Assembly: GCA_014762505.1 (NCBI GenBank)
Contig: JABURS010000033.1
Coordinates: 1-64,000, forward strand
DNA length: 64,000 bases
Direction of reading: 5' to 3'
Source of the DNA: Chromatiales bacterium
GTDB taxonomy: Bacteria > Pseudomonadota > Gammaproteobacteria > SpSt-1174
In this document: one piece after another, positions 1 through 64,000 of the stretch
Position numbering within the stretch: the stretch's first letter is position 1
How the letters are laid out: every line of letters starts with the position of its first letter
Program-made: the position numbers and the translations under genes
Notes under the pieces: generated by a model
The model's input: only the letters and a program-made list of their open reading frames with translations
Told to the model about the DNA's origin: nothing
Databases searched by the model: none

Positions 1-96
1 TCAAGCAGGCAAGTGATTCTACTTTTGGGTTGTCTACTTGACGGGGAAGCTTACGTTGCTGGAGAGTGGATGAAAATTGTATATCGCTACTCTTAA
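1..96 (+). CDS. Possible 3' end of an unidentified gene (partial)
   Basis: Frame 1 is open from the window edge to a TAA at 94-96, giving 31 residues that end in AYVAGEWMKIVYRYS. The other two forward frames close early. I do not recognise the sequence. Base composition here and just downstream (about 30-47% GC) is far below the rest of the window, so if real it belongs to a compositionally different, perhaps acquired, segment. An open frame of this length can easily arise by chance. Confidence 0.2.
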   Translation, partial: SSRQVILLLGCLLDGEAYVAGEWMKIVYRYS

Positions 97-296
97 TCAA
101 AAGACAGCAAAAAAACATAGATGACTAAGAGCGTAGTTTAATCAAGAAATACAGTTCATATTTAGTGAACAAAAAGTATCAAGAGCCAACAAAAGGGAGA
201 AAGAAATTGGCATTGCCATGGCGCGTTTCTAACAATGCGGCTCAACAGGGACGCGCAAAAATCCGCGCGCACCACGGCTCGGACGTTAGCCATAAC
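97..296. other. AT-rich gene-free stretch
   Basis: No convincing gene, RNA or repeat is visible here. GC is about 31% over 61-180, against a background near 65%. The short open frames crossing it have no ribosome binding site or recognisable product. It may be the boundary of a mobile or acquired segment lying to the left, outside the window. Confidence 0.5.
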
Positions 297-326
297 AAAA
301 AAGCACGCCGAACGGCGTGCTTTTTT
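297..326 (-). terminator. Bidirectional intrinsic terminator downstream of fabV
   Basis: A perfect 8-bp stem, GCACGCCG/CGGCGTGC with an AA loop (303-320), is flanked by A6 on the left and T6 on the right. It can therefore terminate transcription in both directions. It lies about 25 bp past the fabV stop codon and also separates fabV from the AT-rich segment. Confidence 0.9.
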
Positions 327-349
327 GTTGCGCAGAAACCGATCCCGGA

Positions 350-1546
350 TCATACCGTCTCGGGCTTGAACGCCACCACGGGATCGACATCTGCCTCGTA
401 GTCGATGCCTTCGATGCCGAAGCCGAAGAGTTTCAGGAACTCGTCCTTGTAGCCCTGGTAGTCCGTGAGCTCGAACAGGTTCTCGGTGGTGACCTTGGGC
501 CAGGTCTCCTTTACGGTGTTCTGCACCTCGTCGCGCAGTTCCCAGTCGTCCATGCGGATGCGCTGGGCGTCGTCCAGTTCGGGGCCGCCGTCCCGGTACA
601 GCTGGGTGCGGAACATGCGGTCGATCTGTTCCAGGCAGCCTTCATGGGTGCCCAGTTCCTTCATCACCTTGAAGCTCATGGCGATGTAGAGCGGCATGAC
701 GGGGATCGCGGCCGAGGCCTGGGTGACCACGCTCTTGAGCACGGCGACGTTGGCGCTGCCGCCCAGGTCGGCGAGCTGCCCGCGGAGTGCGGCGGCGGCG
801 CGGTCCATGTCTTCCTTGGCCTTGCCCAGCGCACCGTGCCAGTAGATCGGCCAGGTGATGTCGGTGCCGATATAGCTGTAGGAGACGGTCTTCACGCCTT
901 CGGCCAGCACGCCGGCCTCCTTCAGGGCGCTGATCCACAGTTCCCAGTCCTCGCCGCCCATCACCTTGACGGTGTTGGCGATCTCTTCTTCCGTGGCCGG
1001 CTCGACCTCGGTATCGATGATCTCGTCCTTGCTGGTATCGACGGCGCGGGCGCGGTAGGTCTCGCCGATGGGCTTGAGCACGGAGCGCACCACTTCGCCG
1101 GTGTCCGGCAGCTTGCGCACCGGGGAGGCGAGCGAGTAGACCACCAGGTCCACCTCGCCGAGGTCCTGCTTGATCATCTCGATCACCTTGGCGCGGACTT
1201 CGTTGGAGAAGGCGTCGCCGTTGACGCTCCTGGCATACAGCCCGGCCTCGTGCGCGGCCTTCTCGAAGGCGGCTGAGTTGTACCAGCCGGCCGAGCCCGG
1301 CTTCTTTTCCGTGGCGGGCTTTTCCAGGAACACGCCGAGCGTGGCGGCGCCGGCACCGAAGGCGGCGGTGATACGCGAGGACAGGCCGTAGCCGGTGGAG
1401 GCGCCGATCACGAGCACCTTCTTCGGGCCGTTCGCGATGGGGCCGCCGGCCTTCACCTTGTCGATCTGCTCGCGGACGTTGGCCGCGCAGCCGGTCGGGT
1501 GGGTGGTGGTGCAGATGAATCCACGGGTCTTGGGCTGGATGATCAC
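350..1546 (-). CDS. fabV: Enoyl-ACP reductase FabV (NADH)
   Basis: This enzyme reduces trans-2-enoyl-ACP/CoA in the last step of the fatty-acid elongation cycle, in the cytosol. The 398-residue length is typical of FabV. The N-terminus has the TTTHPTGC segment. A Rossmann nucleotide loop follows ([15 protein letters not shown], about 44-58), and the FabV-type catalytic Tyr-x8-Lys stretch lies near 225-245 ([20 protein letters not shown]). The start is GTG at 1546 behind AAGGAA with 8-nt spacing; no upstream ATG fits. It is transcribed alone and ends at the strong terminator at 297-326. FabV enzymes are generally insensitive to triclosan, unlike FabI. No fabI is visible in this window. Confidence 0.95.
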
Positions 1547-1864
1547 GAATCTGGTTCCTTATGGACTTTATGTTGCCGGATCGCCGCCCCGGCGATCTGT
1601 TCCGCCCGGGGCGACAGTCACAAAACGGGTGTGTATGTTACCGGTGAACGGGGTTCAGGGGTAAATCGGATCCGTGCATTAAACCAATCTTCCGCACGGG
1701 TCACAAACCCGGGGGCATGCCTGGCGGCCAGCCAGGCCGGCTGGTGCCGTGTGGCGCCAGCCGGGGCAGGGCCGCTTCGGGCTGGGCCGCCCATTGGCAC
1801 CGGTTTGTCTCGCACTGCGGCTCGTGTTAATAACTGGCATGGATTTCACCGAGAGACCCTGTTC
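1547..1864. promoter_or_regulatory. Divergent intergenic region between fabV and the lipoprotein gene
   Basis: These 318 bases must carry the promoters of fabV (leftward) and of the lipoprotein gene (rightward). A GC-rich inverted repeat (CCCCGG...CCGGGG) lies around 1585-1610. I could not pick out convincing -35/-10 pairs, and no gene is supported here. Confidence 0.4.
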
Positions 1865-2293
1865 ATGGACGAAATGATCCTTCTGCGCCGCAAGCCCCCC
1901 TTTGGTCTGGTCGTTCTGTTCATCGCGCTGTCCGTTTTTCTGCTCTCCGGCTGTGACTTTTTCACCGATGCCGCGACACGCATTGCCTACGATATCGAGT
2001 CGGCGACCAGGGAACTGAGAGACGAGGGTGATCGATATACCCTGTATCATGCGGTGCCTTCCCGGCGCGGCGAATGTGACGGACCGTACAAGGTCCAGTT
2101 CGACAAGGCGGGCGCCCTGATCGTCTGGTGCCGGGATGAAACGGGCGAGGTGGTTGCCAGTCCCGGCACCAGTTACCACCGACGCTTCGTCCACACCCCC
2201 GAGACGTACATCCTGGACAAGGCGGCCGGCGAGACACTGGTCATCGAGCTGGAAAAGCGGGACGGCAGGGCGGTGATCGTCGATGTGCGCTGA
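1865..2293 (+). CDS. Small hypothetical lipoprotein
   Basis: The gene encodes 142 residues. The N-terminus has basic residues, a hydrophobic segment and a lipobox (FLLSGC, about residues 23-28), so the protein is probably lipidated and periplasmic-facing. The mature part is short, charged and contains two further cysteines (ECDG and VWCR), which could form a disulfide. I do not recognise the family. The ATG at 1865 was chosen because it starts the signal peptide and has GAGA-type purines upstream. Longer in-frame extensions have no signal sequence at their N-terminus. Confidence 0.7.
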   Translation: MDEMILLRRKPPFGLVVLFIALSVFLLSGCDFFTDAATRIAYDIESATRELRDEGDRYTLYHAVPSRRGECDGPYKVQFDKAGALIVWCRDETGEVVASPGTSYHRRFVHTPETYILDKAAGETLVIELEKRDGRAVIVDVR

Positions 2294-2365
2294 TCCTGTC
2301 TGTTCGGGTTTCCACACACGGGCTGGTCTGCCTGACCTGATCGATATGCCTCGCTACCTGTAACG

Positions 2366-2680
2366 ATGAATCCCGCCAAGGTCGACCGCAACCGCACCCG
2401 TGTACTCACCGACCTGCCGAACATCGGCCCGGTGATGGCGCGTCATCTCGAATCGATCGGCATCCGCTCGCCGGACGACCTGGTCGGTGCCGATGCCTTC
2501 GAGCTCTATCAGCACCTGTGTCGCACGACGGGAAGCGGCCAGGACCCCTGCGTGTTGGATGTGCTGATCTCGGTTGTCCGGTTCATGGCAGGTGAGGCAC
2601 CCAGGCCGTGGTGGGACTATACCGAGGAGCGCAAGCGGCGATATGGACAGGCTGGTGTGCAACAGGGACGAAGCACCTGA
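2366..2680 (+). CDS. Cdd1-type helix-hairpin-helix protein
   Basis: This 104-residue protein has an N-terminal helix-hairpin-helix (TDLPNIGPVMARHLESIGI, about 15-33) followed by the DLxGxDAxELYxxLCxxTGxxQDxCVLDV pattern and a C-terminal WWDYTEERK. That combination matches the Cdd1/'pathogenicity locus' family (Pfam). HhH motifs commonly bind DNA without sequence specificity, but the role of this family is not established. It is a short stand-alone gene 72 bp after the lipoprotein gene, on the same strand. Confidence 0.8.
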   Translation: MNPAKVDRNRTRVLTDLPNIGPVMARHLESIGIRSPDDLVGADAFELYQHLCRTTGSGQDPCVLDVLISVVRFMAGEAPRPWWDYTEERKRRYGQAGVQQGRST

Positions 2681-2846
2681 AGCCCCTGCCATCCCATGCA
2701 AGATTTTCCAGGTAAGCGATTCGTCGCCTGAAACCGGGTGCGGCGTCGAAGGCCGGATGTTTCTGCACCAGCAGCGCCGTCCGTATCTTCTCATGCGGTC
2801 GGTCAGTGCGATGTGACCGCTCTTCCGGAATTCCGGTTTTTCCCCC

Positions 2847-2874
2847 TTGGCCTGACGTCCCGCTCGTGTATCCT
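2847..2874 (+). promoter_or_regulatory. Candidate promoter for slt
   Basis: TTGGCC and TATCCT are separated by 16 bp, about 100 bp upstream of the proposed GTG start of slt. The match to the sigma-70 consensus is moderate and only position supports it. Confidence 0.3.
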
Positions 2875-2976
2875 CGTGGCAGAGGGTGCAGGCCGTCAGC
2901 TTGGTCTGTGTGCAGTCCCATGAGTTTGTTCACCACTCGTTCCCGGCAGGGCATATGCGCCCACCGCGGAGGTCAT

Positions 2977-5031
2977 GTGTCGATAGTCCGTACATTCAGC
3001 TTGCTGCTCCTCCTGCTGGCCGTCCCGCTGGCCGGGCCGGTGTGGGCCAGTGGTCCGGCGGCCCTGGAGGCGCAGCGCGCGCTGTTCCAGGCGACGGAGG
3101 AGGCGCTGGCGCAGGGGGATCGCGATGCCTTCGAGGAGGGGCTGGCCGGGCTGGCCGATTATCCGCTGTATGGCTACCTGCTGGCGGCGGACCTGGAGTC
3201 GCGGCTCGGGCAGGCCAGCGCCCGCGAGGTGCGCGTGTTTCTCGAGCATCACGGGCACACACCGCATGGTGAGCGGCTGCGTGATGCCTGGCTGACCCAC
3301 CTGGCGGACGAGCGGCGCTGGGCCGACCTGGCGCGGGACTTCACGCCCCGCCGGGCCTCCACCACGCTGATCTGCCGCCACCGGCAGGCCCTGCTGGCGC
3401 TGGAGCGTACCGACGAGGCGCTGGCGGACATGGGGCGGATCTGGCTGACGGGTGATTCGCTGCCCGATGCCTGCAACCCGGTGCTGGATGCCTGGCGCGA
3501 GGCCGGTGGCCTGACGCCCGAACTGGCCTGGCAGCGCCTGGGGCTGGCCCTGGCGGCGGGTGCACCGAGCCGGGCCCGCTACATCGCGCGTTACCTGCCC
3601 GAGGACGAGCAGGCCTGGGCGCAGCGCTGGCTGGCGCTGTATCGCGACCCCGGCGAGGTGGCAACGGCCGGCTTCGACGCGACCGATCATCCCCGGGCGA
3701 GCGAGATGCTGACCCAGGCCTGGCTGCGCCTGGCGCGGCAGGACCCGCAGGCGACGCTGCCGCTGTGGCGGCAGCAGGGCATGAGGCAGCAACTGTCCGA
3801 GGACCGGGTGCTGGCGGTGGAACAGGCCCTGGCCCTGCGCCTGGTGTTGCGCACCGGGGCCGGGAGCCTGGCACACCTGAAGACCCTGCCGGCGGCGGTG
3901 TTCGATGAGACGTTGCGCGAATGGCACGTGCGGGCCGCCCTGGCCGCCGGTGACTGGCAGACGGTGCTCACGGCGATCGAGGCCATGGCCCCGGCGCAGC
4001 GCGAGGCGGACGGCTGGCGCTACTGGCAGGCGCGTGCCCTGGCGGCACTGGGGCGCGAGGACGAGGCGCGCGGGCTGTATGTCGCCCTGGCGGGGGAGCG
4101 TAATTTCTACGGCTTTCTCGCCGCCGACCGTGCCGGGCTGCCGTACCGGCTGGGCTACCGGCCCCTGATCGCCTCGCCCGAACGGGTGCAGGCGCTGGCG
4201 GCGCGCCCGGCCCTGCAGCGGGCCCGCGAGTGGCTGGCCCTGGGCCGGTATATCGAGGCCCGCCGGGAGTGGGAGCGTACCCTGGCCGGGCTGGATACCG
4301 AGGACATGAAGGCCGCCTCCGTGCTGGCGCACGACTGGGGCTGGCACGACCGCGCCATCTTCGCCGCCGCCCGCGCCGGCGAGTTCGACGACGTGGAACT
4401 GCGCTTCCCGCTGGCCCATGTGCGCCTGATGATGGAACAGGCCGCCCGCCAGGGCATCAACCCCGCCTGGGCCATGGCCGTGGCCCGCCAGGAGAGCGCC
4501 TTCATGGCGGATGCCCGTTCCCATGCCGGGGCGCTGGGGCTGATGCAGGTGATGCCCGCCACCGGGCGCAACATGGCCAGGCACGTGAACCTGCGCCTGA
4601 GTCACGCCTTCGACCTGCTCGACCCCGCGGTGAACGTGCCCATCGGCGCCTATTACCTGCGCCGCAACCTCGACCGCTTCGGTGGCCATCCCATCCTCTC
4701 CACGGCAGCCTACAACGCCGGGGCGCATCGCGTGAGCGAGTGGCTGCCGCAGACGGGCGCGATGGATGCCGACGTCTGGGCCGAGCTGATCCCCTATCAC
4801 GAGACCCGCAAGTACGTGCGGCGCGTGCTGGCCTACCAGGTGATCTACGAGTCCCGCCTGGGGCTCGACCCCACGCGCCTGAGCAGCCTGCTGCCACCGG
4901 TGACCGCGGCCTCCGACCTTGAGGCCTCGCGCGTGGCGCACAACGAGCAATGGGACAGCGAGACCGGCGAGCTGTCCGTCTACACGCAGGTCTGCGAGGC
5001 GCCCGGGCGCGAGGAGCAGCCCTGTTCCTGA
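2977..5031 (+). CDS. slt: Soluble lytic murein transglycosylase (Slt70 type)
   Basis: This periplasmic enzyme cleaves the MurNAc-GlcNAc bond of peptidoglycan and forms 1,6-anhydromuropeptides. From GTG 2977 it has 684 residues, close to the usual ~640. It has a Sec signal peptide (residues 1-24, ending VWASG), a long alpha-helical superhelical U/L region, and a C-terminal SLT domain. The SLT domain carries the catalytic Glu (ARQESAF, E506), the GLMQVMPATG motif and the AAYNAG motif. GTG 2977 is preceded by GGAGG and begins the signal peptide directly. ATG 2920, in frame, would add 19 residues and has no ribosome binding site. It appears to be monocistronic. Confidence 0.9.
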   Translation: MSIVRTFSLLLLLLAVPLAGPVWASGPAALEAQRALFQATEEALAQGDRDAFEEGLAGLADYPLYGYLLAADLESRLGQASAREVRVFLEHHGHTPHGERLRDAWLTHLADERRWADLARDFTPRRASTTLICRHRQALLALERTDEALADMGRIWLTGDSLPDACNPVLDAWREAGGLTPELAWQRLGLALAAGAPSRARYIARYLPEDEQAWAQRWLALYRDPGEVATAGFDATDHPRASEMLTQAWLRLARQDPQATLPLWRQQGMRQQLSEDRVLAVEQALALRLVLRTGAGSLAHLKTLPAAVFDETLREWHVRAALAAGDWQTVLTAIEAMAPAQREADGWRYWQARALAALGREDEARGLYVALAGERNFYGFLAADRAGLPYRLGYRPLIASPERVQALAARPALQRAREWLALGRYIEARREWERTLAGLDTEDMKAASVLAHDWGWHDRAIFAAARAGEFDDVELRFPLAHVRLMMEQAARQGINPAWAMAVARQESAFMADARSHAGALGLMQVMPATGRNMARHVNLRLSHAFDLLDPAVNVPIGAYYLRRNLDRFGGHPILSTAAYNAGAHRVSEWLPQTGAMDADVWAELIPYHETRKYVRRVLAYQVIYESRLGLDPTRLSSLLPPVTAASDLEASRVAHNEQWDSETGELSVYTQVCEAPGREEQPCS

Positions 5032-5041
5032 AGCTTGTGTG

Positions 5042-5061
5042 GACGGGATAGCCATCCCGTC
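5042..5061 (+). terminator. Hairpin after slt
   Basis: GACGGGAT/ATCCCGTC forms a perfect 8-bp stem with a 4-nt loop, 11 bp past the slt stop. There is no T-tract, so it may only stabilise the 3' end or be a weak terminator. Confidence 0.4.
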
Positions 5062-5173
5062 GTTCGCCACCACCCCTGTCTGATGACAGGCGGGCCACAC
5101 CCCGCGCCATCCCATGCTGGCAATGCCCTGCGGGCTGGGTTACTTTCACCCTGGTAATCAAAACAACGATTAA

Positions 5174-8100
5174 ATGTTGCCGGAGCCCCGCATCCGACAC
5201 CGCATGCCCAAACGCAAAGCACTACGCCAGCTCAAGCTCGCCTGGGTCGTCCTGTCCCTGGGGGTGTTGCTCACCCTGTATCTCGCCTACGAGGTCAAGC
5301 ACGAGTCCGAGGAAGACGCGGTCTCCCATTTCGCCTTCGCCACCGACCAGGTCACGATCAAGATCGAGGAACGGCTGGCCACCTATGCCATGGCCCTGCG
5401 CGGGGCAGCGGGCATGTTCAATGCCTCGGACGAGGTCACCCGTGACGAGTGGCGCGTCTATACCGAGAAGCTGCGGGTGTCCGATACGGTGGTGGGCGTG
5501 CAGGGGATCGGCTTTTCGGAGCTGATCGCCCCCGAGGCGCTGGAGGCGCATGTCGCCCGGGTGCGGGCCGAGGGCTTTCCGGAGTACCGCGTGTTCCCGC
5601 CCGGTCCGCGCGAGGTCTATTCGGCCATCGTCTACCTCGAGCCCTTCGACGCACGCAACCAGGCGGCCTTCGGCTACGACATGTTCTCCGAGCCCGTGCG
5701 CCGGGCAGCCATGGAACAGGCGCGCGATACCGGGCGGGCGGCGCTGACCGGCAGGGTATTGCTCAAGCAGGAGATCGACGCCGACGTGCAGGCCGGCACG
5801 CTGATGTACGTGCCGGTCTATCGTGACGAGGCCCGGGTCGACACCCTGGCCGAGCGCCGCAAGCACCTGATCGGCTGGGCCTACAGTCCGTACCGCATGG
5901 GCGACCTGATGGGCGGCATCCTCGGGGACTGGGAGCTGCTGGAAGGCGAGGCGGTGGGGCTGAGCATCTACGACGGCTGGAATGCATCGCCCGAGGCCCT
6001 GCTGTTTCGCAATCACGATGGCGGGATCGACGAGCAGCCGAGCCTGTTCCAGCAGACCCGGGTGATCGACTTCAACGGCCGGGAATGGCTGCTGGTATTC
6101 GATCACCTGCGGCCTGCCACGGGTGTGGATTACACCGGGGTCTGGTCCACCCTGGGCAGTGGCCTGGCGCTCAGCAGCCTGCTGTTCGGGCTGATCCTCT
6201 CCCTTTCCAATACCCAGGCGCGTGCCGTCGCGATTGCCAATCAGCTCACCGAGACGCTCAAGCAGCGCGAGGCGGAGCTGCGCGCGAGTGAGTTCCGCTG
6301 GCGTTTCGCCATCGACGGGTCGGGCGACGGACTGTGGGACTGGGACCTGACGGATAACACCGTATTCTATTCCGCGCGCTGGAAGACGATTCTTGGTTAC
6401 GCCGAGGACGAGATCGGCGATGGGCTGGATGAATGGAAAAGCCGCGTGCATCCCGACGATCTGGATGCCGCCCAGGCCAACATCCAGGCCTGCCTGGATG
6501 ACCGGACGCCGTTCTACACCAGCGAACATCGACTCCGGTGCAAGGACGGCAGCTGGAAGTGGATGCTGGATCGTGGTGTGGTGGTGAGTCGCGATGCCGA
6601 TGGTCGGCCATTGCGCATGCTGGGGATCAATTCGGATATCTCGGAGCGCAAGGCGCTGGAACGCTCGCGGGAGGAACTGCTCACGCGCCTGCAGACCATC
6701 GCCAGCCGCGTGCCCGGCATGGTGTACGCATACCGGCTCTATCCGGACGGACGCGCCTGTTTCCCCTATGCCAGCGAGGCCATCCGCAAGATCTATCGCG
6801 TCAGTCCGGAATCGGTGCAGGAGGATGCCTCGGCTGTGCTCGATATCCTGCATCCGGAGGACAGGGCGGGGGTGCTGGCCTCGATCGAGGAATCGGCCCG
6901 TAGCCTCACAGCGTGGCGGCAAGAATACCGCGTGCGTTTCAAGGATGGCACCGAGCGCTGGCTGTCCGGCGATGCACTGCCGCACCGGGAACCGGATGGC
7001 TCGGTCACCTGGTACGGCTTCATCAGTGACGTCACTGAACGCAAACAGGATGAGCTGTTGCTGCGCCGTGCACTCACCGACACACGGCGTTTCCGCGAGG
7101 CGATGGATCACCTCTCGTCCTTTGTCTACATGAAGGACGATGCCGGCCGTTACCTCTACGCCAACCGCGCCACCCTGGAGCTCTTCGGCTGCACCAGCGA
7201 GACCCTGCCGGGCAGCCACGACAGGGACTTCTTCCCGCCGGCCACGGTGCACCGGCTGCGGCAGATCGATGCACGCGTGTTCACCGGCGAGCGCACCACC
7301 GAGGAGATCGAGGTGGTGGATGTCGATGGGCAGCGGCGTGTGTATCTGGAGATCAAGAGTCCCATCTACGACGAAACGGACGACAAGACCATCGTCGGGC
7401 TGCTGGGCATCTCCACCGACATCACGCCGATGAAGGAGCACGAGCAGCAGCTGGAGCACATCGCCCACTACGATGCGCTCACCAACCTGCCCAACCGCGT
7501 GCTGCTGGCCGACCGCCTGCAGCAGGCCATGGCCCAGGCGCAGCGCCGGGCACAGCATCTCGCAGTGGTCTATCTCGACCTGGATGGATTCAAGGCCATC
7601 AACGACCGGCATGGACATGCCACCGGCGACCGGGTGCTGATGGAGGTGGCGCGGCAGATGAAGGGCGTGCTGCGTGAGGGGGATACGCTCTCGCGGCTGG
7701 GCGGTGACGAATTCGTCGCCGTGCTGCCCGATCTGGATGACGTGGCCGCGAGCTCACCGATGCTGCAGCGCCTGCTCGATGCCGCCTCCCGGCCGGTGGT
7801 GATCGATGGCCTCTCGCTGGGCGTGACGGCAAGTCTGGGTGTGACCAGTTACCCGCAGGTCGAGCCGATCGAGGCCGATCAGCTGCTGCGCCAGGCGGAC
7901 CAGGCCATGTACCAGGCCAAGCTCGCCGGCAAGGGGCGTTACCACATCTTCGATGCCGATCTCGATCGCAGTGTGCGCACGCATCACGAAAGCCTGGACC
8001 GCATTCGCAGCGGCCTGCGGGCCGGCGAGTTCGTGCTTTACTACCAGCCGAAGGTCAACATGCGTACCGGCGAGGTGATCGGTGCCGAGTCGTTGATCCG

Positions 8101-9124
8101 CTGGCAGCATCCGGAGCGTGGACTCCTGCCGCCGGCGAGTTTCCTCCCCGTCCTGGAGGACGACCCGCTGGCCGTCGAGATGGGCGACTGGGTGATCGAC
8201 ACGGCGCTTTCCCAGATGGCGCGCTGGCAGGCCGATGGCCTGAAGATGCCGCTGAGCGTGAACATCGGCGCCCGTCAGCTGCGCGAGGGCAACTTCGTCG
8301 AGCGCCTGAAGACGCAGCTGGCTAGATACCCGCAGATCGATCCCGCCGCGCTGGAGCTGGAGGTGCTGGAGACCAGTGCCCTGGGCGAGCTTGCCCACGT
8401 CTCGCGCCTGCTGTCCGAGTGCCGCGCGCTGGGCGTGGCGGTGTCGCTGGATGACTTCGGTATCGGTTATTCCTCGCTCACCTATCTCAAGCAGCTGCCG
8501 GCCGGCATCGTGAAGGTCGATCGCAGTTTCGTCAGCGACATCCTCGATGACCCGGACGACCTCGCCATACTCGACGGCGTGATGGGTCTGGCCGGTGCGT
8601 TCGGCCGCCAGGTGATCGCCGAGGGGGTGGAGACGGTGGCGCATGGCGACATGCTGTTGCGCATCGGCTGCGAACTGGCGCAGGGCTATGGCATCGCCCG
8701 GCCCATGCCGGCCGAGCAGCTGCCGGCCTGGCAGGCCGCCTGGCAGCCTGAGCCGCACTGGCCGGCACTGGAACCCCTCAGTCGCGAGCGCATGCCGCTG
8801 CTCTATGCCGGTGTCGAACACCGTGCCTGGGTGCAGCAGCTCGCCAGCGCACTCACCGCCGGGCTCACGGCGCGTCCGCCGCTGGATGAGCATCTCTGCC
8901 GCTTCGGTGCCTGGCTGGAACGTTCCGGGCAGCAGGGCGAGCCGTCCTTCCGCAAGCTGATGCAGCTGCATCACCAGGTGCATGTGCTGGCAGCCGAGCT
9001 GTGTGCCCTGCACGATGTCGGCAAGACGGGCAGGGCAGTGGAGCGGCTGCAGGAGGTCTATGCCCTACGCGATCAGCTACTGGCCGTTCTGGAGGCGCAG
9101 CTCGCCGCGGGCGATGCGGCATGA
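5174..9124 (+). CDS. CHASE-PAS-GGDEF-EAL-CZB c-di-GMP turnover protein
   Basis: This 1316-residue inner-membrane signalling protein probably makes and/or degrades c-di-GMP. TM1 spans about 25-42, a periplasmic CHASE domain about 50-300, and TM2 about 323-345. Three PAS segments follow (about 375-500, 505-625, 635-760). The GGDEF domain has an intact GGDEF (843-847) and an RxxD inhibitory site (834-837). The EAL domain keeps its catalytic set: E972 in ESL, SVNIG, the Glu in LETSAL, DDFG, VKVD, AEGVE and QGYG. The last ~100 residues carry H1216, C1242, H1266 and H1270 with the CxxGxW pattern, as in zinc-binding CZB domains. An alternative start is ATG 5204. It overlaps ybaK by 4 bp, and a second cyclase follows. 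Confidence 0.93.
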   Translation: MLPEPRIRHRMPKRKALRQLKLAWVVLSLGVLLTLYLAYEVKHESEEDAVSHFAFATDQVTIKIEERLATYAMALRGAAGMFNASDEVTRDEWRVYTEKLRVSDTVVGVQGIGFSELIAPEALEAHVARVRAEGFPEYRVFPPGPREVYSAIVYLEPFDARNQAAFGYDMFSEPVRRAAMEQARDTGRAALTGRVLLKQEIDADVQAGTLMYVPVYRDEARVDTLAERRKHLIGWAYSPYRMGDLMGGILGDWELLEGEAVGLSIYDGWNASPEALLFRNHDGGIDEQPSLFQQTRVIDFNGREWLLVFDHLRPATGVDYTGVWSTLGSGLALSSLLFGLILSLSNTQARAVAIANQLTETLKQREAELRASEFRWRFAIDGSGDGLWDWDLTDNTVFYSARWKTILGYAEDEIGDGLDEWKSRVHPDDLDAAQANIQACLDDRTPFYTSEHRLRCKDGSWKWMLDRGVVVSRDADGRPLRMLGINSDISERKALERSREELLTRLQTIASRVPGMVYAYRLYPDGRACFPYASEAIRKIYRVSPESVQEDASAVLDILHPEDRAGVLASIEESARSLTAWRQEYRVRFKDGTERWLSGDALPHREPDGSVTWYGFISDVTERKQDELLLRRALTDTRRFREAMDHLSSFVYMKDDAGRYLYANRATLELFGCTSETLPGSHDRDFFPPATVHRLRQIDARVFTGERTTEEIEVVDVDGQRRVYLEIKSPIYDETDDKTIVGLLGISTDITPMKEHEQQLEHIAHYDALTNLPNRVLLADRLQQAMAQAQRRAQHLAVVYLDLDGFKAINDRHGHATGDRVLMEVARQMKGVLREGDTLSRLGGDEFVAVLPDLDDVAASSPMLQRLLDAASRPVVIDGLSLGVTASLGVTSYPQVEPIEADQLLRQADQAMYQAKLAGKGRYHIFDADLDRSVRTHHESLDRIRSGLRAGEFVLYYQPKVNMRTGEVIGAESLIRWQHPERGLLPPASFLPVLEDDPLAVEMGDWVIDTALSQMARWQADGLKMPLSVNIGARQLREGNFVERLKTQLARYPQIDPAALELEVLETSALGELAHVSRLLSECRALGVAVSLDDFGIGYSSLTYLKQLPAGIVKVDRSFVSDILDDPDDLAILDGVMGLAGAFGRQVIAEGVETVAHGDMLLRIGCELAQGYGIARPMPAEQLPAWQAAWQPEPHWPALEPLSRERMPLLYAGVEHRAWVQQLASALTAGLTARPPLDEHLCRFGAWLERSGQQGEPSFRKLMQLHHQVHVLAAELCALHDVGKTGRAVERLQEVYALRDQLLAVLEAQLAAGDAA

Positions 9125-9591
9125 CGCCCGGGGTGGAACAGGCGCGGGCCGCGGGCATCAGCCATCAGATACACAGCTATGCCCACGATCCCGCCAGCGC
9201 CGCCTACGGCCTGGAGGCGGCAGAAAAGCTCGGGTTGCCGCCGGCACGGGTATTCAAGACCCTGGTCGTCGAACTCGATACCCGCCGGCTCGTCGTGGCG
9301 GTGATCCCCGTCGCCTGTTCGCTCGACATGAAGCGCCTGGCAAGGGCGGCGGGGGCGAAGAAGGCGGCCATGGCGGACAAGGCGGAGGTCATGCGCAGCA
9401 CCGGCTATGTGCTGGGCGGCGTCAGTCCGCTGGGGCAGAAGAAACGCCTGCCGACCTACGTCGATGCATCGGCCGGCGGTTTCGATACCATCTATGTCAG
9501 TGCCGGTCGCCGTGGCCTGGAGATCGAACTGGCGGCCGATGACCTGTGTGCACTGACGGGCGCCGACTATGCCGAAATCTGCGCCGGATAA
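9121..9591 (+). CDS. ybaK: Cys-tRNA(Pro) deacylase YbaK/EbsC
   Basis: Members hydrolyse Cys-tRNA(Pro), correcting a misacylation by prolyl-tRNA synthetase. The 156-residue protein shows the family pattern: a KTLVV motif near 42-46, the conserved lysine-rich segment KKAAMADKAEV, GYVLGGVSPLG and the Asp/Ser-rich end (YVSAGRRGLEIEL). The ATG at 9121 overlaps the stop codon of the upstream c-di-GMP protein (ATGA), so translation is probably coupled. The functional link to two cyclases is unclear. Confidence 0.93.
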   Translation: MTPGVEQARAAGISHQIHSYAHDPASAAYGLEAAEKLGLPPARVFKTLVVELDTRRLVVAVIPVACSLDMKRLARAAGAKKAAMADKAEVMRSTGYVLGGVSPLGQKKRLPTYVDASAGGFDTIYVSAGRRGLEIELAADDLCALTGADYAEICAG

Positions 9592-9604
9592 CGCGAGGTA
9601 AGGA

Positions 9605-10534
9605 ATGAGCGAAACGGATGCCGAGAGCACGGTCTACCGGACCCTGCTGGAATCCACCCGGGCGATTCCCTGGAAGATCGACTGGGAGACGATGCAGTTT
9701 GCCTATATCGGTCCGCAGATCGAGCAACTGCTCGGCTGGCCACCGGACAGCTGGGTGAGCGTGAACGACTGGGCCGAACGCATGCACCCGGACGACCGGG
9801 ACGAGGTGGTGAACTTCTGCGTCTCGCAATCGAAGAACGGTACCGATCACGAGGCCGACTACCGCGCGCTGACCAAGGACGGCCGCTACGTGTGGATACG
9901 CGACGTGGTGCACGTGGTGCGCCGGGACGATGGCGAGGTGGATTGCCTCGTGGGCTTCATGTTCGACATCAGCGAGCGCAAGCAGACCGAGGAGAGACTC
10001 GCGGCCCTGCAAAAGGAGCTGGAGGATCTGTCCTTCAAGGACGGCCTCACCGGGGTGGCGAACCGCCGCCGCTTCGACGCACTCATGGAGCTGGAATGGG
10101 AGCAGGCACGACGCCATCACCAGCCGCTCTCGCTGATCATCCTCGACATCGATTTCTTCAAGGAATACAACGATCATTATGGGCACATCCAGGGTGACGA
10201 ATGCCTGCGCCGGGTCGGCCAGGCTCTGCGGGCGGCGGCCACCCGTGCCCGCGACCTGGTGGCACGCTACGGCGGCGAGGAGTTCGTACTGGTGCTGCCC
10301 GAGACGGATGCCCAGTCCGCCCGAAAGGTGGCCGAGCGCTGCCGGACCCAGATCTTCAAGTTACAGATTCCCCACGAGAAATCAGAGGCCTGCCCGGTGC
10401 TTTCCGTGAGCATGGGCGTGGGGACGATCATCCCGGGTGCCGGTGATGACCCGGTCGCCTTCATCCACTCGGTCGATGAGAGATTGTACCGCGCCAAGCA
10501 GGGCGGCCGGGATGCCGTGGTGGCCGGAGAGTGA
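9605..10534 (+). CDS. PAS-GGDEF diguanylate cyclase
   Basis: This 309-residue soluble protein has one PAS domain (about 15-130, with the PAS/PAC end VGFMFDISERKQ), a short coiled linker and a GGDEF domain (about 145-305). The active site is GGEEF (223-227). An RxxD inhibitory site (RARD) lies five residues upstream, so product inhibition by c-di-GMP is expected. No transmembrane segment is seen; the PAS is the likely input. GAGG lies 7 nt before the ATG. It follows ybaK by 13 bp and is probably the third gene of an operon with the CHASE/EAL/CZB protein. Confidence 0.92.
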   Translation: MSETDAESTVYRTLLESTRAIPWKIDWETMQFAYIGPQIEQLLGWPPDSWVSVNDWAERMHPDDRDEVVNFCVSQSKNGTDHEADYRALTKDGRYVWIRDVVHVVRRDDGEVDCLVGFMFDISERKQTEERLAALQKELEDLSFKDGLTGVANRRRFDALMELEWEQARRHHQPLSLIILDIDFFKEYNDHYGHIQGDECLRRVGQALRAAATRARDLVARYGGEEFVLVLPETDAQSARKVAERCRTQIFKLQIPHEKSEACPVLSVSMGVGTIIPGAGDDPVAFIHSVDERLYRAKQGGRDAVVAGE

Positions 10535-10607
10535 TCCGGGCGGTCATCGCAAGTCGCGATGCCCATGCCGGGCCTGGCTCCCACAATGCCGGTGTTTGGT
10601 GCGGAAA

Positions 10608-10680
10608 TGTAGGAGGCCAGCCCTCTGGCCGATGGGGATTTGGCACCGAGGCTGATCGCCGAGAGGGCTCGGCTCCTACA
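10608..10680. repeat. Inverted REP pair (REPIN-like)
   Basis: The left unit starts TGTAGGAGGCCAGCCCTCTG at 10608. The right unit, on the other strand, starts TGTAGGAGCCGAGCCCTCTC and ends at 10655. The two are near-identical, inverted and separated by about 22 bp, which is the classic REPIN arrangement. A degenerate third relative (TGTGGGAGCCAGGC on the minus strand) lies at about 10567-10586. Confidence 0.75.
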
Positions 10681-10797
10681 ATCGCCGAGGGCGCTCGGCT
10701 TCGAGCCCCCCCCCGTCTCTCTCTGTGCCCTCTGTGGCATGAAACCATAGGGCGGGCCACGCCCGCCGTGTCTTGACTTGCGACGTCAGCCAACGCA

Positions 10798-10824
10798 GCT
10801 TCGTAGGAGCGCCGCAAGGCGCGA
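10798..10824. repeat. REP unit, copy 1 of a second subfamily
   Basis: The sequence GCTTCGTAGGAGCGCCGCAA and the following GGCGCGA recur at 11064-11090 with one substitution (C/T). Each unit can fold into an imperfect hairpin (GCGCC..GGCGC). No REP-associated tyrosine transposase gene is in the window. Confidence 0.75.
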
Positions 10825-10875
10825 TAGGGGGTTGCACGATGTCAGGCCTGGGCATCGCGCTATAAAGGCATTTCA

Positions 10876-10948
10876 GCCACAGAGGTCACAGAGATCACAG
10901 AGGCGAACCGGTCATGTTCTTCTCTGTGCACTCTGTGACCTCTGTGGC
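10876..10948. repeat. CACAGAGG long inverted repeat
   Basis: The left arm (10876-10907) is GCCACAGAGG followed by two more CACAGA units. The right arm (10922-10948) is its approximate complement, ending ACCTCTGTGGC. A solitary related arm (CTCTGTGCCCTCTGTGGC) lies at 10721-10738. The transcript would form a long hairpin between the two converging genes. Similar CACAGAGG palindromes occur between genes in many proteobacteria. Confidence 0.75.
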
Positions 10949-10960
10949 GAGCAGACTTTC

Positions 10961-10997
10961 ACTCCTCACTCCTCACTCCTCACTCCTCACTCCTCAC
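10961..10997. repeat. Heptamer tandem repeat (ACTCCTC)n
   Basis: Five perfect copies of ACTCCTC run head to tail, plus two bases of a sixth, directly after the CACAGAGG palindrome. This short-unit array could vary in copy number by slippage. Confidence 0.9.
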
Positions 10998-11063
10998 GAC
11001 ACTCCTGGGTGGCTTGCAACGGTCACCTGCAACTTCAGTCAACCATCCAGCCTGCACGCTGCT

Positions 11064-11142
11064 GCTTCGTAGGAGCGCTGCAAGGCGCGAGAGGGATGAC
11101 ACTGCCCCGGCCCCATGGGCATCGCGGTTTCCGTCGCGCCTA
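11064..11142. repeat. REP unit, copy 2, with inverted partner
   Basis: The unit at 11064-11090 matches 10798-10824 at 26 of 27 bases. An inverted partial partner (TCGCGCCTACAG) lies at about 11131-11142, which makes this another REPIN-like pair. It ends 12 bp short of the stop codon of the leftward chemoreceptor gene. Confidence 0.65.
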
Positions 11143-11154
11143 CAGTGATTCCAA

Positions 11155-12465
11155 TCAGTCCTGCCTCCGCGGGATGGAGGACACGAGGTCGACGACGTGG
11201 GTGGCGCCGTCGCGGATCTCGGCGACCAGGGCCTCGACGGAGGTGACCTGTTCCTGTCCCTTTTCGGCCACGTCGCGGACGTTCGCGATGCGGGTGGCGA
11301 TCTCGCTGGTGTATTCCAGGTTGCCGTGCAGGACGCGCGCGATCTCGGCGGTGGCGGTGCTGGTGCTGGCCGCGAGCTTGCGTACCTCGTCGGCGACCAC
11401 GGCGAAGCCGCGGCCCTGTTCGCCGGCGCGGGCGGCCTCGATGGCGGCGTTGAGGGCCAGCAGGTTGGTCTGGTCGGCCACGTTGCTGATGGTGGCGACG
11501 ATGCTCTCGATATTGCGGGATTCGCTGGTGAGTCTGTCGATCACTTCCTTGGTCTCGGCGATGTGCGCGCGGATCTGTTCCGAGGTCTCCACCGAGGCGC
11601 GCAGCGAGCTGGCGCCGCGCCGGGCGTTGTCCGCCGTCTGCTGGGCCATGGAGTAGGCCACGGCAGCCGCATCCTGGGTCTTGTTGGCCGCCTGCACGCG
11701 CTCGGTGATGTCGCTGGCGAACTTGATCACCTTCGTGGTGCGTCCTTCCGCGTCGAGGATCGGGTTGTAACTGGCCTCCAGCCAGATCTCGCGGCCATCC
11801 GAGTCGAAGCGGCGGAAGGTGCCCGTCATGAACTGCCCCTCGGCCAGCCGTTCCCAGAAGCCCGGGTTCTCGCGATAGAAGGCATCGTCGCAGAACATCC
11901 GGTGATGCTGGCCGCGGATCTCGTCCAGGCGGTAGCCCACGGTCTCGAGGAAGTTGCGGTTGGCGTCCAGGATCTCGCCCGCAGGGGTGAAGCTGATCAC
12001 CGCCATGGAACGGTCCAGCGCGTCGAACACCGCCTGCTGGTCCTGCAGCTGTTCGTGTCTCTCGGTGATGTCCGCGGCGATCTTCACCACCCGGGTCACC
12101 CGGCCCTGTGCATCGCGCACCGGGAAGTAGGTCGCCTCCAGCCACAGGCGGCTGCCGTCGGCCCGGCGTCGCGGGAAGGTGCCGGCATGCGATTCGCCGC
12201 GCGCCAGCCGCTTCCAGAACTCCCGGTACTCGGCCGAGCCTGCATGGCCTGGATCGCAGAACAGGCGGTGATGTGCCCCCCGCAGCTGTTCGCGTGTATG
12301 GCCCACCGCGTCGAGGAAGTGCTGGTTGGCATCGATGATCTCGCCCTGCGGTGTGAACTCGATATAGGCCACCGAGTCCTTGATGGCGTCGAAGACGGCA
12401 TTGGCGTCGGCCAGGGCCTCCTGGAAGGCGGCCAGTTCGCTGTGCAGGCGCTTGTTGAAGATCAT
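11155..12465 (-). CDS. Soluble two-PAS chemoreceptor (BdlA-like)
   Basis: This 436-residue protein has two tandem PAS domains (about 20-140 and 145-262) and a short methyl-accepting signalling domain. The receptor hairpin tip [20 protein letters not shown] is complete, so it can engage CheW/CheA. There is no signal peptide or transmembrane segment; it is cytosolic. Both PAS domains carry the HHRxFCD signature with a WLEAxYxP end, the arrangement of the Pseudomonas biofilm-dispersion receptor BdlA. GAGGA lies 6 nt before the ATG. Several c-di-GMP enzymes sit within 7 kb on either side. BdlA-like function is inferred from architecture; a simple redox or oxygen chemoreceptor is the alternative. 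Confidence 0.88.
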
Positions 12466-12513
12466 CGTCGGTCCTCGCTGTCGGGTGGCGGCCTGTGGTG
12501 AGGGGCAGGCAGA

Positions 12514-12635
12514 TGTACTGTATAATAGTTGTACAGTACTTGTACAGTGGGTTGACGAGATGAGGATTTAATGAAAAAGCCGCCACGGCGTTTGCCGGGC
12601 GGCGATTGTTTTCTTATACAGTATGTACAGATATG
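12514..12635. promoter_or_regulatory. Array of TGTACAG-type operator repeats
   Basis: An 8-bp inverted repeat, GTACTGTA-N9-TACAGTAC (12515-12539), is followed by another TTGTACAGT (12540-12548). Two more units, TATACAGTA and TGTACAGATA, sit at 12615-12633 beyond the terminator. The TGTACA cores at 12530 and 12541 are 11 bp apart, one helical turn. The first cluster lies 50-85 bp upstream of the chemoreceptor start and overlaps a TATAAT/TATTAT-like element. The regulator is unknown. Confidence 0.6.
12574..12603 (-). terminator. Intrinsic terminator of the autotransporter gene
   Basis: On the minus strand, GCCGCC-CGGC pairs with GCCG-T-GGCGGC (10 bp with one bulged base, AAAC loop) and T5 follows. 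It lies 83 bp past the autotransporter stop codon and insulates the chemoreceptor gene from upstream transcription. Confidence 0.85.
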
Positions 12636-12686
12636 GGCTGTGTTGACGTGTCAATGCGCCTGGAGACCCGCTTGCCGGGCGGGGCC

Positions 12687-15320
12687 TTACCAGGTCATGC
12701 GGTAGCTTGCGCTGAGGGCGTGACGGTTGTCGGAGCCAGCGATCTCGCCGACATATCCCAGGCGCAGCAGGCGCTGATCATCCAGCGCGGTGTGCAGGCC
12801 TAGGCCGAGCTGCATGCGGTTGCGGTCCAGGTCGGGCCCGTCGACGGTGAAGATGGTGGTGGCACCCTCGAAGCCGGCGGTGAGGCTGGCTCCTCGATTC
12901 TGGAACTCGTGGGCCCAGGCCGCCTCCAGGTCCCAGTCGAATTCGCGACCAGCAGTGGTGGTGTAGCGGGTCTGTACGCGTACCCCGAGGCGGGAGCGCA
13001 GTGAGGCCTCGGTCTCGCCGTCCACCACCAGGTTGGCGCTGCCGGCGCCGTCCTCGCTAAAGCCGTCGCGTTTCAGGTAGGCATAAGCCAGGCCGGCAAA
13101 GGGCGTGATGCGGTCGGTCGCACTGGTGTAGGTGGTGTGACCGACTTCGGTGCTCAGGCTGAGGCCGTAGGCATCGTAGTCGGCGCTGGCCAGGCGGTCG
13201 AAGCCGCCAACCGTGACGCGCCGGCTGCTCTCGCTGCGGTGATAGCTGCTGCCGATGCTGGCGTCCAGGTATTGGGTGTCGGTGAGCCAGCGGCCGTAAA
13301 GGGCCAGGTCCAGGCTGTCGGTACGCAGGTCGCCGTCGTCCGGGTCGGCGTCGGTGCGGGTGTAGCCCAGGGCCGCGCCCACCAGGCGACGGGCATCCAG
13401 CCAGCGGTCGGCACCGCCGAATACGCTGTAATGGTGGTAGTCGAATCCGGCGGCATTGGTGGTGTCGTCGATCCTGCCTACACCGGCCTGCGGGGTGATC
13501 CACAGGCCGCTGCCGTCGGCCTCCCCCAGGCTCACGACTGCAGGTCCGGCCATGGCCAGCTGCAGCGCGCCCAGGTCACCGCCAAAGGCAAGCTGCACGG
13601 GGGCGGCGGTGCCGGCCTGGCTGCGCACGCCCGGCTGCGCGGCCAGCAGGTGGCTGCGGCGGGACAGGTGATTGAGGAACTGCTGGCTGCTGGCCAGCAG
13701 TAGGGCGTGGCCCCCGGCGTGCTGGATGCCGGAGAGGCTGTCATAGGCGCGGCGGGCACCGGCCGGGCTCAGGGTGTTGAGGTTGTCTAGTAGCAACTGC
13801 TGGCCGGCGTCCGGTCCACTCGCCTGGATCTGCTGTATGCCCTGCGCGACCGCGCGCTGGTTCGGGGTCTGGGCCACACTGTCGTAGCGGATGTCGTTGC
13901 GGGTCAGGCGCAGGTAGACGCTGTTCGCAGCGTAACGCAGGCTTGGATCGAGAAAGGCAAGGTTGCTGCTCACCGAGTCGAAGTGACCGGTCAGACTACC
14001 GGCGGTGAGGATGGTGTAGTCGGTGCTGGGTGCATAGCTGCCATTTTCTGCCAGCACCTGCACGGTACCGCCGGTGAGCAGGGCGTTACCCAAGACCATG
14101 AGCCGGTCGCTGTTGCCCGCTGCATCCACTTCCACCGCGTAGGTGCCGCCAGCACTGAAATCCACGCTGCTGACGGTGAGGACGCCAATGGAATTGCCGG
14201 GGGCAAGGGTGCCGCCGTTGAGGATCACGCCATCCACGGTGCCCCTGCCACCAAGGGTGCCGCCGCTGTTGACCGTGGTGGTACTGGCGGTCAGTCTGCC
14301 ATCGACGTTGAGAATGCCGGCATTGACGGTGGTGTTGCCGGTGTAGCCATTGGTGCCGGTGAGGGTGAGACTGCCGCTACCGGTCTTGGTGAGGCCGCCA
14401 CTGCCGGTCATCTCCCCGGTGTAGTGGCCGTTGGTGCCCTGATTAAAGACCACGCTGGCATTGTTAAGGATGTCGCCCTGCAGGCTGTGGCTGTCGCCCT
14501 GCAGCGTGCCGTTGCTGACGGTGGTGCCGCCGGTGTAGGTGTTGATGCCGGTGAGGATGGTAGTGCCGCTGCCGATGTGCTCGACGGCGAGTTGGCCACC
14601 CTCCGCATCATCCATGGGGACAGCGAAGATGTAACTGGTCTCGTTGTGGTTGAAGCTGACGATACCTTGCCCGACGCCGGACGCGTAGATTCTCTCGGTC
14701 GTGATGCTGCCGGCGGCGCTACCATCGCCGATGTTGATACGCGAATCCGGATAGAGGTACAGGAAGTAGTCAGGACCAGTTGCAACATGCCCGCCGTTTG
14801 CTACTGTGAGTTCACCGGGACTGCTACCACCCACATAGATGGTGCTGGTGCTGGTTAGCGTGGATCCGGTGCCGGTGATGGTGGCGCGGCTGACATCAAT
14901 CCAGCTGTCATCTTCTATATAAACCACTCCCGCGGTCACCTCGCCGCCGTTTTGCACGATAAAATCGGTGCCGCTACCCATGTATATGGGGGAGAGGGCC
15001 AAGCTGTCTGGCAGCAAGGTACCACCATCCACGATGAGGGTGCCTTGGTTGAGCCAGATGACGCGATGGTTGTTGCTGCCCGTAACGATCAGGGTGCCGA
15101 GTCCGTTTTTTTCCAGTGTCTCATCCGGATGCCCGCTGATGGTCTGTGTGTCGCCGTCATTGACCGTGTAGGTGGCGGCCCAGCCGGTAGCGCTGCTGGC
15201 GATCGCAGCCAGGCTGGCGAGAAGCATTGCCCCGTGGCGTCCTGCCGCCGGATGATGGTTGTTGCGGTTTTCTACCTGGTGCCGGGTGCTGCCCGTCGGA
15301 CGGCGGGTACGTTGGGTCAT
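12687..15320 (-). CDS. Type V autotransporter with beta-helix passenger
   Basis: The gene encodes 877 residues. A long, basic, His-rich N-region precedes the signal peptide hydrophobic core (about 30-48, ending TGWAA). The passenger (about 50-560) is a Gly/Thr/Asn-rich beta-helix with autotransporter-associated repeats (for example LTGTNGYTGNTTVNAGILNV). The C-terminal ~270 residues are a 12-strand autotransporter barrel ending in aromatic W (SYRMTW). It is expected at the cell surface as an adhesin or biofilm factor. No catalytic triad or RGD motif was seen. GGGGAT lies 9-10 nt before the ATG. A CRP-type site lies about 90 bp upstream, and a terminator follows. Confidence 0.9.
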   Translation of the reverse strand: MTQRTRRPTGSTRHQVENRNNHHPAAGRHGAMLLASLAAIASSATGWAATYTVNDGDTQTISGHPDETLEKNGLGTLIVTGSNNHRVIWLNQGTLIVDGGTLLPDSLALSPIYMGSGTDFIVQNGGEVTAGVVYIEDDSWIDVSRATITGTGSTLTSTSTIYVGGSSPGELTVANGGHVATGPDYFLYLYPDSRINIGDGSAAGSITTERIYASGVGQGIVSFNHNETSYIFAVPMDDAEGGQLAVEHIGSGTTILTGINTYTGGTTVSNGTLQGDSHSLQGDILNNASVVFNQGTNGHYTGEMTGSGGLTKTGSGSLTLTGTNGYTGNTTVNAGILNVDGRLTASTTTVNSGGTLGGRGTVDGVILNGGTLAPGNSIGVLTVSSVDFSAGGTYAVEVDAAGNSDRLMVLGNALLTGGTVQVLAENGSYAPSTDYTILTAGSLTGHFDSVSSNLAFLDPSLRYAANSVYLRLTRNDIRYDSVAQTPNQRAVAQGIQQIQASGPDAGQQLLLDNLNTLSPAGARRAYDSLSGIQHAGGHALLLASSQQFLNHLSRRSHLLAAQPGVRSQAGTAAPVQLAFGGDLGALQLAMAGPAVVSLGEADGSGLWITPQAGVGRIDDTTNAAGFDYHHYSVFGGADRWLDARRLVGAALGYTRTDADPDDGDLRTDSLDLALYGRWLTDTQYLDASIGSSYHRSESSRRVTVGGFDRLASADYDAYGLSLSTEVGHTTYTSATDRITPFAGLAYAYLKRDGFSEDGAGSANLVVDGETEASLRSRLGVRVQTRYTTTAGREFDWDLEAAWAHEFQNRGASLTAGFEGATTIFTVDGPDLDRNRMQLGLGLHTALDDQRLLRLGYVGEIAGSDNRHALSASYRMTW

Positions 15321-15406
15321 GTCGATGTATCCCCTTCAAGCTGTTGTTTTTCTTGTGCGCGGGGCGGGGCCACCACGCTGCGCCTTCGGCACAGCCTACC
15401 GGGCGA

Positions 15407-15430
15407 GATTTGTGAGGTCTATCACAAATC
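15407..15430. promoter_or_regulatory. CRP (cAMP receptor protein) site
   Basis: TGTGA-N6-TCACA (15411-15426) lies inside a perfect 9-bp inverted repeat, GATTTGTGA/TCACAAATC. It sits between the AraC-family gene and the autotransporter, centred about 98 bp upstream of the autotransporter start codon. It matches the CRP/Vfr consensus core exactly. No T-tract follows, so it is not a terminator. I could not identify a matching -10 element. Confidence 0.75.
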
Positions 15431-15448
15431 CGCACGGCCTGGTGGTGT

Positions 15449-16438
15449 TCAGCGCGGGAGGCGGACGAGGGTGGTAGAGGGGCGTTCGCCGAACTGGCGG
15501 CGGTAGTCCTGGGCGAACTTGCCCAGGTGTAGGAAGCCGTAGCGCAGGGCGATGGCGGTGACGGTGGCGGTGCCGGGCGGAGTGGCGAGCAGATCGCGGC
15601 GTGCGCGGTGCAGGCGCCGGCCGCGCAAATAGGCCACGGGTGTGAGCTGCAGCAGGTCGCGAAAGCTGTATTGCAGGCTGCGTTCGCAGACGCCGAGCTG
15701 GGCGCAGATCTCCACGATGCCGGGACTGTGCTGCCGGTCCAGGCAGGCATCGATATAGGCGCGGGCCTCGCGCAGGATGCGTAGCTTGCGGGCGCGCTGC
15801 CGGTGGGCACGCAGCGGCCTGCTGCGTACCGTCGCCGCCTGTCCCAGCAGAAGTGTGATCTCCTGTTGCAGGCCCTGGTGCAGCACGGCGGCCTCGATCT
15901 CCGGCAGCTGGCGGGCCAGGTGCTGCGCGGTGCGCAGGGCCTGGATAAAGCCCCGCCGTGCGGTGCTGCCGAGACAGGCGAGTCCCTCGGGCGGGTGTTC
16001 CCAGGCCTGCGGGTCGAGCTGGCGGGCGTCGCGGATCAGGTCCGCCTGGTCCAGGGCCAGATACAGCGTCTCCATGCCGCCCGGTACGTAGAGGTCGAAT
16101 TCCGTGTCGCCCGCCAGGAGGAACAGGGGGGAGTCCCCGTCGGCCCCGTGGTGCATGAACCAGGCCTGCGGGCTGGGTTCCAGCAACACCGAGATCGCGC
16201 ACTGGCCGGCCGGCATATGACCGTGCTTGTGCAGGCCGCGGTCGTGGGTCTCGTTCACGATCCGTGCATCGCCGAGTGTGAGCCGGGTGAGGCTGCCGGT
16301 GAAGCGCCCGGCATCGACCTGATGACACTCGAGCTGCAGCTCGTCCTGCAGGTCTGCCATCTCGATGGCATCCGCTGCGGCAGTGGTCTGCAGCAGCGGA
16401 GGGGCGTTGTTGTGGCGGATGTCCTGTGAGTCTGTCAT
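15449..16438 (-). CDS. AraC-family transcriptional regulator
   Basis: This 329-residue protein has an N-terminal sensor-type half and a C-terminal AraC/XylS DNA-binding domain (about 225-325). The two helix-turn-helix units are IVEICAQLGVCERSLQYSFR and ALRYGFLHLGKFAQDYRRQFGERP. The N-terminal half resembles the EutR/AraC-binding-like class, but no ligand can be assigned. The gene lies directly upstream of the autotransporter on the same strand (128-bp gap) and divergently from the GAF-GGDEF cyclase (115-bp gap). Either neighbour could be its target. Confidence 0.88.
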   Translation of the reverse strand: MTDSQDIRHNNAPPLLQTTAAADAIEMADLQDELQLECHQVDAGRFTGSLTRLTLGDARIVNETHDRGLHKHGHMPAGQCAISVLLEPSPQAWFMHHGADGDSPLFLLAGDTEFDLYVPGGMETLYLALDQADLIRDARQLDPQAWEHPPEGLACLGSTARRGFIQALRTAQHLARQLPEIEAAVLHQGLQQEITLLLGQAATVRSRPLRAHRQRARKLRILREARAYIDACLDRQHSPGIVEICAQLGVCERSLQYSFRDLLQLTPVAYLRGRRLHRARRDLLATPPGTATVTAIALRYGFLHLGKFAQDYRRQFGERPSTTLVRLPR

Positions 16439-16553
16439 AACCTTTGATCATGATACCGGGATTCCCGGGCAGTACCCACCGTATACAAACTGCGCTCGTA
16501 CCTGCCGCGAGTGCTACTATCGCCAGACCGTCCGCCAGACTGAGGATGCCCGC

Positions 16554-17582
16554 ATGCCCGAAACCACGCGCAAGGTGCCGCTCTCGCCAGCCCAGCTGGA
16601 GCGGATCATCGCGGCGCAGGCCGGGGTGGCGAAGCTGGGCATGGACTTCGAGGGCATCATCGCCCATGTGGCGCGCGAGTCGCAGGCCATGACCGGTGCC
16701 GACGGGGCGGTGGTGGAGCTGCTCGAGGACGACGAGATGGTGTACGCCGCGGTGACGGGCATTGCCGATCACCTGCACGGCCTGCGCCTGAAGCGCGACA
16801 GCAGCCTCTCGGGGCTGTGCGTGACGGATGCCCGGGTGCTGTACTGCGACGATTCCGAGACGGATGAACGGGTGGACCGCGAGGCCTGCCGCAAGGTCGG
16901 GCTGCGTTCCATGATCGTGGTGCCGCTGATCCATGCGGGCGAGGCGGTGGGCGTGCTCAAGGTGATGTCGTGCGAGCCGTCGGCCTTCGGTGCGGAGGAT
17001 GCACGCATACTCCTCTACATGTCGGAGCTGATCGCGGCCGCGATGTACAACGCGGAGCGCTATTCCCAGGACGAGCTCTTCCGTCGTGCCACCACCGACG
17101 AACTCACGGGCCTGGCCAATCGGGCCCTGTTCCATGACCGCCTGCGGCATGCCATCGGCCAGGCCCGTCGCGATGGACGAGGCTTCGGCGTGATGGTCGT
17201 CGACATGGACGGCCTCAAGCAGATCAACGACACGCACGGGCATAGCGTGGGCGACATCGCGCTCAGGACGCTGGCCACGCGTCTGGTGGACAGCCTGCGG
17301 CAGGCCGACACGGTGGCCCGGCTGGGTGGGGACGAGTTCGGTGTGATCCTCACCCTGGTGAGCGACCGCGACGCGGCCGCGTGCGTCGAGGCCGATCTCA
17401 CGGCAGAGATCGAGGAACCGCTGGAGGTGGCAGGTCAGTGGCTCACGCTGGAGGCGAGCCTGGGCATGGCCCTGTATCCGGCCGATGGCGAGACGTCTCA
17501 GGCCCTGCTGGAGGTGGCCGATCAACGCATGTACGAACAGAAGCGCGTACGCCAGGCGGACCGCCTGGAGGTAGCCGGCTAG
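16554..17582 (+). CDS. GAF-GGDEF diguanylate cyclase
   Basis: This 342-residue cytosolic protein has a GAF domain (about 20-165) and a GGDEF domain (about 180-340). The active site is GGDEF (258-262), with an RxxD inhibitory site (RQAD) five residues upstream. The GAF suggests control by a small ligand or redox state. TGAGGA lies 7 nt before the ATG at 16554; upstream in-frame ATG codons lack such a site. It is divergent from the AraC regulator and has no downstream partner on its strand. Confidence 0.92.
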   Translation: MPETTRKVPLSPAQLERIIAAQAGVAKLGMDFEGIIAHVARESQAMTGADGAVVELLEDDEMVYAAVTGIADHLHGLRLKRDSSLSGLCVTDARVLYCDDSETDERVDREACRKVGLRSMIVVPLIHAGEAVGVLKVMSCEPSAFGAEDARILLYMSELIAAAMYNAERYSQDELFRRATTDELTGLANRALFHDRLRHAIGQARRDGRGFGVMVVDMDGLKQINDTHGHSVGDIALRTLATRLVDSLRQADTVARLGGDEFGVILTLVSDRDAAACVEADLTAEIEEPLEVAGQWLTLEASLGMALYPADGETSQALLEVADQRMYEQKRVRQADRLEVAG

Positions 17583-17725
17583 TATCGCCGCACGGATGTA
17601 TTCCGACTGTCTCTATTCATATCAACCCACTGAGCCGTGAGACGGTATGTTTCCATCGGTGGTTCAGCTGGGCGTTCCGAATGTCGCGGCCAGGCAGCCA
17701 GCGACCAGGGCCCCGGTGTGTCGGT

Positions 17726-18547
17726 TCAGTGACTCGTCATGAGTCTCTGCCATTCCCCTGTCCAGCAGCAGTGATGGGTGAAGCCGGGCAGGACGTGGAG
17801 ATTTTCCGCGCGCCCGCCGAGGATCTCCCTGGGCCATTGACGGGCGAGCGCCGGCGGCACCACGCGATCGGCGCCGCCGACGAAGTGGGTTTGAGCGACG
17901 GCTTTCAGCATCATGGCCTGGTCTGCCGCGTTCAGTGAGCCGCGTAGCGGGCTGATCCGGTGATACGTCGTCCAGCGGACATGATCGAGATTGCCCGCTA
18001 CCGTGACCAGCCGCCTGACGTCTGTCCGGCGTGCCGCCAGCAGTGCCGAGACAGTCCCTCCACCCGAATAGCCGACCAGTATCACCTGGCTTGCCCCGAA
18101 TCGCATCTTGAGGACATCCACGGCCTGGTTCATGGCCTCGATCACTTCGGCTGCGTAGCGCTGGTCCGTCCAGTAGCGTCGCGGGCAGTCGCGAGGAGCG
18201 GCAGCCACAAATTGGCAGGCCCGTGCGAGATAGGCGGCGTTGCCTTCAGGATGGTTCAGGGCCAGTTGCAATGCGAGGGGGTTGAGCGGGGTCGGGTCGT
18301 TCGACGGCGTGTCACGGCTGGTCCAGGCGAGGCCGTCGCCCTCGATGTATATCGTCACGCTGTCCTGGGATGTAAAAATCGCCGGCATGTAGCTGACCAG
18401 CGTGAAGTCGCCCGCCGATATGGTATCCCGATACCAGCCGGCCGCATAGGCCAGCCTGTCCGCATGCTCGGTACGTGCCTGTGGGGGCGGTACGACGGCG
18501 CATGCACCGAGCATCAACGTCAACAGGATGAGAAATGGCGGCTTCAT
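17726..18547 (-). CDS. Alpha/beta-hydrolase lipoprotein
   Basis: The gene encodes 273 residues. The signal peptide has a lipobox (LMLGAC, about 11-16). An alpha/beta-hydrolase core follows, with the nucleophile elbow GYSGGG (about 158-163), a candidate acid Asp (GGADRVVP) and a candidate His (GFTHHCCW), giving a complete Ser-Asp-His triad. It is probably an envelope-anchored esterase or lipase; the substrate is unknown. Two paired cysteines near the C-terminus may form a disulfide. It lies downstream of the ESPR autotransporter on the same strand, with a strong hairpin between them. Confidence 0.85.
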   Translation of the reverse strand: MKPPFLILLTLMLGACAVVPPPQARTEHADRLAYAAGWYRDTISAGDFTLVSYMPAIFTSQDSVTIYIEGDGLAWTSRDTPSNDPTPLNPLALQLALNHPEGNAAYLARACQFVAAAPRDCPRRYWTDQRYAAEVIEAMNQAVDVLKMRFGASQVILVGYSGGGTVSALLAARRTDVRRLVTVAGNLDHVRWTTYHRISPLRGSLNAADQAMMLKAVAQTHFVGGADRVVPPALARQWPREILGGRAENLHVLPGFTHHCCWTGEWQRLMTSH

Positions 18548-18600
18548 CGGTGGATCATATATGAAGTCCGTGTGGTCTTGGCGTCAGGTCACGGTGAGTC

Positions 18601-18633
18601 AGGCCACCCACGGCGGATGCGCGTGGGTGGCCT
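18601..18633 (-). terminator. Hairpin downstream of the ESPR autotransporter
   Basis: AGGCCACCCACG pairs with CGTGGGTGGCCT: a perfect 12-bp stem with a 9-nt loop, 11 bp past the stop codon. There is no T-tract on the minus strand, so termination may be partial. Confidence 0.55.
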
Positions 18634-18644
18634 GGCAGGGGGGG

Positions 18645-21098
18645 CTAGAATGCCCAGCGCAGCTTGATATTCGCGGTCTGGTTGAGAAAGTCTGCCCGGT
18701 ATTCCGCGTCGTAGCGTGCCGTGACCTCCAGGCCGGAGGCTGTCGACCGGATCAGGCCGAGACCGCCGCGTGCGAGCCAGGGGCTCGGGTCCAGGCCCTC
18801 GGTGGTGAAGGTGGCAGTCGGTGCGCCGGCAAAAGCGGAAGTTACGCTTGTCTGCTCGGAGAGCAGGTCGTAGCCCAGGCCGAGGTTGGCGGTGACTGCA
18901 GTATCCGGTTTGAGGTCGTGGACGATCTTGCCATCGGCAGAAACGATGAGTTCGTCGGTCGTGCGGCTGTCGACCGAGAGGTTCAGGGCGCCTGCCCCGG
19001 TCTCGGTATAGTCTTCGTCCCGGATCCAGGTGTAATTGGCACGGGTCGAGGGAATGAAGCGGGTATCTTCATCCAGCCGGATGCTTCGGCCGTAGCCGAT
19101 ACCGGCAGTGACGACATCACTCGTGTAATCACTGCTGGCCGTCAGGCCGAAGGTCGGCAGCCCGCGCAGGCCCTCGTTCTTGTTCTGCCCGATACCAATC
19201 TGGAAATTGAGTTCTGCATCCGGAGTCAGGGCGTAACTGCCATAGCCGATTAGCTGGTAGATATCGATATCCGACTCGCTGGGTGCGGCGTCGGCGTTTC
19301 CTTCGACATTCGTGCGTGCATAGGCCAGAGACACGCCCAGGCGGGTCGAATCGGAGACGGTGGCATCAGCACCGAAGACCAGACCGCCTGGGCGTGCCTC
19401 GTAGCCGGCAGCGCCGTTGCGGTCGCCCTGATCGGCCCAGGAGCCGAAGGGTTTCAGCCAGACCTTGCGGTCGCCATGGAAGTCGTCGCCGGCGCTCAGC
19501 CCGCTATTCTGCGCCTGTCTTGCCTGTACGATCCCGCTGATGTTGCCGAGTGCCGCACTGGCGGCCATGGGGTTGGCGCCGGTGAGCAAGGGCAGGGTCT
19601 GGCTCACGGCATTGCTGGTTTCCTGTTCGGTGGTGAAGCCGGCGAAGGTCGTGATCACTGCGTCCATGCCGGCATTGCCGGTGGTGCCGCCGCCGGAGAA
19701 GTCCGCAATCAGATCGTCGAATACGGTGGCCGCGCCGGTGGCAGGCGTGTTGCCAGTGCTTTCCACGGCGTCGAGCACGGTGGTGCCACCGCCACCGCTT
19801 CCACCTCCACTGGCTGTGAAGACGATGTCGAGCCTGTCGGCAAAATACTCGGGCGTGAAATCGAACAACAGGGAATTGTCGCTGTAGCTGGCGAAGGTGC
19901 CGCTTAGACTGGTCGCGTTGATGATGCTGATCCGGTTACCAGCCCAGCTGTGGCCGGCGGTCAGGGTGCTGGCATCCACCGACAGGGAGCCACCCAGGGT
20001 GGCATTGCCATTGACCGTGAGTGTGCCCGCCTGGGTATCGCTCACCTGGGTACGGAAGGTGCCATTGTTGGTGAAGTTGCCGGTGATGGTGGCGGCGCTG
20101 CCGGCGTCGATCTTCAGGGTACCGTTGTTGGTGAAGCCCTGCACCTCGAAGTGGTTGCCGTCGATCAGGGTGAAGGTGGCGCCATTGGCGACGGTGACCG
20201 GGGTATTGATGGCATGGACATTCAGGTCGAACCGGGCGGTGTCGTTGCCCTCGATGGTGATGGCATCGAGTGCGGCATCGTCGGCGACGTAGATCGCATA
20301 GCTGCCGCCCTCGATGGTGCCGCGGTTGACGATGCCACCCGTGATCGCGCTGGTGTTGTACTGCACCAGAATGCCGTGGTCACTGCCGCTGATGGTGCCG
20401 CCCGTGCCATTGACGATGCCGCCGTTGATGGTGGCGCCGCTCGAGAAGAACGGGTCAAAGGGGTCGTAAACGCCTACCTGGATGCCATCGCCGTTGGCGG
20501 CCGAGATGGTGCCCGTGTTGCTGATGCCGCCATCGATGCTGGCGTTCATGTCCATGGCGATGCCATGAAAGTTCACCGCATGGATGGTGCCGCTGTTCGC
20601 GATGCCATTGTCGACGCCGGCATTCCTGATCTGGATGCTGTTCCATTCCCCCTCGATGGTGCCGGAGTTTACGAGACCACCGGTGAGGGTGCTTCCCGGA
20701 CCGACGAAAATACTGCTGTTGCCATTGCCATCGATGAGGCCGCTGTTGTTGATGAATCCGGAGGTGGCGGAATCCACATCAAGTGCACGGCCGGGCAGCA
20801 CCAGCGAACCACCCGCTTCGACCGTCAGGTTTTCTCCGGCACTGATGTAACAGGCGTCACCGCCACCGCCGGTGACAGCCGTGCTGATGGTGTTGGTGCC
20901 GGGACCGGGGCAGAGGTCGGCTGCCTGGAGCGGCGCCTGCGTCAGCAATCCCATGGAGGTGCAGATGATGGCGGCCAGCGGCTTGAGTCTTGCACTGGAT
21001 TTGCCTCGACCCTTGGTAATCTCGGCGGTGGCCAGCCAGCATTGCCGGCAGCGATCCCAGACGAGGCGGTAGCAGTGGTTGAGGCTCGGGCGTCTCAT
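18645..21098 (-). CDS. Autotransporter with extended signal peptide (ESPR)
   Basis: The gene encodes 817 residues. The N-terminus (YRLVWDRCRQCWLATAEITK, then GRGK) is an ESPR of the kind found on large type V secreted proteins, followed by the hydrophobic core ending PLQAA. The passenger (about 60-430) repeats I(S/V)N(T/S)GTI units with NGI/DGI turns, a beta-helix pattern. After a Gly-rich linker (SGGGSGGGG) and an alpha-helical segment, the C-terminal ~270 residues form the autotransporter barrel ending in F (NIKLRWAF). AGGGAGA lies 7 nt before the ATG. It follows the 7TMR-DISM kinase/regulator pair by 105 bp on the same strand and may be its target. Confidence 0.9.
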   Translation of the reverse strand: MRRPSLNHCYRLVWDRCRQCWLATAEITKGRGKSSARLKPLAAIICTSMGLLTQAPLQAADLCPGPGTNTISTAVTGGGGDACYISAGENLTVEAGGSLVLPGRALDVDSATSGFINNSGLIDGNGNSSIFVGPGSTLTGGLVNSGTIEGEWNSIQIRNAGVDNGIANSGTIHAVNFHGIAMDMNASIDGGISNTGTISAANGDGIQVGVYDPFDPFFSSGATINGGIVNGTGGTISGSDHGILVQYNTSAITGGIVNRGTIEGGSYAIYVADDAALDAITIEGNDTARFDLNVHAINTPVTVANGATFTLIDGNHFEVQGFTNNGTLKIDAGSAATITGNFTNNGTFRTQVSDTQAGTLTVNGNATLGGSLSVDASTLTAGHSWAGNRISIINATSLSGTFASYSDNSLLFDFTPEYFADRLDIVFTASGGGSGGGGTTVLDAVESTGNTPATGAATVFDDLIADFSGGGTTGNAGMDAVITTFAGFTTEQETSNAVSQTLPLLTGANPMAASAALGNISGIVQARQAQNSGLSAGDDFHGDRKVWLKPFGSWADQGDRNGAAGYEARPGGLVFGADATVSDSTRLGVSLAYARTNVEGNADAAPSESDIDIYQLIGYGSYALTPDAELNFQIGIGQNKNEGLRGLPTFGLTASSDYTSDVVTAGIGYGRSIRLDEDTRFIPSTRANYTWIRDEDYTETGAGALNLSVDSRTTDELIVSADGKIVHDLKPDTAVTANLGLGYDLLSEQTSVTSAFAGAPTATFTTEGLDPSPWLARGGLGLIRSTASGLEVTARYDAEYRADFLNQTANIKLRWAF

Positions 21099-21203
21099 GC
21101 GGCGTTCTCCCTGGAACGAGGCGGATATCGCCGCATAGATACAGCAGTGCCGGCAGTGAATATTTCCAAATATTTCAAGCGCGGGGCTGTCCCGATGGCC
21201 GGG

Positions 21204-21893
21204 TCAGTCGATCGTCAGTCTGAAGGCGAGGCGATAACCACGGCCGCGTTCGGCCCGGATGGAGGGTGCGGCCAGACCCTGTGCCTCGAGCCGGGTACGC
21301 AGGCGCGAGATGATGACGGCGAGCTGTCGTTTTCCGGTGTCATCCAGCGGTTTCTGCAGTATCTCGAGCAGCTGCCAGGATTCGAGCCTGGACTCCGGGG
21401 CGAGCGCCAGGGCGCACAGTATCGATACTTCCGCAGCGCGCAGTGTGACTTTCGCGTCACCGACATGCAGTACGCCGGACTGCGGGTCGAGATGTATGGC
21501 CGGTTTGTCCTGCTGTATGAGCGGGGGCAGGCGGCGGGAAAGTGCCGTAATCGCCGCAACGAGCTCTTCAGGTGTGATTGGCTTGGGCAGATACAGGTCT
21601 GCCCCGGTTGCGTAGCCTGCCAGCTTGTCCGGCACCGTGCTGCGTATGGTGAGCAGGATGATGCCCATTCCCGGTTGTATGCGACGCAGTCGCCCGGCCA
21701 GGGAAAGCCCGTCTTCACCCGGGAGGTTCAGGTCGAGTATGGCAATGTGGTGCTGTCCCGGCTGGGACTCCGGTACCTCCTCGGCACTGCTGAGGGCTGT
21801 GACATGATAGCCGCGCGCAGTCAGGACGTCTGTCAGTGTTTCGCGCAGTGCGTCGTTGTCTTCGACGATCAGGAGGCGGAGCGTGGCAGCCAT
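21204..21893 (-). CDS. OmpR-family response regulator
   Basis: The 229-residue protein has a receiver domain (1-120) and an OmpR/PhoB-type winged helix (about 130-227, ending ERGRGYRLAF). The acidic pair is E11/D12, the phosphorylated Asp is D54 (AILDLNLPG), a Thr lies in LLTIRST, and the Lys lies in LPKP. Its start lies 25 bp inside the 3' end of the sensor kinase gene, so the two are translationally coupled and almost certainly partners. The autotransporter 105 bp downstream is a plausible target. Confidence 0.92.
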   Translation of the reverse strand: MAATLRLLIVEDNDALRETLTDVLTARGYHVTALSSAEEVPESQPGQHHIAILDLNLPGEDGLSLAGRLRRIQPGMGIILLTIRSTVPDKLAGYATGADLYLPKPITPEELVAAITALSRRLPPLIQQDKPAIHLDPQSGVLHVGDAKVTLRAAEVSILCALALAPESRLESWQLLEILQKPLDDTGKRQLAVIISRLRTRLEAQGLAAPSIRAERGRGYRLAFRLTID

Positions 21894-23734
21894 AGCTCGA
21901 AAACAATGTCTTCTCTGTCGGGCAGGTAACGGAGCCTTGCGCAGAGCAGTCTGGCAAGATTGCGCGAAATCGCAAGACCGAGGCCAGACCCGCTCAGCCC
22001 CCTGGCTCCCGGCGAACGATAGTACTTGTCGAAGAGCTGACTGCTATCCGGGCGTCCCGCGCTGCCGACCGGATTGCTGATGGAGAATACCAGGCCAGGG
22101 TGGGTGTCCTCGTGACGCATAGCCATTTCGAGCCTTATAGGGGCATCCGGTGGGGAATATTTGCAGGCATTGTCCACAAGATTGTCGATGAGTACGGAGA
22201 GCAAGCCGGGGTCGGTGACGAGAGTCGTGTCCAGCCCTGTCGGAACCAGAAGCTGGATACGCGAATGGGGTTGGCGCTGCTCCAGGCAGTTGTTCACGAT
22301 AACGTCGAGTCGACACGTTGCTGGCTGCACCGGTATGGCATTGTCATCCAGGTGGCTTGCGAAGTCGCAACGCTGGATGATGTCCTGGATGGCCGCCGCT
22401 GCACGTTTCGCGTGCGACTGAATGCGCTGTGACGGCTGTTCTTCGTCGAGTCGCAGCCTGATTACCGACAGTGGGGTCTTGAGTTCGTGCGTCAGCATGT
22501 CGATCAATGCCCCCTGGCGCTGGCGTGCGAGGTTCTCTGCATCGCGTTCACTGCGTGCCTGGGAGGCCTCTTCAAGGGCCATGTCGCGCTGGCGCTGGAT
22601 GTGCCGAAGGCGCTCGAAGAGGCTGAAATTGAAGGCGAGTAGTGCCAGCAGTGCGCCGGCCTGGAAGCTGTACAGCTGTAGTTCCTCGCCGGGCAGTATG
22701 CCCTGCACAGACAGCGCGGTAATCAGGTAGGAAATCAGGCTGGTGCCAAATCCGATGATCAGGAAGGCGCTGCCGGCCCGTCCCTGTCGCCACAACGTGA
22801 CGGTGCGGGCGATACCCAGGACCGGGAACAGCAGGGCGGCCATGGTCAGTATGCGTGCGGCTTCCGTGAAGTAACCAGCCAGGTAGGCAAAAAAGCACAG
22901 GGCGGAGAGTGCGATCATGCCGCGGAAATACGCGTTGAGCAGAGGCGTCTGTCGATCGATGGCCAGCGTGCGGCGATAGAAATCTGCGGCCATGCCGACA
23001 GTGATGAGCACGATGCCTGATAGCCAGTGCTGACTGACAGCCGGGTGCTCGGGTGCCAGGTATTGCGCGACGAGGCCATTCACGGCGAGCATGAACAGAA
23101 AGACCGTCAGCAGATACGCCAGGAATGATCGGTGTTCCGCATCATGGCGCCAGTGACCATGCCAGAGATTGAACAGGATCATGGCCAGCAACAGCCCGTA
23201 GTACAGGCCGAGCAGCAGGTACTCCGTGGCCATGGTGTTGGCATAGGCTGCCGGGTGCCAGGCGCGCAATATGACCAGTGATGTGCTGGTGGTGGATACC
23301 CGAAGATAGAATGTCTGTGATTGTTCCTGATCGAGGTCGATGAGGAAGAGAAAGTTGCGGCCGGGTATCTCGCGTGAGGAGAACGGGTGAAGGTCGCCGC
23401 CCTGTCGCATGTCAAAGCCGCCGCCGCCATCTGGCACGAACAGCTTCAGGTCATCCAGGTACGGTGGCATGACTTCCAGCAGCAAGCGCCCATCGGCCGG
23501 CGCGTCGAGGCGAAAGCGCAGCCAGTGTACCTGGCGCGTATAGCCACCGGAAAACCCACTGGCGGCCAGCGGTTCAAAATCCGCCGCTGCTTCCGCATCG
23601 CTGATGTCATCGATTGTCCTGCTGCCTGACGGATCGGCCAGGACCGCCATGTCCCGCACTGGCCAGGACTCTGCCCAGGCCGGTGCAGTCAGGATGAGAA
23701 GAAGGAAAGATAAGGTATAGCCCAGGCGATGCAT
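21869..23734 (-). CDS. 7TMR-DISM sensor histidine kinase
   Basis: The gene encodes 621 residues. A signal peptide (1-21) is followed by a periplasmic 7TMR-DISM extracellular beta-sandwich (about 25-165), seven transmembrane helices (about 175-380), a coiled coil, a HisKA domain with the phospho-acceptor His416 (MLTHELKTPLS) and a HATPase domain (N box DNLVDNACKY, G box SGSGLGLAI). DISM extracellular domains are thought to bind carbohydrate or other small ligands. It overlaps its response regulator by 25 bp. It lies downstream of the TonB operon, but 202 bp separate them, so it is likely transcribed on its own. Confidence 0.92.
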   Translation of the reverse strand: MHRLGYTLSFLLLILTAPAWAESWPVRDMAVLADPSGSRTIDDISDAEAAADFEPLAASGFSGGYTRQVHWLRFRLDAPADGRLLLEVMPPYLDDLKLFVPDGGGGFDMRQGGDLHPFSSREIPGRNFLFLIDLDQEQSQTFYLRVSTTSTSLVILRAWHPAAYANTMATEYLLLGLYYGLLLAMILFNLWHGHWRHDAEHRSFLAYLLTVFLFMLAVNGLVAQYLAPEHPAVSQHWLSGIVLITVGMAADFYRRTLAIDRQTPLLNAYFRGMIALSALCFFAYLAGYFTEAARILTMAALLFPVLGIARTVTLWRQGRAGSAFLIIGFGTSLISYLITALSVQGILPGEELQLYSFQAGALLALLAFNFSLFERLRHIQRQRDMALEEASQARSERDAENLARQRQGALIDMLTHELKTPLSVIRLRLDEEQPSQRIQSHAKRAAAAIQDIIQRCDFASHLDDNAIPVQPATCRLDVIVNNCLEQRQPHSRIQLLVPTGLDTTLVTDPGLLSVLIDNLVDNACKYSPPDAPIRLEMAMRHEDTHPGLVFSISNPVGSAGRPDSSQLFDKYYRSPGARGLSGSGLGLAISRNLARLLCARLRYLPDREDIVFELWLPRSAS

Positions 23735-23883
23735 TGATCTGAGTCCGGCCTTGCTTGCCGAAAGATGTCTCTATTGCAGATGACGCATGTGTTAAAGGCC
23801 GTTTGCACCGCCCGGTCGTAATCGGGTCTCGTGACATCGTATAACACAAACGGGATATTGCGCACTCGCTGAGTGCTGTGATT

Positions 23884-23897
23884 ACCTGGCTTGCCAG
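23884..23897 (-). terminator. Short inverted repeat after tonB
   Basis: CCTGGC/GCCAGG with a 2-nt loop lies 40 bp beyond the tonB stop. It is short and has no T-tract. It may end the iron operon or be an operator in the kinase promoter region. Confidence 0.25.
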
Positions 23898-23936
23898 GCG
23901 GCTCCTCGAGTCTTTCGTTCTGAGGTCTGATACAGG

Positions 23937-24737
23937 CTAGCGCAGCCGGAACTCCACCGGGATGCGTAGCTGCAGCCGCGCCTCGTCGAGTGCCGGCGGG
24001 AAGGGCGGCAGCGGCCGGGCGCGTCGGAGCATCTGTTTCACCTCCCGGTCGAGGATGGGACTGCCCGCGCTTTCTTCGATGTGAAATTCCAGTACTTCTC
24101 CCGATCGATCGATGACGAAGTAGAGCAGGGCGGTGCCCTCCAGCCGGCGCAGTCGTGCCTGGCGGGGATACTGGCGGTGGCGCTCCAGCCAGGCCCGCAG
24201 CGTGGCGAGGTAATCGGCCTCTGCACCGGGTGTGCCGCCGCCGGCTGACTGCCCGGCATTCATGGCGGGTGGCTGTGCTGCCCGAGGGGTGGCGGCAGGC
24301 GGTTTTGGCGCAGCAGGAGCAGGTGTCGGCACGGGCTTAGGCGCGGGTGCGGGCTCTGCAGGGTCGGGGCGCGGTTCCGGTTCCGGTTCCGGTTCCGGTT
24401 CCGGTTCCGGTTCGGGTTCCGGTTCGGGTTCCGGTTCGGGTTCGGGTTCGGGTTCGGGTTCGGGTTCGGGTTCGGGTTCGGGTTCGGGTTCGGGTTCGGG
24501 TTCGGGTTCGGGTTCCGGCTCCAGTTCGGGTTCCTGTTCGGTCGCCTTCGACGTCTCCGTTTCCCGGGTTGCGGCAGGTTCTGATGGCGCCGCAGCCACC
24601 AGGCCGATCTCGATGCCGGCCTCGCCGGTGGCGGCGGCCGAGGATGCGGGCGGTTCGTACAGTGCCATGGCCGCCACCAGGTGTGCGGCCACGGCCAGTG
24701 GCAGGGCGATCCACCAGTGTCGACGGCGCGGCGACAT
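23937..24737 (-). CDS. tonB: TonB energy transducer with long Glu-Pro spacer
   Basis: TonB links the ExbB/ExbD motor to outer-membrane receptors. The 266-residue protein has an N-terminal membrane anchor (about 8-28), an acidic Glu-Pro spacer (about 74-122) that spans the periplasm, a Pro/Ala segment, and a C-terminal TonB domain (about 178-266). The TonB domain has the YP motif ([18 protein letters not shown]). The spacer alternates Glu-Pro rather than the mixed Glu-Pro/Lys-Pro of E. coli TonB. It is the last gene of the receptor-PepSY-exbB-exbD-exbD-tonB operon, and its ATG overlaps the exbD stop (TGATG). Confidence 0.92.
24373..24516. repeat. Hexanucleotide tandem repeat inside tonB
   Basis: There are exactly 24 in-register hexamers of GGTTCS (S = C or G), encoding 24 Glu-Pro units on the minus strand. 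The left third mixes GGTTCC and GGTTCG, and the rest is almost uniform GGTTCG, which suggests recent slippage expansion. Copy-number changes keep the frame and only alter spacer length. Confidence 0.95.
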
Positions 24738-25159
24738 CAGTGCGCGCGCTCCAGGGTAAGCAGGTGGATGCGCTGCACGCCCGCCTCGCGCAGGGTGCCC
24801 ATCAGCGTCACCAGTGCGGTGGCCTCGACCTGCGCATCCGCCTTGACCTGGACCCGCTCGGGTATGTCGCCCGTCCCGGCCTGCAGTGCCGCGCCCAGGG
24901 TCTCCGGACCGGTTTCCCTGCTGCCCACGGCCAGCCTGCCGTCCGCACCCAGATGGATGACGGTGAGGCGCTCTTCGGCTTCAGGGGCGTCGGCCTCGGG
25001 TGGCTGGATGGCAAAGGGTTCGGCCTGCTGGAGGCTGCCGGCGATCATGAAGAAGATCAGCAGCAGGAAGACGATGTTGATGAGCGGCAGGATGCGCTCG
25101 TCGTCATCGTCTCCGGCGGATCGATGCGCCGGCAGGAAGGGATTCTGCGACACCTTCAT
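24737..25159 (-). CDS. exbD: ExbD-type biopolymer transport protein (second copy)
   Basis: This 140-residue inner-membrane protein has one N-terminal transmembrane helix ([20 protein letters not shown], about 25-44) and a periplasmic domain. It belongs to the ExbB/ExbD/TonB motor. The helix has Asn (LINIVF) where ExbD and TolR usually have the proton-coupling Asp (LIDVVF), whereas its neighbour ExbD keeps Asp. This suggests a division of labour in a mixed motor. It overlaps the upstream exbD by 4 bp and tonB by 1 bp. Confidence 0.88.
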
Positions 25160-25605
25160 GACCCGCGTCCTGCCTCCACCAGCGCGGCATTGGTGGCCCC
25201 GGCCTGCCTGGCCTGGTCGAGTGCATCGATGGCGGCCTGCAGCGCTACGCCGTTGCGCGGCTCGATCAGTATGCTCGCGCCGGGATGGGTTGCGAGGTGA
25301 CTGGCGATGAACGCGGATAGGGCGCCCGGCGCGATGGCCCGGCCGCCGATGCGCCAGTCGTCCGCAGCGTGCAGCACGATACGCAATGAGCTGTCCTCGC
25401 CGCGCGCCGCCGTGCCGGGTGCGCTGACGGCGAGGTCGAGGCTGCGCCAGTCGAGAAAGTTCGATACCAGCATGAAGAACACGAGCAGGATGAAGACCAC
25501 GTCGATGAGCGAGGTGAGGCTGACCCGGGCGCGCATGCGCCCGGCCGCGTGAAGTCCCTCAGCCCGGAACGGTTGCACTGCGTCCTGCCACGGCGCGTTC
25601 GGCAT
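25156..25605 (-). CDS. exbD: ExbD-type biopolymer transport protein (first copy)
   Basis: This 149-residue protein has one transmembrane helix with the catalytic Asp (SLIDVVFILLVFFMLVSNFL, about 32-51) and a C-terminal periplasmic domain. The ATG at 25605 has GGAG 8 nt upstream and lies 47 bp inside the end of exbB. An internal ATG at 25536 would give the more usual short N-terminus but has a poorly spaced purine tract. It carries the proton-path Asp that the next gene lacks. Confidence 0.85.
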   Translation of the reverse strand: MPNAPWQDAVQPFRAEGLHAAGRMRARVSLTSLIDVVFILLVFFMLVSNFLDWRSLDLAVSAPGTAARGEDSSLRIVLHAADDWRIGGRAIAPGALSAFIASHLATHPGASILIEPRNGVALQAAIDALDQARQAGATNAALVEAGRGS

Positions 25606-26302
25606 GCGACTGCTCCTCGATGTTCTGTGCGTGCAGTTCCTGTTCCTCCCCCAGGCGTTCGGTGAAGACCTGCGAGACGGCATCGTTCATGACATGTGCC
25701 AGGCGTGCGAGGCGGCGGTCCAGCAGGTTGACGATGACGATGACCGGGATGGCGACCGCCAGACCGACCGCGGTGGTGAGCAGGGCCTCCCAGATCCCGC
25801 CGGACAGCACCGAGGGATCGACGCGTGCACCGGCCGCCTGCAGCTGCTGGAAGGCCTTGATCATGCCGAGCACGGTGCCGAGCAGGCCGAGCAGGGGGGC
25901 GAGGCTGGCGATGACCTCCAGTGCGCGCAGGTAGGCGCGCAGCTGCTCCAGGCGTTCGGCGCCCAGGCGATAGACCTCCTCGCGGATCTTCGCCTCGGGC
26001 AGCTCGCGCAGCTGGCCGCGGATTGCCGCAGCGAGCACCTGTGCCACCGGGTTGGGCGAGTGGCGGATCTGCATGAGGGCCTCGCGCCGCCGACCGCCCC
26101 GATGCAGGGCCAGCGCATTGCGCACGGGGCGCTGCTGGCCCAGTCGTGCAGCGCGGAACTGCAACAGCTTGACCAGCAGGATGCTCAGCGCGAGCACCGA
26201 CATCGCCAGCAGGATCATCACCACCGGGCCGCCGATCTGCAGCCAGGCGAGGGCATCGGTGAATGGTCCGTTTGATCCGGGTCGGGTGAGCAGATTTTCC
26301 AT
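25559..26302 (-). CDS. exbB: ExbB/TolQ-type proton channel protein
   Basis: This 247-residue inner-membrane protein has three transmembrane segments (about 22-42, 120-143, 166-188) of the MotA/TolQ/ExbB family. The typical LLGLLGTVLGMIKAF and AxxTTAxGLxxAIP motifs are present (here ALLTTAVGLAVAIP). With ExbD it forms the proton-driven motor that energises TonB. ATG 26302 has a perfect AAGGAGG 8 nt upstream, inside the end of the PepSY gene. The ORF could start 30 residues earlier, but that region overlaps PepSY and has no such signal. Confidence 0.92.
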   Translation of the reverse strand: MENLLTRPGSNGPFTDALAWLQIGGPVVMILLAMSVLALSILLVKLLQFRAARLGQQRPVRNALALHRGGRRREALMQIRHSPNPVAQVLAAAIRGQLRELPEAKIREEVYRLGAERLEQLRAYLRALEVIASLAPLLGLLGTVLGMIKAFQQLQAAGARVDPSVLSGGIWEALLTTAVGLAVAIPVIVIVNLLDRRLARLAHVMNDAVSQVFTERLGEEQELHAQNIEEQSHAERAVAGRSATVPG

Positions 26303-26304
26303 TA

Positions 26305-27432
26305 TCAGGACCTCCTTGCCGCGAGGTGTTGGGCCTCGATTCGGGTTGTGTCGGTGCGCGCTCTCTCTCGACGCAGCCGGCGCTTGCGCCACCAGACGTA
26401 GCCGCCGGTGAGCAACAGCGCGAGCGGCAGCAGGCCGGTGAACAGGACGAGCAGGCGGCCGGGCAGGCCGAAGGCGGCGCCGATGTGCAGCGGATACTTG
26501 TAGTCCGAGACCCGTACGCCGGTACCGGCCGTACGCCAGTCGTGCACCTGCAGCACCTCGGCGCTGTAGGGGTTCACCGCGATGAAGCTGCGGCCGTTGG
26601 GATGGGGGTTGGACGCATGGCGCAGCCGCACTACCGCGGCCCGGCCGGGCTCGCGCGGAAACGTCACCGACACCGGCGTCGCCTCCGGCAGGCTGGCCTG
26701 TGCCTCGCGTATCCAGGCAGAGACCGGGGCCGTCGCGGACGCCACCGCCACCTGTGGCGGCGGCGCCGGCGTGGGGCCGCCGAACAGGCTGACGAGCCAG
26801 CCCAGGGTGATGCCATGAAACACCAGCATCGCCCCGGTGACGACCACGACCAGGATGAAGGGGGCGGCAATCGCCCCCGTCACCCGGTGCAGGTCATACA
26901 TACGCGGCAATCCACCGGCCGACCACTTGATCCGAAAGGCCTTGCCCGGGGCGCGCCGCGACGGCCACCACAGCACCAGTCCGCTGATGAGCATGACGAT
27001 CAGGGCCAGTGCCAGGTAACCCGCCACCTGTTCGCCGGTCTCGCCGGCGAGCAAGTGGACGTGCAGATCCCAGAGAAGTCCCATGACGCCGGCATGTTCG
27101 GCCCGCGTGCCGAGGATTTCGGCCGTGTACGGATTGACGAAGACATGCCGTACCTGTTCGTCGTCGATGCGGAAGACGAAGGGTTCCTCTGCCGTGCGCG
27201 GCAACCTGACTGCGCCCAGCGGGACATCCGCAAAGTCCGCCTGCACGCTGGCCACGGCGGCATCCACGTCCTGCGGAATGGCCTGTGGCGCCACGCGCAG
27301 CAGTGTCGGGTTCAGCCAGGCATCGATCTCGTCGTCGAAGACCAGGATGCTGCCGGTGAGTGCCGTCACCGCCGCCCAGATCCCGACCGAGAGCCCGAGC
27401 AGCTGGTGCAGTTTGCGCAGGAATGCCTTCAT
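26305..27432 (-). CDS. PepSY-associated membrane protein (PiuB-like)
   Basis: This 375-residue inner-membrane protein has four or more transmembrane segments. The N-terminal signature is LHQLLGLSVGIWAAVTALTG, periplasmic PepSY regions are present, and the end is highly basic. Such proteins sit next to siderophore receptors. Known or proposed roles are ferric-siderophore reduction or iron release in the periplasm. It lies 19 bp downstream of the TonB-dependent receptor gene and 2 bp before exbB, inside the Fur-box operon. Confidence 0.88.
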   Translation of the reverse strand: MKAFLRKLHQLLGLSVGIWAAVTALTGSILVFDDEIDAWLNPTLLRVAPQAIPQDVDAAVASVQADFADVPLGAVRLPRTAEEPFVFRIDDEQVRHVFVNPYTAEILGTRAEHAGVMGLLWDLHVHLLAGETGEQVAGYLALALIVMLISGLVLWWPSRRAPGKAFRIKWSAGGLPRMYDLHRVTGAIAAPFILVVVVTGAMLVFHGITLGWLVSLFGGPTPAPPPQVAVASATAPVSAWIREAQASLPEATPVSVTFPREPGRAAVVRLRHASNPHPNGRSFIAVNPYSAEVLQVHDWRTAGTGVRVSDYKYPLHIGAAFGLPGRLLVLFTGLLPLALLLTGGYVWWRKRRLRRERARTDTTRIEAQHLAARRS

Positions 27433-27451
27433 GTGTCTGTCCCGGCCTGCC

Positions 27452-29587
27452 TCAGAACTGGGTCTGGTAGCTGGCCGTCAGCGTGCGTCCGCGGCCGGCA
27501 AAGTAACGGTCATCCAGGTTGGTACCGGTCTGCGAGTAGTAGGTGATGTACTGCTCGTCGAGCAGGTTCTCGATACCGAACTGGAAGTCGCCGACGCGGG
27601 TGCGCTTGCCAATGGTCAGATCGACCAGGGTGTAGCCCTCGAAGTCCTGGCCCACGGGCGCATTCAGGCCCTCGAAGTCGCGATCCATGAAGTGCGACAG
27701 CTGCAGGCGGCCGGAGAACGGGGCCATGCCGTACTCGTCCCAGGCGAGGAACAGGTTGAGCCGGTCGGGGCTCACGTTGATACCGTCCAGGTCGGTGTCC
27801 ACATTGTCGTCGCCGTCGGAGTCATAGCGGCCGCGTACCTGCGAATAGAGGGCGCCGGCCTTCACCGAGTCGGTGAGCTGACGGGCCAGTGAGACCTCGA
27901 GGCCCTCGATCTCGGTCTTCTCGCGCCGCACCTCGTAGACGCCGCCGACGTTCTCCAGGCGCGAGCCGAGGTCGGAGTCGGACCAGAAGTAGGCGGCGTG
28001 CAGGGTCCAGAGGCCGTCGCCGTAGTCCACGCCGATCTCGCGGTTGTCGGAGATCACCGGTTCCAGGGTCAGGAAGTCATCCACGCTGGTAGCGGCGCCG
28101 GGGGCGCGCAGCACGCGACCGACATCGGGCATGGTGAAGCCTTCGGAATACGAGGCGTAGAGCGACCAGCTGTCACCCAGGTGGAAGACCGTGCCGAGGT
28201 TGTGCAGGGTCTCGTCGAACTCGGGTTCGCCACCGGCGATGTCGGTGCCGCCGGCGCTGGCGATGATGGTGTAGTCGTCCACCTCGAGCCGGACCATTTC
28301 GTGGCGCAGGCCGCCGCTCAGCTGGAGCCGGCCGTCGAGCAGCGCCTGGTTGATCTGCACGAAGGGGGAGAGGCTCTGGAAGGTGGATTCGGGCACCCAC
28401 TCGCGGTCGGTCTGGGCGAGCACCTGGCGGGTGGTGTCTGCCAGATAGGCCGCGCCGCCGGTCACGGACAGGCCGGGGATACCGACCTGGTCGTGGCCAT
28501 AGGTCAGCTTGAGGCCGTGTTTCTCCGACTGGTTCTGTGACTGGTCGTAGAGGGTGCCGGCCGGGGCGATGGCCGGATCCTGGAAGCTGGCGAAATAACC
28601 GCCGCCGTACATGGCCGCGAAGTCCTGGTAGAACAGCTGGGCCCGGAGCTGGCCGCCGGCCAGCGCGGCATGGCTGTAGTCCAGCGAGGCGGTGGTGACG
28701 TCGTTCTCGGCCGGGAAGCCTTCCTGCTCACCCTTTTCCGCGCTGGCGGGCGTGCCGGTGCTGCGGTCGCCGCTGATCAGCGCATAGTCGCCGTTGCCCT
28801 TCAGCCGATAGCGGTTGACCATGAACTGCAGGCGCTGTTCGGGGCTGAGGTTGTAGCCGGTCTTCAGGAACAGGTCGTGACTCTCGGAGTCGGCCAGGTC
28901 GCCCTGGGTGTTGTCCACGCCGATGGGATCGCCATCGGCATCGTAATACAGCCCGCGGCTGTAATAGGTGGCACCCACGGTGAGGTCGGTCTTCTCCCAG
29001 CGGCGCCCGCCGATGTACACGCCCTTGTAACCGAGGCCCTCGTCATGCAGTCCGTCGTCGATACTCACGCGCGTCTTGATCGTGTGACTCCAGTCGGTGG
29101 ACTGGGCGGCATTCCAGGTCTGCAGGTTGATGATGCCGCCGGCGGCGCCCAGACCCTGCACCGCGTTGGAGCCATTCACGACCTCCACGCGCTGCAGCAG
29201 GTCGGGGTCGATGGTGTGCGCGTCGCGCGAGCCGTCGCGCAGCGGGTTGCTCTGCGGTACGCCGTCGATCAGGTACAGCGGGCTGCGTCCGCGCAGCGAT
29301 TCGCCGTAGCTGGTCATCTTTTGACGCGAGGGGGCAAAGCCCGGCACGAGGTTGCCGAGGATGGCGGACAGGTCATCCGTGACGGCGGCCTGGGTCTCGA
29401 GGTCTTCCCTGTCGAGGATGGTGACGGTATTCGGTACGGCCGAGGCGTCTGCTGCGCGCAGGGCCTCCACCCGGATGGGGGCGACCTCCGCCGTGTCGGC
29501 GGCCAGCAGCGCGGGGGTGGCGAGCATCAGGCCGCAGGCAGTCAGGAGTACGGCAGCCGGTGCGGCGGTGGAGACAGGGTGTCCCAT
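27452..29587 (-). CDS. TonB-dependent outer-membrane receptor
   Basis: The gene encodes 711 residues. A signal peptide (1-30) is followed by a TonB-box-like stretch (APIRVEAL), a plug domain (about 45-160, with LRGRSPLYLIDGVPQ and VEVVNGSNAVQG) and a 22-strand barrel ending in F. It imports a ferric siderophore or related iron chelate through the outer membrane. The substrate cannot be told from sequence. GGAGG lies 7 nt before the ATG. It is the first gene of the operon, and a Fur-type palindrome lies 76 bp upstream. Confidence 0.92.
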   Translation of the reverse strand: MGHPVSTAAPAAVLLTACGLMLATPALLAADTAEVAPIRVEALRAADASAVPNTVTILDREDLETQAAVTDDLSAILGNLVPGFAPSRQKMTSYGESLRGRSPLYLIDGVPQSNPLRDGSRDAHTIDPDLLQRVEVVNGSNAVQGLGAAGGIINLQTWNAAQSTDWSHTIKTRVSIDDGLHDEGLGYKGVYIGGRRWEKTDLTVGATYYSRGLYYDADGDPIGVDNTQGDLADSESHDLFLKTGYNLSPEQRLQFMVNRYRLKGNGDYALISGDRSTGTPASAEKGEQEGFPAENDVTTASLDYSHAALAGGQLRAQLFYQDFAAMYGGGYFASFQDPAIAPAGTLYDQSQNQSEKHGLKLTYGHDQVGIPGLSVTGGAAYLADTTRQVLAQTDREWVPESTFQSLSPFVQINQALLDGRLQLSGGLRHEMVRLEVDDYTIIASAGGTDIAGGEPEFDETLHNLGTVFHLGDSWSLYASYSEGFTMPDVGRVLRAPGAATSVDDFLTLEPVISDNREIGVDYGDGLWTLHAAYFWSDSDLGSRLENVGGVYEVRREKTEIEGLEVSLARQLTDSVKAGALYSQVRGRYDSDGDDNVDTDLDGINVSPDRLNLFLAWDEYGMAPFSGRLQLSHFMDRDFEGLNAPVGQDFEGYTLVDLTIGKRTRVGDFQFGIENLLDEQYITYYSQTGTNLDDRYFAGRGRTLTASYQTQF

Positions 29588-29662
29588 GGAAAGACCTCCA
29601 GGTTAGTCAGCGGTGATCGTTGGCTGGCTACCTGACCCATGGGGCAGGATGGCTGGCGAATA

Positions 29663-29681
29663 GCGAATGAGAGTGATTCGC
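29663..29681 (-). promoter_or_regulatory. Fur box
   Basis: The 19-bp imperfect palindrome GCGAATGAGAGTGATTCGC (arms GCGAAT/ATTCGC) resembles the AATGAGAATCATT class of Fur sites in gammaproteobacteria. An AT-rich patch (AATATTATT) adjoins it. It sits in the promoter region of the TonB-dependent receptor, consistent with repression of the whole operon when iron is plentiful. Confidence 0.75.
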
Positions 29682-29770
29682 AATATTATTCCAATGGCGA
29701 TGCGCCTGTCAATCGGTGCCGCTCGAGGGGGCAGACTTGAGAGGTAGGGTGTGCCGGGGGAGAATGCGGT

Positions 29771-31627
29771 ATGCCACGGGCAGGACGGCAGGGTCTCGGG
29801 GGGAGGCCAGCGGTATCCGCACGACGTGGGGCACACGATAACAAGAATCAGAACGCGTTTGGGGGGCACTTGCTACAGACCGAATTCAGGGCACGCGGCC
29901 GCGTGCCGGGGACGCTGCGTTTAATCTTGCTGCCCAGCCTGGTCCTGCTGTGCCTGGCCATGGCGAGCCCGTCGCTGCGAGCGGCCGCACCCGCGCCGGC
30001 GGCGGTGCCCATCCACGACCTCAGTCATCTCTTCCTGCGGGAGCCGGCCTGCTTCTGGGTGGCCGACCGGGATCTGGAGATCACGGAGCTGCCACTGGAT
30101 GCCTTCCGGCCGCTGACCGATGACGATGTCAACCAGGGCATTACCGGCAGGACCTTCTGGCTGCGGGTACGCCTGTCCAACGCGCAGGGGATGACGCCGC
30201 GGCGCTGGGTGCTGCACCACGAGACCAGCTATCTCGACGAACTCGTCGTCTACCATGCCGATAACGGCGCGCCTCTCAGCGAGCGCCACCTGAGCGACCG
30301 CGTGCCCTTCCACCAGCGGCTGGTGGACTACCGCACCCTGGCCTTCGAGCACACCACGCCGGCCGGCGCCTACACCGATCTCTATCTGCGCCTGAGTTAT
30401 CAAAAGCCGGACTCCATGTCGCTGAATCTGCAGCTCTCGCGCGCCGATCTTTTCTACAACGCCTCGCGCCAGGAGTACCTGGTGTACGGCGGCTTTTACG
30501 GCATGATGCTGTCGCTGCTGCTGATTGCCATCGTGTTTGCCCTGCTGCTGCGTCAGCGGGTGTTCCTGGTCTATGGGCTGTTTCTCGCCGCCAGCCTCGT
30601 GATGTGGGCCATGCTGAACGGATTCGGTTTCCAGTATCTCTGGCCACGGGCCGTCTACTGGCACAACGAGGGCTTTCACATCGTCTTTCTGCTGGTGTCG
30701 ATCACGGCGCTGCATTTTTCGCGGCTGTTTCTCAAGACGGCGAGCTTCTTTCCCGGGATCGACCGCCTCATGCAGGGGCTGCAGTGGCTGTTCGCGGCCG
30801 GGATCGTGTTGCGTTTCGCCGGCCCATACGAGCCGGTGCTGTATCTCTCCTTTGCCTCCCTGCTGCTGCTCGCCCTGCTGCCGCTGCTGGGTTATGCGGC
30901 CTACCGGCGCGGGCTGCGTTATGCGCGCTGGTATGCCATGGCCTGGGTGTTTTACGGCCTGGGGCTGCTCGTCAGCGTACTGAGTGCGGGCAGTTCGCTG
31001 CTGCACTGGGGCATGGCGCCGCTGGCCTTTGCACAGGCAGGCAGCGTGCTCGAGGCGGTGTTTCTGCTGGTGGCGCTGGGCGAGCGCCTGCAGGGCTGGG
31101 ACCGGGATCGTCTGCAGGCATTGGCCGTGGCGAACCAGGACCCGCTGACCCGCCTGGGAAATCGCCGTGCGCTGCAGGAGGCCTTCGCCCGTCTGCAGGC
31201 GGATCGTCGCGCCGGTGATCTCCCGCTGGTCCTCATCCTCATGGACCTGGATCATTTCAAGGCGATCAACGACGAGTACGGTCACGAGGCCGGTGACCAG
31301 GTGCTGGTGGGTCTGGCCCAGCTGATGCGACGGACCTGTCGTCCGCAGGATGTCTGCGTGCGTTATGGCGGCGAGGAGTTCGCCATCCTGCTGCAGGTGC
31401 CCGGGGCCCACGAGGCGATGGAGATCGCCGAGCGGATTCGCCGCGACTTTGCCGCCAACCCCACACCGTACAAGGGTCAACGGATCCGCCATACCCTGAC
31501 CGCGGGGCTCAGTCGCCCGGTGACACCGGATGCCGGCCTGTCCCAGGAGGCCATCTTCCTGCAGGCCGATGACGCGCTGTACCGTGCCAAGCGGGCCGGG
31601 CGCAACCGCAGCCTGCTCGCGGACTAG
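29771..31627 (+). CDS. 7TMR-DISM diguanylate cyclase
   Basis: The gene encodes up to 618 residues. A periplasmic 7TMR-DISM extracellular domain (about 80-215) and seven transmembrane helices (about 230-440) precede a GGDEF domain (about 455-615). The active site is GGEEF (533-537), with an RxxD inhibitory site (RPQD). It is a membrane-anchored c-di-GMP synthase with the same type of sensor module as the kinase at 21.9-23.7 kb. ATG 29771 has GGGGGAGA 7 nt upstream but puts about 45 residues ahead of the signal-like hydrophobic segment. GTG 29903 would begin a normal signal peptide, so the start is uncertain. It is divergent from the iron operon. Confidence 0.88.
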   Translation: MPRAGRQGLGGRPAVSARRGAHDNKNQNAFGGHLLQTEFRARGRVPGTLRLILLPSLVLLCLAMASPSLRAAAPAPAAVPIHDLSHLFLREPACFWVADRDLEITELPLDAFRPLTDDDVNQGITGRTFWLRVRLSNAQGMTPRRWVLHHETSYLDELVVYHADNGAPLSERHLSDRVPFHQRLVDYRTLAFEHTTPAGAYTDLYLRLSYQKPDSMSLNLQLSRADLFYNASRQEYLVYGGFYGMMLSLLLIAIVFALLLRQRVFLVYGLFLAASLVMWAMLNGFGFQYLWPRAVYWHNEGFHIVFLLVSITALHFSRLFLKTASFFPGIDRLMQGLQWLFAAGIVLRFAGPYEPVLYLSFASLLLLALLPLLGYAAYRRGLRYARWYAMAWVFYGLGLLVSVLSAGSSLLHWGMAPLAFAQAGSVLEAVFLLVALGERLQGWDRDRLQALAVANQDPLTRLGNRRALQEAFARLQADRRAGDLPLVLILMDLDHFKAINDEYGHEAGDQVLVGLAQLMRRTCRPQDVCVRYGGEEFAILLQVPGAHEAMEIAERIRRDFAANPTPYKGQRIRHTLTAGLSRPVTPDAGLSQEAIFLQADDALYRAKRAGRNRSLLAD

Positions 31628-31765
31628 CCGGGCCTGTGCATCTGCACAGCCACTGGCAGTGGCATAACGGCTTGCAGCCCCGGGCCGGTGATGTCTGAAT
31701 AGCGCCATGCGGGTCATCCCGCCATGTTTCTGCCGGGCGGTTACCCATCGCCCCTGGAGGATGAG

Positions 31766-32230
31766 ATGTTGCGAATCGTGTTGCTGCTGTGTTGTGCCGT
31801 CTTCGCCACTGCGGCGCAGGCCGATGCCCCCAAGGGCTATCCCTTCCTGGATTTCGACCAGGCCATGGCGCAGGCGGCCGAGGACGGCCGCCCGATCTTC
31901 GTCTACTTCGGCCGCTACGGCTGCGGCTACTGCGAGAAGACCAACAAGGAGGCCTTCTCCGATCCTGCAGTGCGCGAGCGCTACATCGAGCACTACGTGC
32001 TGGCCTATGTGGATGCCGAGAGCGGCAAGCGCCTGCGCCTGCCCAGCGGTGAGCGCATCACCGAGCGCGAACTCGGCACGCGCTACGATGCCTTCGTCAC
32101 GCCGGTCTTCTCCTTCATCACCCCGCAGGGCGAGGTGTTGCACCGCATGGTCGGCGTGCAGCGCATCGAGGACCTGATGCAGGCCGACGAGAAACTGCAG
32201 GCCATGCACGGCGGCAAGGGGGCGCGCTGA
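31766..32230 (+). CDS. Secreted thioredoxin-like protein (CGYC)
   Basis: The 154-residue protein has a Sec signal peptide (1-20, ending AAQA) and a thioredoxin fold with the redox motif C-G-Y-C (RYGCGYCEKT, about 49-58). A cis-proline region (VTPVFSF) lies near 115. It resembles the DUF255/DsbD-gamma/SoxW class of periplasmic thiol reductases. ATG 31766 has GGAGG 5 nt upstream and begins the signal peptide; ATG 31724 lacks both. Its stop overlaps the next start (TGATG), so it is translated together with the secreted repeat protein downstream. Confidence 0.85.
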   Translation: MLRIVLLLCCAVFATAAQADAPKGYPFLDFDQAMAQAAEDGRPIFVYFGRYGCGYCEKTNKEAFSDPAVRERYIEHYVLAYVDAESGKRLRLPSGERITERELGTRYDAFVTPVFSFITPQGEVLHRMVGVQRIEDLMQADEKLQAMHGGKGAR

Positions 32231-33459
32231 TGCCGCGCAACGGACTGGTCGTCGCCGCCTTGCTGGCCCTTTCGCTGGGTGCGGCGCCTTCCCGGGCCGA
32301 TCTCTGGGAATTCTCGCCACCGCTCGAGGTGACTGACGCCACCGGCGAGCGCATCTTCCATCACCTGGAGTCGGCAGGACGGCGCAATGTCGCGGTCTCG
32401 GCCGGGATGGTGGCCGTGGCCTGGGAGGACGACCGGGACGGCACGCCGCGGGTGTACCTGGCCCGCAAGGGGCTGGAGGATGCCGGCTTCGGCGAGTCGC
32501 TGCGCGTGAGTGGCGAGGGCGAGGCCTACGAGCCCTCGCTGGTGGCCGTGGGCGATGGTCGGTTCGCGCTGGCCTGGGAAGAAGACGGACAGGTGCATGC
32601 CCGTGTCGTCGACGCGGATCGCCTGGGGCCGGTGTTTCGCGTCGCCAACGACGATTCGGTGCAGGCGAGCCTGGCCTGGCAGGACGGTGACCTGCTGCTC
32701 GCCGCCGCCGAGCGCGAGGCGCGCTTTTCACGCATCGTACTGCATCGCCTGAAGATCGATCCGGAGCTCGCGCTGCGCGAACGCCGCGCCTGTCCGGTGG
32801 AGGCCGCCGCGCCGAAGGACGAACAGCTCTACCCGAGCATGACCGTACAGGCCGGGCAGGTGGTCGTGGCCTGGGAGGACCGCCGGCCGGGGCATACCAT
32901 CATCATGGCGGCCGCCAGTCCGGTCGCGGCACCCTGCGAATTCTCCCCGGTACAGCGCATCAGCCAGCGCGACGGGGACGGCGCGGGCCGCAACATGCCC
33001 TACGGCAAGGGCCACGGCGTCGCGCGCGTGGCGCTGGCGGCCTTCGGCGCCGAGTCGGTGTTCGCCGCCTGGGCCGACAAGCGCAACTTCCGTGAAGGCT
33101 ACGACATCTGGGGTGCCCCCTGGCAGCCGGCAACGGGCTTCGGTGCCAACGAGCGCGTACAGGATGATTTCGGCGGCGTGGCCCAGCAGTGGCATGCCAC
33201 CGTGGCGGGACATCCGGACGGTACCCTGGTGGTCGCCTGGGACGACGAGCGCGACGGCAGCCCCAGCGTGGTGATGAGCTGGCGTGAGGACGGGGTCTGG
33301 AGCGACGACGTGGTGCTGCCCGGCGCCGGCGGTCCCGGTGAGCAGGCCAACCCGAGCATCGTCCTGGATGCCGACGGCAACCTGCACGCCGCCTGGGTGG
33401 AACGCGCGGAGACCGGCGGGCCGACCCGGCTGCGTTACACCTTCGGGCGCGCACGCTAG
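32230..33459 (+). CDS. Secreted repeat protein, probable beta-propeller
   Basis: The gene encodes 409 residues with a signal peptide (1-23, ending SRA). The body contains about seven repeats of a xAWxDxRxGxxxVxxA type: VAWEDDRDGTPRVYLA, LAWEEDGQVHARVV, VAWEDRRPGHTIIMA, AAWADKRNFREGYDIWGA, VAWDDERDGSPSVVMS and AAWVERAETGGPTRLRYT. They are spaced roughly 45-65 residues apart, as expected for sialidase-like propeller blades. The mature protein has exactly two cysteines (RRACPV and AAPCEF), which bracket one repeat. No catalytic signature was recognised; the function is unknown. It is translationally coupled to the CGYC thioredoxin-like gene. Confidence 0.8.
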   Translation: MPRNGLVVAALLALSLGAAPSRADLWEFSPPLEVTDATGERIFHHLESAGRRNVAVSAGMVAVAWEDDRDGTPRVYLARKGLEDAGFGESLRVSGEGEAYEPSLVAVGDGRFALAWEEDGQVHARVVDADRLGPVFRVANDDSVQASLAWQDGDLLLAAAEREARFSRIVLHRLKIDPELALRERRACPVEAAAPKDEQLYPSMTVQAGQVVVAWEDRRPGHTIIMAAASPVAAPCEFSPVQRISQRDGDGAGRNMPYGKGHGVARVALAAFGAESVFAAWADKRNFREGYDIWGAPWQPATGFGANERVQDDFGGVAQQWHATVAGHPDGTLVVAWDDERDGSPSVVMSWREDGVWSDDVVLPGAGGPGEQANPSIVLDADGNLHAAWVERAETGGPTRLRYTFGRAR

Positions 33460-33537
33460 ACCTTTTTCGTTCGGGCATATACAGGCAGTATCCGGGATAC
33501 CGGCCGGTCCAGCCGGGGCTGAAGGAAGGGGCGGGGG

Positions 33538-35364
33538 ATGACGGGCGAGCAGCTGGTGGTCTTCGGGGTGCTGGGGGCGGCGCTGCTGCTGTTCGTCTGG
33601 AACCGCTGGCGTTACGACATCGTCGCCCTGCTGGCCCTGCTCTTCGTGACCCTGGCCGGGCTGGTCTCGCCCCAGCAGGCCTTTGCCGGTCTCGGCCATC
33701 CGGCGGTGGTGACGGTGGCGGCCGTGCTGGTCCTGAGCCGCGGTCTCATGAACGCCGGGGTGGTGGATCACCTCGCCCGGTTCCTTTCCCGGGTGGGAGA
33801 CCGCCCGGCGGTGCAGGTCGTCACGCTCACCGTGGTCGTGGCCCTGTGCTCGGCCTTCATGAACAACGTCGGTGCCCTGGCCCTGCTCATGCCCGTGGCC
33901 ATCTGGATGGCGCGCAGGAGCGGCCGTTCGCCGTCCCTGCTGCTCATGCCCCTGGCCTTCGGCTCCCTGCTCGGCGGCACCATGACCCTGATCGGTACCC
34001 CGCCCAACCTCATCGTTGCCAGCTATGCCGCCCGGGCCTCGGACACGGGCTTCGGCATGTTCGACTTCCTGCCCGTGGGCCTCGGCATCACCCTGCTCGG
34101 CATCCTCTTCATCGGGCTGTTGGGCTGGCGGCTGATCCCGGTGCGACGAGCGGCGGCGGGTGTCGACGAGCTCTTCGACGTGGGGGATTACCATACCGAG
34201 TTGCGCATCACGCAGGATTCGAAGTTCGCCGGGCGCACCCTGCACGATCTGCGGGCCGCCGTGGAGGACGAGGCCGACCTGGCGGTGGTCGACCTGGTGC
34301 GCGACGGTGTGCAGCGTGGCATGCCCTCGATCTACTTCGTGCTGCAGGAGGGCGACATCCTGCTGGTACAGGCCGATGCCGAGGATCTCAAGGGCGTGAT
34401 GGATCTCACCGGGCTGGCCCTGGCGGAGACGATTCATGACCACGAGGCCCCGGATGAGGCGCCGGTGGAAGAGGGAAAGGAAAAGAACGACGGAAAGGAC
34501 ACCGCCGGCGAGGTGCAGATGGCCGAGGTGATCGTCACCCCGGCCTCCTGGCTGGTGGGAAAGACCGCGACCATGCTCAACCTGCGCGAGCGCTACGGCA
34601 TCAACGTGCTGGCCGTGGCGCGGCAGGGCCGGCGCCTGCGCGAGCGCCTGGGACGGATCCGGTTCATGGCCGGCGACATCCTGCTGGTGCAGGGGCGCGA
34701 GGAGGCGGTGCAGGTCGCCTACACGGATCTCTGCTGCCTGCCCCTGGCCGAACGCGGCCTGCGTCTCGGGCGCCCGCACAATGCCCTGCTGGCCCTCGCG
34801 ATCTTCGGCCTGGCCCTGTTGCTGGTGGCCCTGGAGTTCCTGCCTGTGGCCACGGCCCTGGTGGCCGCCGCCCTGGCAATGGTGCTGTCGCGGTTGCTCT
34901 CCATCGACGAGGCCTATCGCAGCATCGACCTCTCGATCATCCTGTTGCTGGCGGCCATGATCCCCGTGGGCGAGGCGCTGGAGCGCACCGGCGGGGCGGC
35001 CCTGATCGCCGAGGGCCTTCTGGCGCTGGCCGGCAGCCTGTCGCCGGCGGGGATGCTGGCCCTGCTCATGGTGGTGACCATGCTGCTCTCCAACGTGGTC
35101 AACAACGCCGCGGCGGCCATCCTGATGGCACCGATCGGCATCGATCTCGCGCGCGGTCTGGACGTCTCCGCCGATCCCTTCCTGATGGCCGTGGCCATCG
35201 GCGCCTCCTGTGTCTTCCTCACGCCCATCGGGCATCAGTCCAGTACGTTGGTGATGGCGCCCGGAGGCTATCGGTTTCACGACTACTGGCGCATGGGCCT
35301 GCCGCTGTCGCTCATCGTGGTGGGGGCGGGGGTGCCGCTCATCCTCCGGGTGTGGCCGCTGTAG
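33538..35364 (+). CDS. SLC13-family permease with two RCK_C (TrkA-C) domains
   Basis: This 608-residue membrane protein has about 11-12 transmembrane helices split by a cytosolic insert. Signature repeats are NNVGALALLMPVA with GGTMTLIGTPPNL in the first half and SNVVNNAAAAILMAPI with FLTPIGHQSSTLVMAPG in the second, typical of DASS/ArsB-type transporters. The insert (about 215-400) holds two TrkA-C modules joined by an acidic, Lys-rich linker. Such proteins move divalent anions with sodium; sulfate, citrate and dicarboxylates are all possible here. AAGGAAGGGGCGGGGG lies directly upstream of the ATG. Confidence 0.9.
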   Translation: MTGEQLVVFGVLGAALLLFVWNRWRYDIVALLALLFVTLAGLVSPQQAFAGLGHPAVVTVAAVLVLSRGLMNAGVVDHLARFLSRVGDRPAVQVVTLTVVVALCSAFMNNVGALALLMPVAIWMARRSGRSPSLLLMPLAFGSLLGGTMTLIGTPPNLIVASYAARASDTGFGMFDFLPVGLGITLLGILFIGLLGWRLIPVRRAAAGVDELFDVGDYHTELRITQDSKFAGRTLHDLRAAVEDEADLAVVDLVRDGVQRGMPSIYFVLQEGDILLVQADAEDLKGVMDLTGLALAETIHDHEAPDEAPVEEGKEKNDGKDTAGEVQMAEVIVTPASWLVGKTATMLNLRERYGINVLAVARQGRRLRERLGRIRFMAGDILLVQGREEAVQVAYTDLCCLPLAERGLRLGRPHNALLALAIFGLALLLVALEFLPVATALVAAALAMVLSRLLSIDEAYRSIDLSIILLLAAMIPVGEALERTGGAALIAEGLLALAGSLSPAGMLALLMVVTMLLSNVVNNAAAAILMAPIGIDLARGLDVSADPFLMAVAIGASCVFLTPIGHQSSTLVMAPGGYRFHDYWRMGLPLSLIVVGAGVPLILRVWPL

Positions 35365-35379
35365 GCAGCCCGCCCACGT

Positions 35380-36012
35380 TCAGCGGGCATGGAATTTCGG
35401 CAGGCCGATCTCCCAGCGCATGGCGACGAGCCGGCCGATGAAGATCAGCGTACCCGCCGCGAGCTCGGGCCAGGGCGTGACCAGCCCGACGCTGTACAGC
35501 GCGATGAGCACCAGCGCGCCGCCCCAGGCCAGGGTGGCGTAGAGCGTGCCCTGAAACACCACCGGCTCCTCGTTGCACAGCACGTCGCGCAGGATGCCAC
35601 CCATCACCCCGGTGACCAGTCCCATGAAACTCGCCACCAGCCAGGGCGCGCCCATGGCCAGCGCCACCTTGGTGCCGACCACGGTGTAGAGCGCGAGACC
35701 GAGTGCGTCCGGGATCAGGAACAGGCGTGGCGGCAGCGGGATGCGGCGGGCGAGGAAGAAGGTGAAGAAGGCCGCGACGATGCCGACGACGAGATAGGTC
35801 TGGTCCTGCACCCAGAACACCGGGCGGTCGAGCAGCAGGTCTCGCACCGAGCCGCCACCGATGGCGGCGGCCAGGCCGATGACGATCATGCCGAACAGGT
35901 CGAAGCGCTTGCGCCCGGCCTCCAGCACGCCCGAGGCGGCCGATACCGCGACCGCCGTCTGGGTGATCCAGTAGGTGGCGGTCCCGAGGACGATGCCGGT
36001 GGTTGTGCTCAT
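35380..36012 (-). CDS. TRIC-type cation channel family protein (UPF0126/YadS-like)
   Basis: This 210-residue membrane protein has two repeats of a three-helix unit, each with a G-G-x-x-R-D-(L/V)-L motif (IGGGSVRDLLL and MGGILRDVLC). That is diagnostic of the bacterial trimeric intracellular cation (TRIC-like) channel family. ATG 36012 has GGAG 7 nt upstream. The longer frame to 36093 would run into the MFS gene. It converges on the SLC13 gene with only 15 bp between stops. Confidence 0.92.
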   Translation of the reverse strand: MSTTTGIVLGTATYWITQTAVAVSAASGVLEAGRKRFDLFGMIVIGLAAAIGGGSVRDLLLDRPVFWVQDQTYLVVGIVAAFFTFFLARRIPLPPRLFLIPDALGLALYTVVGTKVALAMGAPWLVASFMGLVTGVMGGILRDVLCNEEPVVFQGTLYATLAWGGALVLIALYSVGLVTPWPELAAGTLIFIGRLVAMRWEIGLPKFHAR

Positions 36013-36073
36013 GGATGGACTCCGTCGCCCCGTGGCCAGTATGCGCCCACTATAGCCAAGCGGCGCAGGTGCG

Positions 36074-37255
36074 TCAGCCGACGGTGCAGGCACGGCGCTG
36101 CAGCCTGAGCCACATCACCGCCAGCAGCACCAGGAGGATGGCGGGCAGTACGCCGGCATTCACCGCCTGCCAGCCATGGTGATGCTGCAGCCAGCCGGCC
36201 GAGAGCGAGGCCAGGGTGACGGTGGTGAAGACGATGAAGTCGTTGAGCGCCTGGCTCTTGGCCTTCTCGGCCTCCGTGTAGGTCTCGGTGAGCAAGGTGG
36301 TGGCGCCGATGTAGAGGAAATTCCAGCCCACGCCGAGCAGGAACAGCGCCAGCCAGAAGTGCCACACGTCGGTACCGAGGAAGTTGATGCCGACGCAGGC
36401 GAGGTTCAGCAGGGCGCCCCACAGCAGCACGTTGAGCACACCGAAGCGCTGGATGAGCGTGCCGGTGAGGAAGGATGGCGCGAACATGCCGAACACGTGC
36501 CACTGGATGACGAAGGCCGTGTCGCTGAAGTCGTGGGCATGACCCTTCATGGCCAGCGGCGTGGCCGTCATCACCAGCACCATGATGCCGTAGCCGAGCA
36601 TGCCGGCCAGCACCGCGACGATGAAGGCAGGCTGGCCGGCGATCGTGAGCAGGGGGCGACCATGGGCCCGGACCACCTGTCGGCTCGGGCGGGGGATGTC
36701 GAGGAAGAACAGGGCGAGCACCGACAGGGCGTACACCCCCAGCAGCGTGGCGTAGCTGCCGGCAAACTCCGGCGTGCCCATGAGGCCGTTGGTCCAGTTG
36801 GCGAGGTTGGGACCGAGGAAGGCGGCCACCACGCCGCCGGCCAGCACGTAGGAGATGGCGCGTGCCCGGTAGTCCTCGGTGGACGCATCGGCCGCGGCAA
36901 AGCGGTAATAGATGGCGAAGCCGTTGAACATGCCGACAAGCATGGTGGACAGACAGAACAGCCAGAAGTCGTGATGCAGTATCGCCATGACGGCACCCAC
37001 CGCACCCAGCATGCCCAGCAGCAGGCCGAGCAGGAAGCCGTTGCGCCGACCGAGGCGCTGCATGACGAAGGAGGCCGGGATGCTGGTGAGCATGGTGGCG
37101 AAGAACTGCAGGGCCAGCGGTATGGTGGCCAGCGACTTGTCCTCTGCCAGCAGGAAGCCGACCAGCGAGGAGGTGGCGACGATGAGCGAGTTGCCGGTCA
37201 TCATCATGGCCTGGGCGAAGGCCAGCAGGAAGACGTTGCGTTTCATGGACTGCAT
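36074..37255 (-). CDS. Major facilitator superfamily transporter
   Basis: This 393-residue protein has 12 predicted transmembrane helices. The MFS loop between TM2 and TM3 reads MQRLGRRNGFLLGLLLGMLG (about 65-84), and a central cytoplasmic loop follows TM6 near residue 195. The substrate is unknown. The start may be this ATG or ATG 37246 three codons later; neither has a strong ribosome binding site. It is divergent from the APC permease and ends 61 bp before the TRIC gene start, possibly co-transcribed with it. Confidence 0.88.
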   Translation of the reverse strand: MQSMKRNVFLLAFAQAMMMTGNSLIVATSSLVGFLLAEDKSLATIPLALQFFATMLTSIPASFVMQRLGRRNGFLLGLLLGMLGAVGAVMAILHHDFWLFCLSTMLVGMFNGFAIYYRFAAADASTEDYRARAISYVLAGGVVAAFLGPNLANWTNGLMGTPEFAGSYATLLGVYALSVLALFFLDIPRPSRQVVRAHGRPLLTIAGQPAFIVAVLAGMLGYGIMVLVMTATPLAMKGHAHDFSDTAFVIQWHVFGMFAPSFLTGTLIQRFGVLNVLLWGALLNLACVGINFLGTDVWHFWLALFLLGVGWNFLYIGATTLLTETYTEAEKAKSQALNDFIVFTTVTLASLSAGWLQHHHGWQAVNAGVLPAILLVLLAVMWLRLQRRACTVG

Positions 37256-37407
37256 GGTGTGGGTGGCATGGTCACGTAAAAGAGGGGGAGATTGTACGGC
37301 AATCGGCGGCCGGCGGGCGCTGTCGGCGTGACCCTGATCGCAGCGATGATCGGTTGTTTGCAGTGATGCCGTCTAACCTGCAGGATGTAGTGATACAGGG
37401 AGTCGCC

Positions 37408-38718
37408 ATGTCACGTTCACCCAGTTACGAAAAGAACAGCCTCTCGCTGACGGGCGCCGTTGCCCTGGGCACGGGCGTCATGATCGGCGCGGGCATTTTT
37501 GCGCTTACCGGTCAGGTGGCGGAACTTGCACGCGAGTGGTTCGTGCTGGCCTTCGTGGTGGCGGCTGTCGTCTCCGGTTTCAGCGCCTACTCCTACGTCA
37601 AGCTGTCCAATGCCTATCCCTCGGCGGGTGGCATTGCCATGTTCCTGCAGAAGGCCTACGGCAGGAGCACCGTCACGGCGGCGGCCGGTCTCCTGATGTA
37701 CGTATCCATGGTCATCAACGAGAGCCTGGTCGCGCGCACCTTCGGTACCTATACCTTGCAGCTCTTCGATGTGGGGCCCGACAGCTGGCTGGTGCCGGCA
37801 CTGGGCGTGGGCCTGCTGTTCTTCGCCTTCCTGGTGAACATACGGGGCAACCGGTTCATCCAGTCGTTTTCCTTCTTCATGGCCTTCGTCAAGATCGGCG
37901 GCATCGTGGTGTTCTCCGTGGCCGGCTTGTGGGTGGCGGGATTGTCCCTGGAGAGCGTCTCCGTCTCGCCCGATGACACCACGGCCGGTGGCTTCCTGGC
38001 CGGCGTCGCCCTGGCGGTGCTGGCCTACAAGGGCTTTACCACCATCACCAACAGCGGGTCCGAGATCATCGATCCGCACCGCAACGTGGGGCGGGCCATC
38101 ATCGTCGCCATCGGCCTGTGCCTGCTGCTGTATCTGCTGGTCACGTTGGCCATCGGCGGCAACCTCACGGTGGACGAGATCGTCGCGGCGCGGGATTACG
38201 CCCTGGCCGAGGCGGCGCGCCCGGCCTTCGGCGATGCCGGCCTGTGGTTCACTGTGCTGTTCGCCATCGTGGCGACGGTCTCCGGGGTGATTGCCAGCGT
38301 CTTCGCCGTCTCGCGCATGCTGGCCATGCTCACCGACATGAAGCTGGTGCCTCATAGTCACTTCGGCATGCCGGGCAGCATCCAGCGGCACACCCTGGTC
38401 TATACGATCGTCATCGGCATGCTGCTCACGGTGTTCTTCGACCTGAGCCGGATCGCCGCGCTGGGTGCCATCTTCTATCTCGTCATGGACATGCTCATCC
38501 ACTGGGGTGTGTTGCGCCGTCTGCGCCAGGAGATCGAGGCCAGTGCCGTGATCCTGGTGATGGCCATCGTGCTGGATGCCGTGGTGCTCGTGGCCCTGCT
38601 GGTGGTGAAGGCCCAGTCCGACATGCTGGTGCTGTGGGCGTCGCTGGCCGGCCTGGTGGTGATCTTCACCGGCGAATGGCTGTTCCTGCGGTATCGTGCC
38701 GAGGATGAAGTTTCATGA
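37408..38718 (+). CDS. APC-superfamily amino acid permease
   Basis: This 436-residue membrane protein has about 12 helices. TM1 carries the APC unwound-helix signature GTGVMIGAGIFALTGQ (about 20-35), and the region around residue 215 reads KGFTTITNSGSEIIDP. It probably transports an amino acid or organic cation by proton or sodium coupling. ATG 37408 has GGGAG upstream. An in-frame ATG at 37354 has no such site and adds a non-hydrophobic tail. A short gap leads to the yrbG-type gene on the same strand. Confidence 0.9.
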   Translation: MSRSPSYEKNSLSLTGAVALGTGVMIGAGIFALTGQVAELAREWFVLAFVVAAVVSGFSAYSYVKLSNAYPSAGGIAMFLQKAYGRSTVTAAAGLLMYVSMVINESLVARTFGTYTLQLFDVGPDSWLVPALGVGLLFFAFLVNIRGNRFIQSFSFFMAFVKIGGIVVFSVAGLWVAGLSLESVSVSPDDTTAGGFLAGVALAVLAYKGFTTITNSGSEIIDPHRNVGRAIIVAIGLCLLLYLLVTLAIGGNLTVDEIVAARDYALAEAARPAFGDAGLWFTVLFAIVATVSGVIASVFAVSRMLAMLTDMKLVPHSHFGMPGSIQRHTLVYTIVIGMLLTVFFDLSRIAALGAIFYLVMDMLIHWGVLRRLRQEIEASAVILVMAIVLDAVVLVALLVVKAQSDMLVLWASLAGLVVIFTGEWLFLRYRAEDEVS

Positions 38719-38754
38719 CCCGACGCGATGGGCATCAGGAGGGATGACGTCATC

Positions 38755-39810
38755 ATGTTGACTGCCGTTTCCATGCTGGCAGGACTGGCCCTGCTCATCG
38801 TGGGTGCCGAGGCCCTGGTGCGCGGGGCCTCCCGACTGGCCGCACGCCTGGGCATGGCGCCGCTGATCATCGGGCTGACCGTGGTCGCCTTCGGCACCAG
38901 CGCCCCCGAGCTGGCGGTGAGCGTGGATGCCGCCCGTTCGGACATGGCGGGGGTGGCCCTGGGCAATGTGGTGGGCAGCAACATCTTCAACGTGCTGTTC
39001 ATCCTCGGCCTGTCGGCGCTGATCACCCCGCTGCTGGTCTCGCGCCAGCTCATCCGCCTGGACGTGCCGCTGATGATCGGCGTGTCGGTACTGGTCTGGC
39101 TGCTGGCCATGGACGGCCGTCTGGGCCTGGGCGACGGTCTGCTGCTGGTCGCCGGGCTGATTCTCTATACCGGATTTCTGTTCTATCAGGGGCGGCGGGA
39201 ATCCCGCAGGGAAGAGGTCCCGGTGAGCACGGGCAGCTGGCCGGTGAACCTGGTCCTTATCGCGCTGGGTCTGGCGGCCCTGGTGCTGGGGGCGCGCTGG
39301 CTGGTGACGGGGGCGGTCTCGATCGCCACGGCGCTGGGTGTGAGCGAGCTCGTGATCGGTCTGACCATCATCGCCGCGGGGACCTCGCTGCCCGAGGTGG
39401 TCACCTCGCTGGTGGCCAGCCTGCGCGGCGAGCGTGACATCGCCGTGGGCAATGTGGTGGGCAGCAACCTGTTCAACCTCATGGGGGTGCTTGGCATCGC
39501 CACCCTGGCGGCGCCCGGTGGCATGCCGGTAAGCCCGGCGGTGATCGGTTTCGATCTGCCGGTGATGATCGCGGTGGCCTTCGCCTGCCTGCCGATCTTC
39601 TTTACCGGCGGTGTGATCTCGCGCTGGGAGGGGGGGACCCTGTTCGGCTACTACCTGGCCTATACCCTGTTCCTGATCCTGGCTGCGACCACGCACGACG
39701 CGCTGCCGCTGTTCAGCGCGGCCATGCTCTGGTTCGTGCTGCCGATTACCGCGCTCACCCTGCTGGTGCTGAGCTGGCAGTCGCACCGGCGGCACCGTTT
39801 GCCAGGCTGA
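38755..39810 (+). CDS. Calcium/sodium exchanger of the CaCA family (YrbG-like)
   Basis: This 351-residue membrane protein has two inverted repeats of five helices. Alpha-1 has GTSAPELAVSVDA and GNVVGSNIFNV; alpha-2 has GTSLPEVVTSLVA and GNVVGSNLFNL. These are the cation-binding Glu/Asn/Ser motifs of Na+/Ca2+ exchangers. ATG 38755 is preceded by AGGAGGG at 11 nt. ATG 38728 would add nine polar residues with no ribosome binding site. It follows the APC permease by 36 bp and is probably in the same transcript. Confidence 0.93.
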   Translation: MLTAVSMLAGLALLIVGAEALVRGASRLAARLGMAPLIIGLTVVAFGTSAPELAVSVDAARSDMAGVALGNVVGSNIFNVLFILGLSALITPLLVSRQLIRLDVPLMIGVSVLVWLLAMDGRLGLGDGLLLVAGLILYTGFLFYQGRRESRREEVPVSTGSWPVNLVLIALGLAALVLGARWLVTGAVSIATALGVSELVIGLTIIAAGTSLPEVVTSLVASLRGERDIAVGNVVGSNLFNLMGVLGIATLAAPGGMPVSPAVIGFDLPVMIAVAFACLPIFFTGGVISRWEGGTLFGYYLAYTLFLILAATTHDALPLFSAAMLWFVLPITALTLLVLSWQSHRRHRLPG

Positions 39811-39897
39811 GGGTTTTCCGCCGGGCGCCGATTCGCGGTAACCTGATAACCGACAGGCCCGTAGCCGACGGGCCGATGACGCCGGGCCTCATTACCG

Positions 39898-41613
39898 ATG
39901 CATCTCGACAGTTTCGTTACCTCCGCCCTGATCCTGCTGCTGGTCACGGCCTTCGCCGTGGCCCTGTTCAAGCATTTCGGGCTGGGCTCCATCCTCGGCC
40001 TGCTGGTGGCGGGCATCATCGTCGGTCCGCATTCGCCCGGGCCCTCGCTCACCGATCACGTGGAAGAGGTGCGTCACTTCACCGAGCTCGGCGTGGTGAT
40101 GCTGCTGTTCGTCATCGGGCTGGAGATGAAGCCGAGCCGGCTGTGGGCGATGCGGCGCGAGGTGCTGGGGCTCGGTTCGCTGCAGATCCTGATCACGGGG
40201 GCGGCCATCGGCAGCTATTTCCTGCTCTACCAGGAGCGCTGGCAGGCTGCCCTGCTCATCGGCCTCACCTTCGCCCTGTCATCCACCGCCTTCGTGCTGC
40301 AGATGCTGCACGAGCGCGGCGAGATCGCGAGCCCGCACGGCAAGACGGCCTTCTCCGTGCTGCTGATGCAGGACATCGCCATCGTGCCGCTGCTGGCCAT
40401 CGTGCCCATCATGTCGGCCAGCGGGCGGCTGTCTTCCGAGGTGCCGCTGTGGCAGCAGATCCTGATCGTGCTCGGCATGCTGGCGCTGATCGGGGTGATG
40501 GGGCGCTACGTGCTGCCCTGGGTGCTGGACCGTCTGGCGCGCAAGGGCAACAAGGAAGGCTTTCTGCTGTTCGTCATCATGACGGTGTTCCTCGCCGCCT
40601 GGGCCATGGACATGGCCGGCCTGTCCATGGCCCTGGGCGCCTTCCTCATGGGCATGCTGCTCTCGGGCTCCCGCTACCGCCTGCAGGTGGAGGCGGCCAT
40701 CGAGCCCTACAAGGGCCTGCTGATGAGCATGTTCTTCGTCGCTGTGGGCATGTCCATCGACTTCGAGGCACTGGCCGCCGACCCCGTGCTCTTCGCCCAG
40801 CACACCGTGGTGATCGTCGCCATCAAGTTCACGGTGCTGTTCCTGCTGGCCCTGGCCTTCGGTTATGCGCAGGGGCTGTCGGCACGGGTGGCGATCCTGC
40901 TGGCGCAGGGCGGGGAGTTCGGCTTCGTGCTGTTCGGCGCGGCCAAGGCGCTGAACGTGATCGATGACGCCACCTTCGTCATCGCCGTGGGCGTGATCTC
41001 GGTGACCATGCTGGCCACGCCGCTGATGGTGCGCCTCGGCGATGCCCTCGGCCGGCAGGTGGCGCGCCGCCGGGTGAAGGACTCCGCACCCTTCGAGCCC
41101 GTGGATGCGGCGGGCGAGCAGCGTGTGGTCGCGCTCGGTGGGTATGGCCAGGTGGGGCATGCGGTGGCCGTGCTGCTGCATTCCAGCGGGGTGCCCTTCG
41201 TCGCCTTCGATACCGATCCCGCGCGTGTGGCCCAGGGGCAGCGCGACGGGTTTCCCGTGTATTTCGGCGATATCAGCGACCCGGACCTGCTGGAGGCGGC
41301 GCACGTCGGCCGTGCCGCGCTGGTGGTGCTGACCATCGACAAGGTGGCGGCCAGCCTGAACGCCATCTCGCACATCCGCATGCGGTTTCCCAACCTGCCC
41401 ATCGTGGCGCGCGGGCGCACGCTGGAGGATGTGACCCGGCTCACCGAGGAGGGTGCCACGCACGTCTTCCCGGAGGCGATGGAGAGCAGCCTGCGTCTCG
41501 GGCGCCTGGCGCTGGAGATGATACAGGTGCCGGACGACGAGGTGGACGAACTGCTGCACGACGTGCGGTCGGGCGGCTATCGTCTGGTATCCAAGGAAAG
41601 CGATGCGGCCTGA
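39898..41613 (+). CDS. KefB/YbaL-type monovalent cation:proton antiporter (CPA2)
   Basis: This 571-residue protein has a 12-13 helix Na+/H+ exchanger domain (about 1-390) with the paired polar region LLMQDIAIVPLLA and the CPA2 segment LAQGGEFGFVLFGAA. A C-terminal RCK_N/TrkA-N domain (about 408-520) has a Rossmann loop (ALGGYGQVG). It probably mediates potassium efflux gated by a nucleotide or thiol ligand. No KefF/KefG-type ancillary subunit is adjacent. The ATG at 39898 lacks a clear ribosome binding site. A small membrane protein gene follows 26 bp later. Confidence 0.92.
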   Translation: MHLDSFVTSALILLLVTAFAVALFKHFGLGSILGLLVAGIIVGPHSPGPSLTDHVEEVRHFTELGVVMLLFVIGLEMKPSRLWAMRREVLGLGSLQILITGAAIGSYFLLYQERWQAALLIGLTFALSSTAFVLQMLHERGEIASPHGKTAFSVLLMQDIAIVPLLAIVPIMSASGRLSSEVPLWQQILIVLGMLALIGVMGRYVLPWVLDRLARKGNKEGFLLFVIMTVFLAAWAMDMAGLSMALGAFLMGMLLSGSRYRLQVEAAIEPYKGLLMSMFFVAVGMSIDFEALAADPVLFAQHTVVIVAIKFTVLFLLALAFGYAQGLSARVAILLAQGGEFGFVLFGAAKALNVIDDATFVIAVGVISVTMLATPLMVRLGDALGRQVARRRVKDSAPFEPVDAAGEQRVVALGGYGQVGHAVAVLLHSSGVPFVAFDTDPARVAQGQRDGFPVYFGDISDPDLLEAAHVGRAALVVLTIDKVAASLNAISHIRMRFPNLPIVARGRTLEDVTRLTEEGATHVFPEAMESSLRLGRLALEMIQVPDDEVDELLHDVRSGGYRLVSKESDAA

Positions 41614-41639
41614 GGGTGGCCGCTCAGGGAGGTGTGGCG

Positions 41640-41909
41640 ATGCGAAGATGGCGTTTTCCGATCTCGATGCTGGTGCTGGGCGGTCTGGCCTTCTGGTTCA
41701 GCGACCTGTCCAGCAAGGCCTGGCTGCTGTCTGTCATCCTGCCGCTGCTGGTGGCGCTCGCCCTGGTCTCGCTCATGGTCTGGCTGGTGCTGTTTCTGCA
41801 CGAGGAGGGCTTCGACGATGCCTGGTTCGCGGAGGGTGAAACCGAGCAGGGTCAGGAATCGGGCGAGGGTGGCCCGGTCGACGTGGACGATGGCGGCAGC
41901 CCCGGCTAG
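41640..41909 (+). CDS. Small two-helix membrane protein
   Basis: The 89-residue protein has two hydrophobic helices (about 7-21 and 28-51) and a very acidic, Gly-rich tail (EGETEQGQESGEGG...DVDDGG). I recognise no family. ATG 41640 has GGAGG about 8 nt upstream. It follows the antiporter gene by 26 bp and may be co-transcribed with it. It converges on bpt with a 4-bp overlap of stop codons. Confidence 0.7.
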   Translation: MRRWRFPISMLVLGGLAFWFSDLSSKAWLLSVILPLLVALALVSLMVWLVLFLHEEGFDDAWFAEGETEQGQESGEGGPVDVDDGGSPG

Positions 41910-42613
41910 CTGGGGAGGATCTCCTGCCACTCGCCCTCGATCAGGCCCTCGACGGGGCGGAAGCGGTGCTTGTAGTTCATCTTGCCGCATTCCGGGATGA
42001 AGTAGCCCAGATAGAGATGCGGCAGGTGGCGGCGCTGGGCCTCCTCGATCTGCCAGAGGATGGCGTAGGTGCCGAGCCCGCGTGCGATGCCGTCCTCGGG
42101 GTCGGAGAAGGTATAGGTCGCCGACAGCCCGTTGGGCAGCAGATCGGTGACGGCCAGCCCCAGCAGTCGCTTGCCTTCGCGAAATTCCACGAACAGCGTG
42201 TCGCACCAGTCCGAGACCAGGAAGTTCTCGAAGGTCTCCGGCGTGGGGTCGTCCATGCCGCCACCGGGATGGCGGCCCTGTAGATAGCGTTCGTAGAGGG
42301 CGAAATACTCGTCGTCGGCCCGTGCCGGCATGCGGAACACGCCGAGGTCGGCGTTGCGCCGGAGGTTGCGGCGCTGGCTGCGGTTCGGGCTGAAGCGTTC
42401 CACCGCTACACGGGTCGGGATGCAGGAGCGGCAGCTCGGGCAATGCGGGGCATAGACGTGCTCGCCGCTGCGGCGAAAGCCGCGGGCGATCAGGTCGCCG
42501 TAGACCGCCGTGCTCATCTGCGCGCGCGGGTCGGCCACGGCGCTTACCGCCAGCTGGTCCGGACGGTAATTGCAGTCATGCGGCAGGGTGGCGTAGAAGC
42601 TGAGTCGTTTCAT
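41906..42613 (-). CDS. bpt: Aspartate/glutamate leucyl-transferase Bpt (N-end rule)
   Basis: This cytosolic enzyme transfers Leu from Leu-tRNA to N-terminal Asp or Glu of proteins, marking them for ClpS/ClpAP degradation. The 235-residue protein has the ATE N-terminal cysteine cluster (DCNYRP and CPSCRSCIPTRV) and the ATE C-terminal domain (GLGTYAILWQIEEAQRR, YLGYFIPECGKMNYK). Length and motifs are those of bacterial Bpt rather than eukaryotic ATE1. A GACGGGGC hairpin lies about 110 bp upstream of its start and separates it from the FNR-box small gene. Confidence 0.93.
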   Translation of the reverse strand: MKRLSFYATLPHDCNYRPDQLAVSAVADPRAQMSTAVYGDLIARGFRRSGEHVYAPHCPSCRSCIPTRVAVERFSPNRSQRRNLRRNADLGVFRMPARADDEYFALYERYLQGRHPGGGMDDPTPETFENFLVSDWCDTLFVEFREGKRLLGLAVTDLLPNGLSATYTFSDPEDGIARGLGTYAILWQIEEAQRRHLPHLYLGYFIPECGKMNYKHRFRPVEGLIEGEWQEILPS

Positions 42614-42723
42614 GTCGGGCCATGCTCGAGCAGTGTCAACGACTCTAGCACAGGCCCGGTGGGCCCGAAATGCAGGGCATCACAAACGGCGGAATCGGGA
42701 CGATACGGGGAGTAGTGATAAAG

Positions 42724-42743
42724 GACGGGGCTTTCGCCCCGTC
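42724..42743 (-). terminator. Hairpin between the 37-residue gene and bpt
   Basis: GACGGGGC pairs with GCCCCGTC around a 4-nt loop, followed on the minus strand by CTTTATC. It lies about 80 bp past the stop of the small gene at 42820 and could be its terminator. Confidence 0.55.
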
Positions 42744-42819
42744 AAACCCACAGACTGCCAATCACGGAGGTGGTGGCATTCCCGGACTGGAGGGGCCCGG
42801 GACATGGAAGGAATCTTGC

Positions 42820-42933
42820 CTAGCGGTGGCCGCTCTTCAGGAAACGCACGATGTAGTAGCTGCCGATGCCGAAGAGCAGTACCAGGGCGACGATGCTGCC
42901 CCAGGCGGCCGGGTCGTTCAGGATGAGTTGCAT
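42820..42933 (-). CDS. 37-residue single-helix membrane protein (FNR-box controlled)
   Basis: Translation gives 37 residues beginning MQLILNDPAAWGSIVALVLL and ending with a basic tail (RFLKSGHR). One transmembrane helix spans about 11-29, N-terminus probably outside. AGAGGA lies 8 nt before the ATG. The pattern resembles the DUF3149 family of tiny membrane proteins, or a small respiratory-oxidase accessory subunit; I cannot decide. A perfect FNR box lies 74 bp upstream of the start, with a fitting -10 (TAACCT, 42984-42979). This strongly suggests a real, anaerobically induced gene. It is too short for most gene finders. Confidence 0.75.
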   Translation of the reverse strand: MQLILNDPAAWGSIVALVLLFGIGSYYIVRFLKSGHR

Positions 42934-43006
42934 GGTCGTTGTCCTCTGATGTTCTCGGGATGTCGAAACCGTGGATGCAGGTTAACGCGGCTTCGGACGG
43001 CGGGTT

Positions 43007-43020
43007 TTGATCCAGATCAA
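43007..43020 (-). promoter_or_regulatory. FNR/Anr box
   Basis: TTGATCCAGATCAA is a perfect TTGAT-N4-ATCAA dyad. Read leftward, it is centred 41.5 bp before a predicted start site near 42972, with TAACCT at -12 to -7: the class II FNR-activator layout. Read rightward, it is about 150 bp before metH and too far from a metH promoter to be an obvious activator there. Confidence 0.85.
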
Positions 43021-43163
43021 TAACCCTGTCACAAATAGGTTTTAGCCGCGGGTGCCGCCGGCGACGCGCAATCCCTTGTGGCAGAAGGGTTTCCCCGGTC
43101 CGACGGTGGTGGCTGTGGTAGAATCGCCGCTTTTTACGACAACCGTTATCGAGCGACCCCGTC

Positions 43164-46877
<3,714 letters not shown>

Positions 46878-46938
46878 CCACCGGGGCGCGACGGGGCCGG
46901 TTGCGGCCCTGCCGCCGTCTGCCTTACCTGCCCCTCAC

Positions 46939-48354
46939 TCAGGCCTGCCGCTCGCTGGCCAGGTGACGTTCGAGGATGTCGACGAAGTCGCGGATGCGGT
47001 CGATGTAGCGCACGGGCTCGGTACCCCGGGCGTAGCCGTAGCGCAGTGTCGTGTAGTACTCCTTGCGTGAAAGCAGCGGCAGCACCTCTTTCATCTCCAC
47101 CAGGCTGTTCGGATCCTTGCCCAGGCGTCGCGCCAGTGAGCGGGCATCGTACAGATGCCCCATGCCGATGTTGTAGGCCATGAGTGCGAACCAGATGCGG
47201 TCCCGTTCCGGGATCTCCTCGGGCAGGCGCTGCATCAGGTTGGCGAGATAGCGTGCGCCGCCCTCGATGCTCTGTGCCGGATCGAGCCGGTTGTCCACGC
47301 CCACCTCTTCGGCGGTGATGAGGGTGAGCATCATGATGCCGCGTACCCCGGTGGGGCTGCGTGCCGCCGGCTCCCAGTGGGATTCCTGGTAGGCCTGGGC
47401 GGCGAGTATGGTCCAGGGGATGTCCTGCGCCGCGGCGGCCTTTTCGAACAGGCGGCGGTACTGCGGCAGGCGGTCTTCCAGCCGGCGCTGGAAGGCGCGC
47501 AGGTCGACGTAGTCGAAGGTGTCGATGTGGCCGTAGCTGCGGTGGTAGGCGCGCGCCAGGGTGCCGTCGGCCTCGATCCTGCCAAACCATTCCTCCAGGT
47601 AGGCGCCCAGTGCCTCGGCACCTTCCGGCAGTACCCAGGCCAGCGGCTGTTCCTCGGAGATGGCAAAGGGCACGATCAGCTCGGGCAGGTAGCGCCGGTT
47701 GATCATCACGATGTTCGAGTCCGCCACCGTGCAGTCCAGCTTGCCGTCCGCCACGCGCTGGAAGATTTCCTCGGTGGAGTAGCGGTTGGTCACCTTCCAG
47801 GTCAGCTCGGGGTGGTCCTGTTTCAGTTCCTCCAGCCGCTCCACGTAACTGCTCTCGCCGATCACCATCAGCGAGGCCTGCGGCAGTTCCGCGATGCTGT
47901 CCGGCACGAAGCCCTGGCGGTGGCAGACCACCTGCTGCTGGATCTGCTGGTAGCTGGGGCCGAAGCGGTAGCGCGCCGCGCGCTGCGCGGTGCGGGTGAG
48001 CCCGGCGGCGGCAAGGTGGCCCTCGCCGCGTTCCACCGCGGCCAGCACCGCCTCCACGCTGTCGACGTAACGGTAGCGTACCGGCACCCCCAGCGACTCG
48101 GCGAGTGCCGCCGTGAGCCGGTACTCGAAGCCGTTCAGGCCGTCACGATCCTCGTATACGGTGGTCGGCGCGTTGCGCGTGATCACCACCAGCTCGCCTT
48201 CCTCGCGAATGCTCTGCGGGCTGATGGCCACGGGTGCCACCTTGTCCACGCGCGCCTCGCCGTCCTCCGGCGTCTCCGCCGAGCAGGCAAAGAGCAGGGG
48301 CAGGGCCAGCAGGCTGGCCAGGCGTTTCAGGGTCTGTCCGGGCGGCAGGGGCAT
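46939..48354 (-). CDS. mltF: Membrane-bound lytic murein transglycosylase F
   Basis: The 471-residue lipoprotein has a lipobox (LPLLFAC, about 18-24), a periplasmic solute-binding (SBP_bac_3) domain (about 50-275) and a C-terminal SLT domain (about 290-460). The SLT domain has the catalytic Glu (AQAYQESHWE) and the GVRGIMMLT motif. The binding domain regulates the transglycosylase, probably by sensing muropeptides. AAGGAG lies 6 nt before the ATG. It converges on metH with 61 bp between stops. Confidence 0.95.
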   Translation of the reverse strand: MPLPPGQTLKRLASLLALPLLFACSAETPEDGEARVDKVAPVAISPQSIREEGELVVITRNAPTTVYEDRDGLNGFEYRLTAALAESLGVPVRYRYVDSVEAVLAAVERGEGHLAAAGLTRTAQRAARYRFGPSYQQIQQQVVCHRQGFVPDSIAELPQASLMVIGESSYVERLEELKQDHPELTWKVTNRYSTEEIFQRVADGKLDCTVADSNIVMINRRYLPELIVPFAISEEQPLAWVLPEGAEALGAYLEEWFGRIEADGTLARAYHRSYGHIDTFDYVDLRAFQRRLEDRLPQYRRLFEKAAAAQDIPWTILAAQAYQESHWEPAARSPTGVRGIMMLTLITAEEVGVDNRLDPAQSIEGGARYLANLMQRLPEEIPERDRIWFALMAYNIGMGHLYDARSLARRLGKDPNSLVEMKEVLPLLSRKEYYTTLRYGYARGTEPVRYIDRIRDFVDILERHLASERQA

Positions 48355-48446
48355 GGAGGCTCCTTGTGATTCTTGTTTAAGAACAGCACCCTAGCATATG
48401 TTGCCGGGGGGCTTGTACGCCGGCAGGCGGGATGATCGTGCCGGGC

Positions 48447-48473
48447 TAAAGCCTGGGTCGCCGGGGCCGCTAA
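48447..48473 (+). promoter_or_regulatory. Sigma-28 (FliA) type promoter
   Basis: TAAAGCCT, 11 bp, then GCCGCTAA. This matches the FliA consensus TAAAGTTT-N11-GCCGATAA at 13 of 16 positions with the exact spacing. The predicted start site is about 15 bp before the ATG of the MotY-N-like gene, leaving room only for its AGAGG ribosome binding site. Confidence 0.75.
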
Positions 48474-48493
48474 CCTGCCAGAGGTATTGACCC

Positions 48494-49402
48494 ATGCGCA
48501 CCCTGTTTCTCCTGATCATGTTATTGCCGCTCTGCGCCCAGGCCGCGGCGCAGCGCTACGAGGCCCGCTTCGACAAGGCGGACTGGACGGTCGAGCGTGG
48601 CGGGGCGCGCTGCGTGGTGCGACAGGTGATCCCGCGCTACGGCGAGGTGCGCTTCCTGCAGGAAGCGGGCGGGGCGCTGGAATTCCGGCTCACGGCGCAC
48701 CATGGCCCGTCGCGGGAGATACCGGTGTCGGTGCGTACGGAGGCGCCATCCTGGCGCGCAGGGGCACAGGCCGAGCTGCTGGGCGAGCTGCCGCTGGTGA
48801 GCGGGCGGCCCTCCATGCTGGTGGCGCAGGATGCGGCCCTGCGCCTGCTGCTGGAGCTGGAGGCCGGGCGCGTCCCGGTGCTGAGCTATGACGACTGGAC
48901 GCAGCCGTCACGCCGTATCGAGGTGGCGATCTCACCGATCCGGTTCCTGGCGGCGCTGACCACCTTCCGTGACTGTCTCGACGACTTGCCGCCGCCGGCC
49001 ACCGTGGCCTTCGTCATGCCCGAGGCGGAGTCACCTCCCGAGGTGGAGGCCGCGGCACCGCCCCCCGACAGCGCGGAACGCGAGGCGCGCCGGCGCGAAC
49101 TCAGGTACCGCATCCTCAGCGGCGGGCGCAACGAGACGGTGCGCATCCGTCTGCCCGGAGAGGCCGGCGGCAGTGCCGAGATCACCGCGATTGCCGAACC
49201 CGAGCCCGCACCACTGCAAGACTCCGTGGGCGATGACGGCAAGGCGGACGATGGCGATCCTGTCGCCACACCCGAGCCGCTGGCCGTCTCGCCGCCGGTC
49301 CCGCAGAACGATGGTGAGGCCATGGACGGCGAGGCGAAGGCCGACGTCGGCGTGGTCTTCCCGGGTGGTCTGCGCACCGAACCGCCGCCTGCGGCAGAGT
49401 AG
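48494..49402 (+). CDS. MotY N-terminal domain-like periplasmic protein (no OmpA domain)
   Basis: The 302-residue protein has a signal peptide (1-18, ending AQAAA). Its body (about 20-160) resembles the N-terminal domain of MotY, the sodium-motor T-ring protein: YEARFDKADWTVERGGARC, CVVRQVIPRYGEVRFLQEAG, and a paired cysteine (TFRDCLDDL). The tail is acidic, Pro-rich and disordered and replaces the OmpA-like peptidoglycan-binding domain of true MotY. The FliA-type promoter supports a flagellar role. AGAGG lies 9 nt before the ATG. Confidence 0.75.
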   Translation: MRTLFLLIMLLPLCAQAAAQRYEARFDKADWTVERGGARCVVRQVIPRYGEVRFLQEAGGALEFRLTAHHGPSREIPVSVRTEAPSWRAGAQAELLGELPLVSGRPSMLVAQDAALRLLLELEAGRVPVLSYDDWTQPSRRIEVAISPIRFLAALTTFRDCLDDLPPPATVAFVMPEAESPPEVEAAAPPPDSAEREARRRELRYRILSGGRNETVRIRLPGEAGGSAEITAIAEPEPAPLQDSVGDDGKADDGDPVATPEPLAVSPPVPQNDGEAMDGEAKADVGVVFPGGLRTEPPPAAE

Positions 49403-49425
49403 GCGCAAGCGCGACGCTTTTCCCG

Positions 49426-49431
49426 TATAAT
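49426..49431 (+). promoter_or_regulatory. -10 element of argG
   Basis: A perfect TATAAT lies 66 bp upstream of the argG start. The -35 region at 17 bp spacing is poor (GCGCAA). A short CCGCC/GGCGG hairpin lies in the leader at about 49447-49459. Confidence 0.5.
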
Positions 49432-49496
49432 CCCGGGCTTTCATGTCCGCCGTTCGGCGGGCCGAACAACACACGCGATTACCCGGGGAACACTCC

Positions 49497-50714
<1,218 letters not shown>

Positions 50715-50728
50715 GCGGGGATCGGCGG

Positions 50729-51481
50729 GTGAGGCAGTGGCGAGTCTGGCGCCGCCTGGCAATCGGCCTGCTGGCGCTCGGCCTGTCGGGCTGTGCCACC
50801 GTTCGGGGCACGCCCGACCCGCGCGACCCCTGGGAGGGCTACAACCGCGCGATGTTCGAGTTCAACGACGCGGTGGACCGCGCCGTGCTCAAGCCGGCTG
50901 CAAAGGGCTATCGCGCCATCACGCCCAAGGCGGTGGATGACAGCGTCTCCAATTTCTTTTCCAACCTCGGTGACATCCCCAACGCACTGAACAATGCCCT
51001 GCAGGGCAAGTTCCTGCGCTCCCTGCAGGACATCAACCGCGTGGTCTACAACACCACCTTCGGCATCGGCGGGCTGTTCGACGTGGCCTCGCACATGGGG
51101 CTGCCCAAGAGCAACGAGGACTTCGGCCAGACCCTCGGGGTCTGGGGCGTGGATACCGGCCCCTACCTGGTGCTGCCCATCCTCGGTCCGAGCACCCTGC
51201 GCGATACCGGCGGGCGCCTGGTGGACGGCTATACGCATCCGCTGCGCGCGGTGGACGACGAGACGCTGGTGTGGTCGCTCGCGGTGCTGCGGGCCATCGA
51301 CATCCGTGCCGACCTGCTCGATGTCGAGAAGCGGGTGGACGAGGTGGCCTTCGACCGTTACATCACCATCCGCAACGGCTATCTCGATCGCCGCGAATAC
51401 CTGATTTATGACGGCAATCCGCCGCGGTCGGAGGAAGACGACCTGCTACGCGAGCTGGAGCGCATCGAGTCGGGCGGCTGA
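50729..51481 (+). CDS. mlaA: Phospholipid-binding lipoprotein MlaA (VacJ)
   Basis: This outer-membrane lipoprotein extracts mislocalised phospholipids from the outer leaflet and passes them to MlaC. The 250-residue protein has a lipobox (LGLSGC, about 16-21) and the MlaA signature: DPWEGYNRAMFEFNDAVDR, NFFSNLGDIPNALNNALQGK, EDFGQTLGVWG and GPYLVLPILGPST. The start is GTG 50729 with GGGG 8 nt upstream. No ATG lies between the argG stop and the signal peptide. Other mla genes are not in this window. Confidence 0.95.
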   Translation: MRQWRVWRRLAIGLLALGLSGCATVRGTPDPRDPWEGYNRAMFEFNDAVDRAVLKPAAKGYRAITPKAVDDSVSNFFSNLGDIPNALNNALQGKFLRSLQDINRVVYNTTFGIGGLFDVASHMGLPKSNEDFGQTLGVWGVDTGPYLVLPILGPSTLRDTGGRLVDGYTHPLRAVDDETLVWSLAVLRAIDIRADLLDVEKRVDEVAFDRYITIRNGYLDRREYLIYDGNPPRSEEDDLLRELERIESGG

Positions 51482-51566
51482 CGCCGGGGCGGCGGGCCGG
51501 CATGCTATGCTTGAGGCCTGTTGCCATCACCCCCAGCGACCGTCATCCGCAAGCGCCAACCCAGTC

Positions 51567-52103
51567 ATGTACGCCACCATCCGCCCCTTTCTCGAACTCT
51601 GCGTGATGAGCCGCGGTCCGCAGGACCTGCCGGCCTCGCCGGCCTGGCTCGTCATCGCCACCCTGGGCTATTTCGCCGTCGGCGCCGCCATGGCCTGGCC
51701 GCTGTACCCGCCCGGCCTGGCACTGCTGTCGGCAATGCTGGACGTGGCCCTGCTGTTCGGCCTCACCGCCGCCCTGCTGGCCTGGCGCGGCCTGCTCGCC
51801 CGCTGGTTGCAGACCGTCCTGGCCCTGGCCGCCAGCGGCCTGGTCATGGGGCTGGTGGCCCTGCCCATCGTCTTCCACCTCTACCGTGCCGTCATCTCCG
51901 GTGAGGAGGCCGCCTTCGCGGCCCTGGTCTACTGGGTGCTGGTGGGCTGGATTGTGGCCGTCTACGGCTTCGTCTTCACCCACGCCCTGTCGCTGCGGTC
52001 GCGCTGGACGGGCCTGGGGGTGGCGCTGGGCTATTTCGTGGTGAGCTGGGTCGTCATGCAGGCGGCCTTTCCCTCGGGTCAGCTCGGCGGGACGGAGGGC
52101 TAG
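51567..52103 (+). CDS. Hypothetical multi-pass membrane protein
   Basis: This 178-residue protein has about five hydrophobic segments (about 28-48, 52-70, 75-100, 120-145, 150-170) and little else. The overall look is Yip1-like, but I cannot assign it. The ATG at 51567 lacks a clear ribosome binding site. It ends 3 bp before mpl, so the two are probably co-transcribed. Confidence 0.7.
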   Translation: MYATIRPFLELCVMSRGPQDLPASPAWLVIATLGYFAVGAAMAWPLYPPGLALLSAMLDVALLFGLTAALLAWRGLLARWLQTVLALAASGLVMGLVALPIVFHLYRAVISGEEAAFAALVYWVLVGWIVAVYGFVFTHALSLRSRWTGLGVALGYFVVSWVVMQAAFPSGQLGGTEG

Positions 52104-52106
52104 GAC

Positions 52107-53480
52107 ATGCACATCCACATCCTCGGCATCTGCGGCACCTTCATGGGCGGCATCGCGGCCCTGGCCAGGGCAGCCGGTCACGAGGTGACGGGCTCGGACG
52201 CCAATGTCTACCCGCCCATGTCCACCCAGCTCGAGGCCCTGGGCATCGAGATCTTCCAGGGCTATGAGCCCGCCCATCTCGACCCGGTGCCGGACTGCGT
52301 GGTGATCGGCAACGTGATGTCGCGCGGCAACCCGGCCGTGGAGCATGTGCTCAATCGCCGCATCCCCTATACCTCGGGCCCCCAGTGGCTGGCCGAACAC
52401 GTCCTGAGGGACCGCTGGGTGCTGGGCGTGGCCGGCACCCACGGCAAGACCACCACCGCCAGCCTGCTGGCCTGGATCCTCGAGGCCACCGGGCTGGCCC
52501 CCGGGTTTCTCATCGGCGGGGTGCCGGAGAACTTCGGCGTCTCCGCGCGCCTGGGCGAGGGGCCGTTCTTCGTGGTCGAGGCCGACGAGTACGACACGGC
52601 CTTCTTCGACAAGCGCTCCAAGTTCGTGCACTACCGCCCGCGCACCCTGGTGCTGAACAACCTCGAGTTCGATCATGCCGACATCTTCGACGATCTCGAG
52701 GCCATCCAGCGCCAGTTCCATCACCTGGTGCGCACCGTGCCCGGCGAGGGGCTGATCGTGGCCAACGCCATGGATGACAACCTCGAGCATACCCTGGCGC
52801 GCGGCTGCTGGACCCCGGTGGAGGGCTTTGCCATCGACCGCGGCGAGTGGCAGGCCGAACCGCTGGCGGCCGACGGTTCGCGCTTCCGGGTGCTGCAGCA
52901 TGGCAAGGACGTGGGGACGGTGGACTGGGCGCTGATCGGCGAGCACAACATGATGAACGCCCTGGCGGCGATCGCCGCCGCCCGCCATGCCGGGGTGCCG
53001 GCCCAGCATGCCGTCGATGCCCTGGGCGACTTCGCCGGCATCAAGCGACGCATGCAGCTGCGCGCCGAGGTCGGCGGGGTACGCGTGTACGACGACTTCG
53101 CCCACCACCCCACGGCGATCCGCACCACCCTGGCCGGGCTGCGGGCACGGGTGGGCGGGGAGCGCATCGTCGCCGTGCTGGAGCCGCGTTCCAACACCAT
53201 GCGCATGGGCGTGCACCGGGACAGCCTTGCCCCGGCCCTGGCCGGGGCCGACGAGGTGCTGCTCTACGCCCCGCCGGGACTCGGCTGGTCGCTGGACGCC
53301 GTGGCCGAGGGGCTGGGCGGGCACGGCAGGGTCTGCGCGAGTGTCGAGGCGATCGTCGAGCACCTGGTCGCCCATGCCGCCCCGGGCGATCACCTGCTGA
53401 TCCTCAGCAACGGCAGTTTCGACGGGCTGCACGAGACCCTCATCCGCCGCCTCGGCGAGACCACGGAGGGGCAGGGATGA
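52107..53480 (+). CDS. mpl: UDP-MurNAc:L-Ala-gamma-D-Glu-meso-DAP ligase Mpl
   Basis: This cytosolic Mur-family ligase attaches recycled tripeptide to UDP-MurNAc in peptidoglycan recycling. The 457-residue protein has an N-terminal domain with HILGICGTFMGG, the ATP P-loop AGTHGKTTT (about 112-120), the central Mur ligase domain (EADEYDTAFFDKRSKF) and the C-terminal DDFAHHPTAI motif. GGAGGG lies about 9 nt before the ATG. The two lytic transglycosylases in this window generate the substrates of that recycling pathway. Confidence 0.95.
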   Translation: MHIHILGICGTFMGGIAALARAAGHEVTGSDANVYPPMSTQLEALGIEIFQGYEPAHLDPVPDCVVIGNVMSRGNPAVEHVLNRRIPYTSGPQWLAEHVLRDRWVLGVAGTHGKTTTASLLAWILEATGLAPGFLIGGVPENFGVSARLGEGPFFVVEADEYDTAFFDKRSKFVHYRPRTLVLNNLEFDHADIFDDLEAIQRQFHHLVRTVPGEGLIVANAMDDNLEHTLARGCWTPVEGFAIDRGEWQAEPLAADGSRFRVLQHGKDVGTVDWALIGEHNMMNALAAIAAARHAGVPAQHAVDALGDFAGIKRRMQLRAEVGGVRVYDDFAHHPTAIRTTLAGLRARVGGERIVAVLEPRSNTMRMGVHRDSLAPALAGADEVLLYAPPGLGWSLDAVAEGLGGHGRVCASVEAIVEHLVAHAAPGDHLLILSNGSFDGLHETLIRRLGETTEGQG

Positions 53481-53532
53481 CGTGGCCGGACTCCTTGGGT
53501 ATGCTGGTCCGATTCAACCTTGAAGTGCCCTC

Positions 53533-54837
53533 ATGCTAGAACTGCAGCCCCGCACCGAGCCGGACCAGATCGGCAAGTACATCATCAAGCGTCGCATCGG
53601 GCGTGGCAGCATGGGCGTGGTCTACGAGGGCTATGACCCCTTCGTGCAGCGCCCCGTGGCGATCAAGGTCGCGAGCCCCGAGGCCAGCGATCCGGCCACC
53701 AAGCGCCGCTTCCAGCGCTCCTTCTTCATCGAGGCACATGCGGCCGGCAATCTGCATCATCCCAACATCGTCTCGGTGTACGACGCCGGTATCGATGGCG
53801 TGCAGAACTACATCGTCATGGAGCTGGTGCAGGGCAAGACCCTGCAGGTCTTCACCCGCGGCGACGAGCTGCTGGACGTGGACAAGGCCGTGGACGTCGT
53901 CTTCAAGTGCTGCAAGGCGCTGGACTACGCGCACCGCGAGGGCGTGGTGCACCGCGACATCAAGCCCAGCAACATCATGCTCACCGACGACGGCACGGTG
54001 AAGATCATGGACTTCGGCATCGCCCAGCTCGAACAGCTGGACGAGACCCAGCCGGTGGGGTTGATCGGCTCGCCCAACTACATGTCGCCCGAGCAGGTGA
54101 AGGACGAGCCCGTCGGGCCGCAGAGCGACATCTACTCGCTGGGCGTGGTGATGTTCGGCCTGCTCACGCGTCGCCTGCCCTTCGAAGCCGACACCTACCA
54201 CTCGCTGGTCTACCAGATCGTGCACAACGCACCGCCCTCGATCCGCGACTTCCGGCCCGACCTGCCCGAGGCGCTGGACCAGGTGGTGCAGAAGGCCCTG
54301 GCCAAGCGCCTGGAAGACCGTTACCAGAACGGCGTGGAGTTCGCCGCCGACCTCAGCCGCCTGTTCGACCAGCTGCGCCTGGCCGGTCGCCAGATCGAGA
54401 ACCTCGAGCGGCGCGACATGCTCACCCAGCTCGATTTCTTCCGCGACTTCACCATGGAGGAGATCCAGGAGGTGATGTACGCCGCCACCTGGGTGAACTT
54501 CGAGGCCGGCGATACCGTCATCAACGAGGGCGACATCGACGACACCTTCTACATCATCGTCAACGGCTCGGCGGTGGTGGAGAAGGGTGGCCGGCCCATC
54601 GGCTGGCTCAACTCCGGCGACTGCTTCGGCGAGATCGGCTTCATCACCCACCAGCGGCGCACGGCCACCATCATCGCCGAGAGCCCGCTCACGCTGATGA
54701 AGATCAACGCCACCCTCATCGGCCAGGCCTCCGATCACTGCCAGCTGCGCTACTACAAGGCCTTCACCGAGACGCTCATCCGCCGTCTCTCCGAGACCAA
54801 CAAGCTGCTGGCCAAGGAACAGGAGCGCGAGGGGTGA
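53533..54837 (+). CDS. Ser/Thr protein kinase fused to a cyclic-nucleotide-binding domain
   Basis: The 434-residue protein has a Hanks-type kinase (about 14-280) with a complete catalytic set: glycine loop [12 protein letters not shown] lysine, [12 protein letters not shown] and SPNYMSPEQ. After a helical linker comes a cyclic-nucleotide-binding domain (about 300-410) with the phosphate-cassette-like [16 protein letters not shown]. The cassette keeps the Glu and an Arg but lacks the usual PRxA spacing, so ligand binding is uncertain. There is no transmembrane segment. It overlaps ubiX by 4 bp (GTGA). Confidence 0.92.
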
Positions 54838-55466
54838 CCCGCCCCCGCGTCGGCTCCGTCGCGCTGGCCATCACCGGGGCCTCCGGTGCGCCCTATGGCC
54901 TGCGCCTGCTCGAATGCCTGCTCGGCCAGGGTGTGGAGGTGCATCTCATGCTCTCCAGGCCCGGCCAGCTCGTCATCGGCATGGAGACCGAGGTGAAGCT
55001 GCCGGCGCGCCCGGCGGCGATGCGCCGCTTCCTCGCCGAACGCTATGGTGCGGCCGAGGGCCAGCTGCACGTCTACGACCGCGAGCAGTGGACGGCCCCC
55101 GTGGCCAGCGGCTCGGCCGTTCCGGATGCCATGGTCGTCTGTCCCTGCACCACGGCCACGCTCTCGGCCGTGGCCACCGGTGCCAGCCGCTCGCTCATCG
55201 AGCGGGCCGCTGACGTGGTGCTCAAGGAACGCCGCCAGCTCATCCTGGTGGTGCGCGAGACGCCGTTCTCCGAGATCCACCTCGAGAACATGCTGCGCCT
55301 CGCGCGCATGGGCGCGGTGATCATGCCCGCCAACCCCGGTTTCTATCATCGCCCCACGCGCATCGAGGAGCTGGTGGATTTCATGGTCGCGCGCGTGCTC
55401 GACCACCTGGGGCTGGAACAGGACCTCGTCGCCCGCTGGGGCGAGGACGTGCCGGACGATGACTGA
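54834..55466 (+). CDS. ubiX: Flavin prenyltransferase UbiX
   Basis: UbiX joins dimethylallyl phosphate to FMN to make prenyl-FMN, the cofactor of the ubiquinone-pathway decarboxylase UbiD. The 210-residue protein has the N-terminal FMN motif [10 protein letters not shown], the [13 protein letters not shown] segment, and the family signature [20 protein letters not shown] followed by [11 protein letters not shown]. The start is GTG 54834, overlapping the kinase stop (GTGA), with a purine-rich AGGAGCG upstream. It is somewhat longer than E. coli UbiX. The Lon-N gene overlaps its end by 8 bp. Confidence 0.95.
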
Positions 55467-56052
55467 ATTCGGTACCGAACGCATCCCGCTCTTCCCCCTG
55501 CATACCGTGCTGTTCCCAGAGGGGCTGCTGCCCCTGCGCATCTTCGAGGCCCGCTACATCGACATGGTGCGCGAGCGCCTGCGCAGCGACGGTGTCTTCG
55601 GCATCTGCCAGATCCGCGAGGGCGTGGAGGCCGGCGGGCCGGCCGAGATCCACACCGTCGGAACCAGCGCGCGCATCGTCGACTGGACGCAGACCCCGGA
55701 CGGCCTGCTCGGCATCACCGCCTGCGGCGAGCGCCGCTTTCGCGTTATCGAGAGCCAGGAGGAGGACAACGGCCTGCGCATGGGCGTCATCCAGTGGCTG
55801 CCCGGGGAAAATGACACACCGCTGCCACCGGAATTTGAATCCCTGGGACAGCTGTGCGAGCGTATCCTGCATGAAATCGGCGGCCCGCTGGCCGAGCACC
55901 CGCACTGCGACCGTGCCGGCTGGGTCGGCGCCCGTCTGACCGAGCTGCTGCCGCTGGCGCCCGAGGTCAAGCAGGCCCTGCTCGAACAGGCCGATCCCCT
56001 GGCCCGGCTGTTCCAGCTGCGCGACGCCATGCTCGAGGCGCAGACGCGCTGA
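55459..56052 (+). CDS. Lon substrate-binding-domain (LON-N) protein
   Basis: This 197-residue protein consists of a Lon protease N-terminal domain without the ATPase or peptidase parts. The family start reads [20 protein letters not shown] (about 7-26), then [10 protein letters not shown] helical extension of about 90 residues follows. Stand-alone LON-N proteins are common in gammaproteobacteria; the function is not established. It overlaps ubiX by 8 bp and probably shares the mpl-kinase-ubiX transcript. Confidence 0.92.
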
Positions 56053-56117
56053 GCGCGCCATTCACCGTTTTCGTCTACGCTCAATCCATTCCTTTACGCA
56101 CTCTCCGGGAGACTGTC

Positions 56118-56504
56118 TTGGCTACTCTGGAACTCACCGCTGAAAATTTCGAATCCACCGTCACCGGCAACGACATCGTGATCGTCGATTTCTGGGCCCC
56201 CTGGTGCGGCCCCTGCCGCGCCTTTGCGCCCATCTACGAGTCCATGTCCGAAAAGCACGACGACATCGTCTTCGCCAAGGTCAACACCGAGGAAGAACAG
56301 GGCTTGGCCGCCCACTTCCAGATCCGCTCCATCCCCACGCTCATGATCTTCCGCGAGCAGGTCATCCTCTTCGCCCAGCCCGGCATGCTGTCCGAGGGCC
56401 AGTTCGAGGAAGTCATCGGCAAGGTCCGCGAGGTCGACATGGCGCAGGTGCACGCCGAGGTCAAGCGTCAGCAGGCCGAGATGGAGCAGGGTGGCCAGGC
56501 CTGA
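56118..56504 (+). CDS. Thioredoxin-family protein
   Basis: This 128-residue cytosolic thioredoxin has the canonical DFWAPWCGPCRAF active site (about 24-36), a cis-proline (SIPTLMIF) and a C-terminal helical extension (AQVHAEVKRQQAEMEQGG) that is longer than in TrxA. The start is TTG 56118 with GGGAGA 5 nt upstream; the ORF has no earlier in-frame ATG. It may be a secondary thioredoxin, since housekeeping trxA usually starts with ATG. Confidence 0.92.
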   Translation: MATLELTAENFESTVTGNDIVIVDFWAPWCGPCRAFAPIYESMSEKHDDIVFAKVNTEEEQGLAAHFQIRSIPTLMIFREQVILFAQPGMLSEGQFEEVIGKVREVDMAQVHAEVKRQQAEMEQGGQA

Positions 56505-56546
56505 TACCAGGGCTGATAAAGAGCCGAAAACTGCGACGCGGTTCAT

Positions 56547-56575
56547 TTGTGCATACGGGAATCCCTGCCTATGCT
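56547..56575 (+). promoter_or_regulatory. Candidate promoter of the cold-shock gene
   Basis: TTGTGC and TATGCT are spaced 17 bp apart, about 63 bp before the ATG, leaving a leader of about 60 nt. The intervening ACGGGAATCCCTGCCTATG recurs in near-copy at about 58431-58449. Confidence 0.45.
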
Positions 56576-56637
56576 CCCTGTGATGCCCACTGCCGGGCAT
56601 CGGTACCACCAAAGGGAACAGCAAGGAGAAACAGGCA

Positions 56638-56844
56638 ATGCGCAATGGAACGGTCAAGTGGTTCGACAACAAGAAGGGTTACGGCTTCATCTCCCCGGAG
56701 GACGGCACGCAGGACGTGTTCGTCCACTTTTCCACCATCCAGATGGATGGCTATCGCACCCTCAATGAAGGCCAGCTCGTCGCCTTCGAGTCGGAGGCGG
56801 GAAAGAAGGGCCCCCAGGCCACCCTGGTGACGGCCAGCGCCTGA
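56638..56844 (+). CDS. CspA-family cold-shock protein
   Basis: This 68-residue single-domain nucleic-acid-binding protein has both RNA-binding motifs, RNP1 (KGYGFISPE) and RNP2 (VFVHFSTI). It acts as an RNA chaperone. AAGGAG lies 9 nt before the ATG. It ends 47 bp before a strong terminator. Whether it is cold-induced cannot be judged from its short leader. Confidence 0.96.
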
Positions 56845-56891
56845 CCCGTCGAGCCACAGGCCCTGCGCCACGGGTGCAGCGGCCGAAACAG

Positions 56892-56919
56892 AAACGCCAC
56901 GCATCTGCGTGGCGTTTTT
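56892..56919 (+). terminator. Intrinsic terminator after the cold-shock gene
   Basis: AAACGCCACGC pairs with GCGTGGCGTTT (11 bp, ATCT loop), and two more T residues follow. On the minus strand it also ends in a T-rich run, so it may serve the leftward gene at 56980 as well. Confidence 0.88.
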
Positions 56920-56979
56920 CATGGTGGGCCGGACAGGTCGGGATGTGGCCTGTGCCGCCCTCTGCCGGTGTTCTTCTGC

Positions 56980-57363
56980 TCAGGGTACCGGCACGCGTAC
57001 CTTGGGCTGCAGGGCCCGGCCCTCGGCGTCGTAGTAGTCGGGTCCGATCAGGGCCAGACTGCCGCAGGTCTCGCGCAGTTTCAGGACCTGGGCGGCGGGC
57101 AGGGCATTGAGGGCCAGATGCACGATCTCGTCCAGGGTGAGCGCGCACTCGACGCCCTCGATGCGCAGCGTCCAGCCGGGCTCGCCCGAGAGCAGGCTGA
57201 CGGCCCCCGGATCGCCCACGGCCAGCGGCTTCATGCCGCTGTAGTGCCCCGCGCAGGCCACCAGCAGGGCCTCGCCCTCGAGCCGGCGGCACGCGCCCCC
57301 GGCATCCTCGATCTCGATCGCGCCGTCGGGCAGCGGCGTGTCCAGTGTCCTGCAGTCGGTCAT
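56980..57363 (-). CDS. Hypothetical protein
   Basis: This 127-residue acidic, Leu-rich protein has no signal peptide or membrane segment. It begins MTDCRTLDTPLPDG and ends LQPKVRVPVP. I recognise no domain; a pattern of alternating short hydrophobic stretches suggests a beta-rich fold. The ribosome binding site is weak. It is on the minus strand after the PGPGW-like gene (44-bp gap) and ends near the terminator at 56892-56919. Confidence 0.6.
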   Translation of the reverse strand: MTDCRTLDTPLPDGAIEIEDAGGACRRLEGEALLVACAGHYSGMKPLAVGDPGAVSLLSGEPGWTLRIEGVECALTLDEIVHLALNALPAAQVLKLRETCGSLALIGPDYYDAEGRALQPKVRVPVP

Positions 57364-57407
57364 GGCGTCATGGCTGGGGAAATGGGATACCAGATGTAGC
57401 GCGAGCG

Positions 57408-57854
57408 CTAGGGCGAATCAAGTTCCCGGGTCGACGGCAGGGTGATCGGGGGGTGCCCGTAGCGCCCGCGCATCCAGTTGATGGCGCGCAGCACGCCCGG
57501 GCGCGTCACCACCCAGCGCTCCAGGGCGAACTTGCCCGGGAAGTTCAGCAGGAGCAGGCCGATCATGATGGTGATGAGCCCCTGGCCCGGCAGCACCAGC
57601 ATCGCAATCCCCATCAGCAGCACCAGGAGGCCGAACAGGTTCTTCAGCAGGAACAGGGTCCAGCGCAGCACGGGGTGGCGGTAACGCAGCTCGTCGAGGA
57701 AGGGGTGGCGCTGGTGGAAATAGTCGGGCGGGATGCGCACCACCAGCCAAGGCAGCAGCGCCAGGCTGGCGATGAAGCCCAGGGCGGATAGGGCACCCGC
57801 CCAGAGCAACAGGGTTTCGTGCTGGCCAAGCCAGCTCAGCAGGGTTTGCAGCAT
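57408..57854 (-). CDS. PGPGW-like membrane protein
   Basis: This 148-residue inner-membrane protein has three to four helices. Its core reads LLMGIAMLVLPGQGLITIMI and then GLLLLNFPGK, the P-G-x-G turn between two helices that characterises the PGPGW family of unknown function (here PGQGL). An amphipathic basic tail follows. It may be co-transcribed with the hypothetical gene at 56980. Confidence 0.8.
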   Translation of the reverse strand: MLQTLLSWLGQHETLLLWAGALSALGFIASLALLPWLVVRIPPDYFHQRHPFLDELRYRHPVLRWTLFLLKNLFGLLVLLMGIAMLVLPGQGLITIMIGLLLLNFPGKFALERWVVTRPGVLRAINWMRGRYGHPPITLPSTRELDSP

Positions 57855-57952
57855 GCGGGGTCCGAAGGCGGATCATGGGCAACCAGTATGGGTGGCACAT
57901 TGTATGTGGCCCGGCTGGCCCGGCAAAGGTTCCCCGGTATTCCTCCCCTGCC

Positions 57953-58348
57953 TCAGGAGGCCTGCGAGTTGCGCAACGGGTAGGCGAGGTCGCGCAGCCA
58001 GTCCAGCGCCAGCTCGCGGTTGCGGAAGGTGGCTACCGGCAGGTTGCGGTTGCGCATGAGGCGCTGCTGCAGCTCGACGATGCGGGCCGTGCTGTGGCGA
58101 TAGACGAGGAAGGCCATGCCGCGGATCAGGGGATGATCGCCGGTACTGCGCATGGCCTCGAGCGAGAGGGAGTAGTCGTGCTGCTTGTCGATGAGCAGGT
58201 GACAGGGGGTCCCGATCTCTTCGCCGAGGAAGCGATGGAAGTGCTGGCTCATCTCGGCGTCGATCTCGATGGCCGGGGCGGCGGTGACTTCGTAGATGTC
58301 GCTCTCCAGGCGGGAGATGCGGGCGAAACCCAGATCGAAATGTTGCAT
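57953..58348 (-). CDS. Hypothetical SpoIIAA/STAS-like protein
   Basis: The 131-residue soluble protein alternates beta strands and helices (ISRLESDIYEVTAAPAIEID, CHLLIDKQHDY, IRGMAFLVYRHSTARIVELQ, FRNRELALDWL). The pattern resembles small SpoIIAA-like or DUF7793-type proteins of unknown role. AAGGA lies 8 nt before the ATG. It stands alone between acs and the PGPGW gene. The fold assignment is inference. Confidence 0.6.
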   Translation of the reverse strand: MQHFDLGFARISRLESDIYEVTAAPAIEIDAEMSQHFHRFLGEEIGTPCHLLIDKQHDYSLSLEAMRSTGDHPLIRGMAFLVYRHSTARIVELQQRLMRNRNLPVATFRNRELALDWLRDLAYPLRNSQAS

Positions 58349-58469
58349 GTTGAACGGTCCTTGTTGGTGACGGCTCCATTGTGCCGGTGGTGCAACGGGT
58401 CGGATGTGCGGGTAGCCCCGCTGTATGAAAAACGGGAATTCTGCCTATGTCTGCCTGTTCCGGGTGAGT

Positions 58470-58494
58470 CCGGGACCGGCGATGCCGGTCCCGG
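58470..58494 (-). terminator. Strong hairpin after acs
   Basis: CCGGGACCGGC/GCCGGTCCCGG is a perfect 11-bp stem with a 3-nt loop, 19 bp past the acs stop. There is no T-tract. It probably protects or ends the acs transcript. Confidence 0.6.
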
Positions 58495-58513
58495 ATCTTG
58501 CCCTGCTTTCTGC

Positions 58514-60475
58514 TCAGGCCTTGCCCTGAAGCTGCAGCACCACGGCCTCGTTTTCCAGGGTCGAGGTGTCCGAGGTGATCTCCGCACCCTTGGCGATGTC
58601 ACGCAGCAGGCGGCGCATGATCTTGCCCGAGCGGGTCTTGGGCAGGCCGTCGGCGAAGCGGATGTCGTCGGGGCGCGCGATCGGGCCGATCTGCTCGGTC
58701 ACCCAGCCACGCAGCTCCTTGACCATCTCGTCGGCATGCGCGCCGGTGGGGCGGTCGCCCTTGCAGATCACGTAGGCGACGATGGCCTCGCCCTTGACGT
58801 CGTCCGGGCGTCCCACCACGGCGGCCTCGGCGACCTTCTCGTGGGCCACCAGGGCCGACTCGATCTCCATGGTGCCCAGGCGGTGGCCGGAGACGTTCAG
58901 CACGTCGTCGATGCGGCCCATGATCCAGAAGTAGCCGTCGGCATCGCGACGTGCGCTGTCGCCGGCCAGGTAGTACCTGCCGCCGAACATCGGCCAGTAG
59001 GTCTTCACGTAGCGCTCGTCGTCGCCCCAGATGGTGCGCAGCATCGAGGGCCAGGGTTTCTTGATGACCAGGTAGCCGCCCTTGTTGGGCTCGGTGATGG
59101 AGTTGCCGTCGTCGTCCACCACGTCGGCGGCGATACCGGGCAGCGGGCGGGTGCAGGAGCCGGGCTTGGTGGCGGTCACGCCCGGGATCGGGGCGATCAT
59201 GTGGGCGCCAGTCTCGGTCTGCCACCAGGTATCCACGATCGGGCAGTTCTCGCCACCGATCACGCGGTGATACCACATCCAGGCCTCGGGATTGATGGGC
59301 TCGCCCACGGTGCCGAGCAGGCGCAGCTTGCCGAGGTCGTAGCTGGCCGGGATCTCGTCGCCCAGCTTCATCAGGGCGCGGATGGCGGTGGGGGCGGTGT
59401 AGAAGATGGTGACGTCGTGGTCCTGGGCCACCTTCCAGAAGCGGCCGCCGTCCGGCACGGTGGGGGCGCCCTCGAACATCACCTGGGTGGTGCCGACGGC
59501 CAGCGGGCCATAGGCGACGTAGGTGTGGCCGGTGATCCAGCCGACGTCGGCGGTACACCAGAAGACGTCGCCATCCTGCTGGTCGAAGACCCACTTGTTG
59601 GTGCAGATGGCATTGAGCAGGTAGCCGGCGCTGGAGTGCTGGATGCCCTTGGGCTTGCCGGTGGAGCCGGAGGTGTAGAGCAGGAACAGCGGGTGCTCGG
59701 CGTCCACCCATTCCGGTTCGCAGTCGTCGGACTGGCCGGCGATGGCATCGTGCCACCAGATGTCGCGGGAGCCATCCATCGGCACGTCGTGCCCGGTACG
59801 GCGGAAGACGATGTTCTTCTCGATGGAGGGGCAGCCGTGGGCCATGGCCTTGTCGACGGCGGCCTTGAGTTCGACGATCTTGCCGCCGCGGTTGCCGCCG
59901 TCGGCGGTGATGACCATCTTGGCCTCGGCGTCGTTGATGCGGTCGCGCAGGGCCTCGGCGGAGAAGCCGCCGAAGACCACGGAGTGGATGGCGCCGATGC
60001 GCGCGCAGGCCTGCATGGCCACCACGGCCTCGGGGATCATCGGCATGTAGATGACCACGCGGTCGCCCTTGGCGATGCCCTGGGCCTTGAGCGCATTGGC
60101 GAAGCGGCTCACCTCGCTGTGCAGCTCGTTGAAGGTGATCCTGCGTACGTCGCCCGGCTCGCCCTCGAAGACGATGGCGACCTGGTCGCCCCGCTCGGCC
60201 AGGTGGCGGTCGATGCAGTTGTAGGAGACGTTGAGCTTGCCGTCGGTGAACCAGCGGAAGTGCGGCGCCTTGCTGTCGTCGAGCACGGTCGTGAACGGCT
60301 GCTTCCAGTCGATCTCCTCGCGCGCCAGGTCGGCCCAGAATCCCTCGTGGTCGGTCTCGGCCTTCCGGTACATGGCCTCGAGGTCCGCGGCCTTGATGCG
60401 CGCGTTCTTCTGGAAGGCCTCGGAGGGTTCGAAGAGCCGGTTCTCCTGCAGAGTGGATTCAATGTTTTCGCTCAT
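58514..60475 (-). CDS. acs: Acetyl-CoA synthetase (AMP-forming)
   Basis: This enzyme converts acetate, ATP and CoA to acetyl-CoA through acetyl-AMP. The 653-residue protein has the adenylate motif [12 protein letters not shown] (about 263-274), the TWWQTETG motif, the [11 protein letters not shown] region and the C-terminal [11 protein letters not shown] with the lysine that is regulated by acetylation in Acs. ATG 60475 has GGGAG 6 nt upstream. The ATG two codons earlier abuts the ribosome binding site and is unlikely. It is the last gene of the exonuclease-acs unit, 42 bp after the exonuclease gene. Confidence 0.97.
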
Positions 60476-60523
60476 TGTCATCTCCCGGTTTTATGGCTTT
60501 GCCTGGATGCCAGCCTGCGACAT

Positions 60524-61222
60524 TCAGGACGGATAGAGTATCTGTGCCAGTGACACGCGGCGGCCGGCGCCGTAGTCGTTGGCCTGTGCCAGGAACAGCT
60601 CCGCGGTGGCGATGGCGTCGCCCAGGGCGTCGTGTGCCTGGTGAATGGGTAGATTATAACGCGCCCGTACCGCAGCCAGGCTGAGGTCGCGCGCCTTGTA
60701 GGGCTGGCCGCGCCGTTCGAAGCGCCGTCGTGCCAGCCATTCCGTGTCGATCGTGGGGATCACGATGCCGCCGCCGTACACGCGCCGGCAGGCGGCATCG
60801 ATGAACCGCAGCTCCATGCGGGCATGGTGCGCCACCATCACGTGCCCACGCAAGGCGGCCAGCAGCGCGGCCAGGGCTTCGGCCAGCGGGGCACCGGTGG
60901 CGGCATGGGTGTCGGTGATCTTGTGGATCACCGCACTCTCCGGGGCCATGTCGCGCTCCGGCCGGACCAGCAGGCGCCGGGCACCACCCAGCCGGATGCC
61001 GCCCCCCTCGATCGGTACCCAGCCGATGCTCACGATGTCATCGACCAGCGGATTCAGTCCCGTCATCTCCAGGTCCACCGCCAGCAGCGGCGCCTGGTCG
61101 AAGCCGGCGCGCGCGGGCGGGAAGCCCTCGCGCAGGTAATCACGCAGCGGCCCTGCAGGCGCCTTGCGCAGCAGCCAGCGGCGCCGCAGCTCGTTCCACC
61201 ACATGCCGCCGAGCAGGGTCAT
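60524..61222 (-). CDS. DnaQ-like 3'-5' exonuclease
   Basis: This 232-residue protein has the DEDDh exonuclease set: VDLEMTG (exo I Asp/Glu, about 49-55), a middle segment with Asp, and HDALGDAIATAEL (His and Asp of exo III). It resembles the epsilon subunit. In many gammaproteobacteria this paralogue sits between a CBS/DUF294 gene and acs; its role there is not established. It overlaps the DUF294 gene by 4 bp. Confidence 0.92.
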   Translation of the reverse strand: MTLLGGMWWNELRRRWLLRKAPAGPLRDYLREGFPPARAGFDQAPLLAVDLEMTGLNPLVDDIVSIGWVPIEGGGIRLGGARRLLVRPERDMAPESAVIHKITDTHAATGAPLAEALAALLAALRGHVMVAHHARMELRFIDAACRRVYGGGIVIPTIDTEWLARRRFERRGQPYKARDLSLAAVRARYNLPIHQAHDALGDAIATAELFLAQANDYGAGRRVSLAQILYPS

Positions 61223-63111
61223 GCGAAGCGCCCGCCCTGGTAACGCTGATTGAGGGCCGCCTGCACGGTGCGCACCACGCGAAAGGCCTGCTTGAGGTGA
61301 GAGCGCTCGGGGGAACTCAGGCGGCGCGGGTCCAGGTAGTTGTCGGGCTGGTCGCCGCGGCGCAGGGCATCGGCCTGGTGACGCAGGCGCAGGCCGGCGA
61401 TGAATTCATAGGCCTCGATCAGGTCCTGGGCGGTCTCCCGGTGCATGACGCCGCGCTCACCCGCCGCGCGCAGGCGCTCCAGGGTGTTGACCGCGGCGAT
61501 GCCGTTGACCAGGGCGTAGAGCCTCGCGATGTCGACGATGGGGATGAGCCCTTCGCGCTTGAGGTCCAGGGTGTCGGCCTGCTCCTCGTGGGTGCTGAGC
61601 ACGAAGCCGTTGAAGATGCCCAGCGGTGCCCGGTGGCGCAGGGTGTTGCCGGCCAGGTGGGCGTGGAAGATCTGGTTCTCCTGGCAATCCTCGAGCACGC
61701 CACTGCGCAGTTCTTCCAGCAACTCCTGCTCGCCCGTGATCAGGCGCAGGTCGAAGAAGTTGGCCACATACATCATCGACTTGCGTTCAGGCGCTTCGAT
61801 CCAGCCGCGGAAATAGCGCCGCCACTGGGCCAGCGGTTGGCGCCACTGCGGATTGCGCGCCATCACCTCACCCGGGCAGAGGACGAAGCCGCAGGCGTCC
61901 AGCCCCTGGTTCACCCGCTCGGCCAGGCCCTCGAACCAGGGGCCGTGGCGGGTGGGGTCGTAGCGGTCGTCGAGCAGCAGCAGGTTGTCCTGGTCGGAGC
62001 TGAGCGTCATCTCGCGCCGGCTCTGCGAGCCCACGGATACCCAGGCATAGGGGACGGGCGCGGGGCCGAGTGCGGCCTCGGCCAGTTCGACCAGGCGCCG
62101 CGTGGCAGCATCGGCGATGGAGGTGACGACCTGCTGCACGTCGCTGCCACGCGCACCCGTGCCCACCAGGCGCAGCTGGATCTCCGGCAGCTCGGCGCAG
62201 GCGCGGGCCACGGCCTCGGGGGAGTCGCAGCGTTCGATGTCGGCAACGAGGTAGACCGCGCTGGTGGCCTGCTGGCGCACGAAGTCGATGGCGGTGACCA
62301 GGCCCACGGGCCGTCCCGCGTCCACCACCGGCAGGTGCCGGATGTTGCGGCGGGTCATCTCCAGCAGGGCCTCGAAGGCGGACATGTCCGGGGAGACGGT
62401 ATAGAGGCGGGTGGTCATGATCCGCGCCACCGGCTCCTCGGGCGAGACCTCGCCGACCACGCAGTGGCGACGCAGGTCGTGGTCGGTGATGAGCCCGGCC
62501 AGCTCGCCGTTCTTCAGCACCAGCAGCCCCGAGGTCTTGCGGTCCATCATGCGGCCTGCCGCCTCGCGGATGCTGGCCTCGGCCGGGATGCCGTAGTCCA
62601 GCGGCCGCAGCAGGTCGCTGACGTCCAGGCGGGTGATGTCGCTGGCCGGCGTGCGGTCGGTCTGCAGCCGCGTGTAGGCCTGCTGCAGGCGCTTGCCGGC
62701 CGATGCCCGGAAGTAGCCGTCCAGTACCGGGAAGCTGGTGCGCAGGTGGTCCAGACGCCCGCAGGGCAGCAGATAGACGAGGCTGTCCTCGACGATGCGA
62801 CCGGTGATGTCTTCACCCAGCGGGGGCTGGTCCTGCAGGGCCTCGCCGAGGCAGGTGTCGGCATATACCTCGCCCTCCTGCAGGCGCTCGACCAGGCGGT
62901 TGCCCGCATCGCGAAACTCCGCCGCGCCGGTGCGAAACAGGTACAGCGACGTCGTATCGTCTCCCGCATCGGCGGGTGGGAAGGGGCTGCCATGGCGCAG
63001 GTAGCGGATGGAGAGCTCGCGCGCGATGTGCTCGCGTGCCTCGTCCGTACACGCATCGAAGGGTGCATGCCCGGCGAGGAACTGACAGATGTCGGCGAGT
63101 TCGGCGTCCAT
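61219..63111 (-). CDS. CBS-domain, DUF294 nucleotidyltransferase-like regulator
   Basis: The 630-residue protein has a cyclic-nucleotide-binding-like N-terminal domain (about 10-150), a CBS pair (about 165-285), a GlnD-like nucleotidyltransferase domain with GSQSRREMTLSSDQDN (about 355-370) and the DUF294 C-terminal substrate-binding domain. The N-terminal cassette is degenerate. It is expected to sense nucleotides and perhaps uridylylate a partner. Its place between the acetate symporter and acs suggests control of acetate use. Confidence 0.92.
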   Translation of the reverse strand: MDAELADICQFLAGHAPFDACTDEAREHIARELSIRYLRHGSPFPPADAGDDTTSLYLFRTGAAEFRDAGNRLVERLQEGEVYADTCLGEALQDQPPLGEDITGRIVEDSLVYLLPCGRLDHLRTSFPVLDGYFRASAGKRLQQAYTRLQTDRTPASDITRLDVSDLLRPLDYGIPAEASIREAAGRMMDRKTSGLLVLKNGELAGLITDHDLRRHCVVGEVSPEEPVARIMTTRLYTVSPDMSAFEALLEMTRRNIRHLPVVDAGRPVGLVTAIDFVRQQATSAVYLVADIERCDSPEAVARACAELPEIQLRLVGTGARGSDVQQVVTSIADAATRRLVELAEAALGPAPVPYAWVSVGSQSRREMTLSSDQDNLLLLDDRYDPTRHGPWFEGLAERVNQGLDACGFVLCPGEVMARNPQWRQPLAQWRRYFRGWIEAPERKSMMYVANFFDLRLITGEQELLEELRSGVLEDCQENQIFHAHLAGNTLRHRAPLGIFNGFVLSTHEEQADTLDLKREGLIPIVDIARLYALVNGIAAVNTLERLRAAGERGVMHRETAQDLIEAYEFIAGLRLRHQADALRRGDQPDNYLDPRRLSSPERSHLKQAFRVVRTVQAALNQRYQGGRFA

Positions 63112-63184
63112 GGGTTCGATTCGGGTTCTACTTCGATCCGGTTGGGTGAGGTGCGGTACCCGTGATCAACGGGTCGTCATCCCG

Positions 63185-63231
63185 AATCCTTTTCTCATCA
63201 GGCCGTTGCGCGGCGTGATCAGAAAAGGATT
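63185..63231. promoter_or_regulatory. Long inverted repeat upstream of the DUF294 gene
   Basis: AATCCTTTTCT pairs perfectly with AGAAAAGGATT (11 bp), and inside it ATCA pairs with TGAT after a C/C mismatch, around a GC-rich loop. It lies in the 183-bp gap, about 75 bp before the DUF294 start. It could be an operator, an attenuator or an RNA processing signal. Confidence 0.45.
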
Positions 63232-63242
63232 GCCTCCAGGGT

Positions 63243-63277
63243 AAAAACGCAGGGCCGGGGTGACCCCGACCCTGCGT
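63243..63277 (-). terminator. Intrinsic terminator of the ActP-like gene
   Basis: On the minus strand ACGCAGGG pairs with CCCTGCGT, with an inner CGGGG/CCCCG stem, and T5 follows. It lies 18 bp past the stop codon, so the symporter and DUF294-exo-acs are probably separate transcripts or only partly read through. Confidence 0.85.
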
Positions 63278-63294
63278 CCGTTCATCCGTGCTGC

Positions 63295-64000
63295 TTAGCC
63301 GAGGTTCTTCGGCACACGGATATCTTCCACCAGATGCTGGATGTGATCCGGCGGCGGGGTGGTCAGCTTCGACACCACGAAGGCGGTCACGAAGTTGAGC
63401 AGCGCACCCACGGCGCCGAAGGACTCGGGCTGAATGCCGAGGAACCAGTTGCTGGCGTTGTTGGCCATCATCTCGGTGCCCGGGATGAAGAACCATCCCT
63501 TGAACCAGAAGATGTAGATCAGGGTGCTGAACAGGCCCACCAGCATGCCGGCGATGGCACCGGTGCTGTTCAGGCGCTTGTAGAAGATACCCATGATCAG
63601 GGCCGGGAACAGCGAGGAGGCGGCCAGACCGAAGGCCAGTGCCACCACCTGTGCGGCGAAGCCCGGCGGATGCAGACCCAGCCAGCCGGCCACCAGGATG
63701 GCGCCCGCCATGGCGATGCGTGCCGACAGGAGCTCGGCCTTCTCCGAGATGTCGGGCACGAATACCCCCTTGAGCAGGTCATGCGAGACCGCCGAGGAGA
63801 TGGCCATCAGCAGGCCTGCCGCGGTGGACAGTGCCGCCGCCAGACCACCGGCCACGACCAGGGCGATGACCCAGTTCGGCAGGTTGGCGATCTCGGGGTT
63901 GGCCAGCACCATGATGTCGCGGTCGACCTTCAGTTCGCTCTCATCCGCCGCCGCACGGTACTGGATGCGGCCGTCACCGTTCTTGTCCTCGAACTTGAGC
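63295..64000 (-). CDS. Sodium:solute symporter, VC_2705/ActP-type (5' end outside the window)
   Basis: The frame is open to the window edge, giving the last 235 residues of a sodium:solute symporter family protein, and the gene begins to the right. About six C-terminal helices are visible, with the SSS motif AGGLAAALSTAAGLLMAISS (the STAAGLL sodium site). Just before the first visible helix, DKNGDGRIQY looks like an EF-hand calcium loop in a long extracytoplasmic segment, a feature of the VC_2705 subfamily. It probably takes up acetate or another short carboxylate. acs, the enzyme that would use it, lies 3 kb downstream. Confidence 0.88.
   Translation of the reverse strand, partial: LKFEDKNGDGRIQYRAAADESELKVDRDIMVLANPEIANLPNWVIALVVAGGLAAALSTAAGLLMAISSAVSHDLLKGVFVPDISEKAELLSARIAMAGAILVAGWLGLHPPGFAAQVVALAFGLAASSLFPALIMGIFYKRLNSTGAIAGMLVGLFSTLIYIFWFKGWFFIPGTEMMANNASNWFLGIQPESFGAVGALLNFVTAFVVSKLTTPPPDHIQHLVEDIRVPKNLG

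Follow-up and report, generated by a model that had tools for sequence, protein, structure and literature searches.

The small gene, its promoter and its relatives

The window, i.e. the whole stretch of 64,000 nucleotides of a Chromatiales bacterium analysed here, carries a 37-codon gene on the minus strand, preceded by an FNR box. The translated product of the ORF 42820-42933 (-) is MQLILNDPAAWGSIVALVLLFGIGSYYIVRFLKSGHR (37 aa). The following features were assigned at the locus:

42820..42933, minus strand: gene of 37 codons with ATG start, encoding a membrane protein with one helix; probable divergent DUF3149 relative
42937..42947, minus strand: ribosome binding site region with AGAGGA, about 8 nt 5' of the ATG, read from the sequence
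42979..42984, minus strand: −10 element TAACCT, whose offset of 36 from the box is exactly that of a class II promoter
43007..43020, minus strand: FNR box TTGATCTGGATCAA (TTGAT-N4-ATCAA), 0 mismatches

The first-pass annotation had described a one-helix protein gene with a good ribosome binding site, and the ORF, the AGAGGA motif and the AlphaFold model agree with this. The model, which was based on a 27-sequence alignment, contains one helix (residues 8–35, pLDDT mostly above 90 there). The N-terminus of the protein is acidic and the residues R30, K33 and R37 lie at its C-terminus; an N-out/C-in topology is predicted from the positive-inside rule. The genes around encode a KefB/C-type antiporter, an arginyltransferase (ate), MetH and MltF, and no respiratory gene was found among these neighbours, as had been stated in the annotation. 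Directly 3' of the antiporter gene, there is a 97-aa ORF (41616-41909, plus strand) with hydrophobic stretches and an acidic tail, which produced no match in the NCBIfam search and possibly encodes a partner of the antiporter.

Both promoter elements proposed previously were confirmed. The box has no mismatch to the FNR pattern, and a search of the complete 2.77-Mb genome found only five such perfect boxes, compared to none in the reversed-pattern control. With up to one mismatch, the pattern was found twice in the window (0.39 expected). The element TAACCT lies at the exact class II −10 offset, which fits the transcription start predicted earlier near 42972. The distance between the centre of the box and the ATG is 80.5 bp. 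The genome encodes FNR, which was recognized by the stretch ACKHCSLHDLC, a further cysteine (HPCSA) and the recognition helix VETVSRL (E--SR). The sequence features of the FNR regulon, a box at −41.5 with a −10 element and a genome-encoded FNR, are all present here.

Homologues of the window gene (window-type genes) are rare: they were present in 3 of the 369 genomes of the class in our survey sample, i.e. in the window genome, in G002 (same family, 51% identical) and in G188 (another family, 65% identical). For the pair formed by the window and G188, pN was 0.24 and pS 0.67, and pS also exceeded pN in the other two pairs, which supports a real gene under purifying selection. In all three window-type loci, the box is located 70–81 bp from the start codon of the small gene. 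The genes metH and ate accompany the small gene at each of these loci, in varying arrangement. In the window, the small gene and the divergent metH flank the box, at the G002 locus a DUF302 gene is on the other side of the box, and at the G188 locus ate is inverted relative to the small gene and hence stands across the box. The layout of box plus gene is therefore kept in the relatives, as the first-pass annotation had asked; the opposite outcome, a lost frame with the box kept for another gene, was not seen, since the frame and the box stay while the opposite gene changes. Taken together with the conserved box, these sequence comparisons argue for a conserved class II FNR promoter of the 37-codon gene. 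Among the named loci retrieved via ate, the small gene was beside ate in none, so the synteny with ate is not general. In the same-genus genome G001 (75% complete), the locus gave no match either by DNA or by the ate protein.

The DUF302 protein gene in G002 (L002:793-1266, minus strand; box at 1421-1434) encodes a signal-like N-terminus and is divergent from the small gene. It could share the FNR-type box with it.

Relation of the protein to DUF3149

A search against DUF3149 had been suggested in the annotation, and this turned out to be informative at the level of profiles. The window protein alone scored 14.3 bits (E 0.031, residues 2–32 aligned to profile positions 3–32 of 40) with DUF3149 (PF11346), which is below the curated Pfam cut-off of 23.2 bits, and the whole-genome DUF3149 search misses it. 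When a profile of the three window-type sequences was compared with a profile of 23 DUF3149 sequences by hhalign, 35 ungapped columns were aligned with a score of 29.8. None of 200 permutations of the helix columns reached this value (13.3 ± 2.7, maximum 22.3), and permuting all core columns gave a maximum score of 15.8. The protein of L056 (G140), which scored 23.7 bits with DUF3149 and is 27% identical to the window protein, is an intermediate between the two; both the box and the −10 element are present at its locus.

The window protein resembles DUF3149 proteins in length, in the helix at the same columns and in the basic C-terminus, and its FNR box lies at the same distance and is also combined with a class II −10 element. 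It differs in having ILNDPAA in place of the LFGN-x2-GL motif. A window-type gene and a DUF3149 gene were found together in none of the 369 genomes; this absence, in a sample with only three window-type genomes, is at most consistent with replacement. The comparisons support the window protein as a divergent relative of DUF3149, which is not a member by the curated rule. Neither the window protein nor either of the two profiles found a credible relative among the PDB sequences, and our literature search for DUF3149 or PF11346 found no paper naming the family.

FNR-type boxes and cco genes at DUF3149 loci

The first sample of DUF3149 consisted of 27 loci over the cut-off, and a second draw added nine new ones. 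Together with the three window-type loci and two loci just below the cut-off from the genome search, 41 loci were available. In the first sample, a box with up to one mismatch was found within 150 bp in 13 of the 27 loci, while 0.31 were expected from dinucleotide shuffles. With up to two mismatches, a criterion which lets in some chance matches, the count was 20 of 27 (2.66 expected). Before the second draw, we fixed the prediction that the new loci either have a box with up to one mismatch or are part of a cco operon. Three of the nine new loci had such a box, two had a box with two mismatches, one gene was located between ccoP and ccoG, one was upstream of ccoN and two showed neither feature. 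The strict form of the prediction thus held for 4/9 loci (5/9 when the gene next to ccoN is included) and the looser two-mismatch form for 7/9.

In 14 of the 29 loci having a box with up to two mismatches outside the ccoP–ccoG slot, the sequence TANNNT was present at offset 36, and in 20 of them at offsets 35–37. The background in these loci was 0.39 per offset elsewhere, and the mirrored position gave 0. This one-sided occurrence at 35–37 is characteristic of a class II promoter that transcribes the small gene. For some DUF3149 members, the position of the start codon is known only to within a few codons, and the distances to it may therefore shift by up to approximately 15 bp. Long ORFs running antisense to known genes in these GC-rich loci were regarded as artefacts. 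The DUF3149 gene of G146 is directly followed by a same-strand gene for an apparent Crp/Fnr-type regulator (L069:4220-4889, minus strand).

The neighbourhood of the cco genes was mapped by tblastn with cco proteins, and CcoP, CcoG and FixH were confirmed by Pfam. Six DUF3149 genes were located between ccoP and ccoG (two in family f134, three in f147 and one in f125), one just after fixH and with its own box (f131), and one approximately 0.85 kb upstream of ccoN (f83). All eight are on the cco strand, and they come from five families only. The box was present in none of the six genes in the ccoP–ccoG slot and in 29 of the 35 others (Fisher p = 2e-4), and ccoN scored over the cut-off in 26 of 27 DUF3149 genomes versus 117 of 247 others (p = 2e-7), both p-values being inflated by kinship and shared lifestyle. 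The one DUF3149 genome without ccoN is 55% complete. Since cbb3 and FNR frequently occur together in low-oxygen lifestyles, the co-occurrence with ccoN is weak evidence when taken alone. Apart from cco, no other recurrent respiratory neighbour was detected in the DUF3149 flanks by clustering and reading by eye, by which the neighbours away from cco were identified, not all of them by family search. The gene positions support a link of DUF3149 to cco clusters.

The window genome contains two ccoN genes, and in its higher-scoring cco cluster (C43) the box TTGATCTAGGTCAA is located upstream of ccoN. No DUF3149-like ORF was found in this cluster. With FNR and ccoN in the genome, both the regulator and the presumed partner are present. 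A perfect FNR box in G000 (L097; C29:69072-69085) is contained in the 3'-terminal part of a cox11/ctaG-like gene, which is followed on the same strand by a SURF1-like gene. It may be a chance occurrence or regulate the aa3 oxidase genes.

A candidate small partner of the cbb3 oxidase

Small subunits of terminal oxidases such as CydX, CydH and CcoM escaped notice for a long time, being tiny and in many cases encoded at a distance from the genes of their complex. CcoM is a proven orphan one-helix subunit of cbb3. The CcoM query sequence was checked against chain N of PDB 5djq and NF041600. The window protein gave no match up to E 10 with this model (cut-off 40 bits), nor did a search of the window genome, and NF041600 scored above the cut-off in 1 of 274 genomes (G163). 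At the ccoM gene of G163 (L094, C15:37758-37859), the box TTGACATCGGTCAA (TTGAC-N4-GTCAA) was found 74.5 bp upstream with the −10-like TAACTT at offset 35, which is the same layout as that of the window gene and DUF3149. Hence, CcoM resembles the window protein in its size (about 36 aa), its one helix, its orphan gene and, in G163, its FNR-type promoter layout, but differs in sequence family. The score of CcoM with the DUF3149 profile was 19.5 (permutations 13.2 ± 2.4; 1/100 as good), so that homology of the two sequences is borderline, and for CcoM and the window type, 3/100 permutations were as good, which is not clearly above the null. The Pfam and NCBIfam models of the CydX type did not match the window protein, which matched DUF3149 and, weakly and probably spuriously, DUF5693. 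Membership in the CcoM- or CydX-type families, which the annotation had proposed to check, was thus not borne out.

The Pseudomonas oxidase requires CcoM in order to be stable (summarised in PMC8267372). The uncharacterised inner-membrane proteins CcoX, CcoY and CcoZ of Campylobacter are encoded between ccoP and ccoH and are needed for full cbb3 activity (PMC8267372). They share the operon niche with the in-operon DUF3149 proteins but are set apart by their descriptions as DUF4006, unknown and DUF5130, respectively (PMC8267372). CcoQ, CcoS and CcoH (FixQ, FixS and FixH) are single-helix proteins of cbb3 assembly or stability, and CcoH sits in the cbb3 complex with its helix next to CcoN (PMC7876108). 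However, neither the window protein nor the scanned DUF3149 members matched the Pfam families of these three proteins, and FixH is encoded by a separate gene beside DUF3149.

As a relative of DUF3149 tied by context to cbb3, the 37-aa protein is probably an unrecognised small partner of this high-affinity oxidase. We consider it, with a probability of roughly two in three, to be encoded by an orphan gene under FNR activation and to act as an accessory subunit of cbb3 or as a factor in its assembly or stability, similar to CcoM in its working and not in its sequence. The annotation had suggested that the protein is an orphan subunit of a respiratory oxidase under the control of FNR, and the purifying selection, the box travelling with the gene, the kinship with DUF3149 and the cco clusters speak for it; the protein may alternatively be a new regulator of membrane complexes. 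When oxygen falls, the FNR of the genome would bind the box and act as a class II activator of the promoter reading the 37-codon gene, an activation which we infer to operate in vivo. The protein would insert as an N-out/C-in helix, as its charges suggest, and would then dock on the cbb3 oxidase in physical association with it, serving presumably in its assembly or stability. In some lineages, the related DUF3149 gene resides in the cco operon between ccoP and ccoG. In most lineages, including that of the window, the gene stands alone and is equipped with an FNR promoter for itself.

In the main rival explanation, the partner is another complex regulated by FNR: the small protein would be induced by FNR for another low-oxygen complex (bc1, nitrate or nitrite reduction) or would be a general membrane modulator, and its presence in cco operons would reflect shared regulation only. 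Most DUF3149 genes, and the window gene, are indeed orphans, and a common FNR regulon could account for the co-occurrence with ccoN. However, the in-operon genes of three families sit precisely at the junction of the structural ccoNOP and the assembly genes ccoGH, further genes of two more families are next to fixH and before ccoN, and clustering and reading by eye of the flanks found no other respiratory neighbour that recurs. We therefore regard this explanation as unlikely, although it is the strongest of the competitors. Somewhat less probable still is that the window protein has no homology to DUF3149 and is an unrelated FNR-controlled one-helix protein with a convergent layout. Its score below the DUF3149 cut-off and the ease with which one-helix proteins are confused favour this reading, but the profile score is higher than that of any of the 200 helix-permuted controls, the intermediate L056 has the box and the −10 element, and the two types were never found together in the 369 genomes.

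Being palindromic and located between the ORF and metH, the box might drive the divergent gene (metH here) or be shared, the small ORF being incidental. This is very improbable, since the opposite gene varies (metH, DUF302 or ate) while the ORF and the box stay together, the −10 element is on the ORF side only in the 29 loci and the ORF is under purifying selection. A box serving metH or ate was rejected on the basis of synteny and the −10 orientation.

In a wider sense, DUF3149 and its divergent relatives could be a small subunit or an assembly factor of cbb3 that is widespread in Gammaproteobacteria and has as yet no name, encoded either in the operon or as an orphan with an FNR promoter, with CcoM maybe as its Pseudomonas branch; the odds for and against this appear to us about even. 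A domain family of unassigned function would thereby gain a function that can be tested, together with a regulator and a partner complex, and the combination of an FNR box, a class II −10 element and a one-helix ORF provides a search rule for further genes of this kind. The finding is relevant to the way in which bacteria assemble their oxidase for respiration at very low oxygen.
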